From: Erythrobacter neustonensis
GTDB lineage: Bacteria; Pseudomonadota; Alphaproteobacteria; Sphingomonadales; Sphingomonadaceae
Reading direction: 5' to 3'
Length of the DNA: 64,000 nucleotides
Assembly (NCBI RefSeq): GCF_001663175.1
Contig: NZ_CP016033.1
Coordinates: forward strand, 682,001 to 746,000
Each line of letters starts with the position of its first letter. Within the stretch, counting starts at the first letter, position 1. The notes under the pieces were generated by a model. It made no database searches. It worked only from the letters and a program-made list of their open reading frames with translations, and had not been told where the DNA came from. Position numbers and translations under genes: made by a program. Positions 1 to 64,000 of the stretch are shown here, piece by piece.

Positions 1-618
1 CAATGCCTCGTCGAAATCGTCACCGCCCAGCCGGTTGTCCCCCGCCGAGGCGCGAACCTCGACGATCCCGTCGAACATCTCGACGATCGAGACATCGAAG
101 GTGCCCCCGCCAAGGTCGAACACCAGAAACGGTTCGCGGTCGCCGCGATCGGCAAGCCCGAAGGCGAGTGCGGCGGCGGTGGGCTCGTTGATCAGCCGGC
201 GCACCTCGAGCCCGGCGATCTCGCCCGCACGGCGCGTGGCGCGGCGCTGGCGTTCGTTGAAATAGGCCGGGACCGTGATCACCGCCTCGGTCGGCCGGTC
301 GCCGGTCGCAGCCTCGACATCGTCGGCAAGGCTGCGCAGCACCATCGCCGAAAGGTCTTCGGGGCCAAGCGTCCGCCCCGCCAGTGTCACCGTGCTGGCC
401 GTGCCCATCATCCGTTTAAAGCTGGTGACGGTGTCGGCGGGATGGGTCGCCATCCGGTCGAGCGCGGCCTCCCCCACCCAGGTCTGCCCGCCCTTGTCGA
501 TGCTGACCGCGGACGGCGTCAGCTCCTTGCCGAGCGCATTGGGGACAAGTTGCGCGGCACCATCGCCCCACAGCGCAACCGCGCTGTTGGTGGTGCCAAG
601 ATCAATTCCGACAAGCAT
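1..618 (-). CDS. hscC: Hsp70-family chaperone, HscC-like (3' end cut off)
   Basis: This is the N-terminal 206 residues of an Hsp70 ATPase; the rest lies beyond the left edge. The protein opens with the phosphate-1 loop (MLVGIDLGTTNSAVALW). It carries the family's PAYFNERQRRATRRAGEIAGL and NEPTAAAL segments and the phosphate-2 loop VFDLGGGTFDVSI. The short N-terminus and the run DGAAQLVPNALGKELTPSAV resemble HscC (Hsc62) more than housekeeping DnaK. An in-frame ATG at 630 would add four residues. It lies 60 bp downstream of the phosphomannomutase stop on the same strand and may be cotranscribed. A substrate-binding domain cannot be checked here. Confidence 0.85.
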   Translation of the reverse strand, partial: MLVGIDLGTTNSAVALWGDGAAQLVPNALGKELTPSAVSIDKGGQTWVGEAALDRMATHPADTVTSFKRMMGTASTVTLAGRTLGPEDLSAMVLRSLADDVEAATGDRPTEAVITVPAYFNERQRRATRRAGEIAGLEVRRLINEPTAAALAFGLADRGDREPFLVFDLGGGTFDVSIVEMFDGIVEVRASAGDNRLGGDDFDEAL

Positions 619-677
619 GCGCGAAACCATAACGATGGCCGCGCATCAGGCAATTGGATTTGCCACCGCAAAACCGA

Positions 678-2108
678 TCAGTGCGCGGCGCTCTGTGTCC
701 GGTCCAACCCGGATGCCGCCAGTTGCGCGTCGATCTGCGCCAACAGGCGGTCGAGGCCTTCGCTCGTATCGCTTTCCGCGCGCGCGACCAGCACGTCCTG
801 CGTGTTCGATGCGCGCAGCAGCCACCAGCCGTCGGCCGTGTCGACGCGCACGCCATCGGTGGTGTCGACGCTCGTCACCTCCGCACCGGGCGCGGTGGTG
901 AGGCGCTGCGTGATCTCTTCCATCGCGGCAAACTTGCGCGCCTCGTCGACCTGGAACCGCAGTTCCGGGGTGTTGAGCATCGGCGGGATGCTTCCGCGCA
1001 GTTCGGTCACCGAACGGCCCAGTCGGGCGGTAGCGGCCAACAACCGTATTCCTGCGTAGAGCGCGTCGTCAAACCCGTAATACTCATCAGCGAAAAACAC
1101 ATGCCCGCTCATTTCCCCCGCGAGCGGCGCACCAGTTTCCTTCATTTTGGACTTGATGAGCGAATGGCCAGTCTTCCACATCAGCGGCTCCCCGCCCAGC
1201 TCCGCCACCCGGTTGAACAGCGCGCGGCTGGCCTTCACGTCGGCGATGATCGTAACGCTCTCTTGGTCTTTGGGGCGCGATTTGATCAGATCCTCGGCGT
1301 AGATCATCAAAAGCTGATCGCCCCAGATCACCCGGCCCGTGCCGTCGATTGCTCCGATCCGGTCGCCATCGCCGTCAAAGGCCACTCCGAAATCAAGGTT
1401 CTTGCTTGCGACTAAAGCCCGCAGATCGGCCAGATTGGCTTCGACGGTGGGATCAGGATGGTGGTTTGGGAAATGTCCATCAACGTCAGTAAACAGCAGA
1501 TGGTGTTCCCCCGGCAGCCGGGCAGCCAGAGCTTCGAGCGCGGGGCCGGCGGCACCGTTGCCGGCATCCCAGCCGACGCGCAGAGTTTCGAGTTTGGCCG
1601 GTTCGATACCGGCGAGGCCTTCGAGCAGGCGCTCGATATACTTGCCAAGGATGTCGAGCGTGGCCACGCTGCCAATCCCGCTGGTGAACGCCCCGTCTGC
1701 TGCCAGTTTCCCGAGCTTCTGGATATCGCCGCCGAAGAACGGGCGGCCCCGAAATACCATCTTGAAGCCATTGTAATTGGGGGGATTGTGGCTGCCAGTT
1801 ATCTGAATGCCGCCATCAATCTGTTCATCTGACGCTTCGGCATAATAGAGCATCGGCGTCGGGCCGAGCCCGATCCGCACGACATCGCAGCCGCTGGCAT
1901 TGATCCCTTCGACCAGCGCGTGTTCGAGCATCGGCGAACTGATCCGCCCGTCATACCCCACCGCCACGGTCCGACCCCCGTCCTCGCGCAGCAGCGTGCC
2001 GAACGCCCAGCCGATCGCGCGCGCATCATCCGCGCCCAGCGTCTCACCGATGACTCCGCGAATGTCGTATTCGCGCAGGATCGTGGGGTGGAACCGGTGT
2101 TGCATCAT
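678..2108 (-). CDS. Phosphomannomutase/phosphoglucomutase
   Basis: A 476-residue alpha-D-phosphohexomutase, full length for the PMM/PGM (AlgC/PgmG) family. It interconverts hexose 6-phosphate and hexose 1-phosphate for GDP-mannose or UDP-glucose dependent exopolysaccharide and LPS synthesis. The phosphoserine loop is [12 protein letters not shown] with Ser106. The Mg-binding loop DGDGDRIG has Asp at 245, 247 and 249. The sugar-specificity loop GEMSGH is at 331-336. The N-terminus has two consecutive Met codons (2108 and 2105). It follows the J-domain gene by 48 bp on the same strand. The motifs do not separate mannose from glucose preference; these enzymes are commonly bifunctional. Confidence 0.95.
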
Positions 2109-2156
2109 CGAAACACTCTCCTTGCTGCGCGCTCGCGGTTCGTCCGGCAGTTCGCG

Positions 2157-2459
2157 TCAGCGCGGCGCGATGTCCTGCGGGTCGGGCAATTCGCCGAGCA
2201 GCAGATCACGCGCCGCATTGGCTTCCTGCATCGCGGCGTTGCTGCCGCCGCGGTCGGGATGCACCTGCGCCGTCAGCCGGCGGTGGGCAGCGATAATCTC
2301 GTCACGGTCCGCGCCCGCATCCACGCCTAGCACCCGGCGTGCGCGTGCGGCTGCCTGACCGCGCGCGGAACCCGGCGCCAGAAATTCCCACGGCCATTTG
2401 CCGAAAGCCCAGCGGCACACCACGCTGATCGCCGCCGCGACATACAGCAGCTTGACCAT
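2157..2459 (-). CDS. Small membrane-anchored J-domain protein
   Basis: A 100-residue protein with a hydrophobic N-terminal segment (residues 3-28) and a compact J-domain containing the HPD tripeptide at 67-69, followed by a short acidic tail. J-domains stimulate Hsp70 ATPase activity. The lack of the G/F and zinc regions of DnaJ and the membrane anchor put it in the DjlA/DjlC/TIM14-like class. Its ATG shares one base with the upstream mipZ stop (TGATG), so translational coupling is likely. An HscC-like Hsp70 lies two genes downstream on the same strand and is a possible partner, which is inference. Confidence 0.85.
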   Translation of the reverse strand: MVKLLYVAAAISVVCRWAFGKWPWEFLAPGSARGQAAARARRVLGVDAGADRDEIIAAHRRLTAQVHPDRGGSNAAMQEANAARDLLLGELPDPQDIAPR

Positions 2460-3313
2460 CAGGCGACTTCCAGCTGCGCATCGGCGCGGTCGAATTCGGG
2501 CAGGTTGAGCGCCTTGACCAGCGCGCGCAATTCTTGCCGCGCGACAAGGTGGCTGGTGCCCAGTTCGCCCAGATGCCCCTTGTCGAGCAGAGTCAGGCCC
2601 GAGGGGAACAGCTCACGGTAGATCACGCGTTCGGACAAGCCTTGCGTCACGCGGAAACCGACGCGCTTCGACATCTCATTGAGCGCCTTGTGCAAACGCG
2701 CCTGGTTTTTCGCTTCGACGTGGCCGGTGCGGTTGCGCACCACGATCCAGTCCATTTCGGGGCGCTGCTGCTCGATCGTCATGCGGCTGCGCTTCATCCG
2801 CGCCTCCCAGATCAGTTCGGCAAAGAACGACAGCTTGCGCACCTTGAAGGTTTCCGCATCGACCTGACCGATCAGATCGAAATCGACGAAGCTGTCGTTC
2901 ATCGGCGTCACCAGCGTATCGGCCTGTTCGACCGCCGCACGCGCAAAGGGATCGTCGCGCCCAGGATTGTCGATGATCAGGAAATCGCAGGTCGCCTCGA
3001 TCCTGCGGATCATCGCCACCAGATCGCCGGTGGTATCGCCGCGAAACACCTCGCATTCGGGGGTCGGCAACGTCAGACCCCGCTTTTCCAGCGTGGCCAG
3101 CCGGTTTTCGACATAGCGGTGCACCGTGCGCTGGCGCGGATCGAGATCGATCGAAGCCACGCGCGCGCCCAGATAGGATAGCGCCACCGCAACGTGCACT
3201 GCGGTCGTCGACTTGCCGGTGCCGCCCTTTTCGTTGGCGAACACGATCCGGTGCGCCTGACCCTCTCGGACAGTGCGGATGCTGGCGGGTTCATCGAAGG
3301 CGGCGGCAGGCAT
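2459..3313 (-). CDS. mipZ: MipZ-like ParA-family ATPase (division-site positioning)
   Basis: A 284-residue deviant-Walker ATPase. The P-loop NEKGGTGKST is at 27-36, followed by the MipZ-typical DLDPRQRTVHRYVENR and the hydrophobic Walker B strand FLIIDNPG. The C-terminal block around YRELFPSGLTLLD is characteristic of MipZ proteins. In Caulobacter, MipZ binds ParB at the chromosome poles and inhibits FtsZ so that division occurs at midcell. Start chosen at ATG 3313, where similarity begins; the open frame continues upstream with non-homologous sequence. It is divergent from panC and coupled to the J-domain gene downstream. A parS site, the ParB target, is present at 52530. Confidence 0.9.
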   Translation of the reverse strand: MPAAAFDEPASIRTVREGQAHRIVFANEKGGTGKSTTAVHVAVALSYLGARVASIDLDPRQRTVHRYVENRLATLEKRGLTLPTPECEVFRGDTTGDLVAMIRRIEATCDFLIIDNPGRDDPFARAAVEQADTLVTPMNDSFVDFDLIGQVDAETFKVRKLSFFAELIWEARMKRSRMTIEQQRPEMDWIVVRNRTGHVEAKNQARLHKALNEMSKRVGFRVTQGLSERVIYRELFPSGLTLLDKGHLGELGTSHLVARQELRALVKALNLPEFDRADAQLEVA

Positions 3314-3431
3314 GACAAGGTCTCTCGGGGCCGGTCGGGCGCAACCCGGGCAAGGGGCAGCGCGGACGGCTTGAAATGGGACAGCAAGCACCGCTAGGGC
3401 GCTGCCTTCATGTATCCTTGGAGGACGAGCG

Positions 3432-4292
3432 GTGCAAACGGTCAAGACGCTGCATATGTTGAGAACCGCTTTGGCACAGCTGCGGGCGGCGCCGGGCACG
3501 CGGATCGCGCTGGTGCCGACGATGGGCGCACTGCACGAAGGCCACCTCACGCTGGTGCGCCGCGCGCGGGCCGAGGCGGATCACGTGGTCGTCTCGATCT
3601 TCGTGAACCCCAAGCAGTTCGGGCCGAACGAGGATCTCGACGCCTATCCCCGCCAGCTTGCGGCCGATGCCGCGATGCTGGAGGGCGAAGGCGTGGGCCT
3701 GCTCTGGGCGCCTGACGCGGCAGCGATGTATCCTGCGGGCTTTGCCACCAATATCTCTGTTTCCGGGGTGAGCGACGGGCTGTGCGGCGCAGCGCGTCCC
3801 GGCCATTTCGACGGTGTCGCGACGGTGGTGTGCAAGCTGTTCAACCAGGTGCAGCCCGACATGGCGTTCTTCGGCGAAAAGGATTTTCAGCAGCTCGCAG
3901 TGATCCGCACGATGGCCCGCGATCTCGATCTTGCCGCGCCGCATGCCGACCGGATCATCGGCGTACCCACCGTGCGCGAGACCGATGGCTTGGCGATGAG
4001 CAGCCGCAACCGCTATCTCTCGCCCGAACACCGCGCCGCTGCCGCCGCCTTGCCGCGCGCGATGCAGGCGGCGAGCGCGGCGTTGGCCGCCGGCGCGGGG
4101 GTCGACGAGACGCTTGCGCAATTGCAGGCGGCGCTGCTGGCGGCGGGCTTTTCAAGCGTCGATTACGCGGTGCTGGCCGATGCCGCTTCGCTCGCGCCGC
4201 TGGACACGCTCACCGACGCGCCTGCGCGCCTGCTGGTCGCCGCCCGGATCGGCGGCACGCGCCTGATCGACAACATGGCCGTGCCGCACTGA
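3432..4292 (+). CDS. panC: Pantothenate synthetase
   Basis: A 286-residue ATP-dependent ligase that joins pantoate and beta-alanine, the last step of pantothenate (vitamin B5) synthesis. It is cytosolic. The nucleotidyltransferase HxGH motif is present as HEGH at residues 35-38, the GEKD pantoate/ATP contact at 148-151, and the KMSKS-equivalent MSSRN at 189-193. The start codon is GTG at 3432, supported by a GGAGGA Shine-Dalgarno at 3420-3425. Length is normal for PanC. No panB or panD is adjacent. It is followed 71 bp later by tRNA-Gly. Confidence 0.96.
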
Positions 4293-4363
4293 TTGCACGC
4301 ACAATCGCGCCAGCATGTTGACGCGCCCGCCCCAACGGTGGCATGGGCGCTGGCATCGCGTGA

Positions 4364-4437
<74 letters not shown>

Positions 4438-4486
4438 GCCCTCCCTTCCCAAAGAGCCCCAGAAAGTCTATAAAACCCTTGGAAAT

Positions 4487-4507
4487 CCGAGGGATTTAGA
4501 CCCTCGG
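4487..4507. repeat. Hairpin-forming inverted repeat between tRNA and integrase
   Basis: A 7-bp perfect stem, CCGAGGG/CCCTCGG, with a 7-base loop lies 50 bp after the tRNA. It could terminate tRNA read-through or be an integrase arm-site feature. No U-tract follows it. Confidence 0.4.
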
Positions 4508-4594
4508 TCGTCCGAGAATGTCCCTATTCTTCCCGCTGCATCCGGGGCCCTTGGGGGCCACATCGCGGGGCCAAGGCATTTCGGGCATTTGGAC

Positions 4595-4614
4595 TGGCCC
4601 CCACGTGGGGGCCA
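4595..4614. promoter_or_regulatory. 20-bp perfect palindrome upstream of the integrase
   Basis: TGGCCCCCACGTGGGGGCCA reads the same on both strands and ends 24 bp before the integrase ATG. A looser repeat of the same GGGGCC/GGCCCC elements lies just upstream (about 4547-4575). The position suggests an operator controlling integrase expression. This is inference from symmetry and placement only. Confidence 0.5.
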
Positions 4615-4638
4615 CGAGCTGGGAAAGGACCGAGGGCC

Positions 4639-5868
4639 ATGCCGCTGACAGATGTTGCGATCCGGAACGCCAAGCCGCGAGCGAAGCCCTACAAGGTGGG
4701 CGACACTCTGGGCTTGTTCCTCTTGGTGCAGCCGTCAGGCGGAAAGCTGTGGCGGGTCAAATATCGCATCGACGGCAAGGAGAAGAAGCTGGCGATCGGC
4801 ATCTACCCTCAGGTCGGCCTCGCGGAGGCGCGGCGCAGGCGTGATGCCGCCCGCGAGTTGGTCGCTGCTGGCAAGGATCCTGGCCGTGAGAAGCAGCGCG
4901 AGAAGGTGCGGTCGCGCATCCAGGCTGAAACTACCTTTGACGCCATCGCCGCCGAATTCTGCCAAAAGCGCAGGCGTGATGGTCAAAAGGCCTGGGCGGT
5001 GAGCACGGCCACGCGCAGCGAATATCTGCTGTCGCTGCTCAAGGGATCGATCGGCAAGCTACCCATCACGGATATTGAACCCGCTGACGTCTTGATTGCC
5101 GTCCGTAAGATCGAACGCAAAGGCCAACTGGAAAGCGCCCGCCGCACCCTTCAGCTGGCGGGTGCGGTGTTCCGCTATGCGGTCGCCACCGCCCGCCTCG
5201 CTTCAGACCCCACGCGTGACCTGCGTGGCGCGCTGACCGCGCCAACCGTCACCCACTACGGCGCGATCATCGACCCGGCGCGCGTGGGTGAGCTGATGCG
5301 CGCTATCGACGGCTATGAAGGCCAGCCGATCACCAAGCTGGCGATGCAACTGGCCCCACATGTCTTCGTCCGCCCAGGCGAGTTGCGCCACGCCGAATGG
5401 AACGAATTCGATTTCGAGGGAGCACTGTGGACCATCCCGGCGGGCAAGACGAAGATGCGCAAGGATCATCTTGTCCCGCTCTCGCGCCAGACGATTGCGA
5501 TCCTGAAAGACCTCCATGCCCTGACCGGTCCCGACGGGTACGTCTTCCCTTCGATCCGCTCCCGCAAGCGCCCAATGAGCGACAACACAATCAACGCAGG
5601 CCTGCGCCGCCTCGGCTACTCCACTGACGAAATGACCGCCCACGGCTTCCGCGCGATGGCCTCAACCCTCCTCAACGAAAGCGGCAAGTGGCACCCCGAC
5701 GCAATCGAGCGCGCGCTGGCTCACGGCGACAGCGACAGAGTCCGCGCTGCCTACCATCGCGGCGCACACTGGAAGGAGCGCGTAGCCATGGCGCAATGGT
5801 GGAGCGACCACCTAGACCAGCTGCGGAAGGGGGCCGAGATTGTGCCGATCAAGGCGGGAAAGCGGTGA
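4639..5868 (+). CDS. int: P4-type tyrosine-recombinase integrase
   Basis: A 409-residue site-specific recombinase. Residues about 3-85 form the DUF4102/P4-integrase N-terminal domain (LTDVAIRNAKPRAKPYKVGD). A SAM-like core-binding domain follows. The catalytic domain shows the first Arg in RPGELRHAEW, the H-x-x-R box in HGFRAMAS, the second His in ALAHGD and the nucleophilic Tyr in VRAAYHRG. It catalyses integration and excision at the tRNA-Gly attachment core and is oriented away from the tRNA. The start fits a GGAAAGGACCGAGGGCC leader just upstream of ATG 4639. All catalytic residues appear intact, so the island may still be mobile. Confidence 0.95.
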   Translation: MPLTDVAIRNAKPRAKPYKVGDTLGLFLLVQPSGGKLWRVKYRIDGKEKKLAIGIYPQVGLAEARRRRDAARELVAAGKDPGREKQREKVRSRIQAETTFDAIAAEFCQKRRRDGQKAWAVSTATRSEYLLSLLKGSIGKLPITDIEPADVLIAVRKIERKGQLESARRTLQLAGAVFRYAVATARLASDPTRDLRGALTAPTVTHYGAIIDPARVGELMRAIDGYEGQPITKLAMQLAPHVFVRPGELRHAEWNEFDFEGALWTIPAGKTKMRKDHLVPLSRQTIAILKDLHALTGPDGYVFPSIRSRKRPMSDNTINAGLRRLGYSTDEMTAHGFRAMASTLLNESGKWHPDAIERALAHGDSDRVRAAYHRGAHWKERVAMAQWWSDHLDQLRKGAEIVPIKAGKR

Positions 5869-6422
5869 CCGGAGATTAAAGCCGCAACTCGTTTACGGCC
5901 CGCATTAAATCGAAGAATTTCGATTTCTATTCAACTTGTTATGGCCAAGCGAGTTGCCTACAACTCGCCGCAAACCCGCATAACTCTCTGGCGGATCATT
6001 TGTGCACAAACCGTGTTTCCATCGAAATATCAGAAATATGCAACCCGAATTCGCGGGGTAGGGTGTGCTCACTGTTCCCCAGCTACGTGTGTCGGATTCC
6101 ACGGCTTTGACGATTCAGGCTTGGAGGTCTTGAACAATCCTCCAGAGCGGAGCCTTCGGCAGGCAGGCAAGGGCATCGAGTCAATGTCCAGGCGAGCCTC
6201 TTCCCTCATGGTTTGGTCTGGAACGCAGGGTCATGCTGAATGACTATTCCCGGGTGGCGAACCATATAATTGGCAAGGCGACCTGGGATCCTGCAATCGC
6301 TCGGCCTTTCGCACATAAAATCTGGCTGATCGGCACCCAATGGTCGGTCGCCAAATCTTGCGATTTGCGTGCCGGCGTCAATTCGGTAGGACAGCGTCGA
6401 TGCACTGGTCGAAAACTCTCCA
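5869..6422. other. Intergenic region inside the island, no gene seen
   Basis: These 554 bp between the integrase and the methyltransferase are AT-richer than the flanks. The only open frame of note (5941-6243, 100 codons) has Cys/His-rich low-complexity composition and no Shine-Dalgarno, and is not credible. The methyltransferase promoter presumably lies in its 3' part. A small RNA cannot be excluded. Confidence 0.5.
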
Positions 6423-8177
6423 ATGAATGCACCCCCAAACCCCTGCGCGGGTGGCGTCCAGCCACAGGGTCAGCAGCTAGGCGTCAGTCGCCCACTGCAG
6501 GAGCGCCGGATTCTAGGAGCTTACTATACGCCCGAGCGCCTTAGTCAGTTGCTAGCCGATTGGGCGATCCGGGACGTTTCAGACATTGTCCTTGAACCCA
6601 GTTTTGGCGGGTGCGGCTTCCTATCCACAGCCCACAATACGCTGACGCGTCTCGGCCATGCTGAACCGATCCGCCAGATCTTCGGCTGCGACATTGACCC
6701 GGTTGCATTCGAATATCTGGCAGGCGTGTTCGGCCACGATGCCGACATCAGCGGATTTATACAGCGCGACTTTCTCGATTGTCATGCAGTTCAGGAATGG
6801 CCCGAACGATTCTCGGTGGTTCTGGCCAATCCCCCCTACATTCCTCACCAGCGCATCGGTAAAGCGCGGGTGCGTGAACTCTGGCAAAGGCCGCAGGGGA
6901 TTTCCGGAGTTAAAGGACGCTCGAGCTTATGGGCGTATTTCCTGTCCCATGCCGTAAGCCTGTTAAAGCCCGGCGGTCGCATGGCGTGGGTCTTGCCCGG
7001 CGCCTTTCTTCAGGCAGACTATGCCGCGCCGATCCGCACGTACATCGGACAGCGGTTCGCTCGCGCTGCGGCTTTCGTCATACATGAGCGACTGTTTCTG
7101 GCCGAAGGTGCAGATGAAGAGACAGTTATTTTGTTGGCCGATGGCCATGGATTGCCCAGCCTCGGCGACGGCCTGGAGGTGGGCGAAGCAGGAACACTCG
7201 ATGAGCTAGCCACGTTAATTGAGCAATGGGGTGCGCATACTTGGGTCGGCCGGACTGGCACTATTGCGCCGGCCAAGCTTAGCTTTACCACCGACGCGGA
7301 GGCGATTTACGACACCTTGTCAGCGCGGCCCGACGCCTTCCTGCTCGGCCAGCTTGCGAAGGTCCAGATCGGCCTTGTTACGGGCGACAACAACTTCTTT
7401 GTGCTCAACGGTAAAGCCTGTGTGGCCGCTGGTCTCGCCAACGGCGATTGTACACGTGTGCTCTCCAAGTTTCGCGCGGCTACTGGCATCAGCTTGAGCG
7501 TGGCTGACCTCGATATCTATGACGCTCTCGGTGGCAAATCATTCCTAGTCCAATCTGACGGAGAGGCGACCAGTGATGCGGTCCGAGCCTATCTTGATCG
7601 CTATCCCGCTGCACGCCGTGAAAGCGTCAGCACATTCAAGAAGCGTCCGGTTTGGTCAATGATTAGCGACGGAAAAACGCCGCACGCCTTTTTCCCAGTC
7701 ATGCACCATCACGGGCCGCGGCTTGTCCTTAACAGTGGCAATTTACACTGTACGAACACGATTCACCGTGTGTTTTTCACGGACAAGCTCTCGACTTCGC
7801 GGCAGAAATTGGCGGCCCTGTCGATATTGACGACATACAGCCAAATCTCAGCAGAACTCTGTGGTCGGCGTTACGGATCAGGCGTCCTCAAGCACGAACC
7901 GCGCGATGCAGAACGCATTAGCTTGTTGATGCCGGCGGCTGTTGATCTGGATGACCTCGATCGCATCTATCTGCAGGTCGATGCGCGACTGCGTGATGGC
8001 GATGCAGAAGGCGCTCGTTCAATCGCCGATGAGGCGCTCTGGCGCTGGTCTGGCGTTGTGCTTACCGGCAGTCAGCGGGGAACGCTGAACAATGTACTGG
8101 ATGCCATGCGTGAGCGTCGTCGTCCGGACCGCCGGGTCAAACCCAGCTTCCGTTCCACATTCGCGCCAAAGCCGTAG
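6423..8177 (+). CDS. N6-adenine DNA methyltransferase, Eco57I/type IIG-like, without visible nuclease
   Basis: A 584-residue SAM-dependent DNA methyltransferase. Motif X (RRILGAYYTPERLSQLLADW) is at about 28-47, motif I (LEPSFGGCGFL) at 57-67, motif II (GCDIDP) at 88-93 and the catalytic motif IV (NPPY) at 136-139. The C-terminal half (about 250-560) should be the target-recognition region. The motif order is that of gamma-class adenine methyltransferases of the Eco57I type. The protein begins directly at the methyltransferase domain, so the PD-(D/E)xK domain usual in type IIG enzymes is absent. It is convergent with, and overlaps by 41 bp, the 224-aa gene of the neighbouring operon, suggesting the two units travel together. 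Role: likely self-marking for a restriction or defence system. Confidence 0.9.
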   Translation: MNAPPNPCAGGVQPQGQQLGVSRPLQERRILGAYYTPERLSQLLADWAIRDVSDIVLEPSFGGCGFLSTAHNTLTRLGHAEPIRQIFGCDIDPVAFEYLAGVFGHDADISGFIQRDFLDCHAVQEWPERFSVVLANPPYIPHQRIGKARVRELWQRPQGISGVKGRSSLWAYFLSHAVSLLKPGGRMAWVLPGAFLQADYAAPIRTYIGQRFARAAAFVIHERLFLAEGADEETVILLADGHGLPSLGDGLEVGEAGTLDELATLIEQWGAHTWVGRTGTIAPAKLSFTTDAEAIYDTLSARPDAFLLGQLAKVQIGLVTGDNNFFVLNGKACVAAGLANGDCTRVLSKFRAATGISLSVADLDIYDALGGKSFLVQSDGEATSDAVRAYLDRYPAARRESVSTFKKRPVWSMISDGKTPHAFFPVMHHHGPRLVLNSGNLHCTNTIHRVFFTDKLSTSRQKLAALSILTTYSQISAELCGRRYGSGVLKHEPRDAERISLLMPAAVDLDDLDRIYLQVDARLRDGDAEGARSIADEALWRWSGVVLTGSQRGTLNNVLDAMRERRRPDRRVKPSFRSTFAPKP

Positions 8178-8811
8178 ACTCGCTCACCGCGAGAGACTGC
8201 GTGAGCCGAGCGACATAGTCCGTAAAACACAGCTTCTGCAGGCGGCGTATTGCATCACACCATGCTGGATCATCGCGGACCGACCGCGCCCACTTCGCTG
8301 GAAAGAAATTTGCAGCCAAGACCTCACATAAAAGGCCAAGCTCCAAAGGTGGATGACACCAACGCGGCTCCGCGATCGGAAGTTCGCGGTCCCGGAATCC
8401 AGGCAAGTGGCCGCCCATCTGCAGATGAAATAATGGCCCTTGCTGGCCGATGTTGGCCCGATCAAGATGCCACCGGCAGACGGGTTCACCTGCGGCGTTT
8501 GTAATGGCGACAGCGACATCAAGCGTGACAAACGGAGGATGGCTGACAACATCTTGATCGATTACGATGCGCTCGGCCGAAAGGGCGATTGAGATTTCCG
8601 CTCCGTCCTTGTCCTGCACTCGCTCGAAGGTAATCGCACGTTCCCGCGCTATCCGCGTTGTCCAGCTCGTTTCTTTCTTGAGCTTCGCTAACCGAAACGA
8701 TTCGTCGCGCAGCGCCGCTGCTCCTTCGACGGTCAAAATGTCGGCAGCCTGCAGCTTCTCTCCGATCACACGGAGCGCATGCCCCGCTTCTTCCGCATTT
8801 AGGTAGGCCAT
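8137..8811 (-). CDS. Unknown 224-aa protein, last gene of the kinase-receiver operon
   Basis: I do not recognise this family. The protein is 224 residues, soluble, with an N-terminal helical region (about 1-60, Ala/Glu/Lys-rich), a middle beta-rich region (about 60-150, with DVAVAITN and WHLDRAN) and a C-terminal helical part with several Trp and Cys residues. No signal peptide, membrane segment or obvious nuclease, protease or nucleotidyltransferase motif is visible. It starts 7 bp after the receiver gene stop, so it is almost certainly cotranscribed and probably acts with it. Its 3' end overlaps the convergent methyltransferase gene by 41 bp. It is a candidate effector or adaptor of the system. 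Confidence 0.75.
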   Translation of the reverse strand: MAYLNAEEAGHALRVIGEKLQAADILTVEGAAALRDESFRLAKLKKETSWTTRIARERAITFERVQDKDGAEISIALSAERIVIDQDVVSHPPFVTLDVAVAITNAAGEPVCRWHLDRANIGQQGPLFHLQMGGHLPGFRDRELPIAEPRWCHPPLELGLLCEVLAANFFPAKWARSVRDDPAWCDAIRRLQKLCFTDYVARLTQSLAVSESTALARMWNGSWV

Positions 8812-8818
8812 TGCTGGT

Positions 8819-9916
8819 TCAGGTCTTTCGCTGACGCGTCTTGATGCCCACGATCAGTGAGGCGTCGCTCTCTTCGATTTGCCACGGATGGCCGTCATTC
8901 AGATAACGGTCGGTCTGGATGCAGTCCCAGCAGATGCGTCGACGAGCTGCGAACCGCGGAGCTCTACTCTCAAACACCGCGAGTGAGTGACGTAACTCGG
9001 TTGGGCGTCGGCAGCTGCAACAGGCGAAACCGACATACTCGTCACTACTATGGTTCCAAGGTGATGCTGCCGGCTCGAGTGCTTCTCCGAAACGAACTGA
9101 CAGTGCCTCCGCACGCTGCTGCGCCGTCAGATCAAGCAGCGGCTTGCCTGTGATGTTCTCGCCCCACTCCTCTAGCCGATTGGCCCACCAACGACGCCAG
9201 CCCTCGCTGAATATACCGGTATACAACAGATCATCAGCTGTAAGTGCTGGCACCAGCTTGAAGAAGCTATCGATTTTTAGGCCCAGCAGCGATGCGGCAT
9301 CCGCATCATCGAGGAGTAGGCCCGGTCGCTTAATGATGGCATTCAGAACGAACTTCGCCGCCAAATGTGGGGCCGAGGCGTCGCTGAGCACGCTTGCGAT
9401 GGATTGAATGCGGACTCGGTCGACCTCCGCCTCCGAGGCACTGAGTAGCACAACTGGATCATATTTCTTGTTCAATTCACGTAGAAATTGATAGCCGTTG
9501 CTTAAAGCGCATAGTTCTGCCCGAACGCGCGCGCGCTCGGAAACTACAATTTCTTTTGCATATACAATATCAAACAGATCATGTGCAGTCCGGTCTGGAG
9601 CGAAATATGCCTCCAACTTGTAGTCGTTGCTGACAAGAACGATCCCGAAATCATGGTCCGGATTGACGATTGCCTCGTCCCGTAACAATTGAGCAAGGCC
9701 ACTACCCTTAAAGGTATGGCCATTCTCGACATTGGGGGTCACCTCGTCGAGCCGGTAATCTAGCGCAACGACATTCGGCTGTGCCAATCTGATGGCGAGC
9801 GCCTGATCGGTAAGTGGCGCTACCGCATGGTAATCAAAATCAAGCACACCGCGTGTACTTAGAAGAGCGGCGAATTGCTGATCCTCGTCATCGACAAAAA
9901 TTCCTTTTGCGGGCAT
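8819..9916 (-). CDS. Receiver-domain protein with C-terminal zinc ribbon
   Basis: A 365-residue protein. Residues 1-125 form a response-regulator receiver-like domain with the acidic cluster D9-D10-E11 (GIFVDDED), a phosphoacceptor candidate D53 (VVALDYRLDEV), Ser96 in the Thr/Ser position (VLVSND) and Lys121 (VYAKE). The roughly 170-residue middle region is helical and unidentified. Near the C-terminus, C299-x2-C302 and C329-x2-C332 form a predicted zinc ribbon. No known DNA-binding output domain is seen. ATG 9916 is chosen because the receiver begins there, and it lies 2 bp after the stop of the dual-ATPase gene. It is the likely phosphotransfer or binding partner of that protein. Confidence 0.85.
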   Translation of the reverse strand: MPAKGIFVDDEDQQFAALLSTRGVLDFDYHAVAPLTDQALAIRLAQPNVVALDYRLDEVTPNVENGHTFKGSGLAQLLRDEAIVNPDHDFGIVLVSNDYKLEAYFAPDRTAHDLFDIVYAKEIVVSERARVRAELCALSNGYQFLRELNKKYDPVVLLSASEAEVDRVRIQSIASVLSDASAPHLAAKFVLNAIIKRPGLLLDDADAASLLGLKIDSFFKLVPALTADDLLYTGIFSEGWRRWWANRLEEWGENITGKPLLDLTAQQRAEALSVRFGEALEPAASPWNHSSDEYVGFACCSCRRPTELRHSLAVFESRAPRFAARRRICWDCIQTDRYLNDGHPWQIEESDASLIVGIKTRQRKT

Positions 9917-9918
9917 CG

Positions 9919-12456
9919 TCACGCCGCTCCTTCTGCCGACAGCACGCTGAACTCCATCCTGCACGCATACCCCTCAGTAGGAATACCGACGTTGGCCGTG
10001 CCGCCGTAACTTTCCGCGACATCGGAGACAATTTTGAGCCCTAGGCCAGTGCCAGGCCCAGCGACACCATCATCCTCGCCCATAGTTGTCGTAAAGAAAG
10101 GATCAAAAACTCGATCCTGCAGATCCTCGGGGATGCCCATACCATTGTCCTCGAAAGCAACTACGATATGGCGCCCATGCCGCCTTGCCTCAATGCGGAT
10201 ACGACGATCATCGACTTTTGCGCGCTTCATCGACTTAATCGCATTGGTCAGGAAATTGAGCAAAACGGAATCGAGTTCTGAAGCATGCATGGGCGTGGTC
10301 CGCAGCTCCTCCGGCTCTACGTCGATATCAAATATAACCCGCTGCTTCGCCATATAATTCTCAAACTGCCGGGTGAAGCGATCAATCGCCCCCTTCACCG
10401 ACAAGTCGCGCAATTCGCGACTTTCGGTGCGAGACATTAGAGCGCCGATGTAACCTCCGATGTCGAACAAACGTTCTGCCGACCGTTGCAGATCGGCGTG
10501 CTGACTGCGAAGATCGTGCTGGAGGCGGTTATCTGGCACTTCACCGATGATGTCTTCAAGAAGGAGCAGGTTGGCTAACAATGCACTTTCGGCGCCCTTC
10601 ACTTCGTGACCGAACACGCTGATCGACAGACCCAGCGAAGCCAAAATGCGGAGCATTTCCTCGTATTCAATCGACGCTGCAATCTTGGCTTCGACATCGG
10701 CTTCATACTGGCGAACAACCTGAGCAAGTTGCCGCAGATCATCTTGGCGAGAGGTCCCCTCGGCGCCCGTTGCGTTGTGAGTGGAATCGTGTCGGCGCAA
10801 AATTTCGTCCACTACTGTGGAGGGACGAACCCGTGTTGAGGTAAAGCCCTTCTCCCCAGCACGCTGCTTGCGTTTGCGGGTCGCCGCAACGCGTAACGCA
10901 GCCCACTCAAGCGCCCAGCGAGTGAAGCTTCTAAGTTCCTCGAAAGCCTCATTTTCAATTAGGCCTTCGCGGCTGCTCGTTTCCTCAAGCAACGGATTGG
11001 AGACAGCGGAAAGGACCACATGCCCAAAAAAGTTGAAGTTGTTGGCCGGAACGAGCAGATTCCGCCGCCCAGTGTCATAAGCAAGCGCGAGCCAGTCATC
11101 ACTCGGCTCGCCATATGGCTGGACCCTGAAGCCATTGCGGTAGATGCGGACACCGCCAAATTCTCGTCCCATCGCCGCTGCAGCCGCCTGAGAAATGCCG
11201 CCTAGTAGCGAGGTTTCATAAATGAAGTACCGACTTTCAAGTTTGAATGATCCGACAGTTAAATATTGATCAGGGCACTCCTCTGTTTCATCGATACCGA
11301 GCTTGTCAGACCGAAGACGAACAAAACCTCGTCCGTCTTGATCGACTTCAGCTTCGATTGTCGCGGTTGCCCTATCAAGAAAGGAGCGCTCAATCGAAAA
11401 GATCTCCGTTTGCCTGCTCTGCGTTACGTCATTAATGACGACATGAAAGCCTGGGTCGGGGGACGATGTCTCGGTCAGATCATTTCGCCGTGGCGCTGGA
11501 GCTGCAAGCGGGAACGGCGCTTGCAGCAGAACGACCGCCTTCCACACCCGCTCGATCGCCGCTTGCGACCACGCATCGCGCAGGTCGATGATCTCGAGAG
11601 TAGTACCCTGATCGCTCGGGTCCTTGTCGAACCGCTCGATACGGCTGAAGACATCTGAAAGCGATATGCCAGGTCGAAAAGCTTCGTCCCAATCAAAGTA
11701 AGCCCGATATCCAACCGGTTCGCCAGCTGGTTTTGACGTAAAGTGCAGCCGACTTCCAAGCCGCTGAACCGAAAAACGGCCAATCCCTTTCCGTCCAGCT
11801 CTAGTGCGGCCGAAGATCGGCGAACGAGGTTCTTCCTCTTTCAAATTTGTCGAAATGCGCATCCAAGATGACCGGATCACGGCTTCGGTCATCCCCGTAC
11901 CATTGTCAGCGATACGTAAGGATCCACCGATTTTGCCATGCCCGGTAAAATCGAGCGTGACCCTTGTCGCATCTGCATCATACGCATTCTTGATTAGTTC
12001 GGAGAGCGCTGTCTCCTGTTTACTCACGAGCTGCTCGCCGAGTCTTTGAATATGGGCCGCGTCGACCGAGAAGCGAATCGCATCCGGATCACTGTCGACT
12101 GCTGCGCGGCTCGCGGCCTCAATGACCCGCCAATCAGGGTTCTCTTTTTTTAACTCATCGCCAACTTCTGACACCCACGCCGGAATCGGGTCAGTATTCT
12201 TAGCGCGACTATCGTGGCCATTTTCTTCAGTGGCTGCAATCTTACGTGCAATGCAGGACTGCGCGCGGCCATTTTGGTCCCGCGATACATACCCTTCAAT
12301 GACCGTAACAACCTGTCCGTTGCGCAGTCCTTTGCGCGTCTCATGGTCAACCTGTAGCGGAATCAAGGTACCGCCCTCGCCTACAAGGCGCACGTACCAT
12401 GTGCCATCGACTTGAAAGACAGATCCGATCAGAGAGGTAGGGTTGGCCTCGTTCAT
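9919..12456 (-). CDS. Dual GHKL ATPase: Hsp90/MORC-like domain fused to a histidine kinase-like domain
   Basis: An 845-residue soluble protein with two complete Bergerat ATP-binding folds. Residues 8-75 form a small beta-rich domain. The first GHKL module has its N box ELIKNAYDADA at 153-163, G1 DNGTGM at 184-189 and G2 GRKGIGRFS at 221-229. It is followed by an Hsp90/MutL-like transducer (about 330-510, with VRIYRNGFRVQPYG and NPLLEETSSREGL). A helical linker (575-680) carries a DHp-like FGHEVKG with His617. The second GHKL has its N box around NFLTNAIKS (734-742), G1 EDNGMG, FDPFF and G2 GPGTGLGLK at 800-808, as in sensor kinases. It is the first gene of an operon with the receiver gene. 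No membrane segment is present, so it senses a cytosolic signal. Confidence 0.9.
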   Translation of the reverse strand: MNEANPTSLIGSVFQVDGTWYVRLVGEGGTLIPLQVDHETRKGLRNGQVVTVIEGYVSRDQNGRAQSCIARKIAATEENGHDSRAKNTDPIPAWVSEVGDELKKENPDWRVIEAASRAAVDSDPDAIRFSVDAAHIQRLGEQLVSKQETALSELIKNAYDADATRVTLDFTGHGKIGGSLRIADNGTGMTEAVIRSSWMRISTNLKEEEPRSPIFGRTRAGRKGIGRFSVQRLGSRLHFTSKPAGEPVGYRAYFDWDEAFRPGISLSDVFSRIERFDKDPSDQGTTLEIIDLRDAWSQAAIERVWKAVVLLQAPFPLAAPAPRRNDLTETSSPDPGFHVVINDVTQSRQTEIFSIERSFLDRATATIEAEVDQDGRGFVRLRSDKLGIDETEECPDQYLTVGSFKLESRYFIYETSLLGGISQAAAAAMGREFGGVRIYRNGFRVQPYGEPSDDWLALAYDTGRRNLLVPANNFNFFGHVVLSAVSNPLLEETSSREGLIENEAFEELRSFTRWALEWAALRVAATRKRKQRAGEKGFTSTRVRPSTVVDEILRRHDSTHNATGAEGTSRQDDLRQLAQVVRQYEADVEAKIAASIEYEEMLRILASLGLSISVFGHEVKGAESALLANLLLLEDIIGEVPDNRLQHDLRSQHADLQRSAERLFDIGGYIGALMSRTESRELRDLSVKGAIDRFTRQFENYMAKQRVIFDIDVEPEELRTTPMHASELDSVLLNFLTNAIKSMKRAKVDDRRIRIEARRHGRHIVVAFEDNGMGIPEDLQDRVFDPFFTTTMGEDDGVAGPGTGLGLKIVSDVAESYGGTANVGIPTEGYACRMEFSVLSAEGAA

Positions 12457-12948
12457 TCAACGACTTTGGCGGAAACATGCCTACGCTGTCCATGCGAAAC
12501 TGAAGCTGTCAGTCCTTATGGTTAACTAGCTCTTGGTGCGAGCAATTGAGCAACACAGCCGAAGCAATGGGGCCTCCTGCCGCAGGCTTCAGCATACTGA
12601 TAGCGGCCACCTCCCGCTTCGTCAGCACTCCGCTGGCCCGGCCCCCACGGCATTGCATAAGATGATGCCACTCAAAGCGTCACAACCCTGACAAGTTCAG
12701 TCATCCGAACCTGATTGACGATTCCCAACTTCAGATTCGAACCGGACTGTCCCAAGTTTTCCACATGCATCCAGCAAAATTGGGGCGTCGGTTGGGGGCC
12801 AGGCAAATTTAAACGGCCAAAATTATATCTTAACATCAATTCATTAAGCCATTTTTTGGCTTCCCGCTACCTCGTCACACTCAGACGATCCCGAAACGGC
12901 TGAAAACCGTCACCCAAATCGGGAATCCAATCGACAACCAGCGCAATC
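12457..12948. other. Right end of the island, no gene seen
   Basis: These 492 bp lie between the dual-ATPase start and the right attachment repeat. The operon promoter should lie near 12460-12560. The rest is AT-rich sequence with only short, unconvincing frames, the best being 62 codons at 12715-12903. No inverted repeats of insertion-sequence type are visible. Confidence 0.5.
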
Positions 12949-12965
12949 TCCCGCTACCCGCTCCA
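12949..12965. repeat. Right attachment site (attR) of the genomic island
   Basis: An exact 17-bp direct copy of the tRNA-Gly 3' end. Beyond the core, the next 25 bases (TTCCCCAAAAGCCGCAGAAA and on) resemble those following the tRNA (TTCCCAAAGAGCCCCAGAAA). The homology between the two ends therefore extends imperfectly past the core. Confidence 0.88.
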
Positions 12966-13262
12966 TAATTCCCCAAAAGCCGCAGAAAACCGCCACTTCG
13001 CGGGCGGCATGGGCACCCTTTCCTCAGCAGTTGAGCACATAGTATCTCACACGGCCGGCTCTGACCTCTGTGTGGTGGCGCCATCTGCTTTGGCGAACGC
13101 GTTCGCCGAACGGGGGGGGGGGGCTTACCCATGCGCCAGCAATCGACCCCGTTGTTGACGTCTGGCCGGAATCGCAAGTAGCGGATCGGATCAATCTTCG
13201 CTTGCCTTGCCATGGGAGCGGAGATGCCGCAAGATCCAGCGGCTTTGATGGAGGGCAATAGA
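12966..13262. other. Post-island intergenic region with 16-bp palindrome and G12 tract
   Basis: No gene is seen. The region holds the perfect palindrome GGCGAACGCGTTCGCC (13092-13107), followed 4 bp later by a homopolymer of twelve G (13112-13123). Confidence 0.5.
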
Positions 13263-13448
13263 TTGGAAAGAATTCGCAAAAGCAGATTTGCGACTTTTTT
13301 CCTTTTCACATTTGTTTTTGTTCTTTCCAAACAAGTAGACGATTTACTCTTTGGAAATGAATACAGCCTCCTATCGGACATCGTTACGTCTTCGATAATT
13401 GTCGGATTGCTGGTTTTTGTTGTTTTTCGAACGAGGTTCGATACCTAG
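13263..13448 (+). CDS. Small two-helix membrane protein, probable TTG start
   Basis: A 61-residue AT-rich ORF with a basic N-terminus (ERIRKSR), a first hydrophobic helix (about 9-24, Phe-rich), a polar loop (SKQVDDLLFGNEYS) and a second helix (about 40-57), ending in FRTRFDT. A strong Shine-Dalgarno GGAGGG at 13250-13255 lies 7 bp before TTG 13263. The in-frame ATG at 13248 overlaps that Shine-Dalgarno and is the alternative start. Hydrophobic periodicity and the charged ends argue for a real membrane protein despite its size. Composition unlike the neighbours suggests a foreign origin. Family unknown. Confidence 0.5.
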   Translation: MERIRKSRFATFFLFTFVFVLSKQVDDLLFGNEYSLLSDIVTSSIIVGLLVFVVFRTRFDT

Positions 13449-13645
13449 ACGTCATCCACGGCATTCGTTGTTAGCATTCGGTGAAGGCTCTGATCCGAAC
13501 AACAAGCTGGGTTCGCAGTTCTGCAGGCTGAAAGCCACTATCCGTCTTCCCACCCACTTTCGGGCTTCACGGCCGGGGCGGCTCACACCCGATTACCGGA
13601 CGGACAGCTTGACTGAGAACTTCGCCAAGCGCCGTCCTTCCGGGT

Positions 13646-13667
13646 GCGGAGATCACCAGATCTCCGC
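13646..13667 (-). terminator. Hairpin directly after the propeller lipoprotein gene
   Basis: A 9-bp perfect stem, GCGGAGATC/GATCTCCGC, with a 4-base loop starts at the base after the stop codon of the minus-strand gene. No T-run follows, so its efficiency as an intrinsic terminator is uncertain. Confidence 0.45.
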
Positions 13668-15080
13668 TCAGCCAGCCGAGTAAAGCTCGCCGTCGCCGTC
13701 GAGTACGTAGAGGCGACCGGCAGTATCGCGCACGATCGCGACAGGGCGTTCGATCGCTCCGTCCGCGGGGGCGAAATCGGCGGTCCGGTTCTCCATTTCG
13801 CTCGCCGTATGCAATATGCCATCGCTGAGGAAGCCTGCCCGGAAAGCGAAAATCTTTCCGCTTCGGTCGGTGATCAGGATCCGGTCATCGAGACTGGCGA
13901 TCCTTCCGGTATAGTGGAGCCCACCGGTCATTCTCTGGCCTTGGAAGAACCCGTTCCCATATGTGTATGTGACCGACGGACCGATCACAGCTGCCGGCGG
14001 GTTGGCGACCCGGGCGAAGGTGCCTTCGCGAAACGGCCAGCCGAAATCGAGCGGACGCGCGTCTTGGAAGAAGTAGTTCACTTCCTCCTGCTGGTCCGTA
14101 CCGCTGTCGAGCAGGAAGCTGCGCGTGGCATAGCCACCGCCCCCGGCCGGCGAGTGGATCCCGTCCCCGAACAGTTCCGCAAAGATGCAATAGGTACCGA
14201 CCGAGGCGCCGCAGAAGGGGTCGACCTGGACCCGGAAAAGCTTGCCGTACCCCGACGCAGCATCCTGCGCCAGACTGCCCGAAGGATCACCCAGCGCGCC
14301 GAACAGAAAGCCGTCGCCGCCAATGAACAGGGTGCCGCGCTCTGCGCCGGTTGAAGGTCCAGCGAGCTCGTCGGAGACGGAATATTGCAGGACGGAATCC
14401 TGAAGGACGATGGTCCGCACGATCACGCCCACGCCCCTGATGTCGAGCATGACCACGCCGTATCCGTTGAAGTGGGCAACCGCGAGCACACGTCCGCTCT
14501 CCCCGGGCTGGAAGACGTTGCCCGTCAAATTGCCCGCGCCGCTCCCGCCAAAGAATTCACGAACCGTGCCATCTTGCGAGACTACGATCAGCCCGTCAGA
14601 GCCTCTTGTGCGCGCGGCCATTACCGCATCGGTTCCAAGGCCGCCGGTCAGCCGGGTCAAATTGACCCCCTCGCGGTCATTTGTGACCCTGACCGGCAAG
14701 GCCAGGCTGGTGGATGCGCCCTTGCTGTCAGTTGCGGTCAATGTGACTTCGTAGGTGTTGTCGAGATTTGCATCGGTGGGCTGATCGAAGTTCGGCGCTC
14801 TGGCGAAGCTGAGCGCGCCTCCGACAAACGAGAATGCGGCAGAATCGCTTCCGCCGGTAATCGCAATCGTAACCGTATCGCCATCGGCATCTGCAGCAGC
14901 GGCGCTATAGAACGGCGCGCCAGAATTCTCGGCTACCGAAGCGGTGGTTGCCGAGGTGAAAGATGGGGCCTTGTTGATGGGCGCAGGGGCTTGGCCACCG
15001 CTATCGCCGCCGCCGCAGCCGGACAATCCACCAAGCACGAGAAGGGAGGCGACCAGCCCCCGCGAAGCAGCGCGACCCAT
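13668..15080 (-). CDS. Lipoprotein with cadherin-like domain and sugar-dehydrogenase-type beta-propeller
   Basis: A 470-residue exported lipoprotein. The signal peptide ends at the lipobox LSGC (VASLLVLGGLSGC), followed by a Gly/Ser/Pro linker. Residues about 35-135 form a cadherin-like beta-sandwich (SVAENSGAPFYSAAAADADGD, EVTLTATDSKG). The remainder is a beta-propeller of the sorbosone/glucose dehydrogenase (GSDH, PQQ-type) fold, recognised from DFGWPFREGTF, GGLHYTG and the ILITDRSGKIFAF strands. Whether it binds PQQ or is catalytic cannot be told. The start at ATG 15080 places the signal peptide at the N-terminus; the upstream in-frame extension has no signal-like sequence. It probably acts in the periplasm or at the cell surface. 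Confidence 0.75.
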   Translation of the reverse strand: MGRAASRGLVASLLVLGGLSGCGGGDSGGQAPAPINKAPSFTSATTASVAENSGAPFYSAAAADADGDTVTIAITGGSDSAAFSFVGGALSFARAPNFDQPTDANLDNTYEVTLTATDSKGASTSLALPVRVTNDREGVNLTRLTGGLGTDAVMAARTRGSDGLIVVSQDGTVREFFGGSGAGNLTGNVFQPGESGRVLAVAHFNGYGVVMLDIRGVGVIVRTIVLQDSVLQYSVSDELAGPSTGAERGTLFIGGDGFLFGALGDPSGSLAQDAASGYGKLFRVQVDPFCGASVGTYCIFAELFGDGIHSPAGGGGYATRSFLLDSGTDQQEEVNYFFQDARPLDFGWPFREGTFARVANPPAAVIGPSVTYTYGNGFFQGQRMTGGLHYTGRIASLDDRILITDRSGKIFAFRAGFLSDGILHTASEMENRTADFAPADGAIERPVAIVRDTAGRLYVLDGDGELYSAG

Positions 15081-15424
15081 TTTTTTCGTCTCCCCTGACA
15101 GACCCGATGCTTCGCATCGCCGGATGCGCTTGGCAAGGAGTAAACGAGGGGAAATCACGGGTTTGTCATTGGCTTAAAAGCCGTCACAAGGGCGAGCGGC
15201 GGGACCAGGCTTTCGCGGAAGTGGGAATACCGCCAGCTGTGGTCCCGACGGCTGGTGCATCCGCCTCGCCAATCCCCGTCGCGCGATTGCAGCCACCTGC
15301 GCAATTATCTGCCCGGGCAAGTCTCCTATTGTTGCTGCATGCGCCGTACCGGACGGGCTGATATGCGCGCTTCTCTGATGAAACGTGCCTTTCAGGCATC
15401 GACCCTGTCTTAATCATTGTCGGA

Positions 15425-16019
15425 TCAATGCGGGCTTGCCCCCAGCGCGAACTCGGCCTTGTCGTGCAGCGCGAACCGGTCGATGATGTCGGCGCTGGCG
15501 CGGTTATAGCCGACCACTTCGACAATGCGCCCGTCGCGCCGCAGACGGGCGATGATCTTGTCGAGTGCGGCGACGCCCGAGATGTCCCAGAAATGCGCCG
15601 CGGTCATGTCGATGACAACGTTGGGCACCGTCTCGGCCACGTCCATCGCGGCCACGAACCGCTCGACCGAAGCGAAGAAGATCTGGGGTAATGCGCGGTC
15701 TGGCCATCGCCTGACAGCGTCCGCTCCACGCCGAACATCTGCTGCACCTTGCCGGCGAAGAAAATGCCCGACAGCAGCACGCCCGCCAGCACGCCAAGCG
15801 ACAGATCGTGCGTGCCGACCACCACCGCAACCGTGGTCAGCATCACGACCGAGGACGGCCAGGGATGGCGGCGCAGGTTGGGGATCGAATTCCAGCTGAA
15901 GGTGCTGATCGACACCATGATCATGATCGCCACCAGTGCGGGCATGGGCACTTGCCCCACATAGGGCCCCAGCACTGTCAGCAGGAACATCAGGAACGCG
16001 CCGGCCGTGAAGGTGGACA
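15425..16019 (-). pseudogene. Decayed SulP-family anion transporter (C-terminal remnant)
   Basis: On the minus strand, 15990 to about 15690 encodes SulP transmembrane segments (FLLTVLGPYVGQVPMPAL, SLGVLAGVLLSGIFFAGKVQ). The reading then breaks near 15690, and the STAS domain (VPNVVIDMTAAHFWDISG, ALDKIIARLRRDGR) continues in another frame to a stop at 15425. The N-terminal eight or so membrane helices are missing; homology stops abruptly at about 16018 behind an in-frame stop. Intact SulP proteins are about 500 residues or more. At least one frameshift and a large 5' deletion make it non-functional. Confidence 0.85.
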
Positions 16020-16072
16020 GATTTCAACGAGGTCGACCCGCTGACCGTGCGTCCCATCGAGGTGTTCAAGGG

Positions 16073-17356
16073 CTAGAGCGAGGGGCTGCCCTTGATGGCA
16101 TCTATGACAACGCGGGTGCCGCCGCCGGTTTCGAAGCGGGCCTGCTGCCCCACGGTCGCCGACAGTGTCATGATCAACTGAATGCCCAAACTGTCCATGC
16201 GTGCCATGTTCTGATCGAAATCCTCCGGCAGTCCGGCGCCGTGGTCGCGGATCATGAGATTGGCGGTGTCACCATCGCGCTGCAGAATGATCTCCACCGG
16301 TCCGCTACCCGAAGGATAGGCATATTTGATCGCGTTGGTGACCGCTTCGGATACCAGCAAAGCAATCGATGTTGCAGCCGAGGTTTCGACTTCGAACCGG
16401 TCGATCTTGCAGTGGATCTTGTGAGCGGGTGCCTGCGCATTCAATTGTTCGCACAGTTTGGGCAGCAATTGGGACAGATCGACGGTCTCGCCCATGTTCT
16501 GGCGCCACAGCTGGTCGTGGGTGGCGGCGACCGCCATGATCCGCCCCGACGCGTCGCCCAGAGCCGCTGCCGCTTCGCCGGTTTTGACGCTGCGGGCCTG
16601 CATCAGCATCAGGCTGGAGAGAATGGCGAGGCTGTTCTTGACCCGGTGGCTCGCTTCCTTGACCAGCATCTTTTGCTGCTCGATCGAATGACGCAATTGC
16701 TGCTCCATCGCGATCCGGTCGGAGGCGACGCCGACGAGATTGGCGAGGCCTTGCAGGAACGCCAGATCGGCAGCCTCGAACTCCCCTGCATTGGGGCTAT
16801 CGACTTCGAGGACACCCCACGGCCCGTCGATGCGCGCGATCACGACGTTGATCGCGCGCCGCACGCCATGCGCTGCCATGACGCCGGGGGTGCGGAAGCG
16901 CTCTTCGTTTTCGAGGTGGTTCGAAATCACCGGCGATCCGGTCTGAAACGCGTAACCCGCCGGCGAACCGGCATCGGCGCCGATCACCGCGTTGCCCACG
17001 ACGCCGCTGCGCCAGCCGACACCTGCGACGATCAGCAGATCGCCTTGCGCGGGCCGGAATTCGAGAATCTTGGCAAGGCCTGTGCGCATTCCCTCCGATG
17101 CCGCCACCACCGCTTCGCCGAGCAGATCAGCGAGCGATGATTGCTTCAAGGCGTTGAGGCCGAAGTCGGAAAGGATTGCTTGCTGGGTAAGCCTGTAACC
17201 CAGCATCGACCCCTCGCCCACCTCGGCGACCGCCTCGCCAAAGCTGCCGGCGCTGTCATTGTCCGTGGTTTCCACGATTTCGGGGGAACCCTGATCGGTG
17301 AAGGCGACAGGCTCACTGCCGGGGATTGGCTCATCTTCGGCAGATTGGTTCGACAT
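16073..17356 (-). CDS. GAF-domain sensor histidine kinase, HRxxN (HisKA_2) type
   Basis: A 427-residue soluble kinase. After an acidic N-terminal tail, residues about 65-215 form a GAF sensor domain. The dimerisation/phosphorylation region (LVKEASHRVKNSLAILSSL) carries His237 and the HRxxN signature. The catalytic domain has its N box SEAVTNAIKYAYP, the G1 RDHGAGLP and a short G2 (MDSLGIQLI). In Sphingomonads, kinases of this class (Pak family) feed phosphate to PhyR of the general stress response. No response regulator is adjacent, so it is an orphan, and a role upstream of the PhyR at 38343 is inference. The stop codon lies at the SulP deletion scar and shares CTAG with a stop on the other strand. 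Confidence 0.88.
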   Translation of the reverse strand: MSNQSAEDEPIPGSEPVAFTDQGSPEIVETTDNDSAGSFGEAVAEVGEGSMLGYRLTQQAILSDFGLNALKQSSLADLLGEAVVAASEGMRTGLAKILEFRPAQGDLLIVAGVGWRSGVVGNAVIGADAGSPAGYAFQTGSPVISNHLENEERFRTPGVMAAHGVRRAINVVIARIDGPWGVLEVDSPNAGEFEAADLAFLQGLANLVGVASDRIAMEQQLRHSIEQQKMLVKEASHRVKNSLAILSSLMLMQARSVKTGEAAAALGDASGRIMAVAATHDQLWRQNMGETVDLSQLLPKLCEQLNAQAPAHKIHCKIDRFEVETSAATSIALLVSEAVTNAIKYAYPSGSGPVEIILQRDGDTANLMIRDHGAGLPEDFDQNMARMDSLGIQLIMTLSATVGQQARFETGGGTRVVIDAIKGSPSL

Positions 17357-17534
17357 GATGATCGTGAAATGTCCGGTTCACCCGCAAAAGCTGCGGCACT
17401 GGCAGGAGCGCACCTGCTAAAGCGTGAGGCGGCAGACCGCAAGACGCGCGCCCAGGGGGCCTTCGCGGGCGCAGTCTCTGGCGCGGTTTGCAAGCGCGCC
17501 ATCGTCTTTCGCGAACCGGTAAATCCGGCGATTC

Positions 17535-17735
17535 TCAGTCCTCAATCTCAACACGACCTTCCGGCGGTGATGACCCCGCCGGTGTCGGCGCCGCTTCCAG
17601 ATCCCGATCAATCCGGTCGGCAGAAACCCTGATCTTTTTCTGCGCCGCATCATATCTCTCGTCGAAAGACGGCTCGTCACGGCAGGCCGGCAATGCCGAC
17701 AAAAACATCAGTCCGACAGCAACGACGCGGCGCAT
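17535..17735 (-). CDS. Small lipoprotein downstream of tamB
   Basis: A 66-residue protein with an N-terminal lipoprotein signal (MRRVVAVGLMFLSALPAC, lipobox LPAC). A charged, probably helical segment (RYDAAQKKIRVSADRIDRDLE) and a Pro/Gly-rich acidic tail follow. The ATG at 17735 shares one base with the tamB stop (TGATG), so it is translationally coupled. It is too small for an enzyme and may be an accessory factor of the TamA/TamB envelope pathway. Family not recognised. Confidence 0.75.
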   Translation of the reverse strand: MRRVVAVGLMFLSALPACRDEPSFDERYDAAQKKIRVSADRIDRDLEAAPTPAGSSPPEGRVEIED

Positions 17736-20700
17736 CAATAATCCTTCCGATACCGCACGTTGACATTGGTCGCACCCGACCCCCCAGCCTGGCTGAGCAC
17801 CGACAGGGTCGGCGTCAACGCAACTTCGAGCTGGGTTGCGGTAAACCCGCGCGCATCGGTGATGAACTCCACGTAGATATCGTCGGTGATGTATTGCCCC
17901 ACGGCCAGCGCAGTGCCGCGGCCTTGTGCTTCATCGCCGCCAAGGATGCGCAGCCGGTCGATCCCTGCCGCTGAACGCAGCTTGCCCAGCGGATTGAGCC
18001 CGCCGCCCGTGCCGCGCAATGAATTGAGCGAGGCGGCAAGCTGGACGGCCTGCAGTGCCGACAGATTGCCGATCGAGCTGCCGAACAGGATCCGTGACAG
18101 GATTTCATCCTGCGGCAGGCCGGGCACGCTGGCAAAGGTGATCTGCGGGTCCATCGCCCGGCCCGCCACGTTGACCGTGACGTTGACGCCTTCGATGGTT
18201 TCGCTTGCCGCGATCGCGATCACCGGATCGATCGCAGTGCCGCCCGTGAACCGCACCCGCCCTTCGTCAAGATCGAAGGATCGTCCGGCAAAGCCCAGTG
18301 TCCCGCGAACCAGTTCGACAGTCCCGGTGACACGCGGTGCGGTGCTGGTTCCGGCAAGATTGAGGTTTGCGCGCCATTCGCTTTCGAGACCCATGCCCGA
18401 CACATAAAGCTCCTCGGGCGCCGACAAGGCGATGTCGAGCCGAAGCTGGTCGAACAGGCCGCCCGAAGGCACGACCGGCTCGTCACCCGTAATGCGCTGC
18501 GGCCCCTTGGGCGGCTTGAAGCGCACCCCGGTCAGTTCGGGCACCTCGGCTGCACCCTGACGAATGACGCGGTAACGCGTCTCCGGCAGAACCAGACGGC
18601 CGGACAAGAGCGCTGCCTGTCCTGCATCCTTTCTCAGCCGCAACTGGCCTGTCGCCGATGTGGCTAGGGCATCGCTGCGGGCAAGGCGTGCGTTGTCGAG
18701 GCTCGCGGAAAGGTCCATCGGATAACCCCGGTCTGCCGCAAGACTGATATAGCCTTGCGCCGCCACGGTGCCCTCACCAGCGGTTGCCTTGAGCTGTTCC
18801 AGTTCGAACCTGTCGCCGGCAAACTGGCCGCGCAAGACCATGTTGGACAGCCGCGTGCCGTAGGTCTGGTTTTCATAGGTCAGGTTGCTTGCCCGCACGA
18901 CGCCCGCAAGTTCGGGATCCTGCACCCGGCCGGAAAAATCGGCAGCGACGCCGATCGGTCCGGACAGGCGCTGGTCCGGCTGACCGGCGAACGAAAACAG
19001 CGTGTCGGCTGGGCCATTGTAACGGATGCCGCCCGAAAGCGGCGCTGCAAGCAGCCGGGTCTGCCAGTCGCCCGAGCCCGGCGGAAGCGGGTTGAGCGAG
19101 GCAACCATCCGGCCCACGACGCTGCCCCGGCGACGCATCACTGCACGCGCCTCACCCCCGTCCGCGAGCAATTTGCCGACGAAACTGATATCGAGCGGCT
19201 GGCTGACCGAGACCGCCGTCGTGCGGGTGAAGCCGTTGATCCGGAGACGTGCATCGGCGCGGGGGAAGGCATTCGCATCGGCCTGCTCGAAGTCGAGACT
19301 GCCCGTGGCCGTTCCATCGAGGCCGAGGCCGGGGACGAAGGCGTTGACGATTTCGAGATCGAGCGATTCCAGCCGGCTCTGAACCTTGATCCCGTCGCCG
19401 TAATTTCCGGCCAGACGCATGCTGCCCTGCCCGAAATCGATCGTGGTCGGCATGAGTTCGTAGCCGTTGTCGCCGGGCACGATCCGGGCCGGATTGACCG
19501 TGCGGAAATCGATGCCGCGCACACGCCCCTGCAACGCTGCCCGCCACAATTCGGGGGCAAGCTCGGCGTTTGCGGCAACGCGGAAGGGAACCCCGCTTAC
19601 CCCCTCGGCCAACACCCGCGCCGTTCCGCGCCCGTCGCGGTAATTGATCTTGGCCCGCGCCGCCGTGAGATTGAGGCTGCCGAACCGCGTCTGCGCGATC
19701 TGTGCATCGGCAACGACATAGGGCGTGTCGTAAAGAACCACCCGTGCATCGACGATCGCGGAGCCGATCGAAAGCTGTGCCGGCCCCGGCAGGACCGTGT
19801 TCGATGCGCGCAGATTGACCAGCGCCGCCTGATACCGGCCCTCGGCCTCCAGCCGGACCACGCCGTTGACACCCTGACCGCTGGCGGCGAGGCGTCCGGC
19901 GAAGGGGCCCGCGGGGGTCTGCCGGAGTGACCCGGAAAAACCGATCCCGCCAAGGTTCGCCCGCGTGATATCCAGGGTGAGCTGCCGACCGGTGCCAAGC
20001 AGCACATCGGCGGTCAGCGGACCATAATCGGTGTCTGCCCTGGCATCGAGCCTATAGCCGTTGGCGGCGCCGTTGATGGTGGCGCGCAGGTTGGCAAGGC
20101 CGATCCCGAAGCCGGGCCGCTCCGCCGTCACGGTTGCACGTGGGTTGGTGATGGTGCCGGCCACCCGCACGCCGACCGCGCCGTATTGCTGTGTCAGGCC
20201 ATCGGCGTTCAGGACAATCTGCCCGCCGGGCGCATAGCTGCCCGAGCCTTGCGTGATGCGCACCAGTGGCGACGACAGGCGCAGGCGGCTGAACCGGGCG
20301 ATCCCGTCGCCGCCGTATCGCACATCGGCCGAGGCAACCAGATTGCCGCCGAGAAAGTCGCGCACGCTTTCGTTCAGCAGGTTGGTCGACCGCGCGCGAA
20401 CCCTGCCGGCCAGCGCGTATCCGTTGCGCTCGGTCTGCAAGTCGACATCGGTTTCGATATCGAAGATGCCGACGCTTTCGACCCGGTAATTGTCGATTCG
20501 CCCGTCGATCGCGCCGGTGTAGAGACCGGTCGACATGTCGGCCAGAAGGATCACCTTGGCATCGATCCGGTCCGAACGCAGGCGCATGTTGTCGGACAGG
20601 ATCCGCGTGCCCTCGATCGCGATGTCACCATCGAGCCGGATATTGGCAAGCGACCCGCCCGCCACGGCATCGAGCCCGGTGATCCGCGCCGCGCGTGCCT

Positions 20701-21982
20701 GCACGGGGATCAGGATGCGATCCGCGCTGACTTCGGCTGCGCCGGAAGCGGCGAGGTTCTGCACACCCATGTCGTTGATCACGAGCCGCGCCGCGTTCAA
20801 CTCGTAACGCACGCCGGGCGTCGCAAAATCGCCATCGAGCAGCAACTGGCCGCGCAGCCCGCTGCCCGACAGATTGGGTGCGATCGCCGAAGGTTTCAGC
20901 AGCACGAAACCCAGCCGCAATTCGTCAAAGGTGCTCTCGCCCAGATCGACGACGCCGTTGGTGGTGAGGCGGAAAGCATCGCTCGAAATGCCGCCCGACA
21001 GGGTCGCGCGCCGCGCGTCCAGCGCCGCGACGATATCGAGGTCGAGCATGGGGTCAAGCAGCGCGGCAGTCGGCCCGTCGAACAGCCTTGCCGCCCGTGT
21101 CGGGCCTTTCAGCGCGAACGTGCCGTCACGCGCGGTCAATCCGAGCCGCGCAAATTCCGATCCGGCAAGATTGGCGTCGACCCGGCCGTTCCAGCTGGCC
21201 CACGTCCCCGCGCCGGCCACGCGCAGCTGCAACGGATCGCGCAGCCCCGCGAGCGCGGCGATTACCCCATCACCGGGCGCATCGAGCGCGAGATCGAGAT
21301 CGAGCCTGTTGGCGTCCGGAACCGCATCAAGCTTCACGGCAACCCGGTCACCGCCGCTGCGCCCCTGCCCTGCGATCGTGCGTCCGTTGAACGTGACCTG
21401 CGCACGTCCGCTGGCGATATGGGCCGTGCCATCAAGGCTCGCGATGCGCTGTTCGCCGCTGACCGGCGCCTCTGCCACGAAGCGCGCAATCTGCATCTGC
21501 GCGATGTCGATGTCGAGATCGGGAAGCAGGGGATCGTTGTTGGGCGGCGTCTCTTTGAAAGTCGGCAGCCGCAACAATGTCACGCGCCGGGCGATCAGCG
21601 AGCGGACATCGATATGATTGTCGAGATAGGCCAGCGGCCGCCAGTCCACCCGCATTTCGGGCGACGTCAGGAATGTGCCAGCAGGATCCGACAGGCGGAA
21701 ATCGCGAAGGATCATTTCGCCATAAAGCGATCCCTCGATCCGGCCGATCCCGATCTTCATGCCATTTTCGAATTCGAGAGCTTCGATCTGATCGACCGCA
21801 AAGCGTCGGCCCGGGCCGGTGTCGAGCAGCAGGACGGCAGCGGCAATCAGGCCGAGCAGCGAGGCAAGGACTATCCCTGTCCATTTGAGCACCGTCAGGC
21901 CGGGATTGCGGCGCCGGTCCGGGGCCGTTTGGCCGATCACGGGCGGCGTTTCTTCGCTAATGGCATCGGGCTCCCCGGTCAT
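17735..21982 (-). CDS. tamB: TamB-like translocation and assembly module protein (DUF490)
   Basis: A 1415-residue, very long beta-rich periplasmic protein with one N-terminal transmembrane anchor (about residues 30-52, LKWTGIVLASLLGLIAAAVLLL). The C-terminal roughly 350 residues match the TamB/DUF490 domain (ADVRYGG-type repeats, GTVELVRGTLGFAGRSFDLDEG, FGSSIGNLSALQAVQLAASL). TamB forms a hydrophobic groove from the inner to the outer membrane and works with TamA in autotransporter assembly and phospholipid transport. It overlaps the tamA stop by one base and the small lipoprotein start by one base. The large autotransporter at 27468 is a plausible client, by inference. Length is usual for the family. 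Confidence 0.93.
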   Translation of the reverse strand: MTGEPDAISEETPPVIGQTAPDRRRNPGLTVLKWTGIVLASLLGLIAAAVLLLDTGPGRRFAVDQIEALEFENGMKIGIGRIEGSLYGEMILRDFRLSDPAGTFLTSPEMRVDWRPLAYLDNHIDVRSLIARRVTLLRLPTFKETPPNNDPLLPDLDIDIAQMQIARFVAEAPVSGEQRIASLDGTAHIASGRAQVTFNGRTIAGQGRSGGDRVAVKLDAVPDANRLDLDLALDAPGDGVIAALAGLRDPLQLRVAGAGTWASWNGRVDANLAGSEFARLGLTARDGTFALKGPTRAARLFDGPTAALLDPMLDLDIVAALDARRATLSGGISSDAFRLTTNGVVDLGESTFDELRLGFVLLKPSAIAPNLSGSGLRGQLLLDGDFATPGVRYELNAARLVINDMGVQNLAASGAAEVSADRILIPVQARAARITGLDAVAGGSLANIRLDGDIAIEGTRILSDNMRLRSDRIDAKVILLADMSTGLYTGAIDGRIDNYRVESVGIFDIETDVDLQTERNGYALAGRVRARSTNLLNESVRDFLGGNLVASADVRYGGDGIARFSRLRLSSPLVRITQGSGSYAPGGQIVLNADGLTQQYGAVGVRVAGTITNPRATVTAERPGFGIGLANLRATINGAANGYRLDARADTDYGPLTADVLLGTGRQLTLDITRANLGGIGFSGSLRQTPAGPFAGRLAASGQGVNGVVRLEAEGRYQAALVNLRASNTVLPGPAQLSIGSAIVDARVVLYDTPYVVADAQIAQTRFGSLNLTAARAKINYRDGRGTARVLAEGVSGVPFRVAANAELAPELWRAALQGRVRGIDFRTVNPARIVPGDNGYELMPTTIDFGQGSMRLAGNYGDGIKVQSRLESLDLEIVNAFVPGLGLDGTATGSLDFEQADANAFPRADARLRINGFTRTTAVSVSQPLDISFVGKLLADGGEARAVMRRRGSVVGRMVASLNPLPPGSGDWQTRLLAAPLSGGIRYNGPADTLFSFAGQPDQRLSGPIGVAADFSGRVQDPELAGVVRASNLTYENQTYGTRLSNMVLRGQFAGDRFELEQLKATAGEGTVAAQGYISLAADRGYPMDLSASLDNARLARSDALATSATGQLRLRKDAGQAALLSGRLVLPETRYRVIRQGAAEVPELTGVRFKPPKGPQRITGDEPVVPSGGLFDQLRLDIALSAPEELYVSGMGLESEWRANLNLAGTSTAPRVTGTVELVRGTLGFAGRSFDLDEGRVRFTGGTAIDPVIAIAASETIEGVNVTVNVAGRAMDPQITFASVPGLPQDEILSRILFGSSIGNLSALQAVQLAASLNSLRGTGGGLNPLGKLRSAAGIDRLRILGGDEAQGRGTALAVGQYITDDIYVEFITDARGFTATQLEVALTPTLSVLSQAGGSGATNVNVRYRKDY

Positions 21983-24297
21983 CAGAATGCCTGCCCGATC
22001 GAGACGTAAACTGCGATATTGCTTTCACCCGGCTGGCGTTCGAGCGGAATGGCGACATCGAGCCGCAAGGGGCCGAAGTTGGTGTAGTAGCGCGCGCCGA
22101 TGCCTGCACCGTATTGCAGGCTGGAGAAATCGGGCGTTGTGCCTTCGTAGACCTGCCCCGCATCGACAAACCCGACGACACCGAAGTTCCCGAAACGGTA
22201 GCGCACCTCTGCGGCAAGCTCGTTCATGCTGAGGCCGCCGATGGGGCGGAAGATGGTGGGGCTGTCTTTGTCCTCCGGATCGGCGGGGTCGAAATCGGGA
22301 TTGGCGATCTCGACCTTGGGCCCGAGTTCCTGGAAACCGAAGCCGCGAACCGAACCACCGCCGCCTGCGTAGAACCGCCGGGATGGCGCCAGATCGAAGC
22401 GCTCGATCCCCTGGATCGTTCCGAGCCTGACCCTGCCTGCCAGCACGATGGAATCCGTGGCGGAATAATAGGCCGACGCATCGAGCCGGGCGCGGACATA
22501 GGGTGTGAAGCCGCCCTGCAGCGATCCTTCGGGCTCGACCAGCGTCGTGACCCGGAAACCGCGCGTGGCATCGACAAGGCTGTCGGTGCGATCGATGCCG
22601 AGCTGCCCGGTCAGGCCGCCGATGAAGAATGTCCGCCGATTGAGCTGCCCGAGGTCGAAATCGTAATCCTGCTCGTTGGTGCCGATCAGGCGCACACCAT
22701 AGGCATAGGTCAGCGGCTTTTGCCAGATCGGCGTCGAATCGTAACTGATCAGCGCCGAAAGCTGGCCGGTGAAGGCTTCGAATGCAGCAAAGTCCGAACG
22801 CAGCGCATCGGCGCGCAGCTGGAAGGTACGGTCGCGGCGGCCGGCATTGGCGCGGCGGAATGTCAGCCCTGCTCCCTGCTCCTGCGTCCCTGCAACCACA
22901 TTGGCGATCAAAGCGCCTTCGGGCGGGAACAGGTTGCGGTGGGTCCAGCTGCCTTCCAGCCGGAAGCCCTGCCCCGTGCCAAATCCGGCGCTGCCTGCCA
23001 GCGTGCGCGGCGGGCCGGCGTCCTGTTCGACCAGAACCGTGGTGTATTCGGTGCCGTCACCGACCGCTTCGCCGGTGCGCTGGGGCACGACCGAAATCGT
23101 GTTGAACAGCCCCGTAGCCACCAGCGCCTGACGCAGGTCGTCGATATCGCGGCTGTCGTACAGATCGCCCCGCTCGAAGCGGGCCAGCACCGCGATATGC
23201 GCGGCATCGAAGGCCTGATTGCCGGTGGTCTCGATACCGCCAAAGCGCGACCGGGGCCCGATATCGATCGGGAGTGTGTAAACCCCGTCATTCGTGTCCT
23301 GATCGAGCAGAATGTCGCGCTGGCCGACCGTCGCAAAGGGGTAGCCGTTTTCGGGCAGGCGGACCGCCAGATTGGCTTCGGCCCCCTGCACCCGTTCGGC
23401 AATAATCGGCTCGCCGACCTTGAGCGCGAAGTTTTTCGCAATCAGATCGGCGGGCTCGACCGGATCGGCATCGATCACGATGTCCGAGAACACGAAGCGG
23501 TCGCCGGGTGCAACCGAAAGCACCGCGATAAGGGGCTGGCCGCTCGGGGCATCGGACCGGTCGATCCGGGTCGTGACCGCGGCTTCGTACCAACCTTCCG
23601 ATGCGAGCATGCGCTGCAACAGCGCGCTGTCTTCGGTCAGGCGGGCAGCAAGCTGGGCGACATTGGCCGCCTCGCCATCGCCTGCTTCAAGCGCCGAAAG
23701 ATTGTCGAAGGCCGCCGCAATGGCCGTTCCGGTTTCGGCGTCGGCCGCCTCGAGCCCCTCGACGCGCACATCATAGGCGACTTCGACAATCGCATCGTCC
23801 TCGGCATTGTCGGCAAATTCGACCGGGGTGGCTTCGAAGTTCTGCAGCGGCGGCAAGGGCGCGGCAAGTTCGGCATCGCGGATCGGCGCATCGCCGATTT
23901 CCTCGACCGGATCGCCATCGGCCAGTGCCGGATCGCCCAATGGGGGGGCTGCGCCTTCAGTCGTCGGGGCTGCGGCCCCTTCATCTGCAAAACGCCTTTC
24001 GAACGCTTCGATCGATTCGAGCGGTTCGCCGAGCGCCGGATCATCCGCCGGGTCGATGTCGGGAACCGCGGCTTCGAACTCTTCATCGGTAATGATCGGG
24101 TCGATGGCGGGAAGATTATCGGAAGGCTGCGGAGCGGGCACTTCCGGCTGTTCCGCAAGAGCATCCTGTGCTGTCGCAGCCGCGGCGTGCAGCGCCTGCG
24201 CGTGCAGGGCCAGCATCAGCGAAGTTCCGAAAACCAAGCTGGAGCGCAAAGCGGAACATGGCGTCCCTTGGCCAATTAAGCCTGTCAACAATTGCAT
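21982..24297 (-). CDS. tamA: TamA-like Omp85 outer-membrane assembly factor
   Basis: A 771-residue protein: signal peptide (hydrophobic stretch ending ALHAAAATAQD near residue 45), an unusually acidic Pro-rich linker of about 150 residues, POTRA-type domains (about 200-430), and a 16-stranded Omp85 barrel with the family block FYAGGGGSVRGFGFQELGP, ending in a C-terminal Phe (VSIGQAF). It inserts beta-barrel and autotransporter substrates together with TamB. The acidic linker between signal peptide and POTRA domains is longer than in enterobacterial TamA. ATG 24297 is the only strong start but the leader is long (about 45 residues). A TTG about 18 codons downstream, giving an Arg-led signal peptide, is an alternative. 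Confidence 0.9.
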   Translation of the reverse strand: MQLLTGLIGQGTPCSALRSSLVFGTSLMLALHAQALHAAAATAQDALAEQPEVPAPQPSDNLPAIDPIITDEEFEAAVPDIDPADDPALGEPLESIEAFERRFADEGAAAPTTEGAAPPLGDPALADGDPVEEIGDAPIRDAELAAPLPPLQNFEATPVEFADNAEDDAIVEVAYDVRVEGLEAADAETGTAIAAAFDNLSALEAGDGEAANVAQLAARLTEDSALLQRMLASEGWYEAAVTTRIDRSDAPSGQPLIAVLSVAPGDRFVFSDIVIDADPVEPADLIAKNFALKVGEPIIAERVQGAEANLAVRLPENGYPFATVGQRDILLDQDTNDGVYTLPIDIGPRSRFGGIETTGNQAFDAAHIAVLARFERGDLYDSRDIDDLRQALVATGLFNTISVVPQRTGEAVGDGTEYTTVLVEQDAGPPRTLAGSAGFGTGQGFRLEGSWTHRNLFPPEGALIANVVAGTQEQGAGLTFRRANAGRRDRTFQLRADALRSDFAAFEAFTGQLSALISYDSTPIWQKPLTYAYGVRLIGTNEQDYDFDLGQLNRRTFFIGGLTGQLGIDRTDSLVDATRGFRVTTLVEPEGSLQGGFTPYVRARLDASAYYSATDSIVLAGRVRLGTIQGIERFDLAPSRRFYAGGGGSVRGFGFQELGPKVEIANPDFDPADPEDKDSPTIFRPIGGLSMNELAAEVRYRFGNFGVVGFVDAGQVYEGTTPDFSSLQYGAGIGARYYTNFGPLRLDVAIPLERQPGESNIAVYVSIGQAF

Positions 24298-24373
24298 CCA
24301 GATCCATCATCAAAGGGAAGCCGGCTTGGCCTCTGAAATCAACAAATACCCAAACGGCGCTCTTCGTGATGAC

Positions 24374-25444
24374 ATGGAAGAAAGCGTTGGCGACCGCGAA
24401 GGAGCCTGTTTACGCCAACAGCTCCCCGGTGCAACGTCGAATTCGCCTTGGGCAATGCCCTGGCCCGCATGGAAGATCATCCTGAAGCGCGTTTACACGA
24501 TGTGGGGCTTTCACAATCTTTCCCTGCTGGGCGCGGGCGTTGCCTTTTTCACTTTTCTGGCGATCACACCGCTGATCGCCGCCACGGTGATGATCTATGG
24601 GCTGGTCGGCGACGTCGACATGGTCCGCCGCCAGCTCCAGTCATTGACGACCGTGCTCCCTGCCGAAGCGCGCTTGCTGATCGAGGAGCAATTGATCGGG
24701 GTTGTGACCACCAGTTCGGGAGTCACCGGCATCGCGCTGGTGATTGCTCTGGTATTTTCGATCTACGGCGGAATGCGGGCGGCCAGCGGTCTGATCGGCG
24801 CGCTGAATGTCATCAATGAGGAACACGAAACCCGCAACATCATATCTCTCACGGCGCGGGCCGCCGGGTTGACAGTGGCCGCAATCTTCATCGCCCTGAC
24901 CGGCATAGGCAGCGCGGCCGCATTCGCTTGGCTTCAAACGCAAGCCGAAGGCCTGATCGGCGGCGGCTGGGAATTGCTTTTCAAGACACTGGCCTGGTTG
25001 CTTGCGACAATTCTGGGCAGCATCGGTTTCGCCCTCATCATGCGTTACGGCCCCGATCGCACCCCGGCACGCTGGCGCTGGGTCGCGCCCGGTGCGGTGC
25101 TGGCCACCACGTCCTGGATCGCGATCAGCTTCGGGTTTGCGCTCTATGTCGCCTATATCGGTGACTATAACGCGACCTACGGCTCGCTCTCGGCCATCGT
25201 CGTTTTTCTGATGTGGCTGTTCCTCAGCGCGTTCGGCGTTCTTGCCGGCGCCTTGCTCAACGCCGAGATTGAACGCCAGACGACCGTCGACACGACGACC
25301 GGCCCTGCCGTGCCTGCCGGGCAACGCGGCGCCTTCCTCGCCGATGTGGTCGATAGCGGGACAGCAGTGGAAGAGTGGAAGGCCAAGCTGGAGCGCCGGC
25401 GTCAGCGCAAACGCTCGCGCCGCTTCCGGCGCGGCGCCCCCTAG
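24374..25444 (+). CDS. YihY/RNase BN-family inner-membrane protein
   Basis: A 356-residue polytopic membrane protein of the YihY/virulence-factor-BrkB family. Six or so transmembrane helices are visible, beginning with LLGAGVAFFTFLAITPLIAA, and the family's SIYGGMRAASGLIGALN and FGFALYVAYIGDYNATYGSL blocks are present. It ends in a basic cytosolic tail (RRRQRKRSRRFRR). The old RNase BN name is not a proven activity; transport or lipid-related roles are possible. The start is uncertain: ATG 24374 is used, while TTG 24326 has a better Shine-Dalgarno (AAGGGAAG), and ATG 24455 would remove a non-conserved tail. It is divergent from tamA, with the promoters sharing less than 80 bp. Confidence 0.88.
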   Translation: MEESVGDREGACLRQQLPGATSNSPWAMPWPAWKIILKRVYTMWGFHNLSLLGAGVAFFTFLAITPLIAATVMIYGLVGDVDMVRRQLQSLTTVLPAEARLLIEEQLIGVVTTSSGVTGIALVIALVFSIYGGMRAASGLIGALNVINEEHETRNIISLTARAAGLTVAAIFIALTGIGSAAAFAWLQTQAEGLIGGGWELLFKTLAWLLATILGSIGFALIMRYGPDRTPARWRWVAPGAVLATTSWIAISFGFALYVAYIGDYNATYGSLSAIVVFLMWLFLSAFGVLAGALLNAEIERQTTVDTTTGPAVPAGQRGAFLADVVDSGTAVEEWKAKLERRRQRKRSRRFRRGAP

Positions 25445-25569
25445 GCCGATATGGCAGAAGCTGGTCGGCACGAACGCGCAAGGCTGGAACTGTCCGATCT
25501 TGCGACCGCTTTCCTGCAGGCGCGGGTTCGCGGTGGACCTGCCTTCCAATTCCGACAATAGTGGTGAAG

Positions 25570-27090
25570 ATGCTTCAAACTCTCCGCGTCGCTACCAGGG
25601 ACAGAAAGCGTCTCGAAGAGATCCTGTCGGTGATCTCCCGATACGGATTGGGCATCGTTCTCGTGCAGATCGGCCTCGAGCGGCCAGGCTCCGGTGATGG
25701 CGATGAAAGCCAATCGCAAGGCTTGCCTCTGCGGGCGCGGCACGCCCTGGAGGAGCTTGGGCCGACCTTCGTCAAGCTTGGTCAGATATTGGCCACCCGC
25801 GGCGATCTTTTGCCCGCCGACTGGATCGACGAATTCGAGCACTTGCACAGCAAGGCACCAACGCTCCCGTTCGATGAACTGCGGCCCTTGGTCACAGAGG
25901 CACTCGGTCAAGAACCTGAAACTGCCTTTGCGCGCTTTGATGCCGAGCCGCTGGCAGCCGCTTCGATGGCGCAGGTCCATCGCGCCACCCTGTGCGACGG
26001 GCGCGACGTCGTGGTCAAAATTCGTCGTCCGGGCATCCGTCCCAAAATCGAGGCCGATCTGCGATTGCTGGCGCATGTCGCAGCTCTGGCCGAGCGCGGC
26101 AGCGCTGAAGCAAGGCGCATTGGGCTCGCCAGGATGGCGAGCCAGCTTGCCGATGCAATGATCGAGGAGCTCGACTTCACCACCGAGGCACGCAACGCCG
26201 ATCGGCTGAGGGCAGACTTCGAGAACCAGGCCAACGTCGTCGTTCCGGCGATTCATTGGGAATGGACGTCCGAGACGCTGCTTGTCATGGATTACGTCGA
26301 TGGTGTGCCGCCGCGCGATCGACAGGCGCTGCGGTCTGCCGGTATCGACCCTGCGAAGATTGCTTCCCTCGGGGCCGACATGGTGCTCGACATGGTGCTG
26401 CTGAATGGCCGCTTTCATGGCGATCCGCATCCCGGGAATCTGCTCTGCCTGCCGGGTGATCGCATCGCGCTCCTCGACCTTGGCATGGTTGGCTACGTAT
26501 CGCCGCGCCGCCGCGAAGAGTTGATCAGCTTGGTTCAGGCTCTCGGCAATGGCAGCTCGGCGCAGCTCGCCGACGTGTTGATGCGATGGTCGGCCGGCAG
26601 CGACGTTTCGGCGCAGCATATGTTCTTTGCCGCAGAACGCCTGATACATCGTCATGGCAGCGGGCGGTTGGTTCTCAGCGCGATTGTCGCCGACCTGTTT
26701 GCCCTTATGCGTGATGAACGCTTGACGCTGCCGCCCGATCTCTTGCTGATCTTCAAGGCGCTGGTCACGATCGACGGCGTCTTGTCGAGGATCGAACCGG
26801 ATTTCGACCTGACACAGGCCATGCAGCGCGCCTCGCTCAGGATCGCCAGAGCGCGGCTTTCGCCAGAACACTGGAGCCCTGTTGTGCAGGCTGTGGCGTG
26901 GGAGCTTGTGAGGATTGGCGACGACGCGCCCCGGCTGATCCGAGCGGCGATACAGCGGTTGGAAAACCAGCCATCAGCGCGAACCCCTGCCGCGTCCGCA
27001 CTCAACGCTTCGCCTTCGGAGGTGCGTTGGCTTGCCGGTGCGATTTTGGCAGGAGCCGCGATCATCAGCGGAGCGCTGTGGTTTCGCTGA
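25570..27090 (+). CDS. UbiB/ABC1 (AarF) family atypical kinase
   Basis: A 506-residue protein-kinase-like ATPase. It carries the family-defining KxGQ motif (FVKLGQILATRGDLLP), the Ala-rich nucleotide loop (AAASMAQVHRA), VVVKIRRPG with the ATP Lys, EELDFTTEARNA, the catalytic HGDPHPGNLL and the metal-binding LLDLGMVG. A C-terminal transmembrane helix (LAGAILAGAAIISGALWF) anchors it. UbiB proteins support ubiquinone synthesis or lipid handling. This copy is not next to ubiE/ubiJ and is shorter and more divergent than the ubi-cluster form, so it may be a paralogue. ATG 25570 is chosen at the start of similarity; upstream frame extension is not conserved-looking. It follows the YihY-like gene by 125 bp, same direction. 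Confidence 0.88.
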   Translation: MLQTLRVATRDRKRLEEILSVISRYGLGIVLVQIGLERPGSGDGDESQSQGLPLRARHALEELGPTFVKLGQILATRGDLLPADWIDEFEHLHSKAPTLPFDELRPLVTEALGQEPETAFARFDAEPLAAASMAQVHRATLCDGRDVVVKIRRPGIRPKIEADLRLLAHVAALAERGSAEARRIGLARMASQLADAMIEELDFTTEARNADRLRADFENQANVVVPAIHWEWTSETLLVMDYVDGVPPRDRQALRSAGIDPAKIASLGADMVLDMVLLNGRFHGDPHPGNLLCLPGDRIALLDLGMVGYVSPRRREELISLVQALGNGSSAQLADVLMRWSAGSDVSAQHMFFAAERLIHRHGSGRLVLSAIVADLFALMRDERLTLPPDLLLIFKALVTIDGVLSRIEPDFDLTQAMQRASLRIARARLSPEHWSPVVQAVAWELVRIGDDAPRLIRAAIQRLENQPSARTPAASALNASPSEVRWLAGAILAGAAIISGALWFR

Positions 27091-27467
27091 CCGAAGATAC
27101 GCGAACCTTCACGCGCGGCCGGAAGGTCGGGATTCAAAGCGCCTCTTGCACTCTGGTCAATCGCGAGCTCTTGGGTCGATACCTGCCTTCAACGCTTATC
27201 GGCACAAGCCTGCGCGTATCAAGTGCGGTTGATCCAAACCCCTCCTTTTTCGGAACTTGCCAACGGCAAGAACCAAACGGGCCGAATTGCCGGTGCACGG
27301 AACCAGCACGGTTAAAAGGGTATCCGGATATGCGTAGTTGGGCTTCCTTTGGGGTCCGGTCGTCCCGCCCGGTGGCTCGCCCTCCTTCGCAAATGCGATG
27401 AGGCCGGAGCGATCCAATCGCTCCGGCCTCCCGAATAGCGCCCCCCCGCGCTACGGTTCTGGCACGA
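27091..27467. other. Convergent intergenic region
   Basis: These 377 bp lie between the 3' ends of the UbiB-like gene and the autotransporter gene. They contain a strong hairpin at 27400-27430. No credible ORF is present. Confidence 0.6.
27400..27430. terminator. Strong hairpin between convergent genes
   Basis: A perfect 14-bp stem (GAGGCCGGAGCGAT / ATCGCTCCGGCCTC) with a 3-base loop lies 38 bp past the autotransporter stop. It could serve both strands. T-runs are absent on either side, so it is terminator-like but not a classic intrinsic terminator. Confidence 0.65.
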
Positions 27468-30400
27468 TCAGAAAGCGATCGTTGCCGTTACCCTTGCGCC
27501 GTGGGCTTCGCGGTCCGATGCGAGCGTGCCGGTGTAGGCGGCACCCAGACTGAACCTGCCTGCGGTATATTCGAACCCGGCTTCGACTTCGGCCGAGTTC
27601 TTGGGAATGAGCGAGCCCGTGATACCGAAGGCCGGGCCGCCAGCGGTGAAGCGCGATGCAATCACGCCCGAGCGATCATCGAAGGCGCGGTTCCAGGCTG
27701 CCGAAAGATAGGGCTGGAAGCCGCTTTCGCCAGCGTTGAACTGCGCCCGTGCGCCGAGGCTGAGGAAGGTGGTTTTCTGGTCGGCCCCGGCAACCGTGAG
27801 CGCCGCGTTTCCGCCCGTTTCGGTAAAGGCATCGTTGCCCGTGTCGACATGCGCCAGCCGCGCAAACGGCGTGACCGAGGTGTTGCCGGCAAGGAACTCG
27901 TAAGCAAGCTCTCCGAACAGTTGCAGCGTGTCCCCATCGCGCGCCGAGGTGAGCGTCTGCACCAGCGGAGCGATCGTGATCCCGCGTGCGGTCTCGATCT
28001 CGTGCCAGGCGTAGCTAATCCCGACCGCACCCTTGAAGCCGCCCTCTCCGCCGAAGGTGGCATGTGCGGCAAGATACTTGCTTTCGACATCCGCGCGGTC
28101 GGCGCGGCCGTCCATGCGGAAGTCCGAACCACCGATGCCCGCCGAAACCGCTGCGGCAAAGCCGTTGCCGCCAAGACCGATACCGGCGACCAGCCCCATG
28201 TGATCGGTGCTCATCGCGTAGCTGGTGACGCCCGCATCGAAATCGCCCCAGCTGCCGAACCCGGCACCCCAGACAAACACGCCGCTTTCCTCAGGCACCT
28301 GCATACCCATCAGCGCATTGCGCAGATGACGGCTGTCATCGGTCAGCCCGGTGATCGTGCTGGCAAGGATTTCGCCCGACAACTCGCCGAAGCTCGCCTG
28401 CGCGGTGGGTGCGCTTTGCACCAGCACTGCCTCGAACAGCGGATTGTCGATCCCGAGCGCCTGAACCGCGGTGGCAACGCTGGCCTGGTTCAGGTTTGCC
28501 GCGACATCTGCAAAATCGATATCGTTGCGATAGAGCGACAAGGTCACCGCGGTTGCACCATAGCGCAGGCGCGGAGTGAGGAAGGCCAGGTTGCTGGTCA
28601 CCGAACCGAAGGTCCCCGTGACACCGCCGGCACCGGTGAGAATGGTGTAATCGGTGCGCGGGTTGTAATTGCCCGCCTCTGCCAAGACAGCGACCTGCGC
28701 CGTGCTGGCGATGGTGACGGTTCCGGTCGCATCGACCCGGTCGGCCGCACCCGCGGCGTTGGTTTCGACCTCATAGATCGAACCGGCACCGAAGGTGAGA
28801 TTGCCTGCCACGGTCAGTTGACCGATCGAATTGCCCGGGGCCAGCGTGCCGCCCGAATTGACGATCGTGGTGCCGACCGCGCCATTGCCGCCCAGCGTGC
28901 CGCCATCGTTGACGATGACGGGCGAAGTGATCGTCCCGTTGACGGCGAGCGTCCCGTTGTTGATCGTCGTGGGGCCGGTGTAGGTATTGTCGCCCGACAG
29001 GTTGAGCGTGCCTTCGCCTTCCTTGATCAGGCTGCCTTCGCCGGTGATTTCGCCGGCGAATTCGGTGTTCTCCTCCTGCTCGACCGTCAGCTCGCTTTCG
29101 TCGATGATAACGGTTGCGCCGCCTTCACCCGAGAGGCCGCCGATGGTCTGGTCGGTTCCGCTGATGTCCAGCGTGCCGACGGCGCCGAGGTTGAAATCGG
29201 TTTCGGGCGCGATGACCCCGCCGATGCGGACCGCACCGGCAAGGATGTTGGTGACGCCCTCGAACGAATAGTCACCCATGAACACGAGCGTTCCTGCACC
29301 CATCTTGTCGAGAATGCCGGTGCCGCTGAAGGCGCCGTTGAAGTCGTAATCGTCGACCCGGTTGAAGACGAAGCGGCCGTTGTTGACGATGTCGCCCGCA
29401 AATTCGCCCTCGGTGCCGCCGGTGCCGAGCTGGAAGAACCCGTCGCCTTCGGTGCGAACGTCGCCCTGCAACGCGCCGGTCAGGATCAGGCCGCCGTTCG
29501 AGACGATCGTGCCGCCGGTATGCGCCACGCTGTCGGTGTCGACCGTGAACACCGCCTCGCCGATCAATTGCAGCTGGCCCGTCCCGGTGATCGAAAGTTC
29601 ATCGAGTTCGGAGACGATATCGTCCTGCGAGAAATTGAGCACGAGCAGCCCGTTGGTTTCGACCTGCGAGGTGAGGATCGGGGATTCGAACCCGTCTGCC
29701 CCTTCGACCTCGTTGACCTGCAGGCTCGCGCCTTCGTTGATCAGCACGCTGTCGAAGGCGCCGACCATCCCTGCGGTGGTCCAGAAGCCCGACCCGACGG
29801 TCAGTTCCTCGAACCCGGCAGATGCGGTCAGCTGCTGTGCCTGCGTGAGCGCAAGCGCGGTGCCTTCAAGCGTGAGCGTATCGAAGCCGCCTGCCGCATC
29901 GACCACCCCGGTGATCGCGCTGCCGTTATGCAAGGTGACGACATCGTCGAAATCGCTGAGCTGAACCGCGATACCGCTGCCTCCCGAAAGGATCCCGCTG
30001 TTGTCGAGATTGACCGCCGACGAGGCGAAGATCGCGGTGCTTTCGTCGCTGCTGATCGTGCCCGAATTTTCGATCGTGACCGAAACGATGCCGCCGGTGA
30101 CGATCAGGCCGCTGTCGATGCCGCCGCTGATCGTGCCCGCGTTTTCGACCGTCGCGGTCTGCTCGCCGCTCTCCGAGGCGCCGTCGAGGAGCGCGCCGAA
30201 GGTCTGTCCTGCGATCGTGCCGCTGTTGTCCACTGCGATCGCGCCATCGACAGCAAGGACCGTGCCGAAGCCCTCGACCCCGGTGATCGTGCCGCTGTTG
30301 ACCAGGGTTGCCGAAACCGGCGCCACGTCGACGGGAAGCAGACCCTGCTGGATCAGCACCCCGCCCTCGGTGCCGGTGATCGCGCCGGCATTGTCGACCG

Positions 30401-33332
30401 ATCCGCCTTCGGACAGGATTACCCCGAACCGCTCACCGGTGATCTCGCCATCGGCGCTGTTGGTGACTTCCGCCGAATAATCTTCGGATGCCTGCCCTTC
30501 GCCGCGGAACATCGAGACGCCGTCGGCAAACTCGCCGCCGCTGCCCGAGATCGTGCCGCTGTTGGTGACGCTGCCGCCGCCGATCAGCCGCACCCCGTCA
30601 TTGCTTTCGCCGATGACGGTGCCGCTGTTGACTACCGACGTGCCCTGCGCGGCCAGCACGAGGCCGTCGATGTCGGGATCATATTGATAGGCCGTGGTGA
30701 TCCCTGCACCCGCGCCCGAGATCGTGCCGCTGTTGACCACGCTCGAATCGCGGGTGGCGACCGTCACCCCGGCATCGGGCGCGGCGTCGAAGCCATCATA
30801 GGTGCCCTCGCCGCGGATCGTTCCGGCATTGACGATCGCGATCGTGCCGCCGCCGCCCGAATAGACGCCCGAGGTGCCGCCCGAAATCGTGCCGCCGGCA
30901 AGATTGTTGATCGTGACATCGGCAAGCGTCGCCGAACTGACGCCGGCATTAAAGGCGCTCGTGATCGTCCCGCTGTTTTCGAGCGATGCTGTCGCCATGT
31001 CGCTGCCGAAGCCGACGCCGTATCCGTCCCCTACGATATCGCCAGTTCCGGCGATCGTGCCGGTGTTGACCACCGATGCGGTCAGACCGCTGCGTTCTTC
31101 GTCGGGATCGGAGTTGAGCGCGGTGCCCTGAATGAAGATGCCGCCGCGCACGCCTTCGATGCTGCCCGCATTCTCGACCTCGCCGCCCGCGGACAGGATA
31201 ATGCCGAACCGTTGCCCGGCGATGGTGCCTGTCGCGGTGTTGGTGACGCTGGCGGAATAATCGGCGTTGTCCTGCTGCGTGTAGGGGAACATCGACACGC
31301 CATCGGCAAAGTCGCCAACGCGGCCCTCGATGGTGCCGCTGTTAACCACGCTGCCGCCGCCGATCAGGCGCACGCCATCGTCGCTGTCGCCGATGATCGT
31401 GCCGCTGTTGGTGACTTGCGTATCGCGCGCAAGTTCTTCGAGTTCGCCGGTTTCCGGGTTGAACAGGAAGGCGGTGGTGATTCCCAGCGCCGCACCGCTG
31501 ATCGTGCCGCTGTTGGTGACTGTGCTAGCCCCGCCCGAGAGCGTTACCCCTGCATCCGGCGGCGCGTCGAAACCGGGGTTGGTCCCGTTGCCGCGGATGG
31601 TGCCGGCATTGACGAGGTCGACCCCGCCCGTTTCGACGTGGACCCCCGATTGCGAACCGGTGATCTCGCCGCCTTCGGCGTTGCTGATCGTGGTGGTCGA
31701 ACCGAGCTGATTGCGCACGATGATGCCATCGCCGTTAAGACCGGTGATGTCGCCGCTGTTGTCGATGCTCGCCTCGGCCAGCGCCGTCAGGCTGATGCCC
31801 GACCCGTTGCTGCTGAAAACCTCGCCCGAATTGGTGATCGTACCCGACGCGGTCTGCGAGCCCGACCCATCCTGCAACACGATCCCGCCAAGGCCGCCGG
31901 AAATCGACCCCGCGTTCTCGATCGTGCCACCCGACGAAAGGATCACGCCGAAGCGCGCGCCATCGATCACGCCGTCTTCGGTGTTGTCCACACTCGAGAT
32001 GTAGTCGGTCAGATCCTGACCATCGACGGCGAAGATCGATATGCCGTCGGCCACTTGCGAGTTGCCTTGGCCAAGGATCAGCCCGCTGTTGGTGACGCTG
32101 CCCCCGCCCTGCAGACGGATACCGTCATTGGTCAGGCCGACGATTGCGCCCGAATTGTCGATGGCCGTGTTGGTCGAACGTAGTTCGAACACGCCCGGCG
32201 CGACTTGCGCCAGGTTGGTGACGATGCCGAAGACCTGACCCTGGATCAGACCCGAATTGGCGATCAGCGAATTGGCGGTCGAAATGTTGATCGCCGACTG
32301 GCCGTTGCTGCGGATCTCGCCGGCATTGTCGAGTACGAGCGTGCCCGAATTCATGCCGATCGTCGGCCCGTTGCTGAGGATCACTCCGCCTTCGGCATTG
32401 TTGATGGTCAACACGCCGTCGACCAGACTGCTGGTGATGGCCACCTGCGTGCCGAAAATCGCGCCGGTGTTGTTGATCGCGACGCTTTCCAGCGTTCCGG
32501 CGGCGACCACGCCGATGAAGCCCGAGATTTCGCCGGAATTGTCGACCGTCGCGGTGCGGCCCTCCTGCGCGCTATTGGCGGTCAGGATGATCGCAATCGG
32601 GGCGGGGAAACCGCCCACGGGGGTATCATTGGCGGTGATCAGCCCGGCGTTATCGATCGTTCCGCCGCCCGAGATCAGCACGCCGCGGGTCGCGCCATAG
32701 ATCACGCCGCCCTCGGTATTGACGACCGAACCCACCCCGGTCGCATCCGGATCGATTGCTTCGGGGAATTCGGCAAGGATCACCCCTGTGCCCAGCGCTG
32801 CACTGCCCGGCGCGCCGTTGAGCCCGATGATGTCGCCGCTGTTGACCACGTTGCCGACCGCAAGCGCCACCCCCGTCCCGGCATCGGCCTGGATCAATCC
32901 CGCGTTGTTGATCTGCGTGCCGATTGCCAGCGCCTCGGGGGGAAGCGGGTCGCCATTGACGTCCTCGCTGAAGAAGTAGCTGGTGGCGATGCCGTTCGAT
33001 GCACCGATGATCGCTCCGAAGTTGGTAACGATCGAACCGCCCTGCGCGATCACGATCCCGCCGCTGGGCCGCGTGTCGGGGCCGAACAGCGAAAGCCCGT
33101 CGCCGCGGATCGTGCCGGCGTTGACTACCGTGACCGGTCCGTTGTCGGCATAGATGCCGATGTCGGTGCCGTAGACCTCCTCGTCTTCCGCGACTTCGAT
33201 ATTGAGCCGTTCGGTCGTGTCGTTGTGGATTCCGAAGGCATCCTGCGCGGCTGCCGGAGCCCCGAGATTGACAACCGACAGACCAGCAATGGCGCTGGTG
33301 GTGAGCAGACGAGACTTGGTGATCGTGGTCAT
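27468..33332 (-). CDS. Giant type Va autotransporter adhesin-like protein
   Basis: A 1954-residue protein. It has a signal peptide (MTTITKSRLLTTSAIAGLSV ... APAAAQ), a roughly 1650-residue passenger of NSGTI/NAGTI beta-helix rungs and a C-terminal autotransporter beta-barrel (about the last 280 residues, from GVFVWGAGFGSWGDFDAG to the terminal TIAF). Passenger-associated transport repeats such as GEGTLNLSGDNTYTGPTTI precede the barrel. It is exported by Sec and secreted through its own barrel, probably with BAM/TamAB help. Start ATG 33332 has AGAGGAAAA as Shine-Dalgarno; the longer open frame upstream lacks a signal peptide. The passenger is acidic with no RGD, protease or lipase motif seen, so adhesion or surface-layer function is inferred. 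Confidence 0.92.
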   Translation of the reverse strand: MTTITKSRLLTTSAIAGLSVVNLGAPAAAQDAFGIHNDTTERLNIEVAEDEEVYGTDIGIYADNGPVTVVNAGTIRGDGLSLFGPDTRPSGGIVIAQGGSIVTNFGAIIGASNGIATSYFFSEDVNGDPLPPEALAIGTQINNAGLIQADAGTGVALAVGNVVNSGDIIGLNGAPGSAALGTGVILAEFPEAIDPDATGVGSVVNTEGGVIYGATRGVLISGGGTIDNAGLITANDTPVGGFPAPIAIILTANSAQEGRTATVDNSGEISGFIGVVAAGTLESVAINNTGAIFGTQVAITSSLVDGVLTINNAEGGVILSNGPTIGMNSGTLVLDNAGEIRSNGQSAINISTANSLIANSGLIQGQVFGIVTNLAQVAPGVFELRSTNTAIDNSGAIVGLTNDGIRLQGGGSVTNSGLILGQGNSQVADGISIFAVDGQDLTDYISSVDNTEDGVIDGARFGVILSSGGTIENAGSISGGLGGIVLQDGSGSQTASGTITNSGEVFSSNGSGISLTALAEASIDNSGDITGLNGDGIIVRNQLGSTTTISNAEGGEITGSQSGVHVETGGVDLVNAGTIRGNGTNPGFDAPPDAGVTLSGGASTVTNSGTISGAALGITTAFLFNPETGELEELARDTQVTNSGTIIGDSDDGVRLIGGGSVVNSGTIEGRVGDFADGVSMFPYTQQDNADYSASVTNTATGTIAGQRFGIILSAGGEVENAGSIEGVRGGIFIQGTALNSDPDEERSGLTASVVNTGTIAGTGDIVGDGYGVGFGSDMATASLENSGTITSAFNAGVSSATLADVTINNLAGGTISGGTSGVYSGGGGTIAIVNAGTIRGEGTYDGFDAAPDAGVTVATRDSSVVNSGTISGAGAGITTAYQYDPDIDGLVLAAQGTSVVNSGTVIGESNDGVRLIGGGSVTNSGTISGSGGEFADGVSMFRGEGQASEDYSAEVTNSADGEITGERFGVILSEGGSVDNAGAITGTEGGVLIQQGLLPVDVAPVSATLVNSGTITGVEGFGTVLAVDGAIAVDNSGTIAGQTFGALLDGASESGEQTATVENAGTISGGIDSGLIVTGGIVSVTIENSGTISSDESTAIFASSAVNLDNSGILSGGSGIAVQLSDFDDVVTLHNGSAITGVVDAAGGFDTLTLEGTALALTQAQQLTASAGFEELTVGSGFWTTAGMVGAFDSVLINEGASLQVNEVEGADGFESPILTSQVETNGLLVLNFSQDDIVSELDELSITGTGQLQLIGEAVFTVDTDSVAHTGGTIVSNGGLILTGALQGDVRTEGDGFFQLGTGGTEGEFAGDIVNNGRFVFNRVDDYDFNGAFSGTGILDKMGAGTLVFMGDYSFEGVTNILAGAVRIGGVIAPETDFNLGAVGTLDISGTDQTIGGLSGEGGATVIIDESELTVEQEENTEFAGEITGEGSLIKEGEGTLNLSGDNTYTGPTTINNGTLAVNGTITSPVIVNDGGTLGGNGAVGTTIVNSGGTLAPGNSIGQLTVAGNLTFGAGSIYEVETNAAGAADRVDATGTVTIASTAQVAVLAEAGNYNPRTDYTILTGAGGVTGTFGSVTSNLAFLTPRLRYGATAVTLSLYRNDIDFADVAANLNQASVATAVQALGIDNPLFEAVLVQSAPTAQASFGELSGEILASTITGLTDDSRHLRNALMGMQVPEESGVFVWGAGFGSWGDFDAGVTSYAMSTDHMGLVAGIGLGGNGFAAAVSAGIGGSDFRMDGRADRADVESKYLAAHATFGGEGGFKGAVGISYAWHEIETARGITIAPLVQTLTSARDGDTLQLFGELAYEFLAGNTSVTPFARLAHVDTGNDAFTETGGNAALTVAGADQKTTFLSLGARAQFNAGESGFQPYLSAAWNRAFDDRSGVIASRFTAGGPAFGITGSLIPKNSAEVEAGFEYTAGRFSLGAAYTGTLASDREAHGARVTATIAF
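30340..32640 (-). repeat. Three tandem imperfect repeats inside the autotransporter passenger
   Basis: The block encoding NDGVRLIGGGSV...FADGVSMF...FGVILSEGG recurs three times. The DNA anchor encoding GGGSV lies near 32098, 31351 and 30571, giving periods of about 747 and 780 bp (250-260 residues). The two copies closer to the barrel are the more alike. Boundaries are approximate. Confidence 0.6.
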
Positions 33333-33603
33333 GGCTTTTCCTCTCGACGATTGGGCGCAGCAGTCTACATCCCGAAATCGCCGAAACGCGTTCCCGAGCC
33401 GGATAGTACCGCAGTGATTGCAAGCCCCCTTGTCCGTGAGCTCGATGAGACTCCGGACCTTGGACCTATGACTAGGAGATGCTTTGACTTTACGTCTACC
33501 CAAATGTTTTTTAGGGTTAGTTTGTTAAATCCAATTTGGACCTAATGGTGCGGTCGCAAGGGTCGCAAAAGCCAGGTTCGTTATCGGGAAACAACGGGGG
33601 GAC

Positions 33604-35937
33604 ATGCGCGTGGGGGTACGCACAACCAGGCTTGCACGGCCGGCGACAGCCGCCACGGCCAGCATCCGCGCGCTGCGCCATTTGATCACCGCCGCGGCGC
33701 TGTGGCTGATAGTCCTGATCCCGGCAGGCGCAGTGCCGGCATTCCCCGCAGCAGCGAGCGCCATTCCCGCCATCGCGCTGACAGCCGGCCGTGATGCGCC
33801 CGACGTCGCGCCCTATCTGCGATACACCAAGGACCCTTCCGCAACCCCCGCGCGCGCCGCCGAACCGGGCTTTGCGTTACCGCTCAGCCGCATCAGCGGC
33901 GATTCTATTCATTTCGGACCGCCGGGTGAGCGCACGGTGGTTCTGCTCAGGCTGCGCAATGTCGGAGGGAGCGCGGGGAGCTGGATCTTCACCACCGGTC
34001 GCGGCTCGCTAAAATATTTCCGGATGTTCGAAATCGACGGAAATCGCACCGCGCTGGTGGTCGATGGCAACGACCCGGCCTCGGCGCGCGCCAATCTGGG
34101 AAGCTATCAGGCTTTCAGCACCGAAATCGTGCTCGATCCGGGACAGGAAAAGGTCATCGGGATCGAATTCGTCTCCGAAAATTCGACCTACATGCCGTTC
34201 AAGATCCTGACCTATCGCACCTTCTTCAAGGAACGGCGGGAAAATATCGCGCTGGTTGCCGGGGTGGTGGTGGGGGCGGCGATGCTGCTGCTGCTCAACT
34301 TCCTGTTCTTCTCGATCACCGGCTTTCGCGAGTTCCTGTGGCTGGCGGTGGCCGAGGCCTTCGTGGTACTCAACACGATCCATTCGGAAGGCTATTTCAC
34401 GATCTTCCTGCTTTACGACAAGCCGCTCACCAGCATCGCGGTCGAGCAGTTGTTCAAATGCGGGTTTGCTGCGGCAATGGCGCAGTTTGCCCGCAGTTTC
34501 GTCAAGACGAAGACCTATTTCCCGCGCCGCGACAGGGCGTTGCGCGTGCTCATCGGGCTCGCGCTGGTGGTGATCGCCTTGCAGCCGGGGCTGGCCTTCT
34601 ACCCGCCCGACATGCGCTTTGCGCTGCATACGACCGGCTGGCTGGTCGCCATCGCGGTTGCGCTGTTCCTGCCCTTTGTCGCGGTTGCCGCGATGCGCCA
34701 GTTCGGGTTCCAGCTGTGGCCGCTGCTGGCCGGCTGGGCGAGCCTAGCCGGCTTCATCATCTATTCCGCGATTGCCTCGATGGGGATCTTTGCCTGGCTG
34801 CCGATCAACTGGCATCTGGCCGGGCCCATCACCTTGTTTGAAACGATGATGGTCACGCTCGCGCTCGGGCTCAATCTCAGGAAGATCCGGAACGACAAGC
34901 TGGCGGCGGATGCCAATTATGCGCGCTCGCTGATCGATCAACTGGAAATCACCGAACAGGCCAAACGCTTCGCCGAGGAAAAGGCACAGGCGCTCGAGAT
35001 CGTACACAGCCAGAACGCGCTGCTCCACGCCTCCGGGCATGACAGCCGGCAAGTGATCCTGGCGCTGAACAGCGCGGTCGCGGTGCTGCGGCAGCAGACG
35101 CGCACACCGCAGGACGGCGAGCTGATCGGGATGCTCGAAACCTCGGCCGACTATCTCAACAAGATCGTGGCGACGACGATTTCGGGCGCCAATATCGCTT
35201 CGAGCGACACCGCCTTCGTCGTGCTTGGCGCCTTCCCTGCCGAGGCCCTGCTCGAACCCTTGCTGATGATGTTCCGCACGGTTTACGCAAGCAGGCGGCT
35301 GACGCTGGATGTCGGCGTCGAGGGGGACGTGATCCTGATCTCGGACAAGCCGCTGCTGATGCGCGCGCTCGCCAATCTGCTCAGCAACAGTTTCCAGCAC
35401 ACGCTCGCAGGCGGCGCGCGGGTGACGCTGGTGCGCGAAGGGGCCTGTGCGGTGATCGAAGTGCGCGATACCGGACGCGGCATGCCGGCGGCGGTGATGG
35501 CCGAACTCAATAGTGGCACCGCGATCCGGATGCGCGGTGATGAAACTGCGCCGGGCACCGGGTCAGGCTTCCGGTCGGCCCGCCGGATCATCGAATTGCT
35601 GCACGGGACGCTCCGGATCGTGTCATCGGCGTCCGATGGCACGGTGATCCGCATCACGCTGCCATCGGCCTTTGCCCGAACGACGCCGATGCCCGCAGCC
35701 GAGCTGGAGGGCCGGCTCGAGGGGTGGCGAGTGCTCGACTTCGACGATCGCGAAGGATTTGCCGCAAGCCTCGATGATGACGGCAAGGCGGGCCAGCGCG
35801 CGATCGCGATTACCTATGACGATACCGCGATCACGCGCGGACGGCTGAGCGAGATCGTGGCACTGGTCGCGATCAAGCCGATCTGCCGCGAACTGCTCGA
35901 CCACCCGCTGCTGGTGCCCGCGTTACAGCAGGTTTAG
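33604..35937 (+). CDS. 7TMR-DISM sensor histidine kinase
   Basis: A 777-residue membrane kinase. It has an N-terminal signal or anchor, a periplasmic DISM-type beta domain (about 70-215, GERTVVLLRLRNVGGSAGSWIF), seven transmembrane helices (about 220-425), a coiled-coil linker (EQAKRFAEEKAQALEIVHSQ), a DHp-like segment with GHDSRQ, and a HATPase domain (N box NLLSNSFQHT, G1 DTGRGMP, G2 GTGSGFRSARRI). A 75-residue C-terminal tail resembles a degenerate receiver. DISM domains bind carbohydrates or other small ligands. Its 3' end overlaps the convergent NarL-type regulator by 15 bp, and the two are probably a pair. It is divergent from the autotransporter, which may be a target. Confidence 0.9.
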   Translation: MRVGVRTTRLARPATAATASIRALRHLITAAALWLIVLIPAGAVPAFPAAASAIPAIALTAGRDAPDVAPYLRYTKDPSATPARAAEPGFALPLSRISGDSIHFGPPGERTVVLLRLRNVGGSAGSWIFTTGRGSLKYFRMFEIDGNRTALVVDGNDPASARANLGSYQAFSTEIVLDPGQEKVIGIEFVSENSTYMPFKILTYRTFFKERRENIALVAGVVVGAAMLLLLNFLFFSITGFREFLWLAVAEAFVVLNTIHSEGYFTIFLLYDKPLTSIAVEQLFKCGFAAAMAQFARSFVKTKTYFPRRDRALRVLIGLALVVIALQPGLAFYPPDMRFALHTTGWLVAIAVALFLPFVAVAAMRQFGFQLWPLLAGWASLAGFIIYSAIASMGIFAWLPINWHLAGPITLFETMMVTLALGLNLRKIRNDKLAADANYARSLIDQLEITEQAKRFAEEKAQALEIVHSQNALLHASGHDSRQVILALNSAVAVLRQQTRTPQDGELIGMLETSADYLNKIVATTISGANIASSDTAFVVLGAFPAEALLEPLLMMFRTVYASRRLTLDVGVEGDVILISDKPLLMRALANLLSNSFQHTLAGGARVTLVREGACAVIEVRDTGRGMPAAVMAELNSGTAIRMRGDETAPGTGSGFRSARRIIELLHGTLRIVSSASDGTVIRITLPSAFARTTPMPAAELEGRLEGWRVLDFDDREGFAASLDDDGKAGQRAIAITYDDTAITRGRLSEIVALVAIKPICRELLDHPLLVPALQQV

Positions 35938-36540
35938 CTCGACCGCGCGCTCGACGATCTTGCGGTTGTGCGGCGCGTCGAGCTTGCGCCGCAGTTCGGC
36001 GATGTGGAACGACACCGTCGGCGGCGCGATCGCCAGCCGGTAGGCGATCTCCTTGTTGCTTTCGCCTTGAGCAAGATAGTGCAGGATCGCCATCTGGCGC
36101 GACGACAGGGCGACGGGGGGCTGCTGGTATTTGCCCAGCGCCTCGCTGATCGCGGTCGAAAAATAGAGCTCCCCTGAAATCGCCGCATCGCATGCGGCAA
36201 TGATCTGTTCGGGAGGATCGCCCTTGCTCACCACGGCGCGCGCGCCCAGCTTGAGGGCCGAATGGATTTCGTTGAGATGCGTCTCGCCCGTCACGATGAT
36301 CACCGTCATGTCGCGCGATCCGACGATTTCGGCGAGCACGTTGACCCCGTGGACATCGGGAAGATTGAGATCGAGGATTACGAGATCGACCGGCTGCGAC
36401 TGCACAAAGGCATTGACCGTCGCGCCACGATCAAGCGTGCCGACCACCTCGTATCGTTCGAGCGGGGCGAACAGCAGGCAAAGTCCGGTTTGCGTGATCC
36501 GGTGATCGTCGACAATCAGGATCTTGCATTTGCCGCTCAT
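35923..36540 (-). CDS. NarL/LuxR-type response regulator
   Basis: A 205-residue regulator. The receiver domain (1-120) has the acidic pair DD at 11-12, phosphoacceptor Asp57 (VILDLNLPD), the Thr switch (IIVTGE) and Lys in VVSKGD. A LuxR-type helix-turn-helix (about 143-205) shows LSSRQMAILHYLAQGESNKEI and PPTVSFHIAELRRKL. It probably binds DNA as a dimer when phosphorylated. The opposing arrangement with the 7TMR-DISM kinase gene (15-bp 3' overlap) is unusual, since cognate pairs are more often codirectional, but proximity makes them likely partners. Confidence 0.92.
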   Translation of the reverse strand: MSGKCKILIVDDHRITQTGLCLLFAPLERYEVVGTLDRGATVNAFVQSQPVDLVILDLNLPDVHGVNVLAEIVGSRDMTVIIVTGETHLNEIHSALKLGARAVVSKGDPPEQIIAACDAAISGELYFSTAISEALGKYQQPPVALSSRQMAILHYLAQGESNKEIAYRLAIAPPTVSFHIAELRRKLDAPHNRKIVERAVELNLL

Positions 36541-36928
36541 GGCTGCCCCTCCCCGCTGACGCCCGCTTTCACAATTGCATATCGCGCGCAGGCTTCAACC
36601 CGAATTAATATGGGTATCGGGCGGGCGCCCCCTTTGCCCGGCGCATCACCTCATCCTGAGCCAGCGCGTGAAAAATTCGCGACTGGCTGAAACATTCTGC
36701 GAAATTGGCGCTTGTACGTCTCGCATCGGCATTGACCCGCCGTGCCCCGATTAAACTTGGCCTTCGTCAGCAATCGCTGACGGGGGCCATTCTTTATTCA
36801 GCGCCGGAAGTATTCCGCAATAGAGCGCGCGGTCACCAAAAGACATTTTTGCGTGCAGATGCAAATCGGGATGGAACATCGTCCGACTTGCCCGCTTTTC
36901 CATCGCATACAAACATGGAGATCGTTAC
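36541..36928. other. Intergenic region upstream of the GlsB-like gene
   Basis: These 388 bp separate the divergent regulator and the GlsB-like gene. The last 60 bp hold the GGAAC-N16-GCTT element. The rest contains no credible ORF or recognisable RNA. Confidence 0.55.
36873..36897 (+). promoter_or_regulatory. Candidate EcfG promoter of the GlsB-like gene
   Basis: GGAAC (36873-36877), 16-bp spacer, GCTT (36894-36897), 32 bp before the ATG. The -35 element is the classical EcfG one; the -10 GCTT differs from the usual CGTT but is shared with the nepR, phyR and 42304 promoters. Confidence 0.6.
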
Positions 36929-37198
36929 ATGAACCTTATCATCATTCTTATCGTCGGCGGCATTCTGGGCTGGCTCGCCAGCATCGTGATGCGCACCGAC
37001 GGCCAGCAGGGCATCTTCCTCAACATCGTCGTCGGCATCGTCGGCGCACTGCTCGCCGGCTTCCTGATCACCCCGCTCATCGGCGGCGCTCCGATCACCA
37101 GCGGTGCCTTCGACATCCGTTCGCTGATCGCTTCGTTCATCGGTGCGGTTGTCCTGCTCGGGATCATCAACCTCTTCCGTCGTGGCCGCGTGCGTTAA
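36929..37198 (+). CDS. GlsB/YeaQ/YmgE-family stress membrane protein
   Basis: An 89-residue protein with three transmembrane helices and conserved glycines (IIILIVGGILGWLAS, NIVVGIVGALLAGFL, SLIASFIGAVVLLGII). It ends in a basic FRRGRVR tail. The family is known as transglycosylase-associated or general stress-induced membrane proteins; the enzymatic name is historical and unproven. A Shine-Dalgarno GGAGA precedes the ATG. An EcfG-like promoter element upstream and an intrinsic terminator 64 bp downstream make it a monocistronic stress-regulon candidate next to the ecfG locus. Confidence 0.92.
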   Translation: MNLIIILIVGGILGWLASIVMRTDGQQGIFLNIVVGIVGALLAGFLITPLIGGAPITSGAFDIRSLIASFIGAVVLLGIINLFRRGRVR

Positions 37199-37261
37199 TC
37201 GCCGCCCCGCTACCGGCTTACGGGTATTGACCGGGTAGAGGCACCACCGGTCGATGTCTTG

Positions 37262-37296
37262 AAACGGGCTCGCTGTTGCAGCGAGCCCGTTTTTCT
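37262..37296 (+). terminator. Intrinsic terminator of the GlsB-like gene
   Basis: A 13-bp perfect stem (AAACGGGCTCGCT / AGCGAGCCCGTTT) with a 5-base loop is followed by TTCTTTG. It fits a rho-independent terminator for the plus-strand gene. Confidence 0.85.
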
Positions 37297-37374
37297 TTGT
37301 GCCTGGCGCTGAATGCCTGCGCAGCCGGCGCTTACCCCTTCCGATAGTCACGCCCCACACGCTGCGGCAGGGCA

Positions 37375-37404
37375 CACAAAAAAGGGACGGAGAACCGGCC
37401 CTTT
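37375..37404 (-). terminator. Intrinsic terminator of the nepR-ecfG operon
   Basis: On the minus strand the stem AAAGGG...CCCTTT with inner CCG/CGG pairs and one mismatch is followed by a run of six T. It begins 34 bp after the ecfG stop. Confidence 0.7.
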
Positions 37405-37437
37405 GGTGTTGGTGATGTGCGCTGGGCGAAAGCGTGG

Positions 37438-37989
37438 TCAGGCCGCGGCCGAGGCGTTGGACCCGTCGATGATCGCTTTCACCGCCGCGCGGCCGCGATT
37501 GAGGCGGCTTTTGACCGTGCCAATATTGGCGCCGGTAACCTCGGCGGCCTCTTCGTAGCTCAGGCCTGCACCTGCAACCAGCAACAGGATTTCGCGCTGC
37601 TGTTCGGGCAGGCGGTGGATCGCGCGCATCACGTCATCGACGTGCAGCCCCGATTCCTGCGTCGCATCCTGCACAAGGATGCGTTCGGCTGCTTCCGGAT
37701 CCCACACGGTATAACGCGCGCGCTTCTTCGAGCCGGAGAAATAGTGGTTGCGCAGGATCATGAACATCCAGGCGCGGAAGTTGGTGCCGGTCTGGTAGGT
37801 GTGACGCGAGGCCCAGGCGCGCATCATCGCTTCCTGCACCAGATCATCGGCCAGTACGCGATCACGGCAAAGGCCGCGGGCAAACGCACGCAGCGCCGGG
37901 ATCAGGGCGACCATCTGGGATTTGAAAGCATCGAGATCTTCGGGGGACAAGGGTTCGGCATGGGGCTCGGCATCGGGCTCGGGCATCAT
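37438..37989 (-). CDS. ecfG: General stress response ECF sigma factor EcfG
   Basis: A 183-residue ECF15 sigma factor. Region 2 (about 25-95) contains LADDLVQEAMMRAW and NFRAWMFMILRN, and region 4 (about 120-175) contains LPEQQREILLLVAGAGLSYEEAAEVTGANIGTVKSRL. It is sequestered by NepR and released when phosphorylated PhyR binds NepR. The start overlaps the nepR stop by 4 bp (ATGA), and there are two tandem Met codons. Gene order nepR-ecfG with divergent phyR is the classical alphaproteobacterial arrangement. Confidence 0.97.
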   Translation of the reverse strand: MMPEPDAEPHAEPLSPEDLDAFKSQMVALIPALRAFARGLCRDRVLADDLVQEAMMRAWASRHTYQTGTNFRAWMFMILRNHYFSGSKKRARYTVWDPEAAERILVQDATQESGLHVDDVMRAIHRLPEQQREILLLVAGAGLSYEEAAEVTGANIGTVKSRLNRGRAAVKAIIDGSNASAAA

Positions 37990-38177
37990 GTGTCCTTCTT
38001 CTCGGTGGATTTGGTCGTCAGCTGTGCGACCAGATCGGCAAAATCGTCAGGGACGTCTTCGGATGCAACGTCGTTGAAAATCTGCTTGAGCGCCGCTTCA
38101 ACCGGGTCGAAGGCAACCGGTGGCCGAAGCGGCTTGGACTTTGACTGCTTGTCTTGCGTCATCCTGCTACTATCCAT
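37986..38177 (-). CDS. nepR: Anti-sigma factor NepR
   Basis: A small anti-sigma factor of about 63 residues. The conserved core is VEAALKQIFNDVASEDVPDDFADLVAQL, which supplies the two helices that bind EcfG or the sigma-like domain of PhyR. A Lys/Ser/Pro-rich disordered N-terminus precedes it. The start is ATG 38177, with ATG 38162 (MTQDKQ) as a close alternative. The open frame extends further upstream with Cys-containing sequence unlike NepR. It overlaps ecfG by 4 bp. Confidence 0.93.
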   Translation of the reverse strand: MDSSRMTQDKQSKSKPLRPPVAFDPVEAALKQIFNDVASEDVPDDFADLVAQLTTKSTEKKDT

Positions 38178-38260
38178 TCCATGTGTCAAACGCTGGGGGA
38201 CGTCGGAGCGGACGCGAGCTTCATCGTCGATCCCGTCCAGCGGGGTGCATTGCGAGCAAA

Positions 38261-38285
38261 AAGCACTCATTGCGAAAAATGTTCC
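38261..38285 (-). promoter_or_regulatory. Candidate EcfG promoter of nepR-ecfG
   Basis: On the minus strand, GGAAC (38285-38281), 16-bp spacer, GCTT (38264-38261), 84 bp before the nepR start. It implies autoregulation of the operon by EcfG. Confidence 0.65.
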
Positions 38286-38292
38286 GCGTGTT

Positions 38293-38318
38293 GGAACAAT
38301 TGCACGCTATTTGCGCTT
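38293..38318 (+). promoter_or_regulatory. Candidate EcfG promoter of phyR
   Basis: GGAAC (38293-38297), 17-bp spacer, GCTT (38315-38318), 25 bp before the phyR ATG. It is back-to-back with the nepR element: the two GGAAC boxes are 7 bp apart on opposite strands. Confidence 0.65.
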
Positions 38319-38342
38319 GGGGCCCAGATCGGAGATAAAAAC

Positions 38343-39122
38343 ATGTCGTCATTCCAGGCTGCGATCGCGGCTGAACTTCCTTACCTTCGTCGTTACGCCC
38401 GCACGCTGACCGGGTCGCAATCGATCGGCGATTCCGCCGTACGCGAAACGCTTCAGGCGATGATCGCCGCACCCGACGAGATCGACGAGGACGCCCCCGT
38501 CCGCGTGGAACTTTACCGGGTCTTCCACCGCATCTGGAGCGATTCGTCGCTGCGCTCGATCGACATGCCCGGCGCGATCGTCGGCTCGCTTCCGCGCCGT
38601 CTGCGCAAGGCCTTGCTGCTGACCACGATCGAAGGATTTTCGGTCGAGGAAACCGCGCAGATTCTCGACATGAACACCGCCGAAGTCGATGATTTCGTCA
38701 CCCAGGCCCGCAGCGCGATCCATTCGATGCTGTCGGCCCGGATCATGATCATCGAGGACGAGGCGATCATCGCGCTGCACCTCAAGTCGCTGATGATGTC
38801 GATGGGCAACGATGTAGCCGCGATCGTTCGCACCGAAAGCGAAGCGATCGCCACCGCCGCACAGGTCGAGCCCGAACTGATCCTCGCCGACGTCAACCTC
38901 GCCGACGGGTCGAGCGGGATCGATGCGGTGCGCCACATCCTGACCACGATGACCGTGCCGGTGATCTTCATCACCGCCTTCCCCGAAAAGCTGCTGACCG
39001 GCGAAGGCGACGAGCCTGCCTATGTCATCAGCAAGCCGTTCAACCCGGACAATGTCGTGGCGACCGTGTGGCAGGCATTGCTGGTCAGCCGCGAGACCGC
39101 GGCGATGGCCGAGGCGGACTGA
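38343..39122 (+). CDS. phyR: Stress response anti-anti-sigma regulator PhyR
   Basis: A 259-residue protein. The N-terminal sigma-like domain (about 1-132) mimics EcfG regions 2 and 4 (LPRRLRKALLLTTIEGFSVEETAQILDM). The C-terminal receiver (about 133-255) has E138-D139-E140, phosphoacceptor Asp183 (LILADVNLADG), Thr211 and Lys231 (VISKPF). Phosphorylation opens the protein so that it captures NepR and frees EcfG. ATG 38343 has GGAGA upstream. Divergent from nepR-ecfG with paired EcfG-like promoters. Confidence 0.97.
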   Translation: MSSFQAAIAAELPYLRRYARTLTGSQSIGDSAVRETLQAMIAAPDEIDEDAPVRVELYRVFHRIWSDSSLRSIDMPGAIVGSLPRRLRKALLLTTIEGFSVEETAQILDMNTAEVDDFVTQARSAIHSMLSARIMIIEDEAIIALHLKSLMMSMGNDVAAIVRTESEAIATAAQVEPELILADVNLADGSSGIDAVRHILTTMTVPVIFITAFPEKLLTGEGDEPAYVISKPFNPDNVVATVWQALLVSRETAAMAEAD

Positions 39123-39135
39123 TCTGCTGACGAAC

Positions 39136-39184
39136 GTTCCGCAAGTTTGCGGAACCGATGGGCGCCGGCTGAAAGGCCGGCGCC
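39136..39184. repeat. Two consecutive perfect inverted repeats after phyR
   Basis: GTTCCGCAA-gt-TTGCGGAAC (39136-39155) is followed 5 bp later by GGCGCCGGC-tgaaag-GCCGGCGCC (39161-39184). Both arms of each are perfect. They sit between the phyR stop (39122) and the kinase start (39207) and may attenuate or terminate read-through; no T-run follows. Confidence 0.65.
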
Positions 39185-39206
39185 GCATGACAAAGTGACC
39201 CGGGCG

Positions 39207-40712
39207 ATGACCGCTACCGATTATGACGAAGACGTGCCGATGCAGGCTTCGGAAAATCGGCAGATGTTCGGTTATCTGACCAGCCGCCCGTGGATCCCGC
39301 TGGTGCTGGGCTTTGCACTGGTGCTGGGCGTGGGCGTCATCACCACCCTCACCGTTGCCGCATCGCAGACTTATAACCGGGAAGTGCGCCGTGCGCTGGT
39401 GACACTGGGGGCAGCGGACTCGGTGACGCTGTCGATCCTCGAAATGAACTCGGCGCAGCGCGGCTACATCCTCAACCGCGATGAGGCCTTTCGCAAACGC
39501 TTCATCCAGGCGCGTTCCGATCTCGACCGCGATCTGCGCGCGCTGAAAAGCGAATATGCGGTTCTCGATCTGCCCGAGGGGCTCGAGGAAGAAGTCGAGA
39601 TCGCGGTGAACGACCGGCTTTCGGCCTTCAACGAAATCAACCGCATGCTGACCGCCGACGATGTCGCGGGCGCGGGCCGCTATTCCGCCGAGGCACGACT
39701 GTTCACCGACAACGTCCGCGATGCGCTGCGCAAGGTCAAGCAGGTAGCCTACAACCGATTATATGCCAGCCAGCGCGCCGCCACGGCCGCGGGCGACCGC
39801 GCCTATCTTCTGATCATTGCGGGCCTTGTCATGGCCTGCCTGTTGATCCTGGGTTCGATCGTGCTGCTGGTGCGCCGCAGCGGCGAACTGGAAAAGGCCA
39901 ATGAAGAGGTCCGTCAATTGGCCGAAACGCTCGAACATCGGGTCGAGGAACGCACCGCCGACCTTGCCGAAGCCAATGAGGAAATTCAGCGGTTCGCCTA
40001 TATCGTCAGCCACGATCTGCGCAGCCCGCTGGTCAACATCATGGGCTTCACCGCCGAACTCGAAGACGCGCAGCGGACGATGGCCGATTACGCCACTGCT
40101 GAAGACAGCGCCGTGCCGCCCGACGTGCGCGAGGCGATCGTCACCGACATGCCCGAAGCGATGGGCTTTATCCGCGCCGCGACCGGACGGATGGACCGGT
40201 TGATCAAGGCGATCCTGCAAATCTCGCGCGAGGGGCGCCGCACGCTCACCCGCGACACGATCGATCTTCGCGCGCTGTTCGAGGGGATTGCCGACAGCCT
40301 TTCGGGGCAGACCGATGCTGCCGGTGCGACGATCACCGTTGGCGACCTGCCCGAAGTCGAGGGCGATCGCACCGCGCTCGAACAGGTGTTCGGCAACCTG
40401 CTCGACAACGCGGTCAAATATTTGCGCCCCGGTGTGCCGGGCGAGATCAAGGTCACCGGCGAACAGCGCGGCAAGCGCGTGGTGATCCGCGTCGAAGACA
40501 ATGGCCGGGGCATTGCCGCGCATGATCGCCGCCGCGTGTTCGAACTGTTCCGCCGCTCGGGCGAACAGGATCGCCCCGGCGAAGGCATCGGCCTTGCCCA
40601 TGTGCAGGCACTGGTTCGCCGGCTTGGCGGGCAGATCCATGTCGAGAGCGAGCTGGGCGAAGGAAGCTGCTTTACCGTTACCCTGCCGCTGACTATGGCC
40701 ACGCGAAACTAA
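39207..40712 (+). CDS. CHASE3-domain sensor histidine kinase
   Basis: A 501-residue membrane kinase. TM1 (about 30-52) and TM2 (about 200-223) flank a CHASE3-type helical sensor (NSAQRGYILNRDEAFRKRF). A coiled coil (about 226-258) leads to the HisKA box RFAYIVSHDLRSPLVNIMGF with His269. The HATPase shows NLLDNAVKYL, EDNGRGI and GEGIGLAHV. This DHp type is the one found in bacteriophytochrome-like kinases, whose partner is an Rcp1-like single receiver, and one follows 19 bp downstream. ATG 39207 is used; ATG 39240 is an alternative. No clear Shine-Dalgarno is present. Confidence 0.9.
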   Translation: MTATDYDEDVPMQASENRQMFGYLTSRPWIPLVLGFALVLGVGVITTLTVAASQTYNREVRRALVTLGAADSVTLSILEMNSAQRGYILNRDEAFRKRFIQARSDLDRDLRALKSEYAVLDLPEGLEEEVEIAVNDRLSAFNEINRMLTADDVAGAGRYSAEARLFTDNVRDALRKVKQVAYNRLYASQRAATAAGDRAYLLIIAGLVMACLLILGSIVLLVRRSGELEKANEEVRQLAETLEHRVEERTADLAEANEEIQRFAYIVSHDLRSPLVNIMGFTAELEDAQRTMADYATAEDSAVPPDVREAIVTDMPEAMGFIRAATGRMDRLIKAILQISREGRRTLTRDTIDLRALFEGIADSLSGQTDAAGATITVGDLPEVEGDRTALEQVFGNLLDNAVKYLRPGVPGEIKVTGEQRGKRVVIRVEDNGRGIAAHDRRRVFELFRRSGEQDRPGEGIGLAHVQALVRRLGGQIHVESELGEGSCFTVTLPLTMATRN

Positions 40713-40731
40713 GAAAAAAGAGGACGGAATC

Positions 40732-41178
40732 ATGGCTCCAGGAGACCATCATCAGGTTACGATCCTCATGGTCGAAGACGACTTGGGCCACGCCCGGTTG
40801 ATCGAGAAGAACATCCGCCGCGCCGGCGTGATGAACGAAATTATCCACGCTGCCGATGGCACCACCGCGCTCGATCACTTGCGCAAGGGCATGGGCCCCT
40901 CGCACCGCCCGTTCCTGGTGCTGCTCGATCTCAACCTGCCCGACATGAGCGGGACGACGATCCTTGAGCACCTCAAGTCCGATCCGGGCCTGCGCCGGTT
41001 CCCGGTGATCGTGCTGACCACCACCGATGACGAACGCGAAATCCAGCGCTGCTACGATCTGGGCGCCAACGTCTACATCACCAAGCCGGTCGATTACGAA
41101 GCCTTCACCACGGCGATCCGGCAGCTCGGGCTGTTCCTCGCGGTGATGCAGGTTCCGCAGCCGGACGACGGAGCGTGA
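40732..41178 (+). CDS. Single-domain response regulator, Rcp1/CheY-like
   Basis: A 148-residue receiver without an output domain. Acidic residues are in VEDD (14-17), phosphoacceptor Asp66 in VLLDLNLPDM, the Thr switch in VLTTTDD and the conserved Lys in VYITKPVD. The insertion around KGMGPSHRPFL is typical of Rcp1-type receivers that pair with phytochrome-like kinases. It ends in a GTGA overlap with the next gene. It probably shuttles phosphate between the CHASE3 kinase and another protein. It lacks the FATGUY signature of SdrG-like stress regulators. Confidence 0.93.
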   Translation: MAPGDHHQVTILMVEDDLGHARLIEKNIRRAGVMNEIIHAADGTTALDHLRKGMGPSHRPFLVLLDLNLPDMSGTTILEHLKSDPGLRRFPVIVLTTTDDEREIQRCYDLGANVYITKPVDYEAFTTAIRQLGLFLAVMQVPQPDDGA

Positions 41179-42230
41179 CCGACCGGGCGCCTCAACCGCG
41201 CCTGCTGTACATCGATGACGACGACGGGTTCGCACGCCTGCTGTCGCGTGCACTGACCCGGATGGGTTTTGTCGTCACCCACGCCCCCGACGGTGCCAGC
41301 GGGCTTGCGCGGCTGGAAGCCGGGACCTTCGATGTCATTGCGCTCGATCACTACATGCCCGGCCTTTCGGGCGAGCAGACGCTCGAAAAGATCGTCGCGA
41401 TGCCCGCCCCGCCCCCGGTCGTCTATGTCACCGCCTCCGACGAAACGCAGGTGGCCGTATCCGCACTGAAATCGGGCGCGGCGGATTATGTCATCAAGGA
41501 TATGGGCGCAGGCTTCTTCGATCTGCTTGCAGAAATCCTGCGACAGGCGATGGAAGGCGATCGCCTGCGCCGCGCCGAACAGGCCGCACAGATCGAAGTG
41601 GCCGCCGCGCGCGAACGCGCCGAAGTGCTGTTGATCGAGGTCAATCACCGCGTCGCCAACAGCCTGACGCTGGTGGTGTCGATGGCGCATCTCCAGGCCG
41701 CCGCGCTCCCGCCGGGCGAAGCCAAGCAAGCAATTGAGGATTTTGCCAACCGCGTCTATGCGATCGCGCAGGTGCACAAGCGGCTTTACACCTCGCAGGA
41801 TATCCGCGCGGTCCAGCTCGACACCTATCTGGCCGAACTGGTGCGCGATCTGCATCGCAGCGTCACCAGCCAGAAAGCGATCACGCGGATCACCTTCGAC
41901 TGCCCGCCGCTTTCGGTCAGCACCGACCGCGCAATCTCGATCGGCGTGATCCTGTCCGAACTGATCACCAACGTGACCAAATATGCCTACCCCGGCGAAC
42001 GGCGCGGCGAAGTGCGCGTGCGGATCCTGTGTGACGATAGCGGTGTCGCGCGGCTCGAGGTCGATGACGACGGCGTCGGGATCAGCGGCGATACGCCGAC
42101 CGGCACAGGGCTCGGCACGCAGGTGATGGATGCGCTGGCGCATGGCCTTAGCGGTCGGATCGAATTGTCGCGGCGCGACCGCGGCACCCGCGCGACGCTC
42201 CATTTCGAGGCGAATTGCGTCCCCGACTGA
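41175..42230 (+). CDS. Receiver-HRxxN hybrid histidine kinase (PakF-like)
   Basis: A 351-residue soluble protein. The N-terminal receiver (about 8-125) has DDDD at 14-17, phosphoacceptor Asp58 (VIALDHYMPG) and Lys108. A coiled coil leads to the HisKA_2 box VLLIEVNHRVANSLTLV with His158 and the HRxxN signature. The HATPase has SELITNVTKYAYPG and DDDGVGI. Receiver followed by HRxxN kinase is the architecture of PakF, a PhyR kinase of Sphingomonas. The location 2 kb from phyR supports such a role, as inference. The start is GTG 41175, coupled to the preceding regulator by a 4-bp overlap. Confidence 0.9.
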   Translation: MTDRAPQPRLLYIDDDDGFARLLSRALTRMGFVVTHAPDGASGLARLEAGTFDVIALDHYMPGLSGEQTLEKIVAMPAPPPVVYVTASDETQVAVSALKSGAADYVIKDMGAGFFDLLAEILRQAMEGDRLRRAEQAAQIEVAAARERAEVLLIEVNHRVANSLTLVVSMAHLQAAALPPGEAKQAIEDFANRVYAIAQVHKRLYTSQDIRAVQLDTYLAELVRDLHRSVTSQKAITRITFDCPPLSVSTDRAISIGVILSELITNVTKYAYPGERRGEVRVRILCDDSGVARLEVDDDGVGISGDTPTGTGLGTQVMDALAHGLSGRIELSRRDRGTRATLHFEANCVPD

Positions 42231-42253
42231 TGGTGCCGCGCGGCCGCGGCGAT

Positions 42254-42279
42254 GGAACATTCGCCGGCCCATGCGGCTT
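42254..42279 (+). promoter_or_regulatory. Candidate EcfG promoter of the 82-aa gene
   Basis: GGAAC (42254-42258), 17-bp spacer, GCTT (42276-42279), 24 bp before the ATG at 42304. Confidence 0.6.
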
Positions 42280-42303
42280 TACCCCCGCCGAAGGAGACAT
42301 CAC

Positions 42304-42552
42304 ATGATCAAGAACATCATCGGCGCCGTCGTCGGCGCGAAGCTCGCCAAGAACACCCCCAAGGTCGACAACGGCACCGGCGCGATCCTCGGCTCGATCG
42401 CTCCGCTGGTCATCGCCCGGATGAGCTTGCCGACGATGCTTGCCGTGGGTGCGGGCGGCTACCTGCTCAAGAAGCACCGCGAAAAGCAGGCTGCCGGCGA
42501 CACCCTCGCCAGCAAGCCGGTGTCGGCCTACACCCCCGTCAATCCGGCGTAA
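42304..42552 (+). CDS. Small hypothetical protein, candidate EcfG regulon member
   Basis: An 82-residue protein with Gly/Ala-rich, moderately hydrophobic segments (IIGAVVGAKLA, IAPLVIARMSLPTMLAVGAGGYLL), a basic KKHREK stretch and a polar C-terminal tail. One or two membrane-associated helices are plausible. A good Shine-Dalgarno (AAGGAG) precedes ATG 42304, and a GGAAC-N17-GCTT element lies just upstream. I do not recognise the family. Its place between stress-signalling genes and a hemerythrin protein suggests a stress role. Confidence 0.75.
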   Translation: MIKNIIGAVVGAKLAKNTPKVDNGTGAILGSIAPLVIARMSLPTMLAVGAGGYLLKKHREKQAAGDTLASKPVSAYTPVNPA

Positions 42553-42642
42553 GCCGCCCGGCGCGCAAGTTGCGGCGATGGTTGCCCCCCGATGGGAGCG
42601 CGGCCATCGCCGTCTAGCATTGTGCGAATGGAGAAATCCGTC

Positions 42643-43215
42643 ATGACCAAATCCGACAGTCCGGTCAGCGAAGCCGAAGCCAAAGCGGCCGCGATCGCCC
42701 GCGCCAAGGCAATTGCCCCCGATATCGCCGCGCGCATCGGCAGCACCCCGGCGACCACCTTCCGCGGCAATCCCAACATCTTCGGCCGGCTGGTTGCCGA
42801 TCATGACGAACACCGCGCATTGCTGGCGATGGTCGAGGAAACTTCGGGCGATTCGCCCGATCGGCGCGCGTTGTTCGATGCGATGGTCGCCGAAATGCAC
42901 GCCCATGCCGCCGCCGAGGATCAGGCGCTGTGGTCGGTGGTGCTGCGCAATCCCGACACCACGCACGATGCGCGCCACGCGGTCGCCGAACACAAGCAGA
43001 TCGACGATCTGATCGAAGAACTGCAGGAGGCCGACATGGCCTCTCCGGGCTGGCTGGCGCAGTTCGCCAAGCTCAAGGACAAGTACCTGCACCACATCCG
43101 CGAGGAGGAGCAGGAGCAGTTCGTGGCTGCCGAGGAACACCTGAGCGATGCCGACATCAAGCACCTGCTGAGCGTTTTCGAGCGCCGCAAGAAGGCCGAA
43201 AAAGCCGACGCCTGA
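42643..43215 (+). CDS. Hemerythrin HHE-domain protein
   Basis: A 190-residue protein with a four-helix hemerythrin domain. Candidate di-iron ligands appear in order: HDEH (VADHDEHRAL), EMHAHAAAED, AEHKQIDDLIEE and YLHHIREEEQE. Such proteins bind O2, NO or metal and are common in stress regulons. An N-terminal Ala/Glu-rich helix (1-45) precedes the domain. ATG 42643 has GGAGA 8 bp upstream; the longer frame from 42592 lacks support. It converges with the TonB-dependent receptor gene. Confidence 0.9.
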   Translation: MTKSDSPVSEAEAKAAAIARAKAIAPDIAARIGSTPATTFRGNPNIFGRLVADHDEHRALLAMVEETSGDSPDRRALFDAMVAEMHAHAAAEDQALWSVVLRNPDTTHDARHAVAEHKQIDDLIEELQEADMASPGWLAQFAKLKDKYLHHIREEEQEQFVAAEEHLSDADIKHLLSVFERRKKAEKADA

Positions 43216-43268
43216 CCCACCCGGCAACGCCCGGAGCACAAACGTTCCGGGTGTCTCCTCCGCGCCCG

Positions 43269-46200
43269 TCAGAACCGATAGGCAATCCCGAACTGGAATT
43301 GCCGCGGCGGTCCGGCATTGCGCTGCACGAATGGCGCGCCGCCGCCAAGCTGGATCTGGTTCGACGTGGTCGCCGCATTGGCAAAACCGCTCTGGTTGTT
43401 GGCGTTGAGCACGTTGAACACATCCGCGCTCGCCTCGATCCGCCCGCCCGCCACCGGCAGCGCATACCGCACCCCCAGATCGACGCTCGCCGACCAGGGC
43501 AGCCGCGCCGAATTGCGCCGCTCGCCCGGATAGCGATCCGAATTGCCGAGGTAGTTCTCACCGAAGCTCGCCCCGTCGCCGTTGAGATCCTGCGTCCCGA
43601 AAATGCCCGCATCGGGGACGAGGTTGACCGGCTGGCCCGACTGGAACAGCCCCGCTGCGGTCAGCGTCCAGCACGGTGCGGGATAGAAATAGCCGACGAG
43701 CGAGATAACGTGCCGCCGGTCATTCGCCGAAGGACCCCATTCGCCCGCGAAGTCATTGGCATTGCTGCTGCGGAAATTGATGTCGTCGGTGTCGTTGCGC
43801 AGCCGCGACAGGGTGTAGCTGGCGCGGAAAGCATAATCATCCGGCCCGCGCGCCTTGATCGCCTGCACGATCAGCGCGAGATATTCGGCCCGCCCGGCGG
43901 TTTCGGTGACGGTGATCTGCCGCGCGCCGCCCGGCACCAGTCCAACCGGACGCGTGGCATCGGCATCGGCCTGCGAGCGGACGAGCCCAAGGCTCTGCGC
44001 CAGCGCGAGCCGCGCGGCATTGTCGGGCAGGCTGCGCAGCAGCGCGATATTCGCCGGGGTCAGCGCGGCAAGATCGGGCGTGAAGGGCGACGGCGCATTG
44101 AAATCGCGCAGCCGCGCCAGATTGTGCGAGCGGCTGTAAAGCGCATCCACCGACAGCGTCAGCGCATCGCTCGCCGCATATTGATAGCCTGCGCTCAGTT
44201 GCAGGCTCCACGGGTTGTCATAGCCGGTGGGGCTCAGAATCCGCGCCTCGCCCAAGGTGGCGCTGTCGCGCAAGGCCTGCACCGCTTCGGGCGGCGGACA
44301 TGCGCTTACCCGCGCGCAGGGCGGGGAGACGGTGAGGTTGCCCGCGAAGGTCAGATCGGCAAGGTCAACGCCCGCGGGAATTGCCCCTGCTGCCTGCAAT
44401 TGCGCCAATTGCGAAACGAACCCCGGCGCAGTCGTATTGCGCTGCAGCGCGTCCGAGACCACGGCATAACTGAGCTTGCCGGTAAATATCCCCGCCCCGA
44501 ACCGCACCGCCGAACGCGCATCGGGCTGCCAGTTCACCGCCAGCCGCGGGGCGATGTTGTCGGTATCGCCGCGCCCTGCCCCGGCTTCGGTCAGCGTATC
44601 GTAATCCCACCGCACGCCCAGTGTCGCGGTCAGATTGGCGGCAAGGTCCCATGCATCCTCGAGATAGAGCGCGACCAGCGCCTGCCCCGTGCCGAAGCGT
44701 TGCGGGCGCAGTTCGACCGCGTAATTCGCCACCACCGGATCGAGCGCGAGGATATCCTGCGCGCCAAGGGCAAGGCCGCGGCCCGCAAGGCTTGCCGCTT
44801 CGGCCGCGGTCAGATCGACGGTGTAGTTGCCAAAAGGATTGCCCCCGCCCAGCAAGGCGAAGTCGGACGCGATCACATCGACCCCTGCGCTGATGCGGTG
44901 CGCGCCGATCTCGCGCGTGAGGCGGTGGGTGGTCTGCCAGGTTTCTTCCAGACTGTCGAAGACATAGCCCGGGTTGCCGACCACGGCGGCGACCAGTCCC
45001 GATGGCCCGCGCACAGTCACCTGCGGCCCCGGCGCGCCCGCGGCCTCGCCGTAGTCCCACCGGAAGCGGCTGAACTGCACCGCGCCGTCATAGGAAAAAT
45101 TTGCCCCGGCATAGCTCGCGGTGGCCGCCAGCAGCGTCGAGAACCGGTCCTGCTGCGATCCTGCCGAAGGGAAGGTGGCATTGCCGCCGCCCAACGCGCC
45201 GCCCGGCCGGTCGATCGTCACGCGGCCGACGTTGGCGCGCAGGCCCAAGGTCCAGTCGCCCGTCAGCCGGTGATCGAGCCGGAGCGAGCCCAGATGGAAA
45301 CGGTTGCGTCCCGTCACATTGCCCACCACGCCCAGCAAGGGCGCATCGACCACCTGCGTGTTGCGATCGGCGGTGAATTCGTAGTTCGCGTAAAGGAAGG
45401 TGCGGCTTCGCTGCAAGGCGCCGCCTGCGGCAAAGCCCGCCTGATAGCGTTCGAAGCTTTCGCCGACAAAATTGCCCGACAGGTCGCGGCGGGGGAAGGC
45501 AGAGGGGGAATCCAGCGGCCTGCCGGGCCTCACCAGCAGATAGGCCTCGCCCGTAAAATCGTTGCTTCCCGACGGGCTGGTATAATTGACTATGCCATTA
45601 GCGGTGCGCCCGTAGGCGGCCGAATAGGAGTTGGCCAGCACGGTGACTTCGCGGGTGAAGCCCAGCGGCACGGGAAACTTGATCCCACCTAGAAAGTTCT
45701 CGTTGTTGTCGAGGCCGTCGAGCAGATAATTGGTGTCGAGCCCGTTCGATCCGTTGATCGAAATCGCCGGCGCTTCGGGGAAGAACCCGGTCGATGCCAC
45801 GACATTGGGCAGCCGGATCAGCGCCGCTGTCACATCGCGCCCCTCGATCGGCAGGGCTTGCAACTGCGCCTTCCCGAGCGAGGCGGAAATTTCGGCATTG
45901 GCGGTGTTGAGCGCGGTGATCGCGCGCGCGGCAGTGACGACGATGCCGGGCTCGCCTGCGGCTTCCAGTTGCAGGATCACGCTGCGGGTGAAATTCGCGC
46001 GCAGATCCACCGCCTGCGCGGCGAGCGGGGCGAAGCCTTCGGCGCGCGTCACCGATACGCGGTATACGCCCGCGGTGCTCAACCCGCCCAGTTGCACCAT
46101 GCCGCGCGCATCGGTGATCGCGTTGCGCGACAGGCCGATTGCGGGGTTTTCGATGCTGATTTCGGCACCCGGAACGCCCGCGCCTTGCGGATCGACCACG

Positions 46201-46304
46201 GTGATCGCGATCCCTGCCTGCTGCGCCTGAGCCGCCGGCGCCGCGACAATACAGACAAGTGCTGCTGCGCTGCCCGCAAGCGCGCTGCGATAGATCGCCG
46301 CCAT
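43269..46304 (-). CDS. TonB-dependent receptor with carboxypeptidase-regulatory-like domain
   Basis: A 1011-residue outer-membrane receptor. The signal peptide (ending AAPAAQAQQ, about 28) is followed by a CarboxypepD_reg-like beta-sandwich (about 30-115, ITVVDPQGAGVPGAEISIENP), a plug domain (about 120-240, GRDVTAALIRLPNV, SINGSNGLDTNYLLDGLDNNENF) and a 22-stranded barrel ending in the C-terminal Phe (FQFGIAYRF). The OmpA-related (Oar/SusC-like) architecture points to uptake of large substrates such as oligosaccharides, peptides or chelates. No TonB box is obvious. ATG 46304 fits the Shine-Dalgarno AGGGG better than GTG 46313. Confidence 0.93.
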   Translation of the reverse strand: MAAIYRSALAGSAAALVCIVAAPAAQAQQAGIAITVVDPQGAGVPGAEISIENPAIGLSRNAITDARGMVQLGGLSTAGVYRVSVTRAEGFAPLAAQAVDLRANFTRSVILQLEAAGEPGIVVTAARAITALNTANAEISASLGKAQLQALPIEGRDVTAALIRLPNVVASTGFFPEAPAISINGSNGLDTNYLLDGLDNNENFLGGIKFPVPLGFTREVTVLANSYSAAYGRTANGIVNYTSPSGSNDFTGEAYLLVRPGRPLDSPSAFPRRDLSGNFVGESFERYQAGFAAGGALQRSRTFLYANYEFTADRNTQVVDAPLLGVVGNVTGRNRFHLGSLRLDHRLTGDWTLGLRANVGRVTIDRPGGALGGGNATFPSAGSQQDRFSTLLAATASYAGANFSYDGAVQFSRFRWDYGEAAGAPGPQVTVRGPSGLVAAVVGNPGYVFDSLEETWQTTHRLTREIGAHRISAGVDVIASDFALLGGGNPFGNYTVDLTAAEAASLAGRGLALGAQDILALDPVVANYAVELRPQRFGTGQALVALYLEDAWDLAANLTATLGVRWDYDTLTEAGAGRGDTDNIAPRLAVNWQPDARSAVRFGAGIFTGKLSYAVVSDALQRNTTAPGFVSQLAQLQAAGAIPAGVDLADLTFAGNLTVSPPCARVSACPPPEAVQALRDSATLGEARILSPTGYDNPWSLQLSAGYQYAASDALTLSVDALYSRSHNLARLRDFNAPSPFTPDLAALTPANIALLRSLPDNAARLALAQSLGLVRSQADADATRPVGLVPGGARQITVTETAGRAEYLALIVQAIKARGPDDYAFRASYTLSRLRNDTDDINFRSSNANDFAGEWGPSANDRRHVISLVGYFYPAPCWTLTAAGLFQSGQPVNLVPDAGIFGTQDLNGDGASFGENYLGNSDRYPGERRNSARLPWSASVDLGVRYALPVAGGRIEASADVFNVLNANNQSGFANAATTSNQIQLGGGAPFVQRNAGPPRQFQFGIAYRF

Positions 46305-46358
46305 GTGAAACACCCCTGTTTTGCCCCCGCGGCGCCGTGCCTAGCGCCGTGTGTAACG

Positions 46359-46781
46359 CTAGTCGCCTTCCATGTCGCCCGGCGAGCCTTCGTGCGGCGC
46401 TTCGTGCGTCGCCCAGTCCACCCCGCCCGGCGGCGGCGCGGGCGGCCCGGCAGGGCTGGGCAGCGCATCCGCCTCGCCCACGCGCATCCGGTGCAGGTGC
46501 ACCTTGGCGATCATGTTGGCGCTGATCGGCGCGGTCATGAACAGGAACACCGACACCAGCAATTCATGCGTGGTCCACGTGCCGCGCACCAGCTGGAACC
46601 ACAGCACCGATGCCAGCAGAATGCCACCAAGCCCCAGCGTTGTCGCCTTGGTGGGGCCATGCAATCGCTCCATCAGCGTTGGCAGGCGCACCAGCCCCCA
46701 GCTGCCGATCAGCGCGAAGCTGCCGCCCAGCACGATCAGCGCGGCGACCAGCCATTGCGACAGGACGGCAAGGTCGCTCAT
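46359..46781 (-). CDS. mrpG: Mrp/Pha cation:proton antiporter subunit G
   Basis: A 140-residue subunit with three transmembrane helices in the first 100 residues (QWLVAALIVLGGSFALIGSWG, LPTLMERLHGPTKATTLGLG, FLFMTAPISANMIAKVHL). A Pro-rich cytosolic tail (PSPAGPPAPPPGG) follows that is longer than usual. RLPTLMERLHGPTKATTLG is the MrpG signature. It is the last gene of the mrpABCDEFG operon and overlaps mrpF by 4 bp (ATGA). Confidence 0.95.
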   Translation of the reverse strand: MSDLAVLSQWLVAALIVLGGSFALIGSWGLVRLPTLMERLHGPTKATTLGLGGILLASVLWFQLVRGTWTTHELLVSVFLFMTAPISANMIAKVHLHRMRVGEADALPSPAGPPAPPPGGVDWATHEAPHEGSPGDMEGD

Positions 46782-47059
46782 TCGATGATATCCCCGCGCA
46801 GCAGGAACTTGGCATAGGCGACCGTGCCCACGAACCCGACCATCGCGAGCAGCAGCGCGGCTTCGAAACTGGTGCCGCTGCTGCCCGCAATCCCGGCGAG
46901 CACGATCAACCCGATGACATTGATCACCATCGTGTCGAGCGCGAGGATGCGGTCGGCCACGCCCGGCCCGCGTACGAGCCGCCACAGGTTCATCGCCAGC
47001 GCCAGGCCGAGCGCACCAAAGCCGAACAGGATCGCGCCGTCGAGCACCGCGCCGCTCAT
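46778..47059 (-). CDS. mrpF: Mrp/Pha antiporter subunit F
   Basis: A 93-residue, three-helix membrane subunit with the MrpF signature GPGVADRILALDTMVIN at about 31-47. It belongs to the multi-subunit Na+(K+)/H+ antiporter. It overlaps mrpE and mrpG by 4 bp each; the start at ATG 47059 is fixed by that coupling. Confidence 0.95.
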   Translation of the reverse strand: MSGAVLDGAILFGFGALGLALAMNLWRLVRGPGVADRILALDTMVINVIGLIVLAGIAGSSGTSFEAALLLAMVGFVGTVAYAKFLLRGDIIE

Positions 47060-47544
47060 CGGAAGATCTCCTTCAACCGCGCCTCGTAACGCGTCTTGAC
47101 CTTGGTCACCTCGCCTGCCGGGTCGGGCGCGTGGAGCGCGTGGACAAGCAGGTATTTCCCGCAGGCCGAAACATCGGCGGACACTGTTCCGGGCGTCAGG
47201 CTGATCGTGCCCGCGAACACCGTGATCGCCTCGATGCTGTCGAGATCGAGCGGCACGGTCAGCCAGGCGGGACGCAGATCGGCGGAGCGTTTGAACAGGA
47301 TGATCGCGGCGACCTCGAAATTGGCGACCACGATGTCGCGCAGCACGAGGAGGACATAAAACAGCGCGGGAACGTAGCGCACGCGCGGGCGACCGGGCCA
47401 CCAGGCGGCCGTGAAGATGGGAACGATGATCCCGAACACGAGGCCGAGCAGCAGCGCACCGAAACTGATCTCGCCCACCATCACCAGCCACATCGCGGTG
47501 AGCAGCGCGGTGAGACCCGGATGCGGGAAAAGGCGCGCGATCAT
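47056..47544 (-). CDS. mrpE: Mrp/Pha antiporter subunit E
   Basis: A 162-residue subunit with two or three N-terminal helices (LTALLTAMWLVMVGEISFGALLLGLVFG) and a cytosolic C-terminal domain carrying the MrpE block ITVFAGTISLTPGTVSADV. Overlaps mrpD and mrpF by 4 bp. Confidence 0.95.
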   Translation of the reverse strand: MIARLFPHPGLTALLTAMWLVMVGEISFGALLLGLVFGIIVPIFTAAWWPGRPRVRYVPALFYVLLVLRDIVVANFEVAAIILFKRSADLRPAWLTVPLDLDSIEAITVFAGTISLTPGTVSADVSACGKYLLVHALHAPDPAGEVTKVKTRYEARLKEIFR

Positions 47545-49061
47545 TGCATCGGCTCCGTCAGCACCACGGCGGCGGTCTGCGCGGGATCAAAGATTTGCTG
47601 CGCGGCGGCAGACGTGTAATCGCTGACGATCCCGGCACCGACGGACAGCGCGGCCAGCAGCGCAAGCGCGATGGCAGGCGCGATCATATCGGTGCGGTTG
47701 GCGCGCGGCGGGGGCATGTCGGCGTTCTCGGCGGTTTTCCAAAACACCGCGCTGCCCGTGCGCGCAAAGCCGATCACCGCGATCAGCGTGGTGACGAGGA
47801 TCACGCCGAAGCCCCAGCCCCAATCGGGCTGCGTGGTGAGCGCGGAAAGCACCAGCAACTTGCCGATGAAGCCCGACAATGGCGGCAGGCCCGTCACCCC
47901 GATCGCCGCCGCCATGAACAGCATTGCCGCAAGCCCGCGCCCCGCAAAGGCCGCGCCGGGCGTTGCATTGTCGCGGTAGCTGCCGCGCCGCCGTGCCGCG
48001 ACATCGACTGCGAGGAACAAGGCCGCCGCCGCCAGCGTCGAATGGACGAGGTAGTAAAGGGCCGCACCCATCGTTGCCGGGTTCCAGCCCGCGACCGCGA
48101 TCAGCAGCGTGCCGGTCGACCCGACCACCGCATAGGCTGCCTGTTCGGACAGGGACCGCGCGCTGAACACCCCGACGAAGCCGATAATTGCGCTCAGCAT
48201 CGCGGCGGGCAGCAACCACGGCCCCGGCACGAATGCGGCAAAGCCTGCGCTTTCGCCGAACACCTGCGGCACCACGCGGATCAGCGAATAGACCCCGACC
48301 TTGGTCATGATCGCAAACAGGGCCGCCACCGCCGGGGTCGCCGCCGCATAGGTGCGCGGCAACCACAGGTGGAGCGGCACCACCGCGGCCTTCAGCGCGA
48401 ACACGCTGGTGAGCAGCAGCCCGGCGATCCGCAGCATCCCCTGATCATCGGGCGCGATCGAGGCGATCCGCAGCCCCATGTCGGCCATGTTGAGCGTGCC
48501 GGTGAGCGCATAGAGCATCCCCAGTGCAATCAGGAACAGCGACGAGCCGACAAGGTTCACCACCACATACTGCACCCCGGCCTTCAATCGCGCGGCGCCC
48601 TGCCCGTGCAGCATCAGGCCATAAGACGCGATCAGCAGCACCTCGAAGAACACGAAGAGGTTGAACAGATCGCCGGTCAGGAACGCGCCGTTCAAACCCA
48701 TCAACTGGAACTGGAACAAGGGGTGGAAATGCCAGCCCTTGCGATCGGTGCGGGTCAGCACCGCGTGCAGCAGTGCGATCAGCCCCAGCACCGCAGTCAG
48801 CACCAGCATCAGCGCGGCGAGCCGGTCGGCCACCAGCACGATCCCGAAAGGCGCAGGCCACGCGCCCAGCGCATAGGACAGCACCGTCCCGTCCGACACC
48901 CGCGCCATCAATGCCAGCGCCAGCGCCAGTTGCACCGCGCCCGATACCAGTGCGATCCCCACCGCCAGCGCCCGGCGGCGCTGCATCAGCAGGAGCGCGA
49001 CCGGGCCGGCGAGCGCGGGCACCGCAATCGGCAGAATCGGCAGGTGATCGGCCAGCGTCAC
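47541..49061 (-). CDS. mrpD: Mrp/Pha antiporter subunit D
   Basis: A 506-residue, 14-helix subunit of the NuoM/NuoN-like proton-translocating family. Conserved ion-path residues lie in FNLFVFFEVLLIASYGLML (Glu in helix 5) and KAAVVPLHLWLPRTYAAATPAVAALFAIMTKVG (Lys). It forms the antiporter core with MrpA. The start is GTG 49061, overlapping the mrpC stop by 4 bp (GTGA); upstream frame extension is Arg/Cys-rich and not membrane-like. Confidence 0.95.
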   Translation of the reverse strand: MTLADHLPILPIAVPALAGPVALLLMQRRRALAVGIALVSGAVQLALALALMARVSDGTVLSYALGAWPAPFGIVLVADRLAALMLVLTAVLGLIALLHAVLTRTDRKGWHFHPLFQFQLMGLNGAFLTGDLFNLFVFFEVLLIASYGLMLHGQGAARLKAGVQYVVVNLVGSSLFLIALGMLYALTGTLNMADMGLRIASIAPDDQGMLRIAGLLLTSVFALKAAVVPLHLWLPRTYAAATPAVAALFAIMTKVGVYSLIRVVPQVFGESAGFAAFVPGPWLLPAAMLSAIIGFVGVFSARSLSEQAAYAVVGSTGTLLIAVAGWNPATMGAALYYLVHSTLAAAALFLAVDVAARRRGSYRDNATPGAAFAGRGLAAMLFMAAAIGVTGLPPLSGFIGKLLVLSALTTQPDWGWGFGVILVTTLIAVIGFARTGSAVFWKTAENADMPPPRANRTDMIAPAIALALLAALSVGAGIVSDYTSAAAQQIFDPAQTAAVVLTEPMQ

Positions 49062-49447
49062 GGTGCGTCTCCCGCAGCGTCGGTATCGTCCGCAAGCCCG
49101 TCCTGCACATCGCACGGCACCTCGGCCCCGTCGACATGGTCGCTGCCAGTTTCAAGGAAGCTGCGCAGCGCGAGGATTACCACGAAAGCGGTCATGCCGA
49201 AGGTGATGACGATCGCGGTCAGCACCAGCGCCTGCGGCAGCGGATCGGTGTATTCGGTCACCGCCTTGTCCCAGATGGGCGGGCGCGCCAGCACCAGCCG
49301 GCCGCTCGCGAACAGGAACAGGTTCACCGCATAGGAAATCAGCGTCAGCCCCAGCACGACCTGAAACGTGCGCGCCCGCAGGGCGAGGTAAATGCCGCCG
49401 GCAACCAGCACGCCGATCGCGCTCGCGACGAGGAATTCATAGCTCAT
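49058..49447 (-). CDS. mrpC: Mrp/Pha antiporter subunit C
   Basis: A 129-residue, NuoK-like subunit with three helices (YEFLVASAIGVLVAGGIYLAL, FQVVLGLTLISYAVNLFLF, PQALVLTAIVITFGMTAFVVILAL). TDPLPQALVLTAIVI is the conserved block. The acidic C-terminal tail (DDTDAAGDAP) is an extension. Overlaps mrpA and mrpD by 4 bp. Confidence 0.95.
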   Translation of the reverse strand: MSYEFLVASAIGVLVAGGIYLALRARTFQVVLGLTLISYAVNLFLFASGRLVLARPPIWDKAVTEYTDPLPQALVLTAIVITFGMTAFVVILALRSFLETGSDHVDGAEVPCDVQDGLADDTDAAGDAP

Positions 49448-52281
49448 CGGCCGCGCTCCCGTTCAGCGGCGGCGGCGCGCGCGGCGCGCTTGGCGATCGC
49501 GCTCAACTGCGAGAGCGCGAGCATCACTGCGCCCAGCACCGTCAGGAACACGCCGGTATCGAAGATCATCGCGCTGGTCAGCTCGAACTCGCCCACCAGA
49601 GGCCAAGTGAAATAATCGAACCAGCTGGTCAGGAACGGCGCGCCGAATAGCATCGCACCCAGCCCGCATGCCATCGCGGCAAGCACGCCCCACGCGATGA
49701 GGCGATGCTCGTTGAAGGGTTTGCGCGCATCGGACCAGTCGAACCCGGCGGCCAGATATTGCACGAGGAAGGCCGCCGCCACCACCAGCGCGGCGATGAA
49801 CCCGCCGCCCGGCTGGTTGTGACCGCGCAGGAACAGGTAAATCCCCACCATCAGCGTCAGCGGCAGGATGATCCGGCTCGCCGCGACGAACATCATCGGA
49901 TGGCGCTCGGGCGAATGGGGCATATCCTCGCGCCATGCGCGCAGCCGCGCCCCCGCCGCGCCGCGCGCCGCAGTGTCGAGCAGCGCATAGATGCCCAAGC
50001 CCGCCACGCCCAGCACGATGATCTCGCCCAGCGTGTCGAAGGCGCGGAAATCGACGAGGATCACGTTGACCACATTGGTGCCGCCGCCGCCCGACTTGGC
50101 ATTGGCAAGATGATAGGCGGCAATCGTGCTGCCCGGATCGCGCGTCAGCATCGCCCAGGCAATCGCGCCCACCAGCAATCCGCCCGTCCCGGCAATCGCC
50201 GCGTCGCGCAGCATCCGCGGGCGCGACGACAGGGTGGGCGGGCTCTTGGGCAGCATGTTGAGCGCGAGCAGCAGCAGCAGCACCGTCACCGCCTCGACCG
50301 AAATCTGCGTGAGCGCGAGATCGGGGGCGGAGAGCACCGCGAAGGTCAGGCTGACCACCAGACCGATCACGCTGATCACGATCAATGCGCGCAGGCGGTG
50401 ATGCGATCCGGCAGTGACGATCGCGGTTGCGACCAGCAACAGCGCCCATGCGACGACGGCGGGGAAATTGGCGGGCAGCAGCGTGCGCGTGCCGGTCAGG
50501 CTGCCGCCGCCGACGATTGCTCCCTCAACGATCAGCGCGATGATGACCGCAAAGCTGGCGAGCAGCATCCTCTGGAGCGAGGGCGTGTGGGTGGCGACCA
50601 TGAACTTGCGCGCGCGCGCCACCGCAAAGCCCAGCGCGCGCTCGAACAGCGCTTTGGCATCGGGCAGGCGCGCCCGCTCCCACAGCGCAAGCAGCCCGCC
50701 ATGCTGCCAGAGCAGCAGCGCGCCGCCCGCGACCGCGATGAGGCTGAGGATCAGCGCAAGATTGACCCCATGCCACAGCGACAGTTCCACTTCTGGTATG
50801 CCGAGCCCCGTCACCGCGCCGGTCGCCGCGCCCACCAGCGGCGCGGCGATCAACATCGGCACAAGGCCCAGCAGAACCGCCAAACCCGTCAACAATGCAG
50901 GCGCGCCCCACATTCCGGGCGAGGGATCATGCGCGCGGGCGAAGGGTTCGGCCTCGCGAGGTTTGCCGAAGAACAGGTGCCCCGCCAGCCTGAGCGAATA
51001 GCCGACCGAGAAGGTCGCGCCCAGGGTCGCCAGCAGCGGCAACAGCCAAGGCAGACCAAACAGCACAAACTTGGGCGTCTGGTAGAGCATCAGCTCCTTG
51101 GAAATGAACCCGCCCAGCGGCGGCAGCCCCGCCATCGACGCCGCCGCCAGCGTTGCGACGAGCGCGGTGACCGGCATCGCCTTGGCCAGCCCGCCAAGCC
51201 TGCGGATATCGCGCGTGCCGGTTTCATGCTCGACGATCCCGGCGCTCATGAACAAGGCCGCCTTGAACGCGGCATGGTTGAGGATGTGCAGCACCGCGGC
51301 CATTGCGGCCGCTTCGAGGCTGAAACCCAGCAGCATCACCAGCATGCCAAGCTGCGAGATTGTCGAATAGGCAAGGATGCTTTTCAGGTCGTGCCGGAAC
51401 AACGCGACCACCGCGCCAAACACCATCGTCACCAGCCCCACGCCCGTCACGATCAGCGTGTATTCGGGCGTGCCCGCCAGCACCGGCCACAGCCGCGCGA
51501 GCAGGAACACGCCTGCCTTCACCATCGTCGCCGAATGCAGATAGGCGCTGACCGGCGTGGGCGCGGCCATCGCGTGGGGCAGCCAGAAGTGGAACGGGAA
51601 CTGCGCGGACTTGGTGAAACAGCCCAAGAGGATCAGCGCGAGGATCACGGGGTAAAGCGGCGATCCCTTCACCACCGCACCGCGTTCGAGGATCGTGGCC
51701 AGATCGAAACTGCCCGCGACCAGTCCCAGCAGCACCAGCCCGCCGATCAGCGCAAGCCCCCCGCCCCCGGTGATCGCGAGCGCCATGCGCGCGCCTTGGC
51801 GCGCCTCGGGCTTGTGCTGCCAGAACCCGATCAGCAGGAAGCTGGCAAGGCTCGTCATTTCCCAGAAGATCATCAGCAGCAGGACATTGCCCGCAATCAC
51901 GATCCCCAGCATTGCGCCCTGAAACAGCATCAGGCTGGCAAAGAAGCGGCCCGTGTCCTCGCTTTCGTAGAGGTAGCTGTGCGCAAAGATCACCACCAGT
52001 AGTCCGATGCCGAGGATCAGCAGCGCGAACATCCAGCCCAGGGGATCGAGTATCAGCGCGAAATCGAGCCCCAGCGCAGGCACCCAGCCCCATGATGCGG
52101 CAGGCGCAGTGCCGAACAGTGCCGGCGCGGCAAGGCTGGCGATCAGCGCAAGGCCCGCAGCCGAAGCGCCGCCCGCGATGCCCGAATGCACCGCGCGCGG
52201 CGCAGCATGCAGCAGCGCAATCGCGAGCGCGGCACCGAACGGCATCAGGGCCAGAATCAGAAGCGTCATGGCGGTTGCCAT
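49444..52281 (-). CDS. mrpA: Mrp/Pha antiporter subunit A fused to subunit B
   Basis: A 945-residue membrane protein. The NuoL-like part (about 1-600) carries MIFWEMTSLASFLLIGFW and KSAQFPFHFWLPHAMAAPTPVSAYLHSATMVKAGVFLLARLWP. It is followed by the MrpA C-terminal region and, from about residue 795, an MrpB domain (ILPLTLMVGIYLFLRGHNQPGGGFIAAL). The fusion is the PhaAB form known from rhizobia, so no separate mrpB exists. The seven-component complex exports Na+ or K+ in exchange for protons and supports pH and salt tolerance. ATG 52281 is used; ATG 52269 is equally possible. Confidence 0.94.
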   Translation of the reverse strand: MATAMTLLILALMPFGAALAIALLHAAPRAVHSGIAGGASAAGLALIASLAAPALFGTAPAASWGWVPALGLDFALILDPLGWMFALLILGIGLLVVIFAHSYLYESEDTGRFFASLMLFQGAMLGIVIAGNVLLLMIFWEMTSLASFLLIGFWQHKPEARQGARMALAITGGGGLALIGGLVLLGLVAGSFDLATILERGAVVKGSPLYPVILALILLGCFTKSAQFPFHFWLPHAMAAPTPVSAYLHSATMVKAGVFLLARLWPVLAGTPEYTLIVTGVGLVTMVFGAVVALFRHDLKSILAYSTISQLGMLVMLLGFSLEAAAMAAVLHILNHAAFKAALFMSAGIVEHETGTRDIRRLGGLAKAMPVTALVATLAAASMAGLPPLGGFISKELMLYQTPKFVLFGLPWLLPLLATLGATFSVGYSLRLAGHLFFGKPREAEPFARAHDPSPGMWGAPALLTGLAVLLGLVPMLIAAPLVGAATGAVTGLGIPEVELSLWHGVNLALILSLIAVAGGALLLWQHGGLLALWERARLPDAKALFERALGFAVARARKFMVATHTPSLQRMLLASFAVIIALIVEGAIVGGGSLTGTRTLLPANFPAVVAWALLLVATAIVTAGSHHRLRALIVISVIGLVVSLTFAVLSAPDLALTQISVEAVTVLLLLLALNMLPKSPPTLSSRPRMLRDAAIAGTGGLLVGAIAWAMLTRDPGSTIAAYHLANAKSGGGGTNVVNVILVDFRAFDTLGEIIVLGVAGLGIYALLDTAARGAAGARLRAWREDMPHSPERHPMMFVAASRIILPLTLMVGIYLFLRGHNQPGGGFIAALVVAAAFLVQYLAAGFDWSDARKPFNEHRLIAWGVLAAMACGLGAMLFGAPFLTSWFDYFTWPLVGEFELTSAMIFDTGVFLTVLGAVMLALSQLSAIAKRAARAAAAERERGR

Positions 52282-52529
52282 AGGCGGCTCGTCGGGTCCT
52301 TCACGGGAAAAGCATACATGGGCGGAGCGCGCATCACCCCCCCCGACCGCGGCCATAGACGACGATGATACAACAGGACAACCCGCCGACCCCATCCAAT
52401 GTTCCGCCGAGCGCATGGCCTGAGGCACGGCGGTGCAGTCAGACCTTGCCGCGTTTTGCGCGCACCTTGCCCCCGTCCTGACCCTGTCCTGCCTCCCTTC
52501 AGCCCCGTCTTGCAGCGCCCATGCGCCTG

Positions 52530-52545
52530 TGTTTCACGTGAAACA
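52530..52545. promoter_or_regulatory. parS centromere-like site (ParB binding)
   Basis: TGTTTCACGTGAAACA is a perfect 16-bp palindrome identical to the broadly conserved chromosomal parS consensus (TGTTNCACGTGAAACA). It lies in the 293-bp non-coding gap between mrpA and apt. ParB loads here and spreads; such sites cluster near the replication origin. No parA or parB gene is in the window. Confidence 0.93.
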
Positions 52546-52574
52546 TCGCTGCGGTGCGGATGCGCGCGCTTGGG

Positions 52575-53123
52575 CTATTCGCCTTCGAAGGCCATCAAGG
52601 ATGTGACGGCAATCCCTGCCTGACGCAACCGATCGGCTCCGCCGAGATCGGGCAGGTCGATCACGAACAGCGCATGGGTCACCGCCGCACCTGCCCGGCG
52701 GAGCAGCTCGGCCGATGCCAGTGCCGTGCCGCCGGTGGCGATCAGGTCGTCGACGATCACGACATTCTCTCCCGCGCCGATCGCGCCCGGATCGACTTCG
52801 AGCCGGTCGGTCCCGTATTCGAGCGCGTAGTCGATGCCGATGGTGGGGATCGGCAGCTTGCCGGGTTTGCGCACCGGGACAAAGCCGACGCCAAGCTGCA
52901 CCGCGACCGCCGCGCCGAAGATGAACCCGCGCGCCTCCATCCCGGCAATCTTGTCCGCCCCGGCATCACGCGCGGCGGCGGCAAGGTGATGCACGCTCGC
53001 CGCCATGCCCTGATGGTGCCCGATCAGCGTGGTGATGTCGCGGAACTGGATGCCGGGGTGCGGGAAGTCGGGCACGGTGCGCACCAGCCCCTTCAACTCC
53101 TCCGGCGAGAGATGCGGTGTCAT
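52575..53123 (-). CDS. apt: Adenine phosphoribosyltransferase
   Basis: A 182-residue type I phosphoribosyltransferase that salvages adenine to AMP using PRPP. The PRPP loop is VVIVDDLIATGGTALA. FPHPGIQFRDITTLI near the N-terminus and EARGFIFGAAVAVQLG are APT-specific. ATG 53123 matches the conserved N-terminus; the longer open frame does not. It lies between the parS site and the terminator of the bc1 operon. Confidence 0.96.
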   Translation of the reverse strand: MTPHLSPEELKGLVRTVPDFPHPGIQFRDITTLIGHHQGMAASVHHLAAAARDAGADKIAGMEARGFIFGAAVAVQLGVGFVPVRKPGKLPIPTIGIDYALEYGTDRLEVDPGAIGAGENVVIVDDLIATGGTALASAELLRRAGAAVTHALFVIDLPDLGGADRLRQAGIAVTSLMAFEGE

Positions 53124-53159
53124 GTGGCAAACGCCCCTTTCGTGGTGCTCAAAGCACAA

Positions 53160-53192
53160 GCGCCCCGCCATCCGCAAGGGATGACGGGGCGC
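53160..53192 (-). terminator. Terminator hairpin of the bc1 operon
   Basis: GCGCCCCG and CATCC pair with GGATG and CGGGGCGC around a 5-base loop, with one mismatch. It lies 31 bp past the cytochrome c1 stop. Only a weak T-rich stretch follows on the minus strand. Confidence 0.6.
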
Positions 53193-53222
53193 GAATGAGC
53201 CGTGATCGGCGGACCTTGAAGC

Positions 53223-54077
53223 TTACTTCTTCTTGGGCTTCAGCCCGGCCCAGATCTGCTTGTAGCTGAGGAAGGCAAGCACGGTCGCAAACAGCAGGAA
53301 GCCGACCACGAACCAGCCCGTCTGACGGCGTTCCACCAGCGAAGGCTCGGCGGTCCAGGTCAGGAAGGCGGCAACGTCCTTCGACATCTGCGGCACCGTC
53401 GATGCCGTACCGTCGGCGAAGGTCACCTGACCATCGCTCAGCGGCGGGGGCATCGCGATGTTCACGTTGGGGAAGTGCTTGTTAAAGTAGAGGCCATCGG
53501 GCGTCTCGAAGCCGACCTTGGCCGCCTTGGCCGGGTCGGGTTCGCCGTAACCCGTCAGCAGGTCATAGACGTAGTTGCTGCCGTCGTGACGCGCCTTGGT
53601 CATCAGCGAAAGATCGGGCGGGATCGCGTTGTTGTTCGCGGCCGCTGCGGCAATCGCATTGGGATAGGGGCTCGGGAAGGCATCGGTCGGCAGGCCCGGA
53701 CGGGTGGTGGCTTCACCGGTCTGCGGGTCGATGCCGGGCACGGTCCAGCTCTTCGCTTCGGCATCGACTTCGGCTTCGGTGTAACCCAGCTGACGCAGGT
53801 TCCGGAACGAGACGAACTTCAGGCTGTGGCAGGCCGCACAGACTTCCTTGTAGACCTGGTAGCCGCGCTGCAGCTGGGCCATGTCCCACTTGCCGAACGC
53901 GCCGTCGAAGGCAAAGCCGCCCTCGGGGCCTTCGCCATGCTCGTAGAAGGCATAGGAGGGCTGCTTTTCCGGCGCCGGGCCGAAAGCGTAGTTGTAGGCA
54001 CCGGGCAGCAGCGACCACAACACCAGCACCGCAGTGATGGCGAGGCCGACGATGATGCCTCCAAGACGAATAGTCAT
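53223..54077 (-). CDS. petC: Cytochrome c1, bc1 complex
   Basis: A 284-residue membrane-anchored c-type cytochrome. An N-terminal signal-like helix (LGGIIVGLAITAVLVLWSLLPG), the haem-binding CAACH (in YKEVCAACHSL), the distal Met ligand region (FPNVNIAMPPPLSDGQV) and a C-terminal anchor (WFVVGFLLFATVLAFLSY) ending in KPKKK are all present. It passes electrons from the Rieske centre to soluble or membrane cytochrome c. Last gene of petABC. Confidence 0.97.
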   Translation of the reverse strand: MTIRLGGIIVGLAITAVLVLWSLLPGAYNYAFGPAPEKQPSYAFYEHGEGPEGGFAFDGAFGKWDMAQLQRGYQVYKEVCAACHSLKFVSFRNLRQLGYTEAEVDAEAKSWTVPGIDPQTGEATTRPGLPTDAFPSPYPNAIAAAAANNNAIPPDLSLMTKARHDGSNYVYDLLTGYGEPDPAKAAKVGFETPDGLYFNKHFPNVNIAMPPPLSDGQVTFADGTASTVPQMSKDVAAFLTWTAEPSLVERRQTGWFVVGFLLFATVLAFLSYKQIWAGLKPKKK

Positions 54078-54131
54078 GTCCGAACTCTTTCTCGTTATCG
54101 GTTCAGATTGCTCTGGCTTGCGACCGGCCGA

Positions 54132-55493
54132 TCACTCGGCCGGTTGCAGCGATCCATCGGGCAGGTTTCCGGCGTCGCCGCCATTCACCACACCGGCACG
54201 CGGCGCTTCCCGGGCCGGGTCCTGACCGACCACCGCTTCGGTGATCGAGAAGGGCAGCGGCTTGGGCACTTCGATCTGGCTGATGATCGGCAGGATCACC
54301 AGGAAGTGCAGGAAGTAATACGCGGTTGCGATCTGGCTGAGCACCACGAAGGGTTCCTCGGCCGGCGCGCCGCCGCAGTAGAACAGCACCGCCATGGTCG
54401 GGATCAGACCGAACCAGAAGAACTTGCGGAACAGCGGGCGGTAGTGACCCGAACGCACCGGGCTCTTGTCCAGCCAGGGCAGGATGAACCACAGCAGGAT
54501 CGAACCGAACATCGCGATCACACCCAGAAGCTTCGCCGGGATCAGGGTGATGCCGGTGAAGGGGATGGTGAGATCGCCGGTGAAGGCACGCAGGATCGCG
54601 TAGAACGGCCAGAAGTACCATTCGGGAACGATGTGCGCAGGCGTCGAGAGCGGGTTGGCCTCGATGTAGTTGTCGGGGTGACCCAGCGCGTTGGGCAGGA
54701 AGAAGACCATCGCGGTGAACAGGATCAGGAACACGCCGAGACCGAAGCCGTCCTTGGCGGTGTAATAGGGGTGGAACGGAACGGTGTCCGATTCCTGCTT
54801 CACTTCAACGCCGGTCGGGTTCGACGAGCCGGGAATGTGCAGCGCCCAGATGTGCAGGATCACGACGCCCGCGATCACGAAGGGCAACAGGAAGTGCAAG
54901 CTGAAGAAGCGGTTCAGCGCGGCGTTGTCGGGCGCGAAACCGCCCAGCAGCCACACCTGCAGCGGCTCACCCACCAAGGGGATCGCGCTGAACAGTCCGG
55001 TAATCACCTGCGCGCCCCAGAAGCTCATCTGGCCCCAGGGAAGCACGTAACCCATGAAGGCGGTCGCCATCATGAGCAGGAAGATCACCACACCCAGCAG
55101 CCAGATCATCTCGCGCGGGGCCTTGTACGACGAATAGAACAGGCCGCGGAAGATGTGCATGTAGATGACGATGAAGAAGAAGCTCGCGCCGTTGGCGTGG
55201 GCATAACGCAGCATCCAGCCGTAGTTCACATCGCGCATGATGTGTTCGACGGTGGCGAAGGCCACGAGGCCATTGGCCGCGTAGTGCATCGCCAGGACGA
55301 CCCCGGTGATGATCTGGATCATCAGGCAGACCCCGGCGAGCACGCCGAAGTTCCACATGTAGTTGAGGTTGCGCGGCACCGGATAACCGGCCCCGACAGC
55401 GTTGTAGACGAGACGCGGCAACGGCAGCTTTTCATCAAGCCACTTGGTCAATCCGGTCTTCGGTTCGTATTGCTTGGCCCAGGCGAAACTCAT
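54132..55493 (-). CDS. petB: Cytochrome b, bc1 complex
   Basis: A 453-residue, eight-helix subunit with both haem-ligand His pairs in helices II and IV. Other family blocks are [23 protein letters not shown] (Qo region), the conserved [14 protein letters not shown], and [20 protein letters not shown]-terminal cytosolic extension (after about 405) is rich in Pro/Gly/Ala. It oxidises quinol at Qo and reduces quinone at Qi. It lies 54 bp from petC and 65 bp from petA. Confidence 0.97.
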
Positions 55494-55558
55494 GGCGTTC
55501 TCTCGGCTTGATCGAAGGGAAAAGTCAGGCGATTGTTTGGCGTGTCAGATACGCAGGA

Positions 55559-56122
55559 TCAACCGACCCGGATGACCGTATCGGACTTGAACTCGTATTC
55601 CGGCACCAGCAGGTTCTTGGGCGCAGGGCCTTTGCGGATGCGTCCGGCGACGTCGTAGTGCGAACCGTGGCAGGGGCAGAAATAGCCGCCGAATTCGCCC
55701 TTGTTCTCGCCTTCGGCCGCGCCCAGCGGCACGCAGCCGAGGTGGGTGCAGACGCCCATCGTCACGAGCACGTCCTCGTGCCCTTCCTTGGTGCGTTCGG
55801 CCAGTGCGGCGGGGTCGCGCATGTCGACCGCATCATCCTTCTTGGCGGCGGCGATTTCTTCCGGGGTGAGCCGCTTCACGAACAGCGGCTGCTTGCGGAA
55901 GGTTGCCTTGATGCTCTGCCCGGGCTGGATCGCACCGACATCGATCTCGGTGGTGCTCGCGGCAAGCACGTCCTGCGACGGCGCCATCTGCGAAATCAGC
56001 GGGAACAGTACCGATGCCGCGCCGACACCGGCGGTGCCCAGGGCGGCGACGTGAATCCAGTCGCGGCGACGCACGCCGTCTGCGGTGGTGAGTTCGGTAG
56101 TAGCGGCCGTTTCAGGTGCCAT
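55559..56122 (-). CDS. petA: Rieske iron-sulfur subunit, bc1 complex
   Basis: A 187-residue protein. An N-terminal twin-arginine-type signal anchor (RRRDWIHVAALGTAGVGAA) fits Tat export of the folded [2Fe-2S] domain. The cluster ligands are in CTHLGC and CPCHGSH. First gene of the petABC operon; its promoter should lie in the 229-bp gap upstream. Confidence 0.97.
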   Translation of the reverse strand: MAPETAATTELTTADGVRRRDWIHVAALGTAGVGAASVLFPLISQMAPSQDVLAASTTEIDVGAIQPGQSIKATFRKQPLFVKRLTPEEIAAAKKDDAVDMRDPAALAERTKEGHEDVLVTMGVCTHLGCVPLGAAEGENKGEFGGYFCPCHGSHYDVAGRIRKGPAPKNLLVPEYEFKSDTVIRVG

Positions 56123-56351
56123 TTCGTCTTACCCTGCTCGTTTTGCCGCGCCGGAAAGCCCTGCGCGGCGTGATGTTCCGATACGGAGCCCGTCAAGCCC
56201 CTGGCCGATCCGTCGATTGGTCCCCGTTCCGGGCCCGCAGGTGCCATCGCGGCGACCTCGACCCAAAACTACGGGCGGGCAATTAACGGCAATCCTTCGA
56301 GAATCCAACCGTGTTTTAGTCAAGCTGCGTTCACAGCCGTGCAAGCGCGCT

Positions 56352-57101
56352 CTATGGTAGCGCGATCATACTGATCTGCCGACCATAATTTGCCTCGCCC
56401 GCCTGTGTGGCGCGTCTGTGCGAATGGTAACGCGCAACCTCGGCGAATGTATCCCGCGCCGTATCCGCAGTTTTGCTAAGGCCTGCCGCAGTCAGCCGCG
56501 CCGTGATGAAACCCGGCAGGTCGAAATGCCACCGCGCGGTGCCTTCACGCATCGGTGCGGGCGCGAAAAAGCGTTCGGCATCAACGTGAAAACGCGCGCG
56601 AAAGGGCGCGTCGACCTCGTAACTGGGCTGCGCGATCGTGGGCCCCAGAACCGCGGCGATATTGCCGCGCGTCGCGCCCAGCGCCTCCATTGCGGCGATG
56701 GTGTTTTCAAGCACGCCGTCCACCGCCCCGCGCCAGCCCGCATGCGCCGCGCCGATTACGCCCGCCGCGCGGTCGGCAAACAGGATGGGCCCGCAATCGG
56801 CGGTAACGATGCCCAGCACGATGCCAGGCGTGGCGGTAACCACCGCATCGGCCACCGGGCGCCCTTCGGCAGCATCGTCCCAGCCTTGCAAGACCGTCAC
56901 CACATCGGGCGAATGCACCTGATGCGGTGCGGCGAGGCTACCGCCCGGACACAGCGATGCCGCCGCCGCCGCGCGCAAGGCGCGCACATCGGCCCCGTCG
57001 CCCGGCCCGCCGAAACCGAACTGGTGCTTGGCCCCATTGCTGCCGAAAAAGGCGTGCGGCACGCCTTCGAGCAGCGGCGAAGTGTCGGTCTGGAAGTCCA
57101 C
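56352..57101 (-). CDS. YfiH/LACC1-family multicopper-type purine nucleoside enzyme
   Basis: A 249-residue protein of the YfiH (polyphenol oxidase/purine nucleoside phosphorylase) family. Metal-binding signatures are APHQVHSPDVV, VTADCGPILFAD and GAAHAGWRGAVDGVL. Members have been shown to act on purine nucleosides. Start GTG 57101, 7 bp after the pepN stop, with the G-rich CCGGGGG upstream. The frame upstream overlaps pepN out of frame and is not homologous. Confidence 0.9.
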   Translation of the reverse strand: MDFQTDTSPLLEGVPHAFFGSNGAKHQFGFGGPGDGADVRALRAAAAASLCPGGSLAAPHQVHSPDVVTVLQGWDDAAEGRPVADAVVTATPGIVLGIVTADCGPILFADRAAGVIGAAHAGWRGAVDGVLENTIAAMEALGATRGNIAAVLGPTIAQPSYEVDAPFRARFHVDAERFFAPAPMREGTARWHFDLPGFITARLTAAGLSKTADTARDTFAEVARYHSHRRATQAGEANYGRQISMIALP

Positions 57102-57108
57102 CCCCCGG

Positions 57109-59769
57109 TCAGCCTTCGAGCGAGCGGCTGACCTGCTCGAAGGTGTCGCGCGACAGGTTACCGCTGGCCAGAATCCGTTCAAGCTCGGCCTTCATCAGCG
57201 CCGCACGCCCCGGCTCGATCCGCCGCCAGCGGCCCAGCGCCGGCACGAATCGCGCCGCGGTCTGCGGATTGATAGGGTCCAGTGCGAGGATCACGTCGGC
57301 GACCATCCGGTATCCCTCGCCATCGGCCTTGTGGAAGCCCTTGGGATTGCCCGCAAACGCCATGTGGAGCGAGCGCACGCGGTTGGGATTGCGGATCGTG
57401 AAATCGGGATGTTCGGCAAGCTTGCGAACATGCGCGATCACATCGGGGTGGAACGACAGCGCCTGCAGCGTGAACCACTTGTCGATCACCAGCGCGTTGT
57501 CCTTGTACCGCTCGTAGAAGGCGGCAAGCCGCGCTTCGCGTTCGGGCACATCGAGGCTGCACAAGACCATCAGCGCGCCTTGCCGACCGGTCATGTTGTC
57601 GGCCGCATCATACTGCGCCGCGGCCAGCGATGCTGCGGTGGCAGGATCGGCAGCCGCGATCAGGCCGAGGACAAGCGTCTTGACCTTGCGCGCGCCGCGG
57701 CCGGCAGGATCATCGAGCGGGATCGCGCTGGTGCGTGCGTGCGCGGCCTGCAATTCGCCCGCAAGGGCCGTTGCGATCGCGGCCTTCAGCCCCTCGCGCG
57801 CGGTGTGGATCGCGCCGGGATCGGCAAGCTGCGTTCCCGTTGCCATCGCTTCGAACAGATAGGTTTCGGATGGCAGCACCAGCAGTTCGCCGCGCATCGC
57901 ATCGTCGAGCGCCGCGTCGGCAAGGCTCGCGCGGAAGGCCGCGATGATCGCCGCCTCACCGTCGGCCTGTTCCTCTGCCGAAAGCGTGCCGCGCGCCGCG
58001 CCGACCAGATGGGCGACGCCAAGCTCCTGCAAGGCTTCCGACCGCGCGAAGGGATCGTCATCGTGCGCGGCGAGGAACACCAGATCCTCGCGCGAGAGGC
58101 TGCGTTCGATCACCACGGGAGCGGTAAAGCCGCGGTTGATCGAGACCACCGGATCGGGCCCGGCAAGCGGCAGATCGAACGTCTGCTCCGCGCTGTCGAG
58201 CACGATCAGCTGCTCGGCACCCAGCGCGCCGCTCCGCGAATGGACCGCGACCTTGAGCGGGATCGGCATGGGCTGCTTGTCGGGCTGGCCGGGGGTGGCG
58301 GGCACCGTCTGCTTGAGCGTCAGCTTGAGCGTGTCGCCCTCGACCATCTGCGAGACCGCGATGCGCGGCGTGCCGGCCTGCGAATACCACAGCCGGAACT
58401 GGCCAAGATCGACCCCGGCCCCGTCCTCGATCGCGCGGACGAAATCCTCGCAGGTCGCCGCCTCGCCGTCGTGGCGGTCGAAATAGAGATCGGTCCCGGC
58501 GCGGAACCGCGTCTCGCCCACCATCGAGCGCATCATGCGGATGACTTCCGCGCCCTTGTTGTAGACGGTCGCGGTGTAGAAGTTGCTGATCTCGCGGTAG
58601 CTGTCGGGCCGGATCGGGTGCGCGAGCGGCCCGGCATCCTCGGGGAACTGCGCTGCGCGCAGGATGCGCACATCCTCGATCCGCTTGACCGCCTCGCCGC
58701 GCATGTCCTGGCTGAACATCTGGTCGCGCAGCACGGTGAAGCCCTCCTTCAAGGAAAGCTGGAACCAGTCGCGGCAGGTGATGCGGTTGCCCGACCAGTT
58801 GTGGAAGTATTCGTGCGCGATCACGCCTTCGACCGCGTCGAAATCGGCGTCGGTCGCGGTGTCGGGGTCGGCCAGCACGTATTTGGTGTTGAAGACGTTG
58901 AGCCCCTTGTTCTCCATTGCCCCCATGTTGAAATCGGAGACGGCGACGATGTTGTAGAGATCGAGGTCGTATTCGCGCCCGAACACTTCCTCGTCCCACT
59001 TCATCGAGCGGTGGAGCGATTCGAGCGCGTGATCGGTGCGCGCCAGATCTTCGGCCCGCACCCAGACGTTGCATTCGACCTTGCGGCCCGAAACCGTGGT
59101 GAAAGGCTTCGAATTCGCCACCAGATCGCCCGCGACCAGCGCGAACAGGTAGGACGGCTTGGGCCAGGGGTCGTGCCATTCGGCCCAGTGGGTGCCATCG
59201 CCGTTGTCGCCTTCGGCCACGCGGTTGCCGTTGCACAGCAGGATCGGGAAGGCCGCCTTGTCGCCCTCCATCCGCACCGCATAGGTCGACAAGACATCGG
59301 GCCGGTCGGGGAAGAAGGTGATGCGGCGGAAGCCCTCGCTCTCGCACTGGGTGCACAGCATTCCGTTCGAGGCATACAGCCCCATCAGCTGCGTGTTGGC
59401 CGAAGGGTCGATGATCGTGACGATCTCGACGCTGTGGCGCTCGCCCGGCAGGGTCACGATCAGATCGGGCCCGTCCATCCGCCATGTCGCTGGCGCGCCG
59501 TCGACCGTCACGCTCTCCGCGGTCAGGCTGTCGCCATTGAGCCGCAGTTCGGGCGAGGGATCGGCTGCCGGGTTGCGTTCGACGTCCAGCGTCGCGGTGA
59601 CGCGGGTGGCATCGGGGGCAAGCCGGAAATCGAGCCGCGTGGTCGGCACCGCCCAGGCAAAGGGCGCATAATCCTCGCGCCGGATCACCGGCGGATCGTG
59701 CGGCGTGGGGGCGGCATCCGCGATTTCGGGGTTGCCTTCGGGCGTGGTGGGGGTGGTTGCGATATCCAT
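57109..59769 (-). CDS. pepN: Aminopeptidase N (M1 family)
   Basis: An 886-residue zinc metallopeptidase of the bacterial PepN type. The exopeptidase motif GAMENKG and the zinc site HEYFHNW, with the second Glu in the helix after TCRDWFQLSLKEGFTV, are intact. A beta-sandwich N-domain and a long helical C-terminal domain complete the usual four-domain layout. It is cytosolic and trims N-terminal residues from peptides. ATG 59769 starts a Pro/Thr-rich tail before the conserved RREDYAPFAW; TTG 59805 is a weaker alternative. It is cotranscribed with the YfiH gene (7-bp gap). Confidence 0.96.
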   Translation of the reverse strand: MDIATTPTTPEGNPEIADAAPTPHDPPVIRREDYAPFAWAVPTTRLDFRLAPDATRVTATLDVERNPAADPSPELRLNGDSLTAESVTVDGAPATWRMDGPDLIVTLPGERHSVEIVTIIDPSANTQLMGLYASNGMLCTQCESEGFRRITFFPDRPDVLSTYAVRMEGDKAAFPILLCNGNRVAEGDNGDGTHWAEWHDPWPKPSYLFALVAGDLVANSKPFTTVSGRKVECNVWVRAEDLARTDHALESLHRSMKWDEEVFGREYDLDLYNIVAVSDFNMGAMENKGLNVFNTKYVLADPDTATDADFDAVEGVIAHEYFHNWSGNRITCRDWFQLSLKEGFTVLRDQMFSQDMRGEAVKRIEDVRILRAAQFPEDAGPLAHPIRPDSYREISNFYTATVYNKGAEVIRMMRSMVGETRFRAGTDLYFDRHDGEAATCEDFVRAIEDGAGVDLGQFRLWYSQAGTPRIAVSQMVEGDTLKLTLKQTVPATPGQPDKQPMPIPLKVAVHSRSGALGAEQLIVLDSAEQTFDLPLAGPDPVVSINRGFTAPVVIERSLSREDLVFLAAHDDDPFARSEALQELGVAHLVGAARGTLSAEEQADGEAAIIAAFRASLADAALDDAMRGELLVLPSETYLFEAMATGTQLADPGAIHTAREGLKAAIATALAGELQAAHARTSAIPLDDPAGRGARKVKTLVLGLIAAADPATAASLAAAQYDAADNMTGRQGALMVLCSLDVPEREARLAAFYERYKDNALVIDKWFTLQALSFHPDVIAHVRKLAEHPDFTIRNPNRVRSLHMAFAGNPKGFHKADGEGYRMVADVILALDPINPQTAARFVPALGRWRRIEPGRAALMKAELERILASGNLSRDTFEQVSRSLEG

Positions 59770-59821
59770 GCCTGCTGATTTAGGTTGTTTCGTGCAGGCG
59801 TCCAATGCTTAGGTTTGCGTG

Positions 59822-60613
59822 ATGGCCCATTTGCTGATCTTCGGGCTCGGCTACACCGCCGGGCGGATCGCCACCGCGATGCAGGGGCGCGGCTGGCAGG
59901 TGCGCGCGACGGGCAGCGCAGGCGACATCGCCTTTGCCGATTCCGACGCGGTGCTCGCCGCGCTGGACGATGCCAGCCACGTGCTCTCCTCTGTCCCGCC
60001 GGGCCGCGATGGCGATGATCCGGTGCTGAGCGAATATGCCGAGGCGCTGAAGGGCCGCGCATTGTTCTACCTTTCCTCCACCGGCGTTTACGGCGACCGC
60101 GGCGGGGCATGGGTCGACGAGGCGACCCCCACCATCGCGCAGGCCGGCGAAGGCCGCCGCAATGCGCGCGCCGAAGCCGATGCCGCATGGCTGGCGATAG
60201 GCGCGCGCGCGTTCCGGCTGCCGGGGATCTACGGGCCAGGCCGCTCCGCGCTTGACCGCGCGCGCGAGGGCAAGGCGCGGCGGATGGATATTCCGGGGCA
60301 GGTCTTCAGCCGCATCCATGTCGCCGACATCGTCAGCGGGGTGGTCGCCGCACTGGAGCAGGACGCGCCGCCGGGCGCCTACAATCTCGGCGATGATCTT
60401 CCCACCAGCGGCAATGACGTGACCGAGCACGCCTGCCGCTTGCTCGGGCTGCCGTTGCCGCCGCTGGAAACGCTGGAGAGCGCCAACCTGTCCGACATGG
60501 CGCGCGGGTTCTACATGGAGAACCGCCGCGTCGCCAACGGCAAGGCCAGACGCGTGCTGGGCTGGCAGCCCAAATATCCGACCTATGTCGAAGGGCTCGC
60601 CGCGCTCGTCTGA
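59822..60613 (+). CDS. YeeZ-like NAD-dependent epimerase/SDR protein
   Basis: A 263-residue extended SDR-type Rossmann protein. The nucleotide-binding loop is modified to FGLGYTAGRIA (residues 7-17), as in YeeZ proteins. The catalytic region shows YLSSTGVYGD, and RLPGIYGPGRSALD and FSRIHVADI follow. Substrate unknown. It is divergent from pepN with 52 bp between starts, and its stop abuts the stop of the DMT exporter gene without a gap. Confidence 0.88.
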   Translation: MAHLLIFGLGYTAGRIATAMQGRGWQVRATGSAGDIAFADSDAVLAALDDASHVLSSVPPGRDGDDPVLSEYAEALKGRALFYLSSTGVYGDRGGAWVDEATPTIAQAGEGRRNARAEADAAWLAIGARAFRLPGIYGPGRSALDRAREGKARRMDIPGQVFSRIHVADIVSGVVAALEQDAPPGAYNLGDDLPTSGNDVTEHACRLLGLPLPPLETLESANLSDMARGFYMENRRVANGKARRVLGWQPKYPTYVEGLAALV

Positions 60614-61561
60614 TCAGCGCCGCAGCGCCCCCGATTGCTGGACCTGCACGGCCTTCACCCTTCGCGCGCGCAAGGCCAGCCCCATGCCGGTAAGCGCGAG
60701 CGCCATCCCGGCCCCCGAAAGCGCATCCCACGCAAACCCTTCGAACAGCGTCGACAGCAGCATCGCCACGCACACCGTGACGATCCCGTTATAGGCGGTC
60801 TTGCCCGCGCCGATCTCGCGCACCAGATTGTAGTGCAGCGGGAACGTCACCACCGACCCGATGATCGCGAGATAGGCCGTTCCTGCCCAGAACTGCCACG
60901 TCACCGGCACCTGCGGCGGGCCTTGCGTAACCAGCGCAAAGCCGAAGTCGAACACCGTTCCATAGAGCATCGCCCATGACAGCAGGCTCACCATCGGCAC
61001 GCCGCGGCCCGTAGGGTTGGCCTGCACGACGTTGGCGATCGAGGCCGACAGCATCCCCCCCACCGCGAGCACAATGCCCAAAGCCACGCTGCCGCCGAGC
61101 GGGGCGGCGTTCCATTCATGCGCGAGCAGCAGCGCGACGCCCGCAATCGCCACCATGCTGCCGGCGATAAATCCGCCCTGCACCCGCTCGCCGATGAAGA
61201 CGCGGGCAAACAGCGCATTGGGCACCATCAGCAGCGCGAACATCACCGCGACGATGCCTGAGGTGATGTGCTGTTCGGCATGATAGACGAACAGGAAATT
61301 GCCCGAAAACTGCGCGATCCCCACGCCCAGCGCGAGCAGGTGTTCGGCGCGGTTCAATCGCAGGCGGTTGCCCATCAGCATCGCCACCACGAACAGCGCC
61401 GGGGTTGCCAGCATGAAGCGGAAGAACACCCCCCACGCGGCGGGCACATCGGCGATCTGTCCGGCGATCACGAACCAGGTCGAGCCCCAGATCGTGCCGG
61501 TCACCAGAAACGGGAACAGCACCCGCGGGCTGAGCATCGATGGTGCGGATGCGTCGCTCAC
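60614..61561 (-). CDS. DMT-superfamily (EamA) exporter
   Basis: A 315-residue inner-membrane protein with ten predicted helices in two EamA repeats. The first begins with FPFLVTGTIWGSTWFVIAGQ, the second with LLSWAMLYGTVFDFGFALV, which carries the usual GTAYLAIIGSVVTFPLHYNLV block. Likely exports amino acids or metabolites. The start is GTG 61561, overlapping the threonine aldolase stop by 4 bp (GTGA); ATG 61537 is possible. Coupling to the aldolase gene suggests an amino-acid substrate, by inference. Confidence 0.9.
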   Translation of the reverse strand: MSDASAPSMLSPRVLFPFLVTGTIWGSTWFVIAGQIADVPAAWGVFFRFMLATPALFVVAMLMGNRLRLNRAEHLLALGVGIAQFSGNFLFVYHAEQHITSGIVAVMFALLMVPNALFARVFIGERVQGGFIAGSMVAIAGVALLLAHEWNAAPLGGSVALGIVLAVGGMLSASIANVVQANPTGRGVPMVSLLSWAMLYGTVFDFGFALVTQGPPQVPVTWQFWAGTAYLAIIGSVVTFPLHYNLVREIGAGKTAYNGIVTVCVAMLLSTLFEGFAWDALSGAGMALALTGMGLALRARRVKAVQVQQSGALRR

Positions 61562-62577
61562 AATGCGGCGATCGCCTTGCCCAGCGCCTGCGCATCCTCG
61601 GGCCGCGTGTTCCAAGCGGTGACGAAGCGCGCCGAATCCGCGCCCCAATCGTAAAAGGCGAAATCCTGCGCGCGCAGCGCCGCGCGCTCGGCTTCGGTCA
61701 GGCGCACGAACAGCTCGTTCGCCTCGACCGGGTGCAGCAGACGGTCGGCGCAGCCCGCGGCAACTTCCTGCGCGGCGGCATTGGCGTGCGCGGCGTTAGC
61801 GAGCCACAGGTCATTCTCGAGCATCGCGAGGATCTGCGCGGCGAGATAGCGGCCCTTGCATTGCAGGTGGCCGGCGCGCTTGCGGCGATAGCGCACGTCC
61901 ATCGCGCGCTCGGGATCGAACAGCACCACCGCCTCGGCCCCCATGCCGCCGTTCTTGATGAAGCCGAAGGCGAGGCTGTCGACCGGCCCGCTCGCAGCGC
62001 GCGCCGCCGTTTGCGCCGAACCGCCGAGGAAGGCGGCGGCATTGGCAAAGCGTGCGCCGTCCATGTGCAGGCCAAGCCGGCGATCCTTGGCAAAGGCGGC
62101 AAGCGCCGCCAGTTCGCCCGGCGTATAGGCGCGGCCATATTCGCTTGCCTGCGTGATCGCGATCGCGTGCGGCTGCACCTGATGCACGTCGTTGCGGATC
62201 GGATCGACGAAGGCCGCGATGGCTTCGGGCGTCAGCTTTGCGCCCTCGCCTTGCGCCAGCATCAACTTGGCACCGTGGAGGAAGAAGCCCGGCGCGCCGC
62301 CCTCGTCGACCTCGATATGCGCTTCGGCGTGGCACACCACCCCGCCATGTGGCTGCACCAGCGTGCCCAGCGCCAGGCAATTGGCCGCCGTGCCCGTCGC
62401 CACCCACAGCGCGGCGCATTCGCGCCCGAACAATGCGGTGAACCGCGCGTCGAGCTCGGCGGAAAGCCGGTCCCCGTCGTATGGGTTGTCCGGTTGGTCG
62501 GCCTTGCGCATCGCGTCCCACACGCGGGGGTGGACGGCGGCGGCGTTGTCGGACAGGAAGGGTTTGGCGAGGGTCAT
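61558..62577 (-). CDS. ltaE: Low-specificity L-threonine aldolase (PLP)
   Basis: A 339-residue fold-type I PLP enzyme of the beta-eliminating lyase/threonine aldolase family. It cleaves L-threonine or related beta-hydroxy amino acids to glycine and an aldehyde. FLSDNAAAVHP at the N-terminus, HIEVDEGGAPGFF, GLHMDGARFANAAAFL and the probable Schiff-base Lys in FGFIKNGGMGAEAVVLF are visible. The catalytic segment follows the short bacterial variant (IKNGG) instead of SKGLGAPVGS. It is the first gene of the unit with the DMT exporter. Confidence 0.9.
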   Translation of the reverse strand: MTLAKPFLSDNAAAVHPRVWDAMRKADQPDNPYDGDRLSAELDARFTALFGRECAALWVATGTAANCLALGTLVQPHGGVVCHAEAHIEVDEGGAPGFFLHGAKLMLAQGEGAKLTPEAIAAFVDPIRNDVHQVQPHAIAITQASEYGRAYTPGELAALAAFAKDRRLGLHMDGARFANAAAFLGGSAQTAARAASGPVDSLAFGFIKNGGMGAEAVVLFDPERAMDVRYRRKRAGHLQCKGRYLAAQILAMLENDLWLANAAHANAAAQEVAAGCADRLLHPVEANELFVRLTEAERAALRAQDFAFYDWGADSARFVTAWNTRPEDAQALGKAIAAL

Positions 62578-62630
62578 AGGCTTTCGCCTCTAGCCGCACT
62601 TTCCGGCGTGACAAGCGGGAGCATAGCATC

Positions 62631-62948
62631 ATGACCGACCAAATCGCCCAGCCCACCATCACCCACCACGTTCAGGGCGCGGGCGGCCGCTATGTCGCGG
62701 CGGTCGAGGGATCGACCGAACAGGGCTATCTCGAATGGGAACCGGGCGAGGAAAAGGACGGCAACGAAGTGCGGATCGCCGCGCACACCATCGTCCCGCG
62801 CGAAATCGGCGGGCGCGGCGTGGCGGCGGCGCTGGTCGACCGGCTGGTCGAGGATGCCGGGCGGCAGGGCTTCCTGATCCGCCCCGATTGCTCCTATGTC
62901 GCCAGGAAGTTCGAAGAGAACCCCGGCTGGGCCGAATTCAGGGTCTGA
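62631..62948 (+). CDS. Small GNAT-like N-acetyltransferase
   Basis: A 105-residue protein of the compact GCN5-related (YjdJ/NATD1-like) family. The acetyl-CoA loop is EIGGRGVAAALVDRLVEDA. The conserved core HTIVPREIGGRG and the final FLIRPDCSYVARKFEENPGW are typical. Substrate unknown. It is divergent from ltaE and overlaps the convergent PH-domain gene by 55 bp. Confidence 0.9.
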   Translation: MTDQIAQPTITHHVQGAGGRYVAAVEGSTEQGYLEWEPGEEKDGNEVRIAAHTIVPREIGGRGVAAALVDRLVEDAGRQGFLIRPDCSYVARKFEENPGWAEFRV

Positions 62949-64000
62949 GCGCCCGCCTGCGGCGCTGCGTCGAGCCGCGAGAAATCGGTTGCGGTGATCG
63001 TTTCGAGCACCGCGGCCCGCAACGCGCGCGCTTCGGCAAGCGGCACCCCGTGCATCGCGAAAGCTCCGCCTGCGAGCCCAAGGTGCACCGAGGCATAGCC
63101 GCGCAGCCGCGCGATCGGCCCCTGCACGATCTCGGCCGAATGCAGCTTGAGCCGGGTCGCCACCCCCAGCGTGGGCGAGGCAAAGCCGTGGCTGGCATAG
63201 ACCTGCGCGTCATCGATCGCGTGGCGGCGAAACTCCCAGGCATAAAGATTGGCCGCCACCGCGATCACCGCCATCCCCAGCGGGATAAGGAACAGGCCGA
63301 AGGGCGCGAAGGCCGCGGTCACGCCCGCCGCAATCACGAACACACTTGAATCGATGATTGCCCTGTCGGTGCGATGCCGCTTGCTCGCGCGGTGCCAGTC
63401 GGTCGCCGCATCGGGCAGCCGGAACCCCGCCGACCGCGCGATCGGCGCGATCTCGTCCATTCTGGCGAAGGGCGCGACCACGTGGCTTGCGCTCTCGCTA
63501 TCCTGCGCAAGGCTGACGAAGCTCAGTCCGTGCCAGCCCAGCCGGTAGCGCACCAGACCCGTGCCGATCACCAGCCCCTGCACCCGGTGCGCGGGCATCA
63601 CGACATCGGTCTGGGTGAGCAGCCCGCGCTGCCTCCGGAACCCGCGCGCCGAGCGGGTGAGCGTGAAACCCCAGTCCCGCAGCACGGTGCGCACCACGCC
63701 CGTTACCGAACCCACCAGCAACAGCCCGATAAGCCCCGCCGCCGCGCCCAGCGCCTGCGCATAGGGCCCAAGCGTCGCGACCGTGCTGCCTTGCTCCTTG
63801 AGCCAGCGATACCACAGGTCGACATTCCAGACATCGATCGAGCTGACATCGTCGATGTATTGCAGCGCGCCGCCCAGCACCGCGAAAACCGCGAGCGAGA
63901 ATTCGAACAGGCCGAAGGTGAAAAGCCGGCGCGGGCCCATCGCGAACAAGACCTCGCCGCTATCCTGTTCGGGCGCATCGCCGGCAGGTTCGGCAGCGGC
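62894..64000 (-). CDS. Membrane protein with bacterial PH (DUF304/YdbT-like) domains (5' end cut off)
   Basis: At least 368 residues; the frame remains open to the right edge, so the N-terminus, and probably a further PH domain, is missing. Helix pairs (FGLFEFSLAVFAVLGGAL, AQALGAAAGLIGLLLVGSV; FVIAAGVTAAFAPFGLFLIPLGMAVIAVAANL) are each followed by a bPH_2-type module (RSARGFRRQRGLLTQTDVVMPAHRVQGLVI; ASPTLGVATRLKLHSAEIVQGPI). The alternating membrane-PH layout is that of YdbT. A partner YdbS-like protein often lies upstream, outside this window. Function unclear. Confidence 0.88.
   Translation of the reverse strand, partial: AAAEPAGDAPEQDSGEVLFAMGPRRLFTFGLFEFSLAVFAVLGGALQYIDDVSSIDVWNVDLWYRWLKEQGSTVATLGPYAQALGAAAGLIGLLLVGSVTGVVRTVLRDWGFTLTRSARGFRRQRGLLTQTDVVMPAHRVQGLVIGTGLVRYRLGWHGLSFVSLAQDSESASHVVAPFARMDEIAPIARSAGFRLPDAATDWHRASKRHRTDRAIIDSSVFVIAAGVTAAFAPFGLFLIPLGMAVIAVAANLYAWEFRRHAIDDAQVYASHGFASPTLGVATRLKLHSAEIVQGPIARLRGYASVHLGLAGGAFAMHGVPLAEARALRAAVLETITATDFSRLDAAPQAGAQTLNSAQPGFSSNFLAT

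Follow-up and report, generated by a model that had tools for sequence, protein, structure and literature searches.

Two-component modules in which a HEF_HK kinase and a Response_reg_2 receiver lie beside restriction-modification (R-M) genes have been predicted (Bellieny-Rabelo et al. 2021, PMC8011034), and Iyer et al. 2008 (PMC2292703) described paraMORC GHKL ATPases among R-M systems. Detocs (PMC11249213) provides defence through two-component signalling encoded in a small operon, and in GHKL-Shedu (VcSduA, paraMORC3; PMC12137116) a GHKL ATPase controls the defence response. Here, we compare with them a cassette of four genes found in the window, a 64,000-nucleotide stretch of Erythrobacter neustonensis DNA. 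The genes encode an adenine methylase (MT), a dual-ATPase histidine kinase (HK), a receiver protein (RR) and a protein of unrecognised fold (SMALL), and our results support that they form one unit in defence-type mobile contexts.

The tRNA island and its four proteins

The cassette lies on an island integrated at a tRNA-Gly(TCC) gene (4364..4437, forward strand, found by ARAGORN). The island bounds are exact, as the 17-bp 3' end of this tRNA (attL, 4421..4437) recurs as an exact repeat at 12949..12965 (attR), both on the forward strand, and the unoccupied integration site is present in two relatives (L050 and L063). These features confirm the preliminary description of a tRNA island carrying a methyltransferase and a three-gene cargo, and the four genes are the sole cargo that we recognise. 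The island's tyrosine integrase (4639..5868, forward strand; Arm-DNA-bind_3, Phage_int_M and Phage_integrase in Pfam) has a relative in genome G1131 that occupies the same tRNA and shares 73% of its nucleotides, and a second one, with 84-87% identity, in genome G1122. In G1131, a type IIG R-M enzyme follows the integrase at the place where the window has the cassette.

MT (6423..8177, forward strand) is a gamma-class N6-adenine methyltransferase of the Eco57I/M.Eco57I kind, recognised by Pfam and PADLOC. It matches the PADLOC model MTase_II with an E-value of 3e-57, as a type II-like N6 methylase, and its NPPY motif is invariant in the 12 rows of alignment A11. The closest PDB structures include 7lni, which we take to be the solitary methylase CamA.

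HK (9919..12456, reverse strand) is a dual-GHKL histidine kinase of 845 aa, assigned from Pfam matches and homologues. Its N-terminal GHKL ATPase (HATPase_c_3, residues 148-248, 11713..12015, reverse strand) is of the paraMORC/BbrUII kind according to Pfam, PADLOC and NCBIfam: the PADLOC REase_II model PDLC03419 matches residues 127-245 (E 1.5e-14) and NF050001 (BbrUII/HgiDII) partially matches residues 128-300 (E 5.9e-20), so that the matches to restriction-enzyme models are confined to this ATPase part. No nuclease or helicase domain was matched in HK by Pfam. The C-terminal half carries the kinase ATPase (HATPase_c, residues 726-825, 9982..10281, reverse strand; Pfam E 2.5e-26) and the putative phosphoacceptor H617 (FGHEVKG, 10606..10608, reverse strand), placed by its position in the H box. 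The residues of the two ATPase sites and of the phosphorelay hardly vary: 14 of the 16 HK residues checked are kept in 130/130 sequences, among them H617 and, in the N-terminal ATPase, E153, N157, D160, D184, G188, G221 and G226, while D770 and G774 are kept in 129.

RR (8819..9916, reverse strand; 365 aa) consists of a receiver, a helical region and a cysteine-rich tail. The receiver (residues 1-151, 9464..9916, reverse strand) has the residues D9, D10, D53, S96 and K121; D53 is present in 129/130 sequences, with one gap, S/T96 in 130/130 and K121 in 129/130. A complete phosphorelay set is therefore found in the two proteins, with the phosphoacceptor histidine and the N, G1 and G2 boxes on one side and the receiver aspartate, acidic pair, Ser/Thr and Lys on the other, and the kinase-to-receiver phosphorelay postulated earlier is well supported by this conservation. 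The earlier label of a receiver-zinc protein held in part: the receiver is intact, but the four cysteines that probably bind zinc (residues 299-332, 8921..9022, reverse strand) are a lineage-specific feature, complete in 74/74 sequences of alignment A5 but, as a set, missing from the ten divergent RR proteins examined. The part that follows the receiver has a helix-strand order resembling a winged helix, and MarR_2 and Dimerisation match weakly in 2/74 members each. If this helical region serves to bind DNA, which is conceivable, the output of RR could be transcription.

SMALL (8137..8811, reverse strand; 224 aa), a candidate effector or adaptor, overlaps MT by 41 bp at its 3' end. Across 58 homologues, W114, D117, Q123, H129, G133, G134, H135, P149, R150, H153 and N168 are invariant and H115 is present in 90% or more; a regular expression written for this motif was too narrow, missing many true members, and was used for no count. 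The SMALL core aligns with divergent SMALL proteins at an hhalign probability of 97.7 (E 1.6e-12). The AF2 model has a pLDDT of 94.7, and fold searches against the PDB gave no match to a solved structure. Neither RR nor SMALL has a meaningful match in Pfam, PADLOC 2.0.0 or NCBIfam, with none to the PADLOC and NCBIfam models at E-values up to 1. The preliminary description had seen no nuclease motif and had named no effector. The first statement stands, as Pfam, PADLOC, NCBIfam and fold searches found no nuclease or other effector signature in RR or SMALL; the second gives way to a candidate, since SMALL forms a conserved family marked by a motif of its own and is, by prediction, the best choice for this role.

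A likeness of SMALL to DUF2290 is a lead only. None of the 58 SMALL members matched PF10053 (DUF2290), and profile comparisons were mixed across the several groupings tried, the figures being uncorrected for that number. Ten divergent SMALL proteins aligned at an hhalign probability of 45 (E 2.2e-4; score 35.2, where the highest of 60 column shuffles reached 23.1) and have the pattern FxFD...HP..H..G...RxP in common with DUF2290, and three type-2/TH2 proteins gave E 5.9e-4. The window-class proteins were not significant (P 0.025), though above 20 shuffles and a reversed control, and two subsets gave P 0.023 and 0.067. All SMALL proteins pooled gave E 3.1e-4 over a different, N-terminal stretch of 42 columns without the motif.

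Linkage, genomic context and trio exchange

The preliminary description had proposed to tabulate how often the four homologues occur together, and the tabulation bears out their linkage. We found MT, HK, RR and SMALL together in 21 loci that extend from Alphaproteobacteria to a Hymenobacter plasmid, and thus across two bacterial phyla. This count leaves out two loci cut by contig ends (L012 after SMALL, L081 at HK) and a third, L080, in which HK lies at the end of the contig and is split into two open pieces; it takes duplicate contigs once (L043 = L004; L078 and L079 = L012; L097 = L082) and retains L002, with an edge fragment of MT and an interrupted HK, and L090, whose RR and SMALL were assigned from their place in the locus, their motifs and low HMM scores (7.4 and 6.0 bits). 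Loci collected through RR held HK and SMALL in 12/12 cases and MT in 11/12 (the exception being L012), and the reverse search with MT alone recovered HK, RR and SMALL in 7/7 viral-contig loci. MT is retained in four arrangements around the trio of HK, RR and SMALL, often as a separate unit in the opposite orientation. Mantel comparisons of 11 sequences gave 0.81 for HK-RR, 0.69 for HK-MT, 0.62 for RR-MT, 0.58 for RR-SMALL and 0.55 for HK-SMALL, each reached by at most 6 of 5000 permutations, but just 0.25 for SMALL-MT, where 620 of 5000 permutations were as high.

The cassette is rare, with RR in 1/385 and 2/396 genomes and SMALL in 1/398, counts that include its own genome each time and may be too low, as few candidates were scored per genome. 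Scans of viral contigs with RR and with SMALL returned one contig each, the identical one, and a search of 50,697 phage records with the prophage-type HK of L082 gave nothing at an E-value of 1e-30. For 30 of the 39 SMALL homologues on contigs of at least 5 kb, the longest contig equalled in size that of a listed RR or HK homologue, a weak lower bound into which 120 of 175 RR and 119 of 2302 HK homologues entered and on which we build nothing. On plasmids, searches with HK and with RR yielded Hymenobacter alone, so that plasmid TH2 was seen only through MT: 33 plasmid records hold MT relatives, and among the six opened, the trio is present in TH2 only (MT 53% identical, HK 29%), the other five having different genes around the MT relative. 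A PDB search with one of these neighbouring proteins gave no match.

In prophages, the cassette occupies the slot between integrase and repressor, a described antiviral hotspot (Rousset et al. 2022, PMC9122126). A PADLOC scan of neighbours covered 84 of 100 listed proteins from 9 of 12 loci, and among the best 25 of 81 families the matches included a phospholipase, TniQ and a methylase. Follow-up of ten proteins (eight neighbours and two cargo proteins of the L075 island) placed Avs2 alone among the neighbours, near the L005 cassette.

Pairs of related loci reveal exchange of the trio. Between L096 and L097, MT is 99% identical and the flanking proteins 97-100%, while HK, RR and SMALL are 29, 26 and 25% identical; between L099 and L100 the values are 95% for MT and 28, 23 and 25% for the trio, with 60% for the flanking integrase and 56% for the repressor. 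This joint replacement of three genes next to an MT that hardly changes bears on a reading in which HK and RR are an ordinary pair controlling transcription, MT is a regulated orphan-type methylase that alters gene expression and SMALL plays an accessory part as a ligand-binding protein or adaptor, with no immunity involved. The winged-helix-like order and weak domain matches of RR, together with 7lni among the best relatives of MT, speak for such epigenetic regulation. We nevertheless regard it as unlikely, because it sits poorly with the exchanges, with an MT that is often a separate, opposite-strand unit, with the mobile elements and antiviral hotspot in which the cassette resides, and with the type IIG enzyme that replaces it in G1131.

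The exchanges also weigh against a true type II R-M system, in which SMALL would be an unrecognised nuclease and HK-RR an added ATP- and phosphate-dependent switch: the specificity of that nuclease would have to be kept at 25% SMALL identity while MT hardly changes. This reading can point to a Vsr endonuclease that follows the receiver in L033, a HEF_HK relative, at the position of SMALL here, and to the likeness of the N-terminal ATPase of HK to PDLC03419 and NF050001. The 58 SMALL members matched 11 Pfam families, none of them a nuclease family, and PDB fold searches, which could miss a nuclease, gave no match; we find this reading improbable.

R-M modules can act as addiction modules, as is established and as Bellieny-Rabelo et al. 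(PMC8011034) also note, and the presence of the cassette on islands, prophages and plasmids would suit a maintenance module in which loss of MT lets HK, RR and SMALL kill the cell, for the benefit of the element and not for phage defence. Maintenance alone, however, neither requires two ATPase sites with a phosphorelay nor explains the replacement of trios at a phage hotspot, and it is compatible with defence; we give it little credence, on a par with the type II reading.

A proposed phosphorelay-based mechanism

Our evidence leaves evenly balanced the proposal that the cassette is an R-M-like immune module in which a phosphorelay would replace the restriction enzyme. Its elements differ in standing: a role in defence against mobile elements, suggested by the genomic context, is quite likely, and phosphotransfer from HK to RR, suggested by the conserved residues, very likely. 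MT, judging from its family, would methylate adenine in a specific motif and probably serves as the self mark. HK would be a soluble sensor, with its N-terminal GHKL ATPase and middle region forming a clamp of the MutL/MORC kind, and may detect either DNA without the mark or an infected state. Its C-terminal kinase domain would phosphorylate H617, in keeping with the invariant residues, and the phosphate would move to D53 in the intact receiver of RR. Phosphorylated RR would then, through its C-terminal half, release or activate SMALL, which would execute a response that is most likely enzymatic, given its strongly conserved His/Asp/Asn motif, which lies on predicted strands; we place this effector role slightly below an even chance.

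Because the trio changes deeply while MT stays 95-99% identical, it is hard to square the exchanges with a direct reading of the motif by HK, except where the specificity comes from MT or from some general signal of infection. It is tempting to hypothesize, though only tentatively, a distinct class of self/non-self immunity, in which one protein, at once a clamp ATPase of the MutL/MORC type and a histidine kinase, would read the methylation state of DNA. His-Asp transfer would then hand the decision to attack to the receiver, which would control a new effector superfamily, SMALL. Within this clamp-kinase reading, different trios could serve beside a methylase that stays nearly constant, so that the methylase, rather than the response, would carry the specificity. 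The exchanges pose the question of whether target specificity comes from the methylase or from the kinase. If the proposal is true, R-M and two-component signalling, which are usually treated apart, are joined in a mobile four-gene unit, and a protein family with no recognised fold gains a defined position, motif and partners.

Comparison with described systems

Several described systems resemble the cassette in one respect or another. In BREX and MADS (methylation-associated defence), too, the partners of an adenine methylase are not a classical restriction enzyme, but MT falls below their model cut-offs (10 bits versus 500 for NF033452, PglX; 25.2 versus 720 for NF047738, MAD2). Detocs has a nucleoside-phosphorylase-type (PNP) effector; such a domain is absent from the Pfam matches of the four proteins, and the cassette has a linked methylase instead. 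GHKL-Shedu is a single protein with a DUF4263 nuclease, and DUF4263 is not among the Pfam matches of HK. The antiviral system composed of a helicase and DUF2290 (Rousset et al. 2022, PMC9122126) belongs to the same kind of hotspot as the prophage cassettes, which, unlike it, have no helicase. The paraMORC and BbrUII/HgiDII proteins, like HK, are encoded near methylases and begin with a GHKL ATPase to which a further domain is joined; HK differs from them in its histidine kinase half and its receiver partner.

The preliminary description had matched the four-gene set to no named system. This remains so for RR and SMALL, which lack a meaningful match among the Pfam, PADLOC and NCBIfam models, but not for HK, which is homologous over its length to HEF_HK kinases (hhalign probability 100, E 7.6e-41). 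Both kinases have the architecture HATPase_c_3, DHp and HATPase_c, and both are encoded among R-M genes, with the receiver gene next to the kinase and a methylase alongside, and the HEF_HK relative L033 has the gene order of the cassette, MT-HK-RR-third gene. The methylase of the HEF_HK modules is a C5-cytosine enzyme (4/4 tested), whereas that of the cassette is an N6-adenine, Eco57I-like one. Their receivers are ORFs of 542-721 aa with PF19192, in contrast to the 365-aa RR; PF19192 was found neither in RR and G000 nor among 25 of the 27 families listed for the 74 members, and RR aligns with the Response_reg_2 proteins of A6 at an hhalign probability of 35 over 205 columns that start with the receiver. 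Their kinases carry PF19191, which was found neither in the window HK at E-values up to 1 nor among 20 families of 24 HK members. Vsr is a common neighbour of theirs, where the cassette has SMALL, a protein with no counterpart in those modules; the idea that SMALL corresponds to part of a Response_reg_2 protein was rejected (hhalign probability 0.3 against A6). The predicted HEF_HK/Response_reg_2 modules are the closest known relatives of the cassette, which differs from them in methylase class, receiver family and third gene and would place the HEF_HK/paraMORC kinases of the 2021 prediction in a functional context.

Boundaries and relatives of the island

The genome holding the window is a single contig of 3.09 Mb, in which a tRNA-Gly gene (4364-4437) serves as the integration target, with a tyrosine integrase gene 3' of it (4639-5868). 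We found that the 17 bases closing the tRNA gene are repeated exactly at only one place in the window, attR (12949-12965), and that in two loci of the same genus (L050, L063) the tRNA end runs straight into sequence matching the window 3' of 12965, at 81 and 74% identity. This junction represents the empty site and fixes the island boundaries, so that the tRNA island put forward in the preliminary description is borne out. Its recognised cargo comprises a methylase gene (MT, 6423-8177, forward strand) and, on the reverse strand, the genes of a dual-GHKL histidine kinase (HK, 9919-12456), a receiver protein (RR, 8819-9916), and a 224-aa protein (SMALL, 8137-8811). All four lie between the integrase gene and attR. 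The latter three, here called the trio, are separated by gaps of 2 and 7 bp and converge with MT, whose end overlaps that of SMALL by 41 bp; this confirms the tight three-gene operon, convergent with a methyltransferase, that had been described earlier.

At the same tRNA-Gly site in another genome (G1131; L075 2227-7414), a related integrase (73%) is followed by a type IIG restriction-modification (R-M) enzyme (E 0), and the element can therefore carry an R-M system instead of the cassette. In G1122 (L074 1732-3474), the same tRNA is followed by an integrase region 84-87% identical to that of the window and then by sequence with no similarity to the cassette; this element is a relative of the window's element without cassette cargo.

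Recurrence of the four genes and exchange of the trio

We searched by pattern for members of the RR family and recovered one viral contig together with 11 loci from named genomes (Roseococcus, Devosia, Magnetospirillum, three Sphingomonas, Limnobacter, Sphingobium, Novosphingopyxis, a member of the Rhodobacteraceae, and one of the Hyphomonadaceae). The order HK, RR, SMALL was kept in all 12, and MT was present at 37-54% identity in 11, the sequence of the remaining locus (L012) stopping after SMALL; the Devosia MAG (L002) holds only an edge fragment of MT. In that same locus (438-2732), HK is interrupted into two open pieces, by assembly error or decay, while RR and SMALL are open. Searching viral contigs with MT alone gave seven loci (33-36% identity), every one with HK, RR, and SMALL. 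An HK search of the same contigs gave four loci, two of them on contigs already found by the RR or MT searches; of the others, one carries HK-RR-SMALL but is truncated toward MT, and the other is truncated inside HK.

Cassettes were also found on two plasmids. A Hymenobacter plasmid (L083) carries four genes in a row, namely HK (560 bits), RR (144 bits), SMALL (29.6 bits, against 8.9 for the best of 900 shuffles), and an Eco57I-type methylase that scores 31 bits against a profile of window-type MT. A plasmid of Rhizobium sp. TH2 (L090) combines an MT 53% identical to that of the window with a divergent trio (HK 29%), whose RR and SMALL have HMM scores of just 7.4 and 6.0 bits and were accepted on position and motif. 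An annotated Piwi-domain gene and a DNA methyltransferase lie beside the Hymenobacter cassette (L083 2291-7928), and an annotated GIY-YIG nuclease gene lies immediately 3' of the SMALL-like gene in TH2 (L090 675-1604); the latter may be a fifth gene, and an effector, of the TH2 cassette class.

Tabulation of homologues, as proposed in the preliminary description, found the trio genes recurring together and all four genes in 21 loci, window included, a count that takes in L002, with its MT edge fragment and interrupted HK, and L090, with RR and SMALL assigned by position and motif. Across these loci, MT is convergent with the trio in 10, upstream and co-directional in nine, downstream in one, and divergent in one. 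MT thus shifts place and strand yet is retained, which argues that it is functionally tied to the trio. Among 11 sequences, distances co-varied (Mantel) at 0.81 for HK-RR, 0.69 for HK-MT, 0.62 for RR-MT, 0.58 for RR-SMALL, and 0.55 for HK-SMALL; the value for SMALL-MT, 0.25, was not significant.

Prophages L096 and L097 are 99% identical in integrase, repressor, and MT, whereas their trios run in opposite directions and are only 29 (HK), 26 (RR), and 25% (SMALL) identical. Similarly, L099 and L100 share an MT at 95% identity (integrase 60, repressor 56%) and trios at 28, 23, and 25%, respectively. In trees without support values, the TH2 MT is sister to the window MT and the TH2 HK falls on a distant branch. 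Together, the prophage pairs and TH2 argue that the trio is swapped as a unit while the methylase beside it stays nearly constant. The type 2 trio also has two extra small ORFs upstream of HK, of 140 and 124-126 aa (L096 9525-10325, L099 9813-10619); the L096 pair had no PHROGs match.

Conserved features and a proposed mechanism

MT belongs to the gamma-class N6 methylases of the Eco57I/M.Eco57I type (Pfam, PADLOC), with an NPPY motif invariant in 12 sequences. Two GHKL ATPase domains are present in HK, HATPase_c_3 at residues 148-248 and HATPase_c at 726-825, and the kinase half is similar to histidine kinases of known structure (2c2a among others, E ~1e-16). Toward the N-terminus of HK, residues 128-300 match the N-terminal part of one restriction-enzyme model, BbrUII/HgiDII NF050001 (E 5.9e-20), and residues 127-245 that of another, PADLOC REase_II (E 1.5e-14). 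The ATPase and phosphorelay residues are intact: among 130 HK sequences, of which ten are divergent, E153, N157, D160, D184, G188, G221, and G226 on the N-terminal side, as well as H617, E618, N734, N738, G772, G804, and G806, are kept in all, and D770 and G774 in 129. An N-terminal domain of ~75 residues (window 12232-12456) is present in 23 of the 120 HK homologues listed, window HK included, and in L009 (440-700) a homologous short ORF stands free directly upstream of HK; this domain is possibly a sensor or regulator that can be separated from HK.

The predicted model of RR shows a receiver at residues 1-151 (mean pLDDT 92.1). D53 and D10 are each kept in 129 of 130 sequences (one gap each), and D9 in 128 (the other two being a gap and a Glu); every sequence has Ser (S96 in the window RR) or Thr at position 96, and 129 have the Lys of K121. 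The region after the receiver, with the order helix-strand-helix-helix-strand and weak MarR_2 and Dimerisation matches in relatives (2 of 74 members each), appears winged-helix-like. A four-cysteine set is present in 74/74 close relatives; the full set is absent from all ten divergent RR, two of which have C-C-H-C at the aligned positions.

SMALL has no Pfam family match, and its confident model (pLDDT 94.7) found no structural match in PDB or viral structure searches. Across 58 members, D117, H129, G133, G134, P149, R150, H153, and N168 do not vary, and H115 hardly does; in a set that includes three remoter members, P126, H129, G133, P149, R150, H153, P155, and N168 are still invariant. By predicted secondary structure, H115/D117 and H129/Q131 fall on strands, from which their side chains may face one side. 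The pattern FxFD...HP..H..G...RxP is common to six PF10053 (DUF2290) proteins and ten divergent SMALL, the latter from TH2, Hymenobacter, and both prophage types (1 and 2), and hhalign between the two sets gave E 2.2e-4 (prob 45, score 35.2, 60 column shuffles reaching at most 23.1). Other groupings gave 5.9e-4, 0.023, and 0.067, the window's class alone P 0.025, and all SMALL pooled 3.1e-4, but with the alignment on a different, N-terminal stretch. A distant kinship with DUF2290 is possible. DUF2290 makes up one half of an antiviral system already published, and passages of PMC10952713 that mention it assign it no function.

Beyond the observed gene content, linkage, residue conservation, trio swaps, and genomic context, we propose that MT would mark self DNA, HK would sense, phosphate would pass from H617 to D53, and RR would control SMALL, which would act. 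GHKL modules followed by an S5 domain use ATP to drive work on DNA and on protein complexes, as established for MutL and topoisomerases and discussed in passages of PMC2292703, which makes the first half of HK a plausible sensor of DNA or of a complex. Since trios fall to ~28% identity while MT stays at 95-99%, the simplest prediction places sequence specificity in MT. The trio is then predicted to read either the state of MT on DNA or some general sign of infection.

Probable defence context and relation to known systems

Six of the seven viral loci recovered through MT have an integrase-type ORF close to it (by PHROGs for L082/L097, by similarity for the others), and the repressor on the far side is confirmed in four of the six (L096-L098, L102; by PHROGs directly or 99% identity); the arrangement in L082 is integrase, repressor, CII-like activator, and replication-nicking protein. 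The integrase-to-repressor slot is an antiviral hotspot of prophages in the account excerpted from PMC9122126, and the matching arrangement suggests that cassette-bearing prophages are of this kind. The cassette is sparse, at 1/385, 2/396, and 1/398 genomes in three surveys, each counting the window's genome; RR also occurs in G722, from the family to which the window's genome belongs. Defence genes are often sparsely distributed. The cassette of Sphingomonas endophytica has a 1481-aa Avs2 homologue nearby (L005 2549-6991). Against a defence reading, a prophage-type HK found no match among 50,697 phage records.

The closest known relatives are the HEF_HK/Response_reg_2 modules, treated in a portion of PMC8011034 as predicted kinase-receiver modules beside R-M genes. 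A search of 398 genomes from the phylum found their receiver, PF19192, in 10, the window's genome not among them. A kinase of ~990-1155 aa adjoins this receiver in all ten loci, the methylase beside it is C5-cytosine in 4/4 loci tested, and Vsr lies 3' of it in the single locus tested for Vsr. In PADLOC 2.0.0, RR and SMALL had no match at E up to 1, and the open-access literature matches listed hold no description of the four-gene combination. The earlier statement that no named system matches therefore stands for the combination but not for HK, whose family is alike to HEF_HK kinases in profile comparison (prob 100, E 7.6e-41). In contrast, RR reaches only prob 35 against PF19192-type receivers and SMALL prob 0.3 against proteins of these modules. 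The cassette, with its adenine methylase and with a receiver family and third gene that differ from theirs, is therefore a sister class of HEF_HK/Response_reg_2, not a member. The cassette is a real and unusual, unnamed, cross-phylum four-gene module joining methylation to phosphorelay, and it represents a variant of the predicted kinase-receiver kind with putative defence and effector roles.
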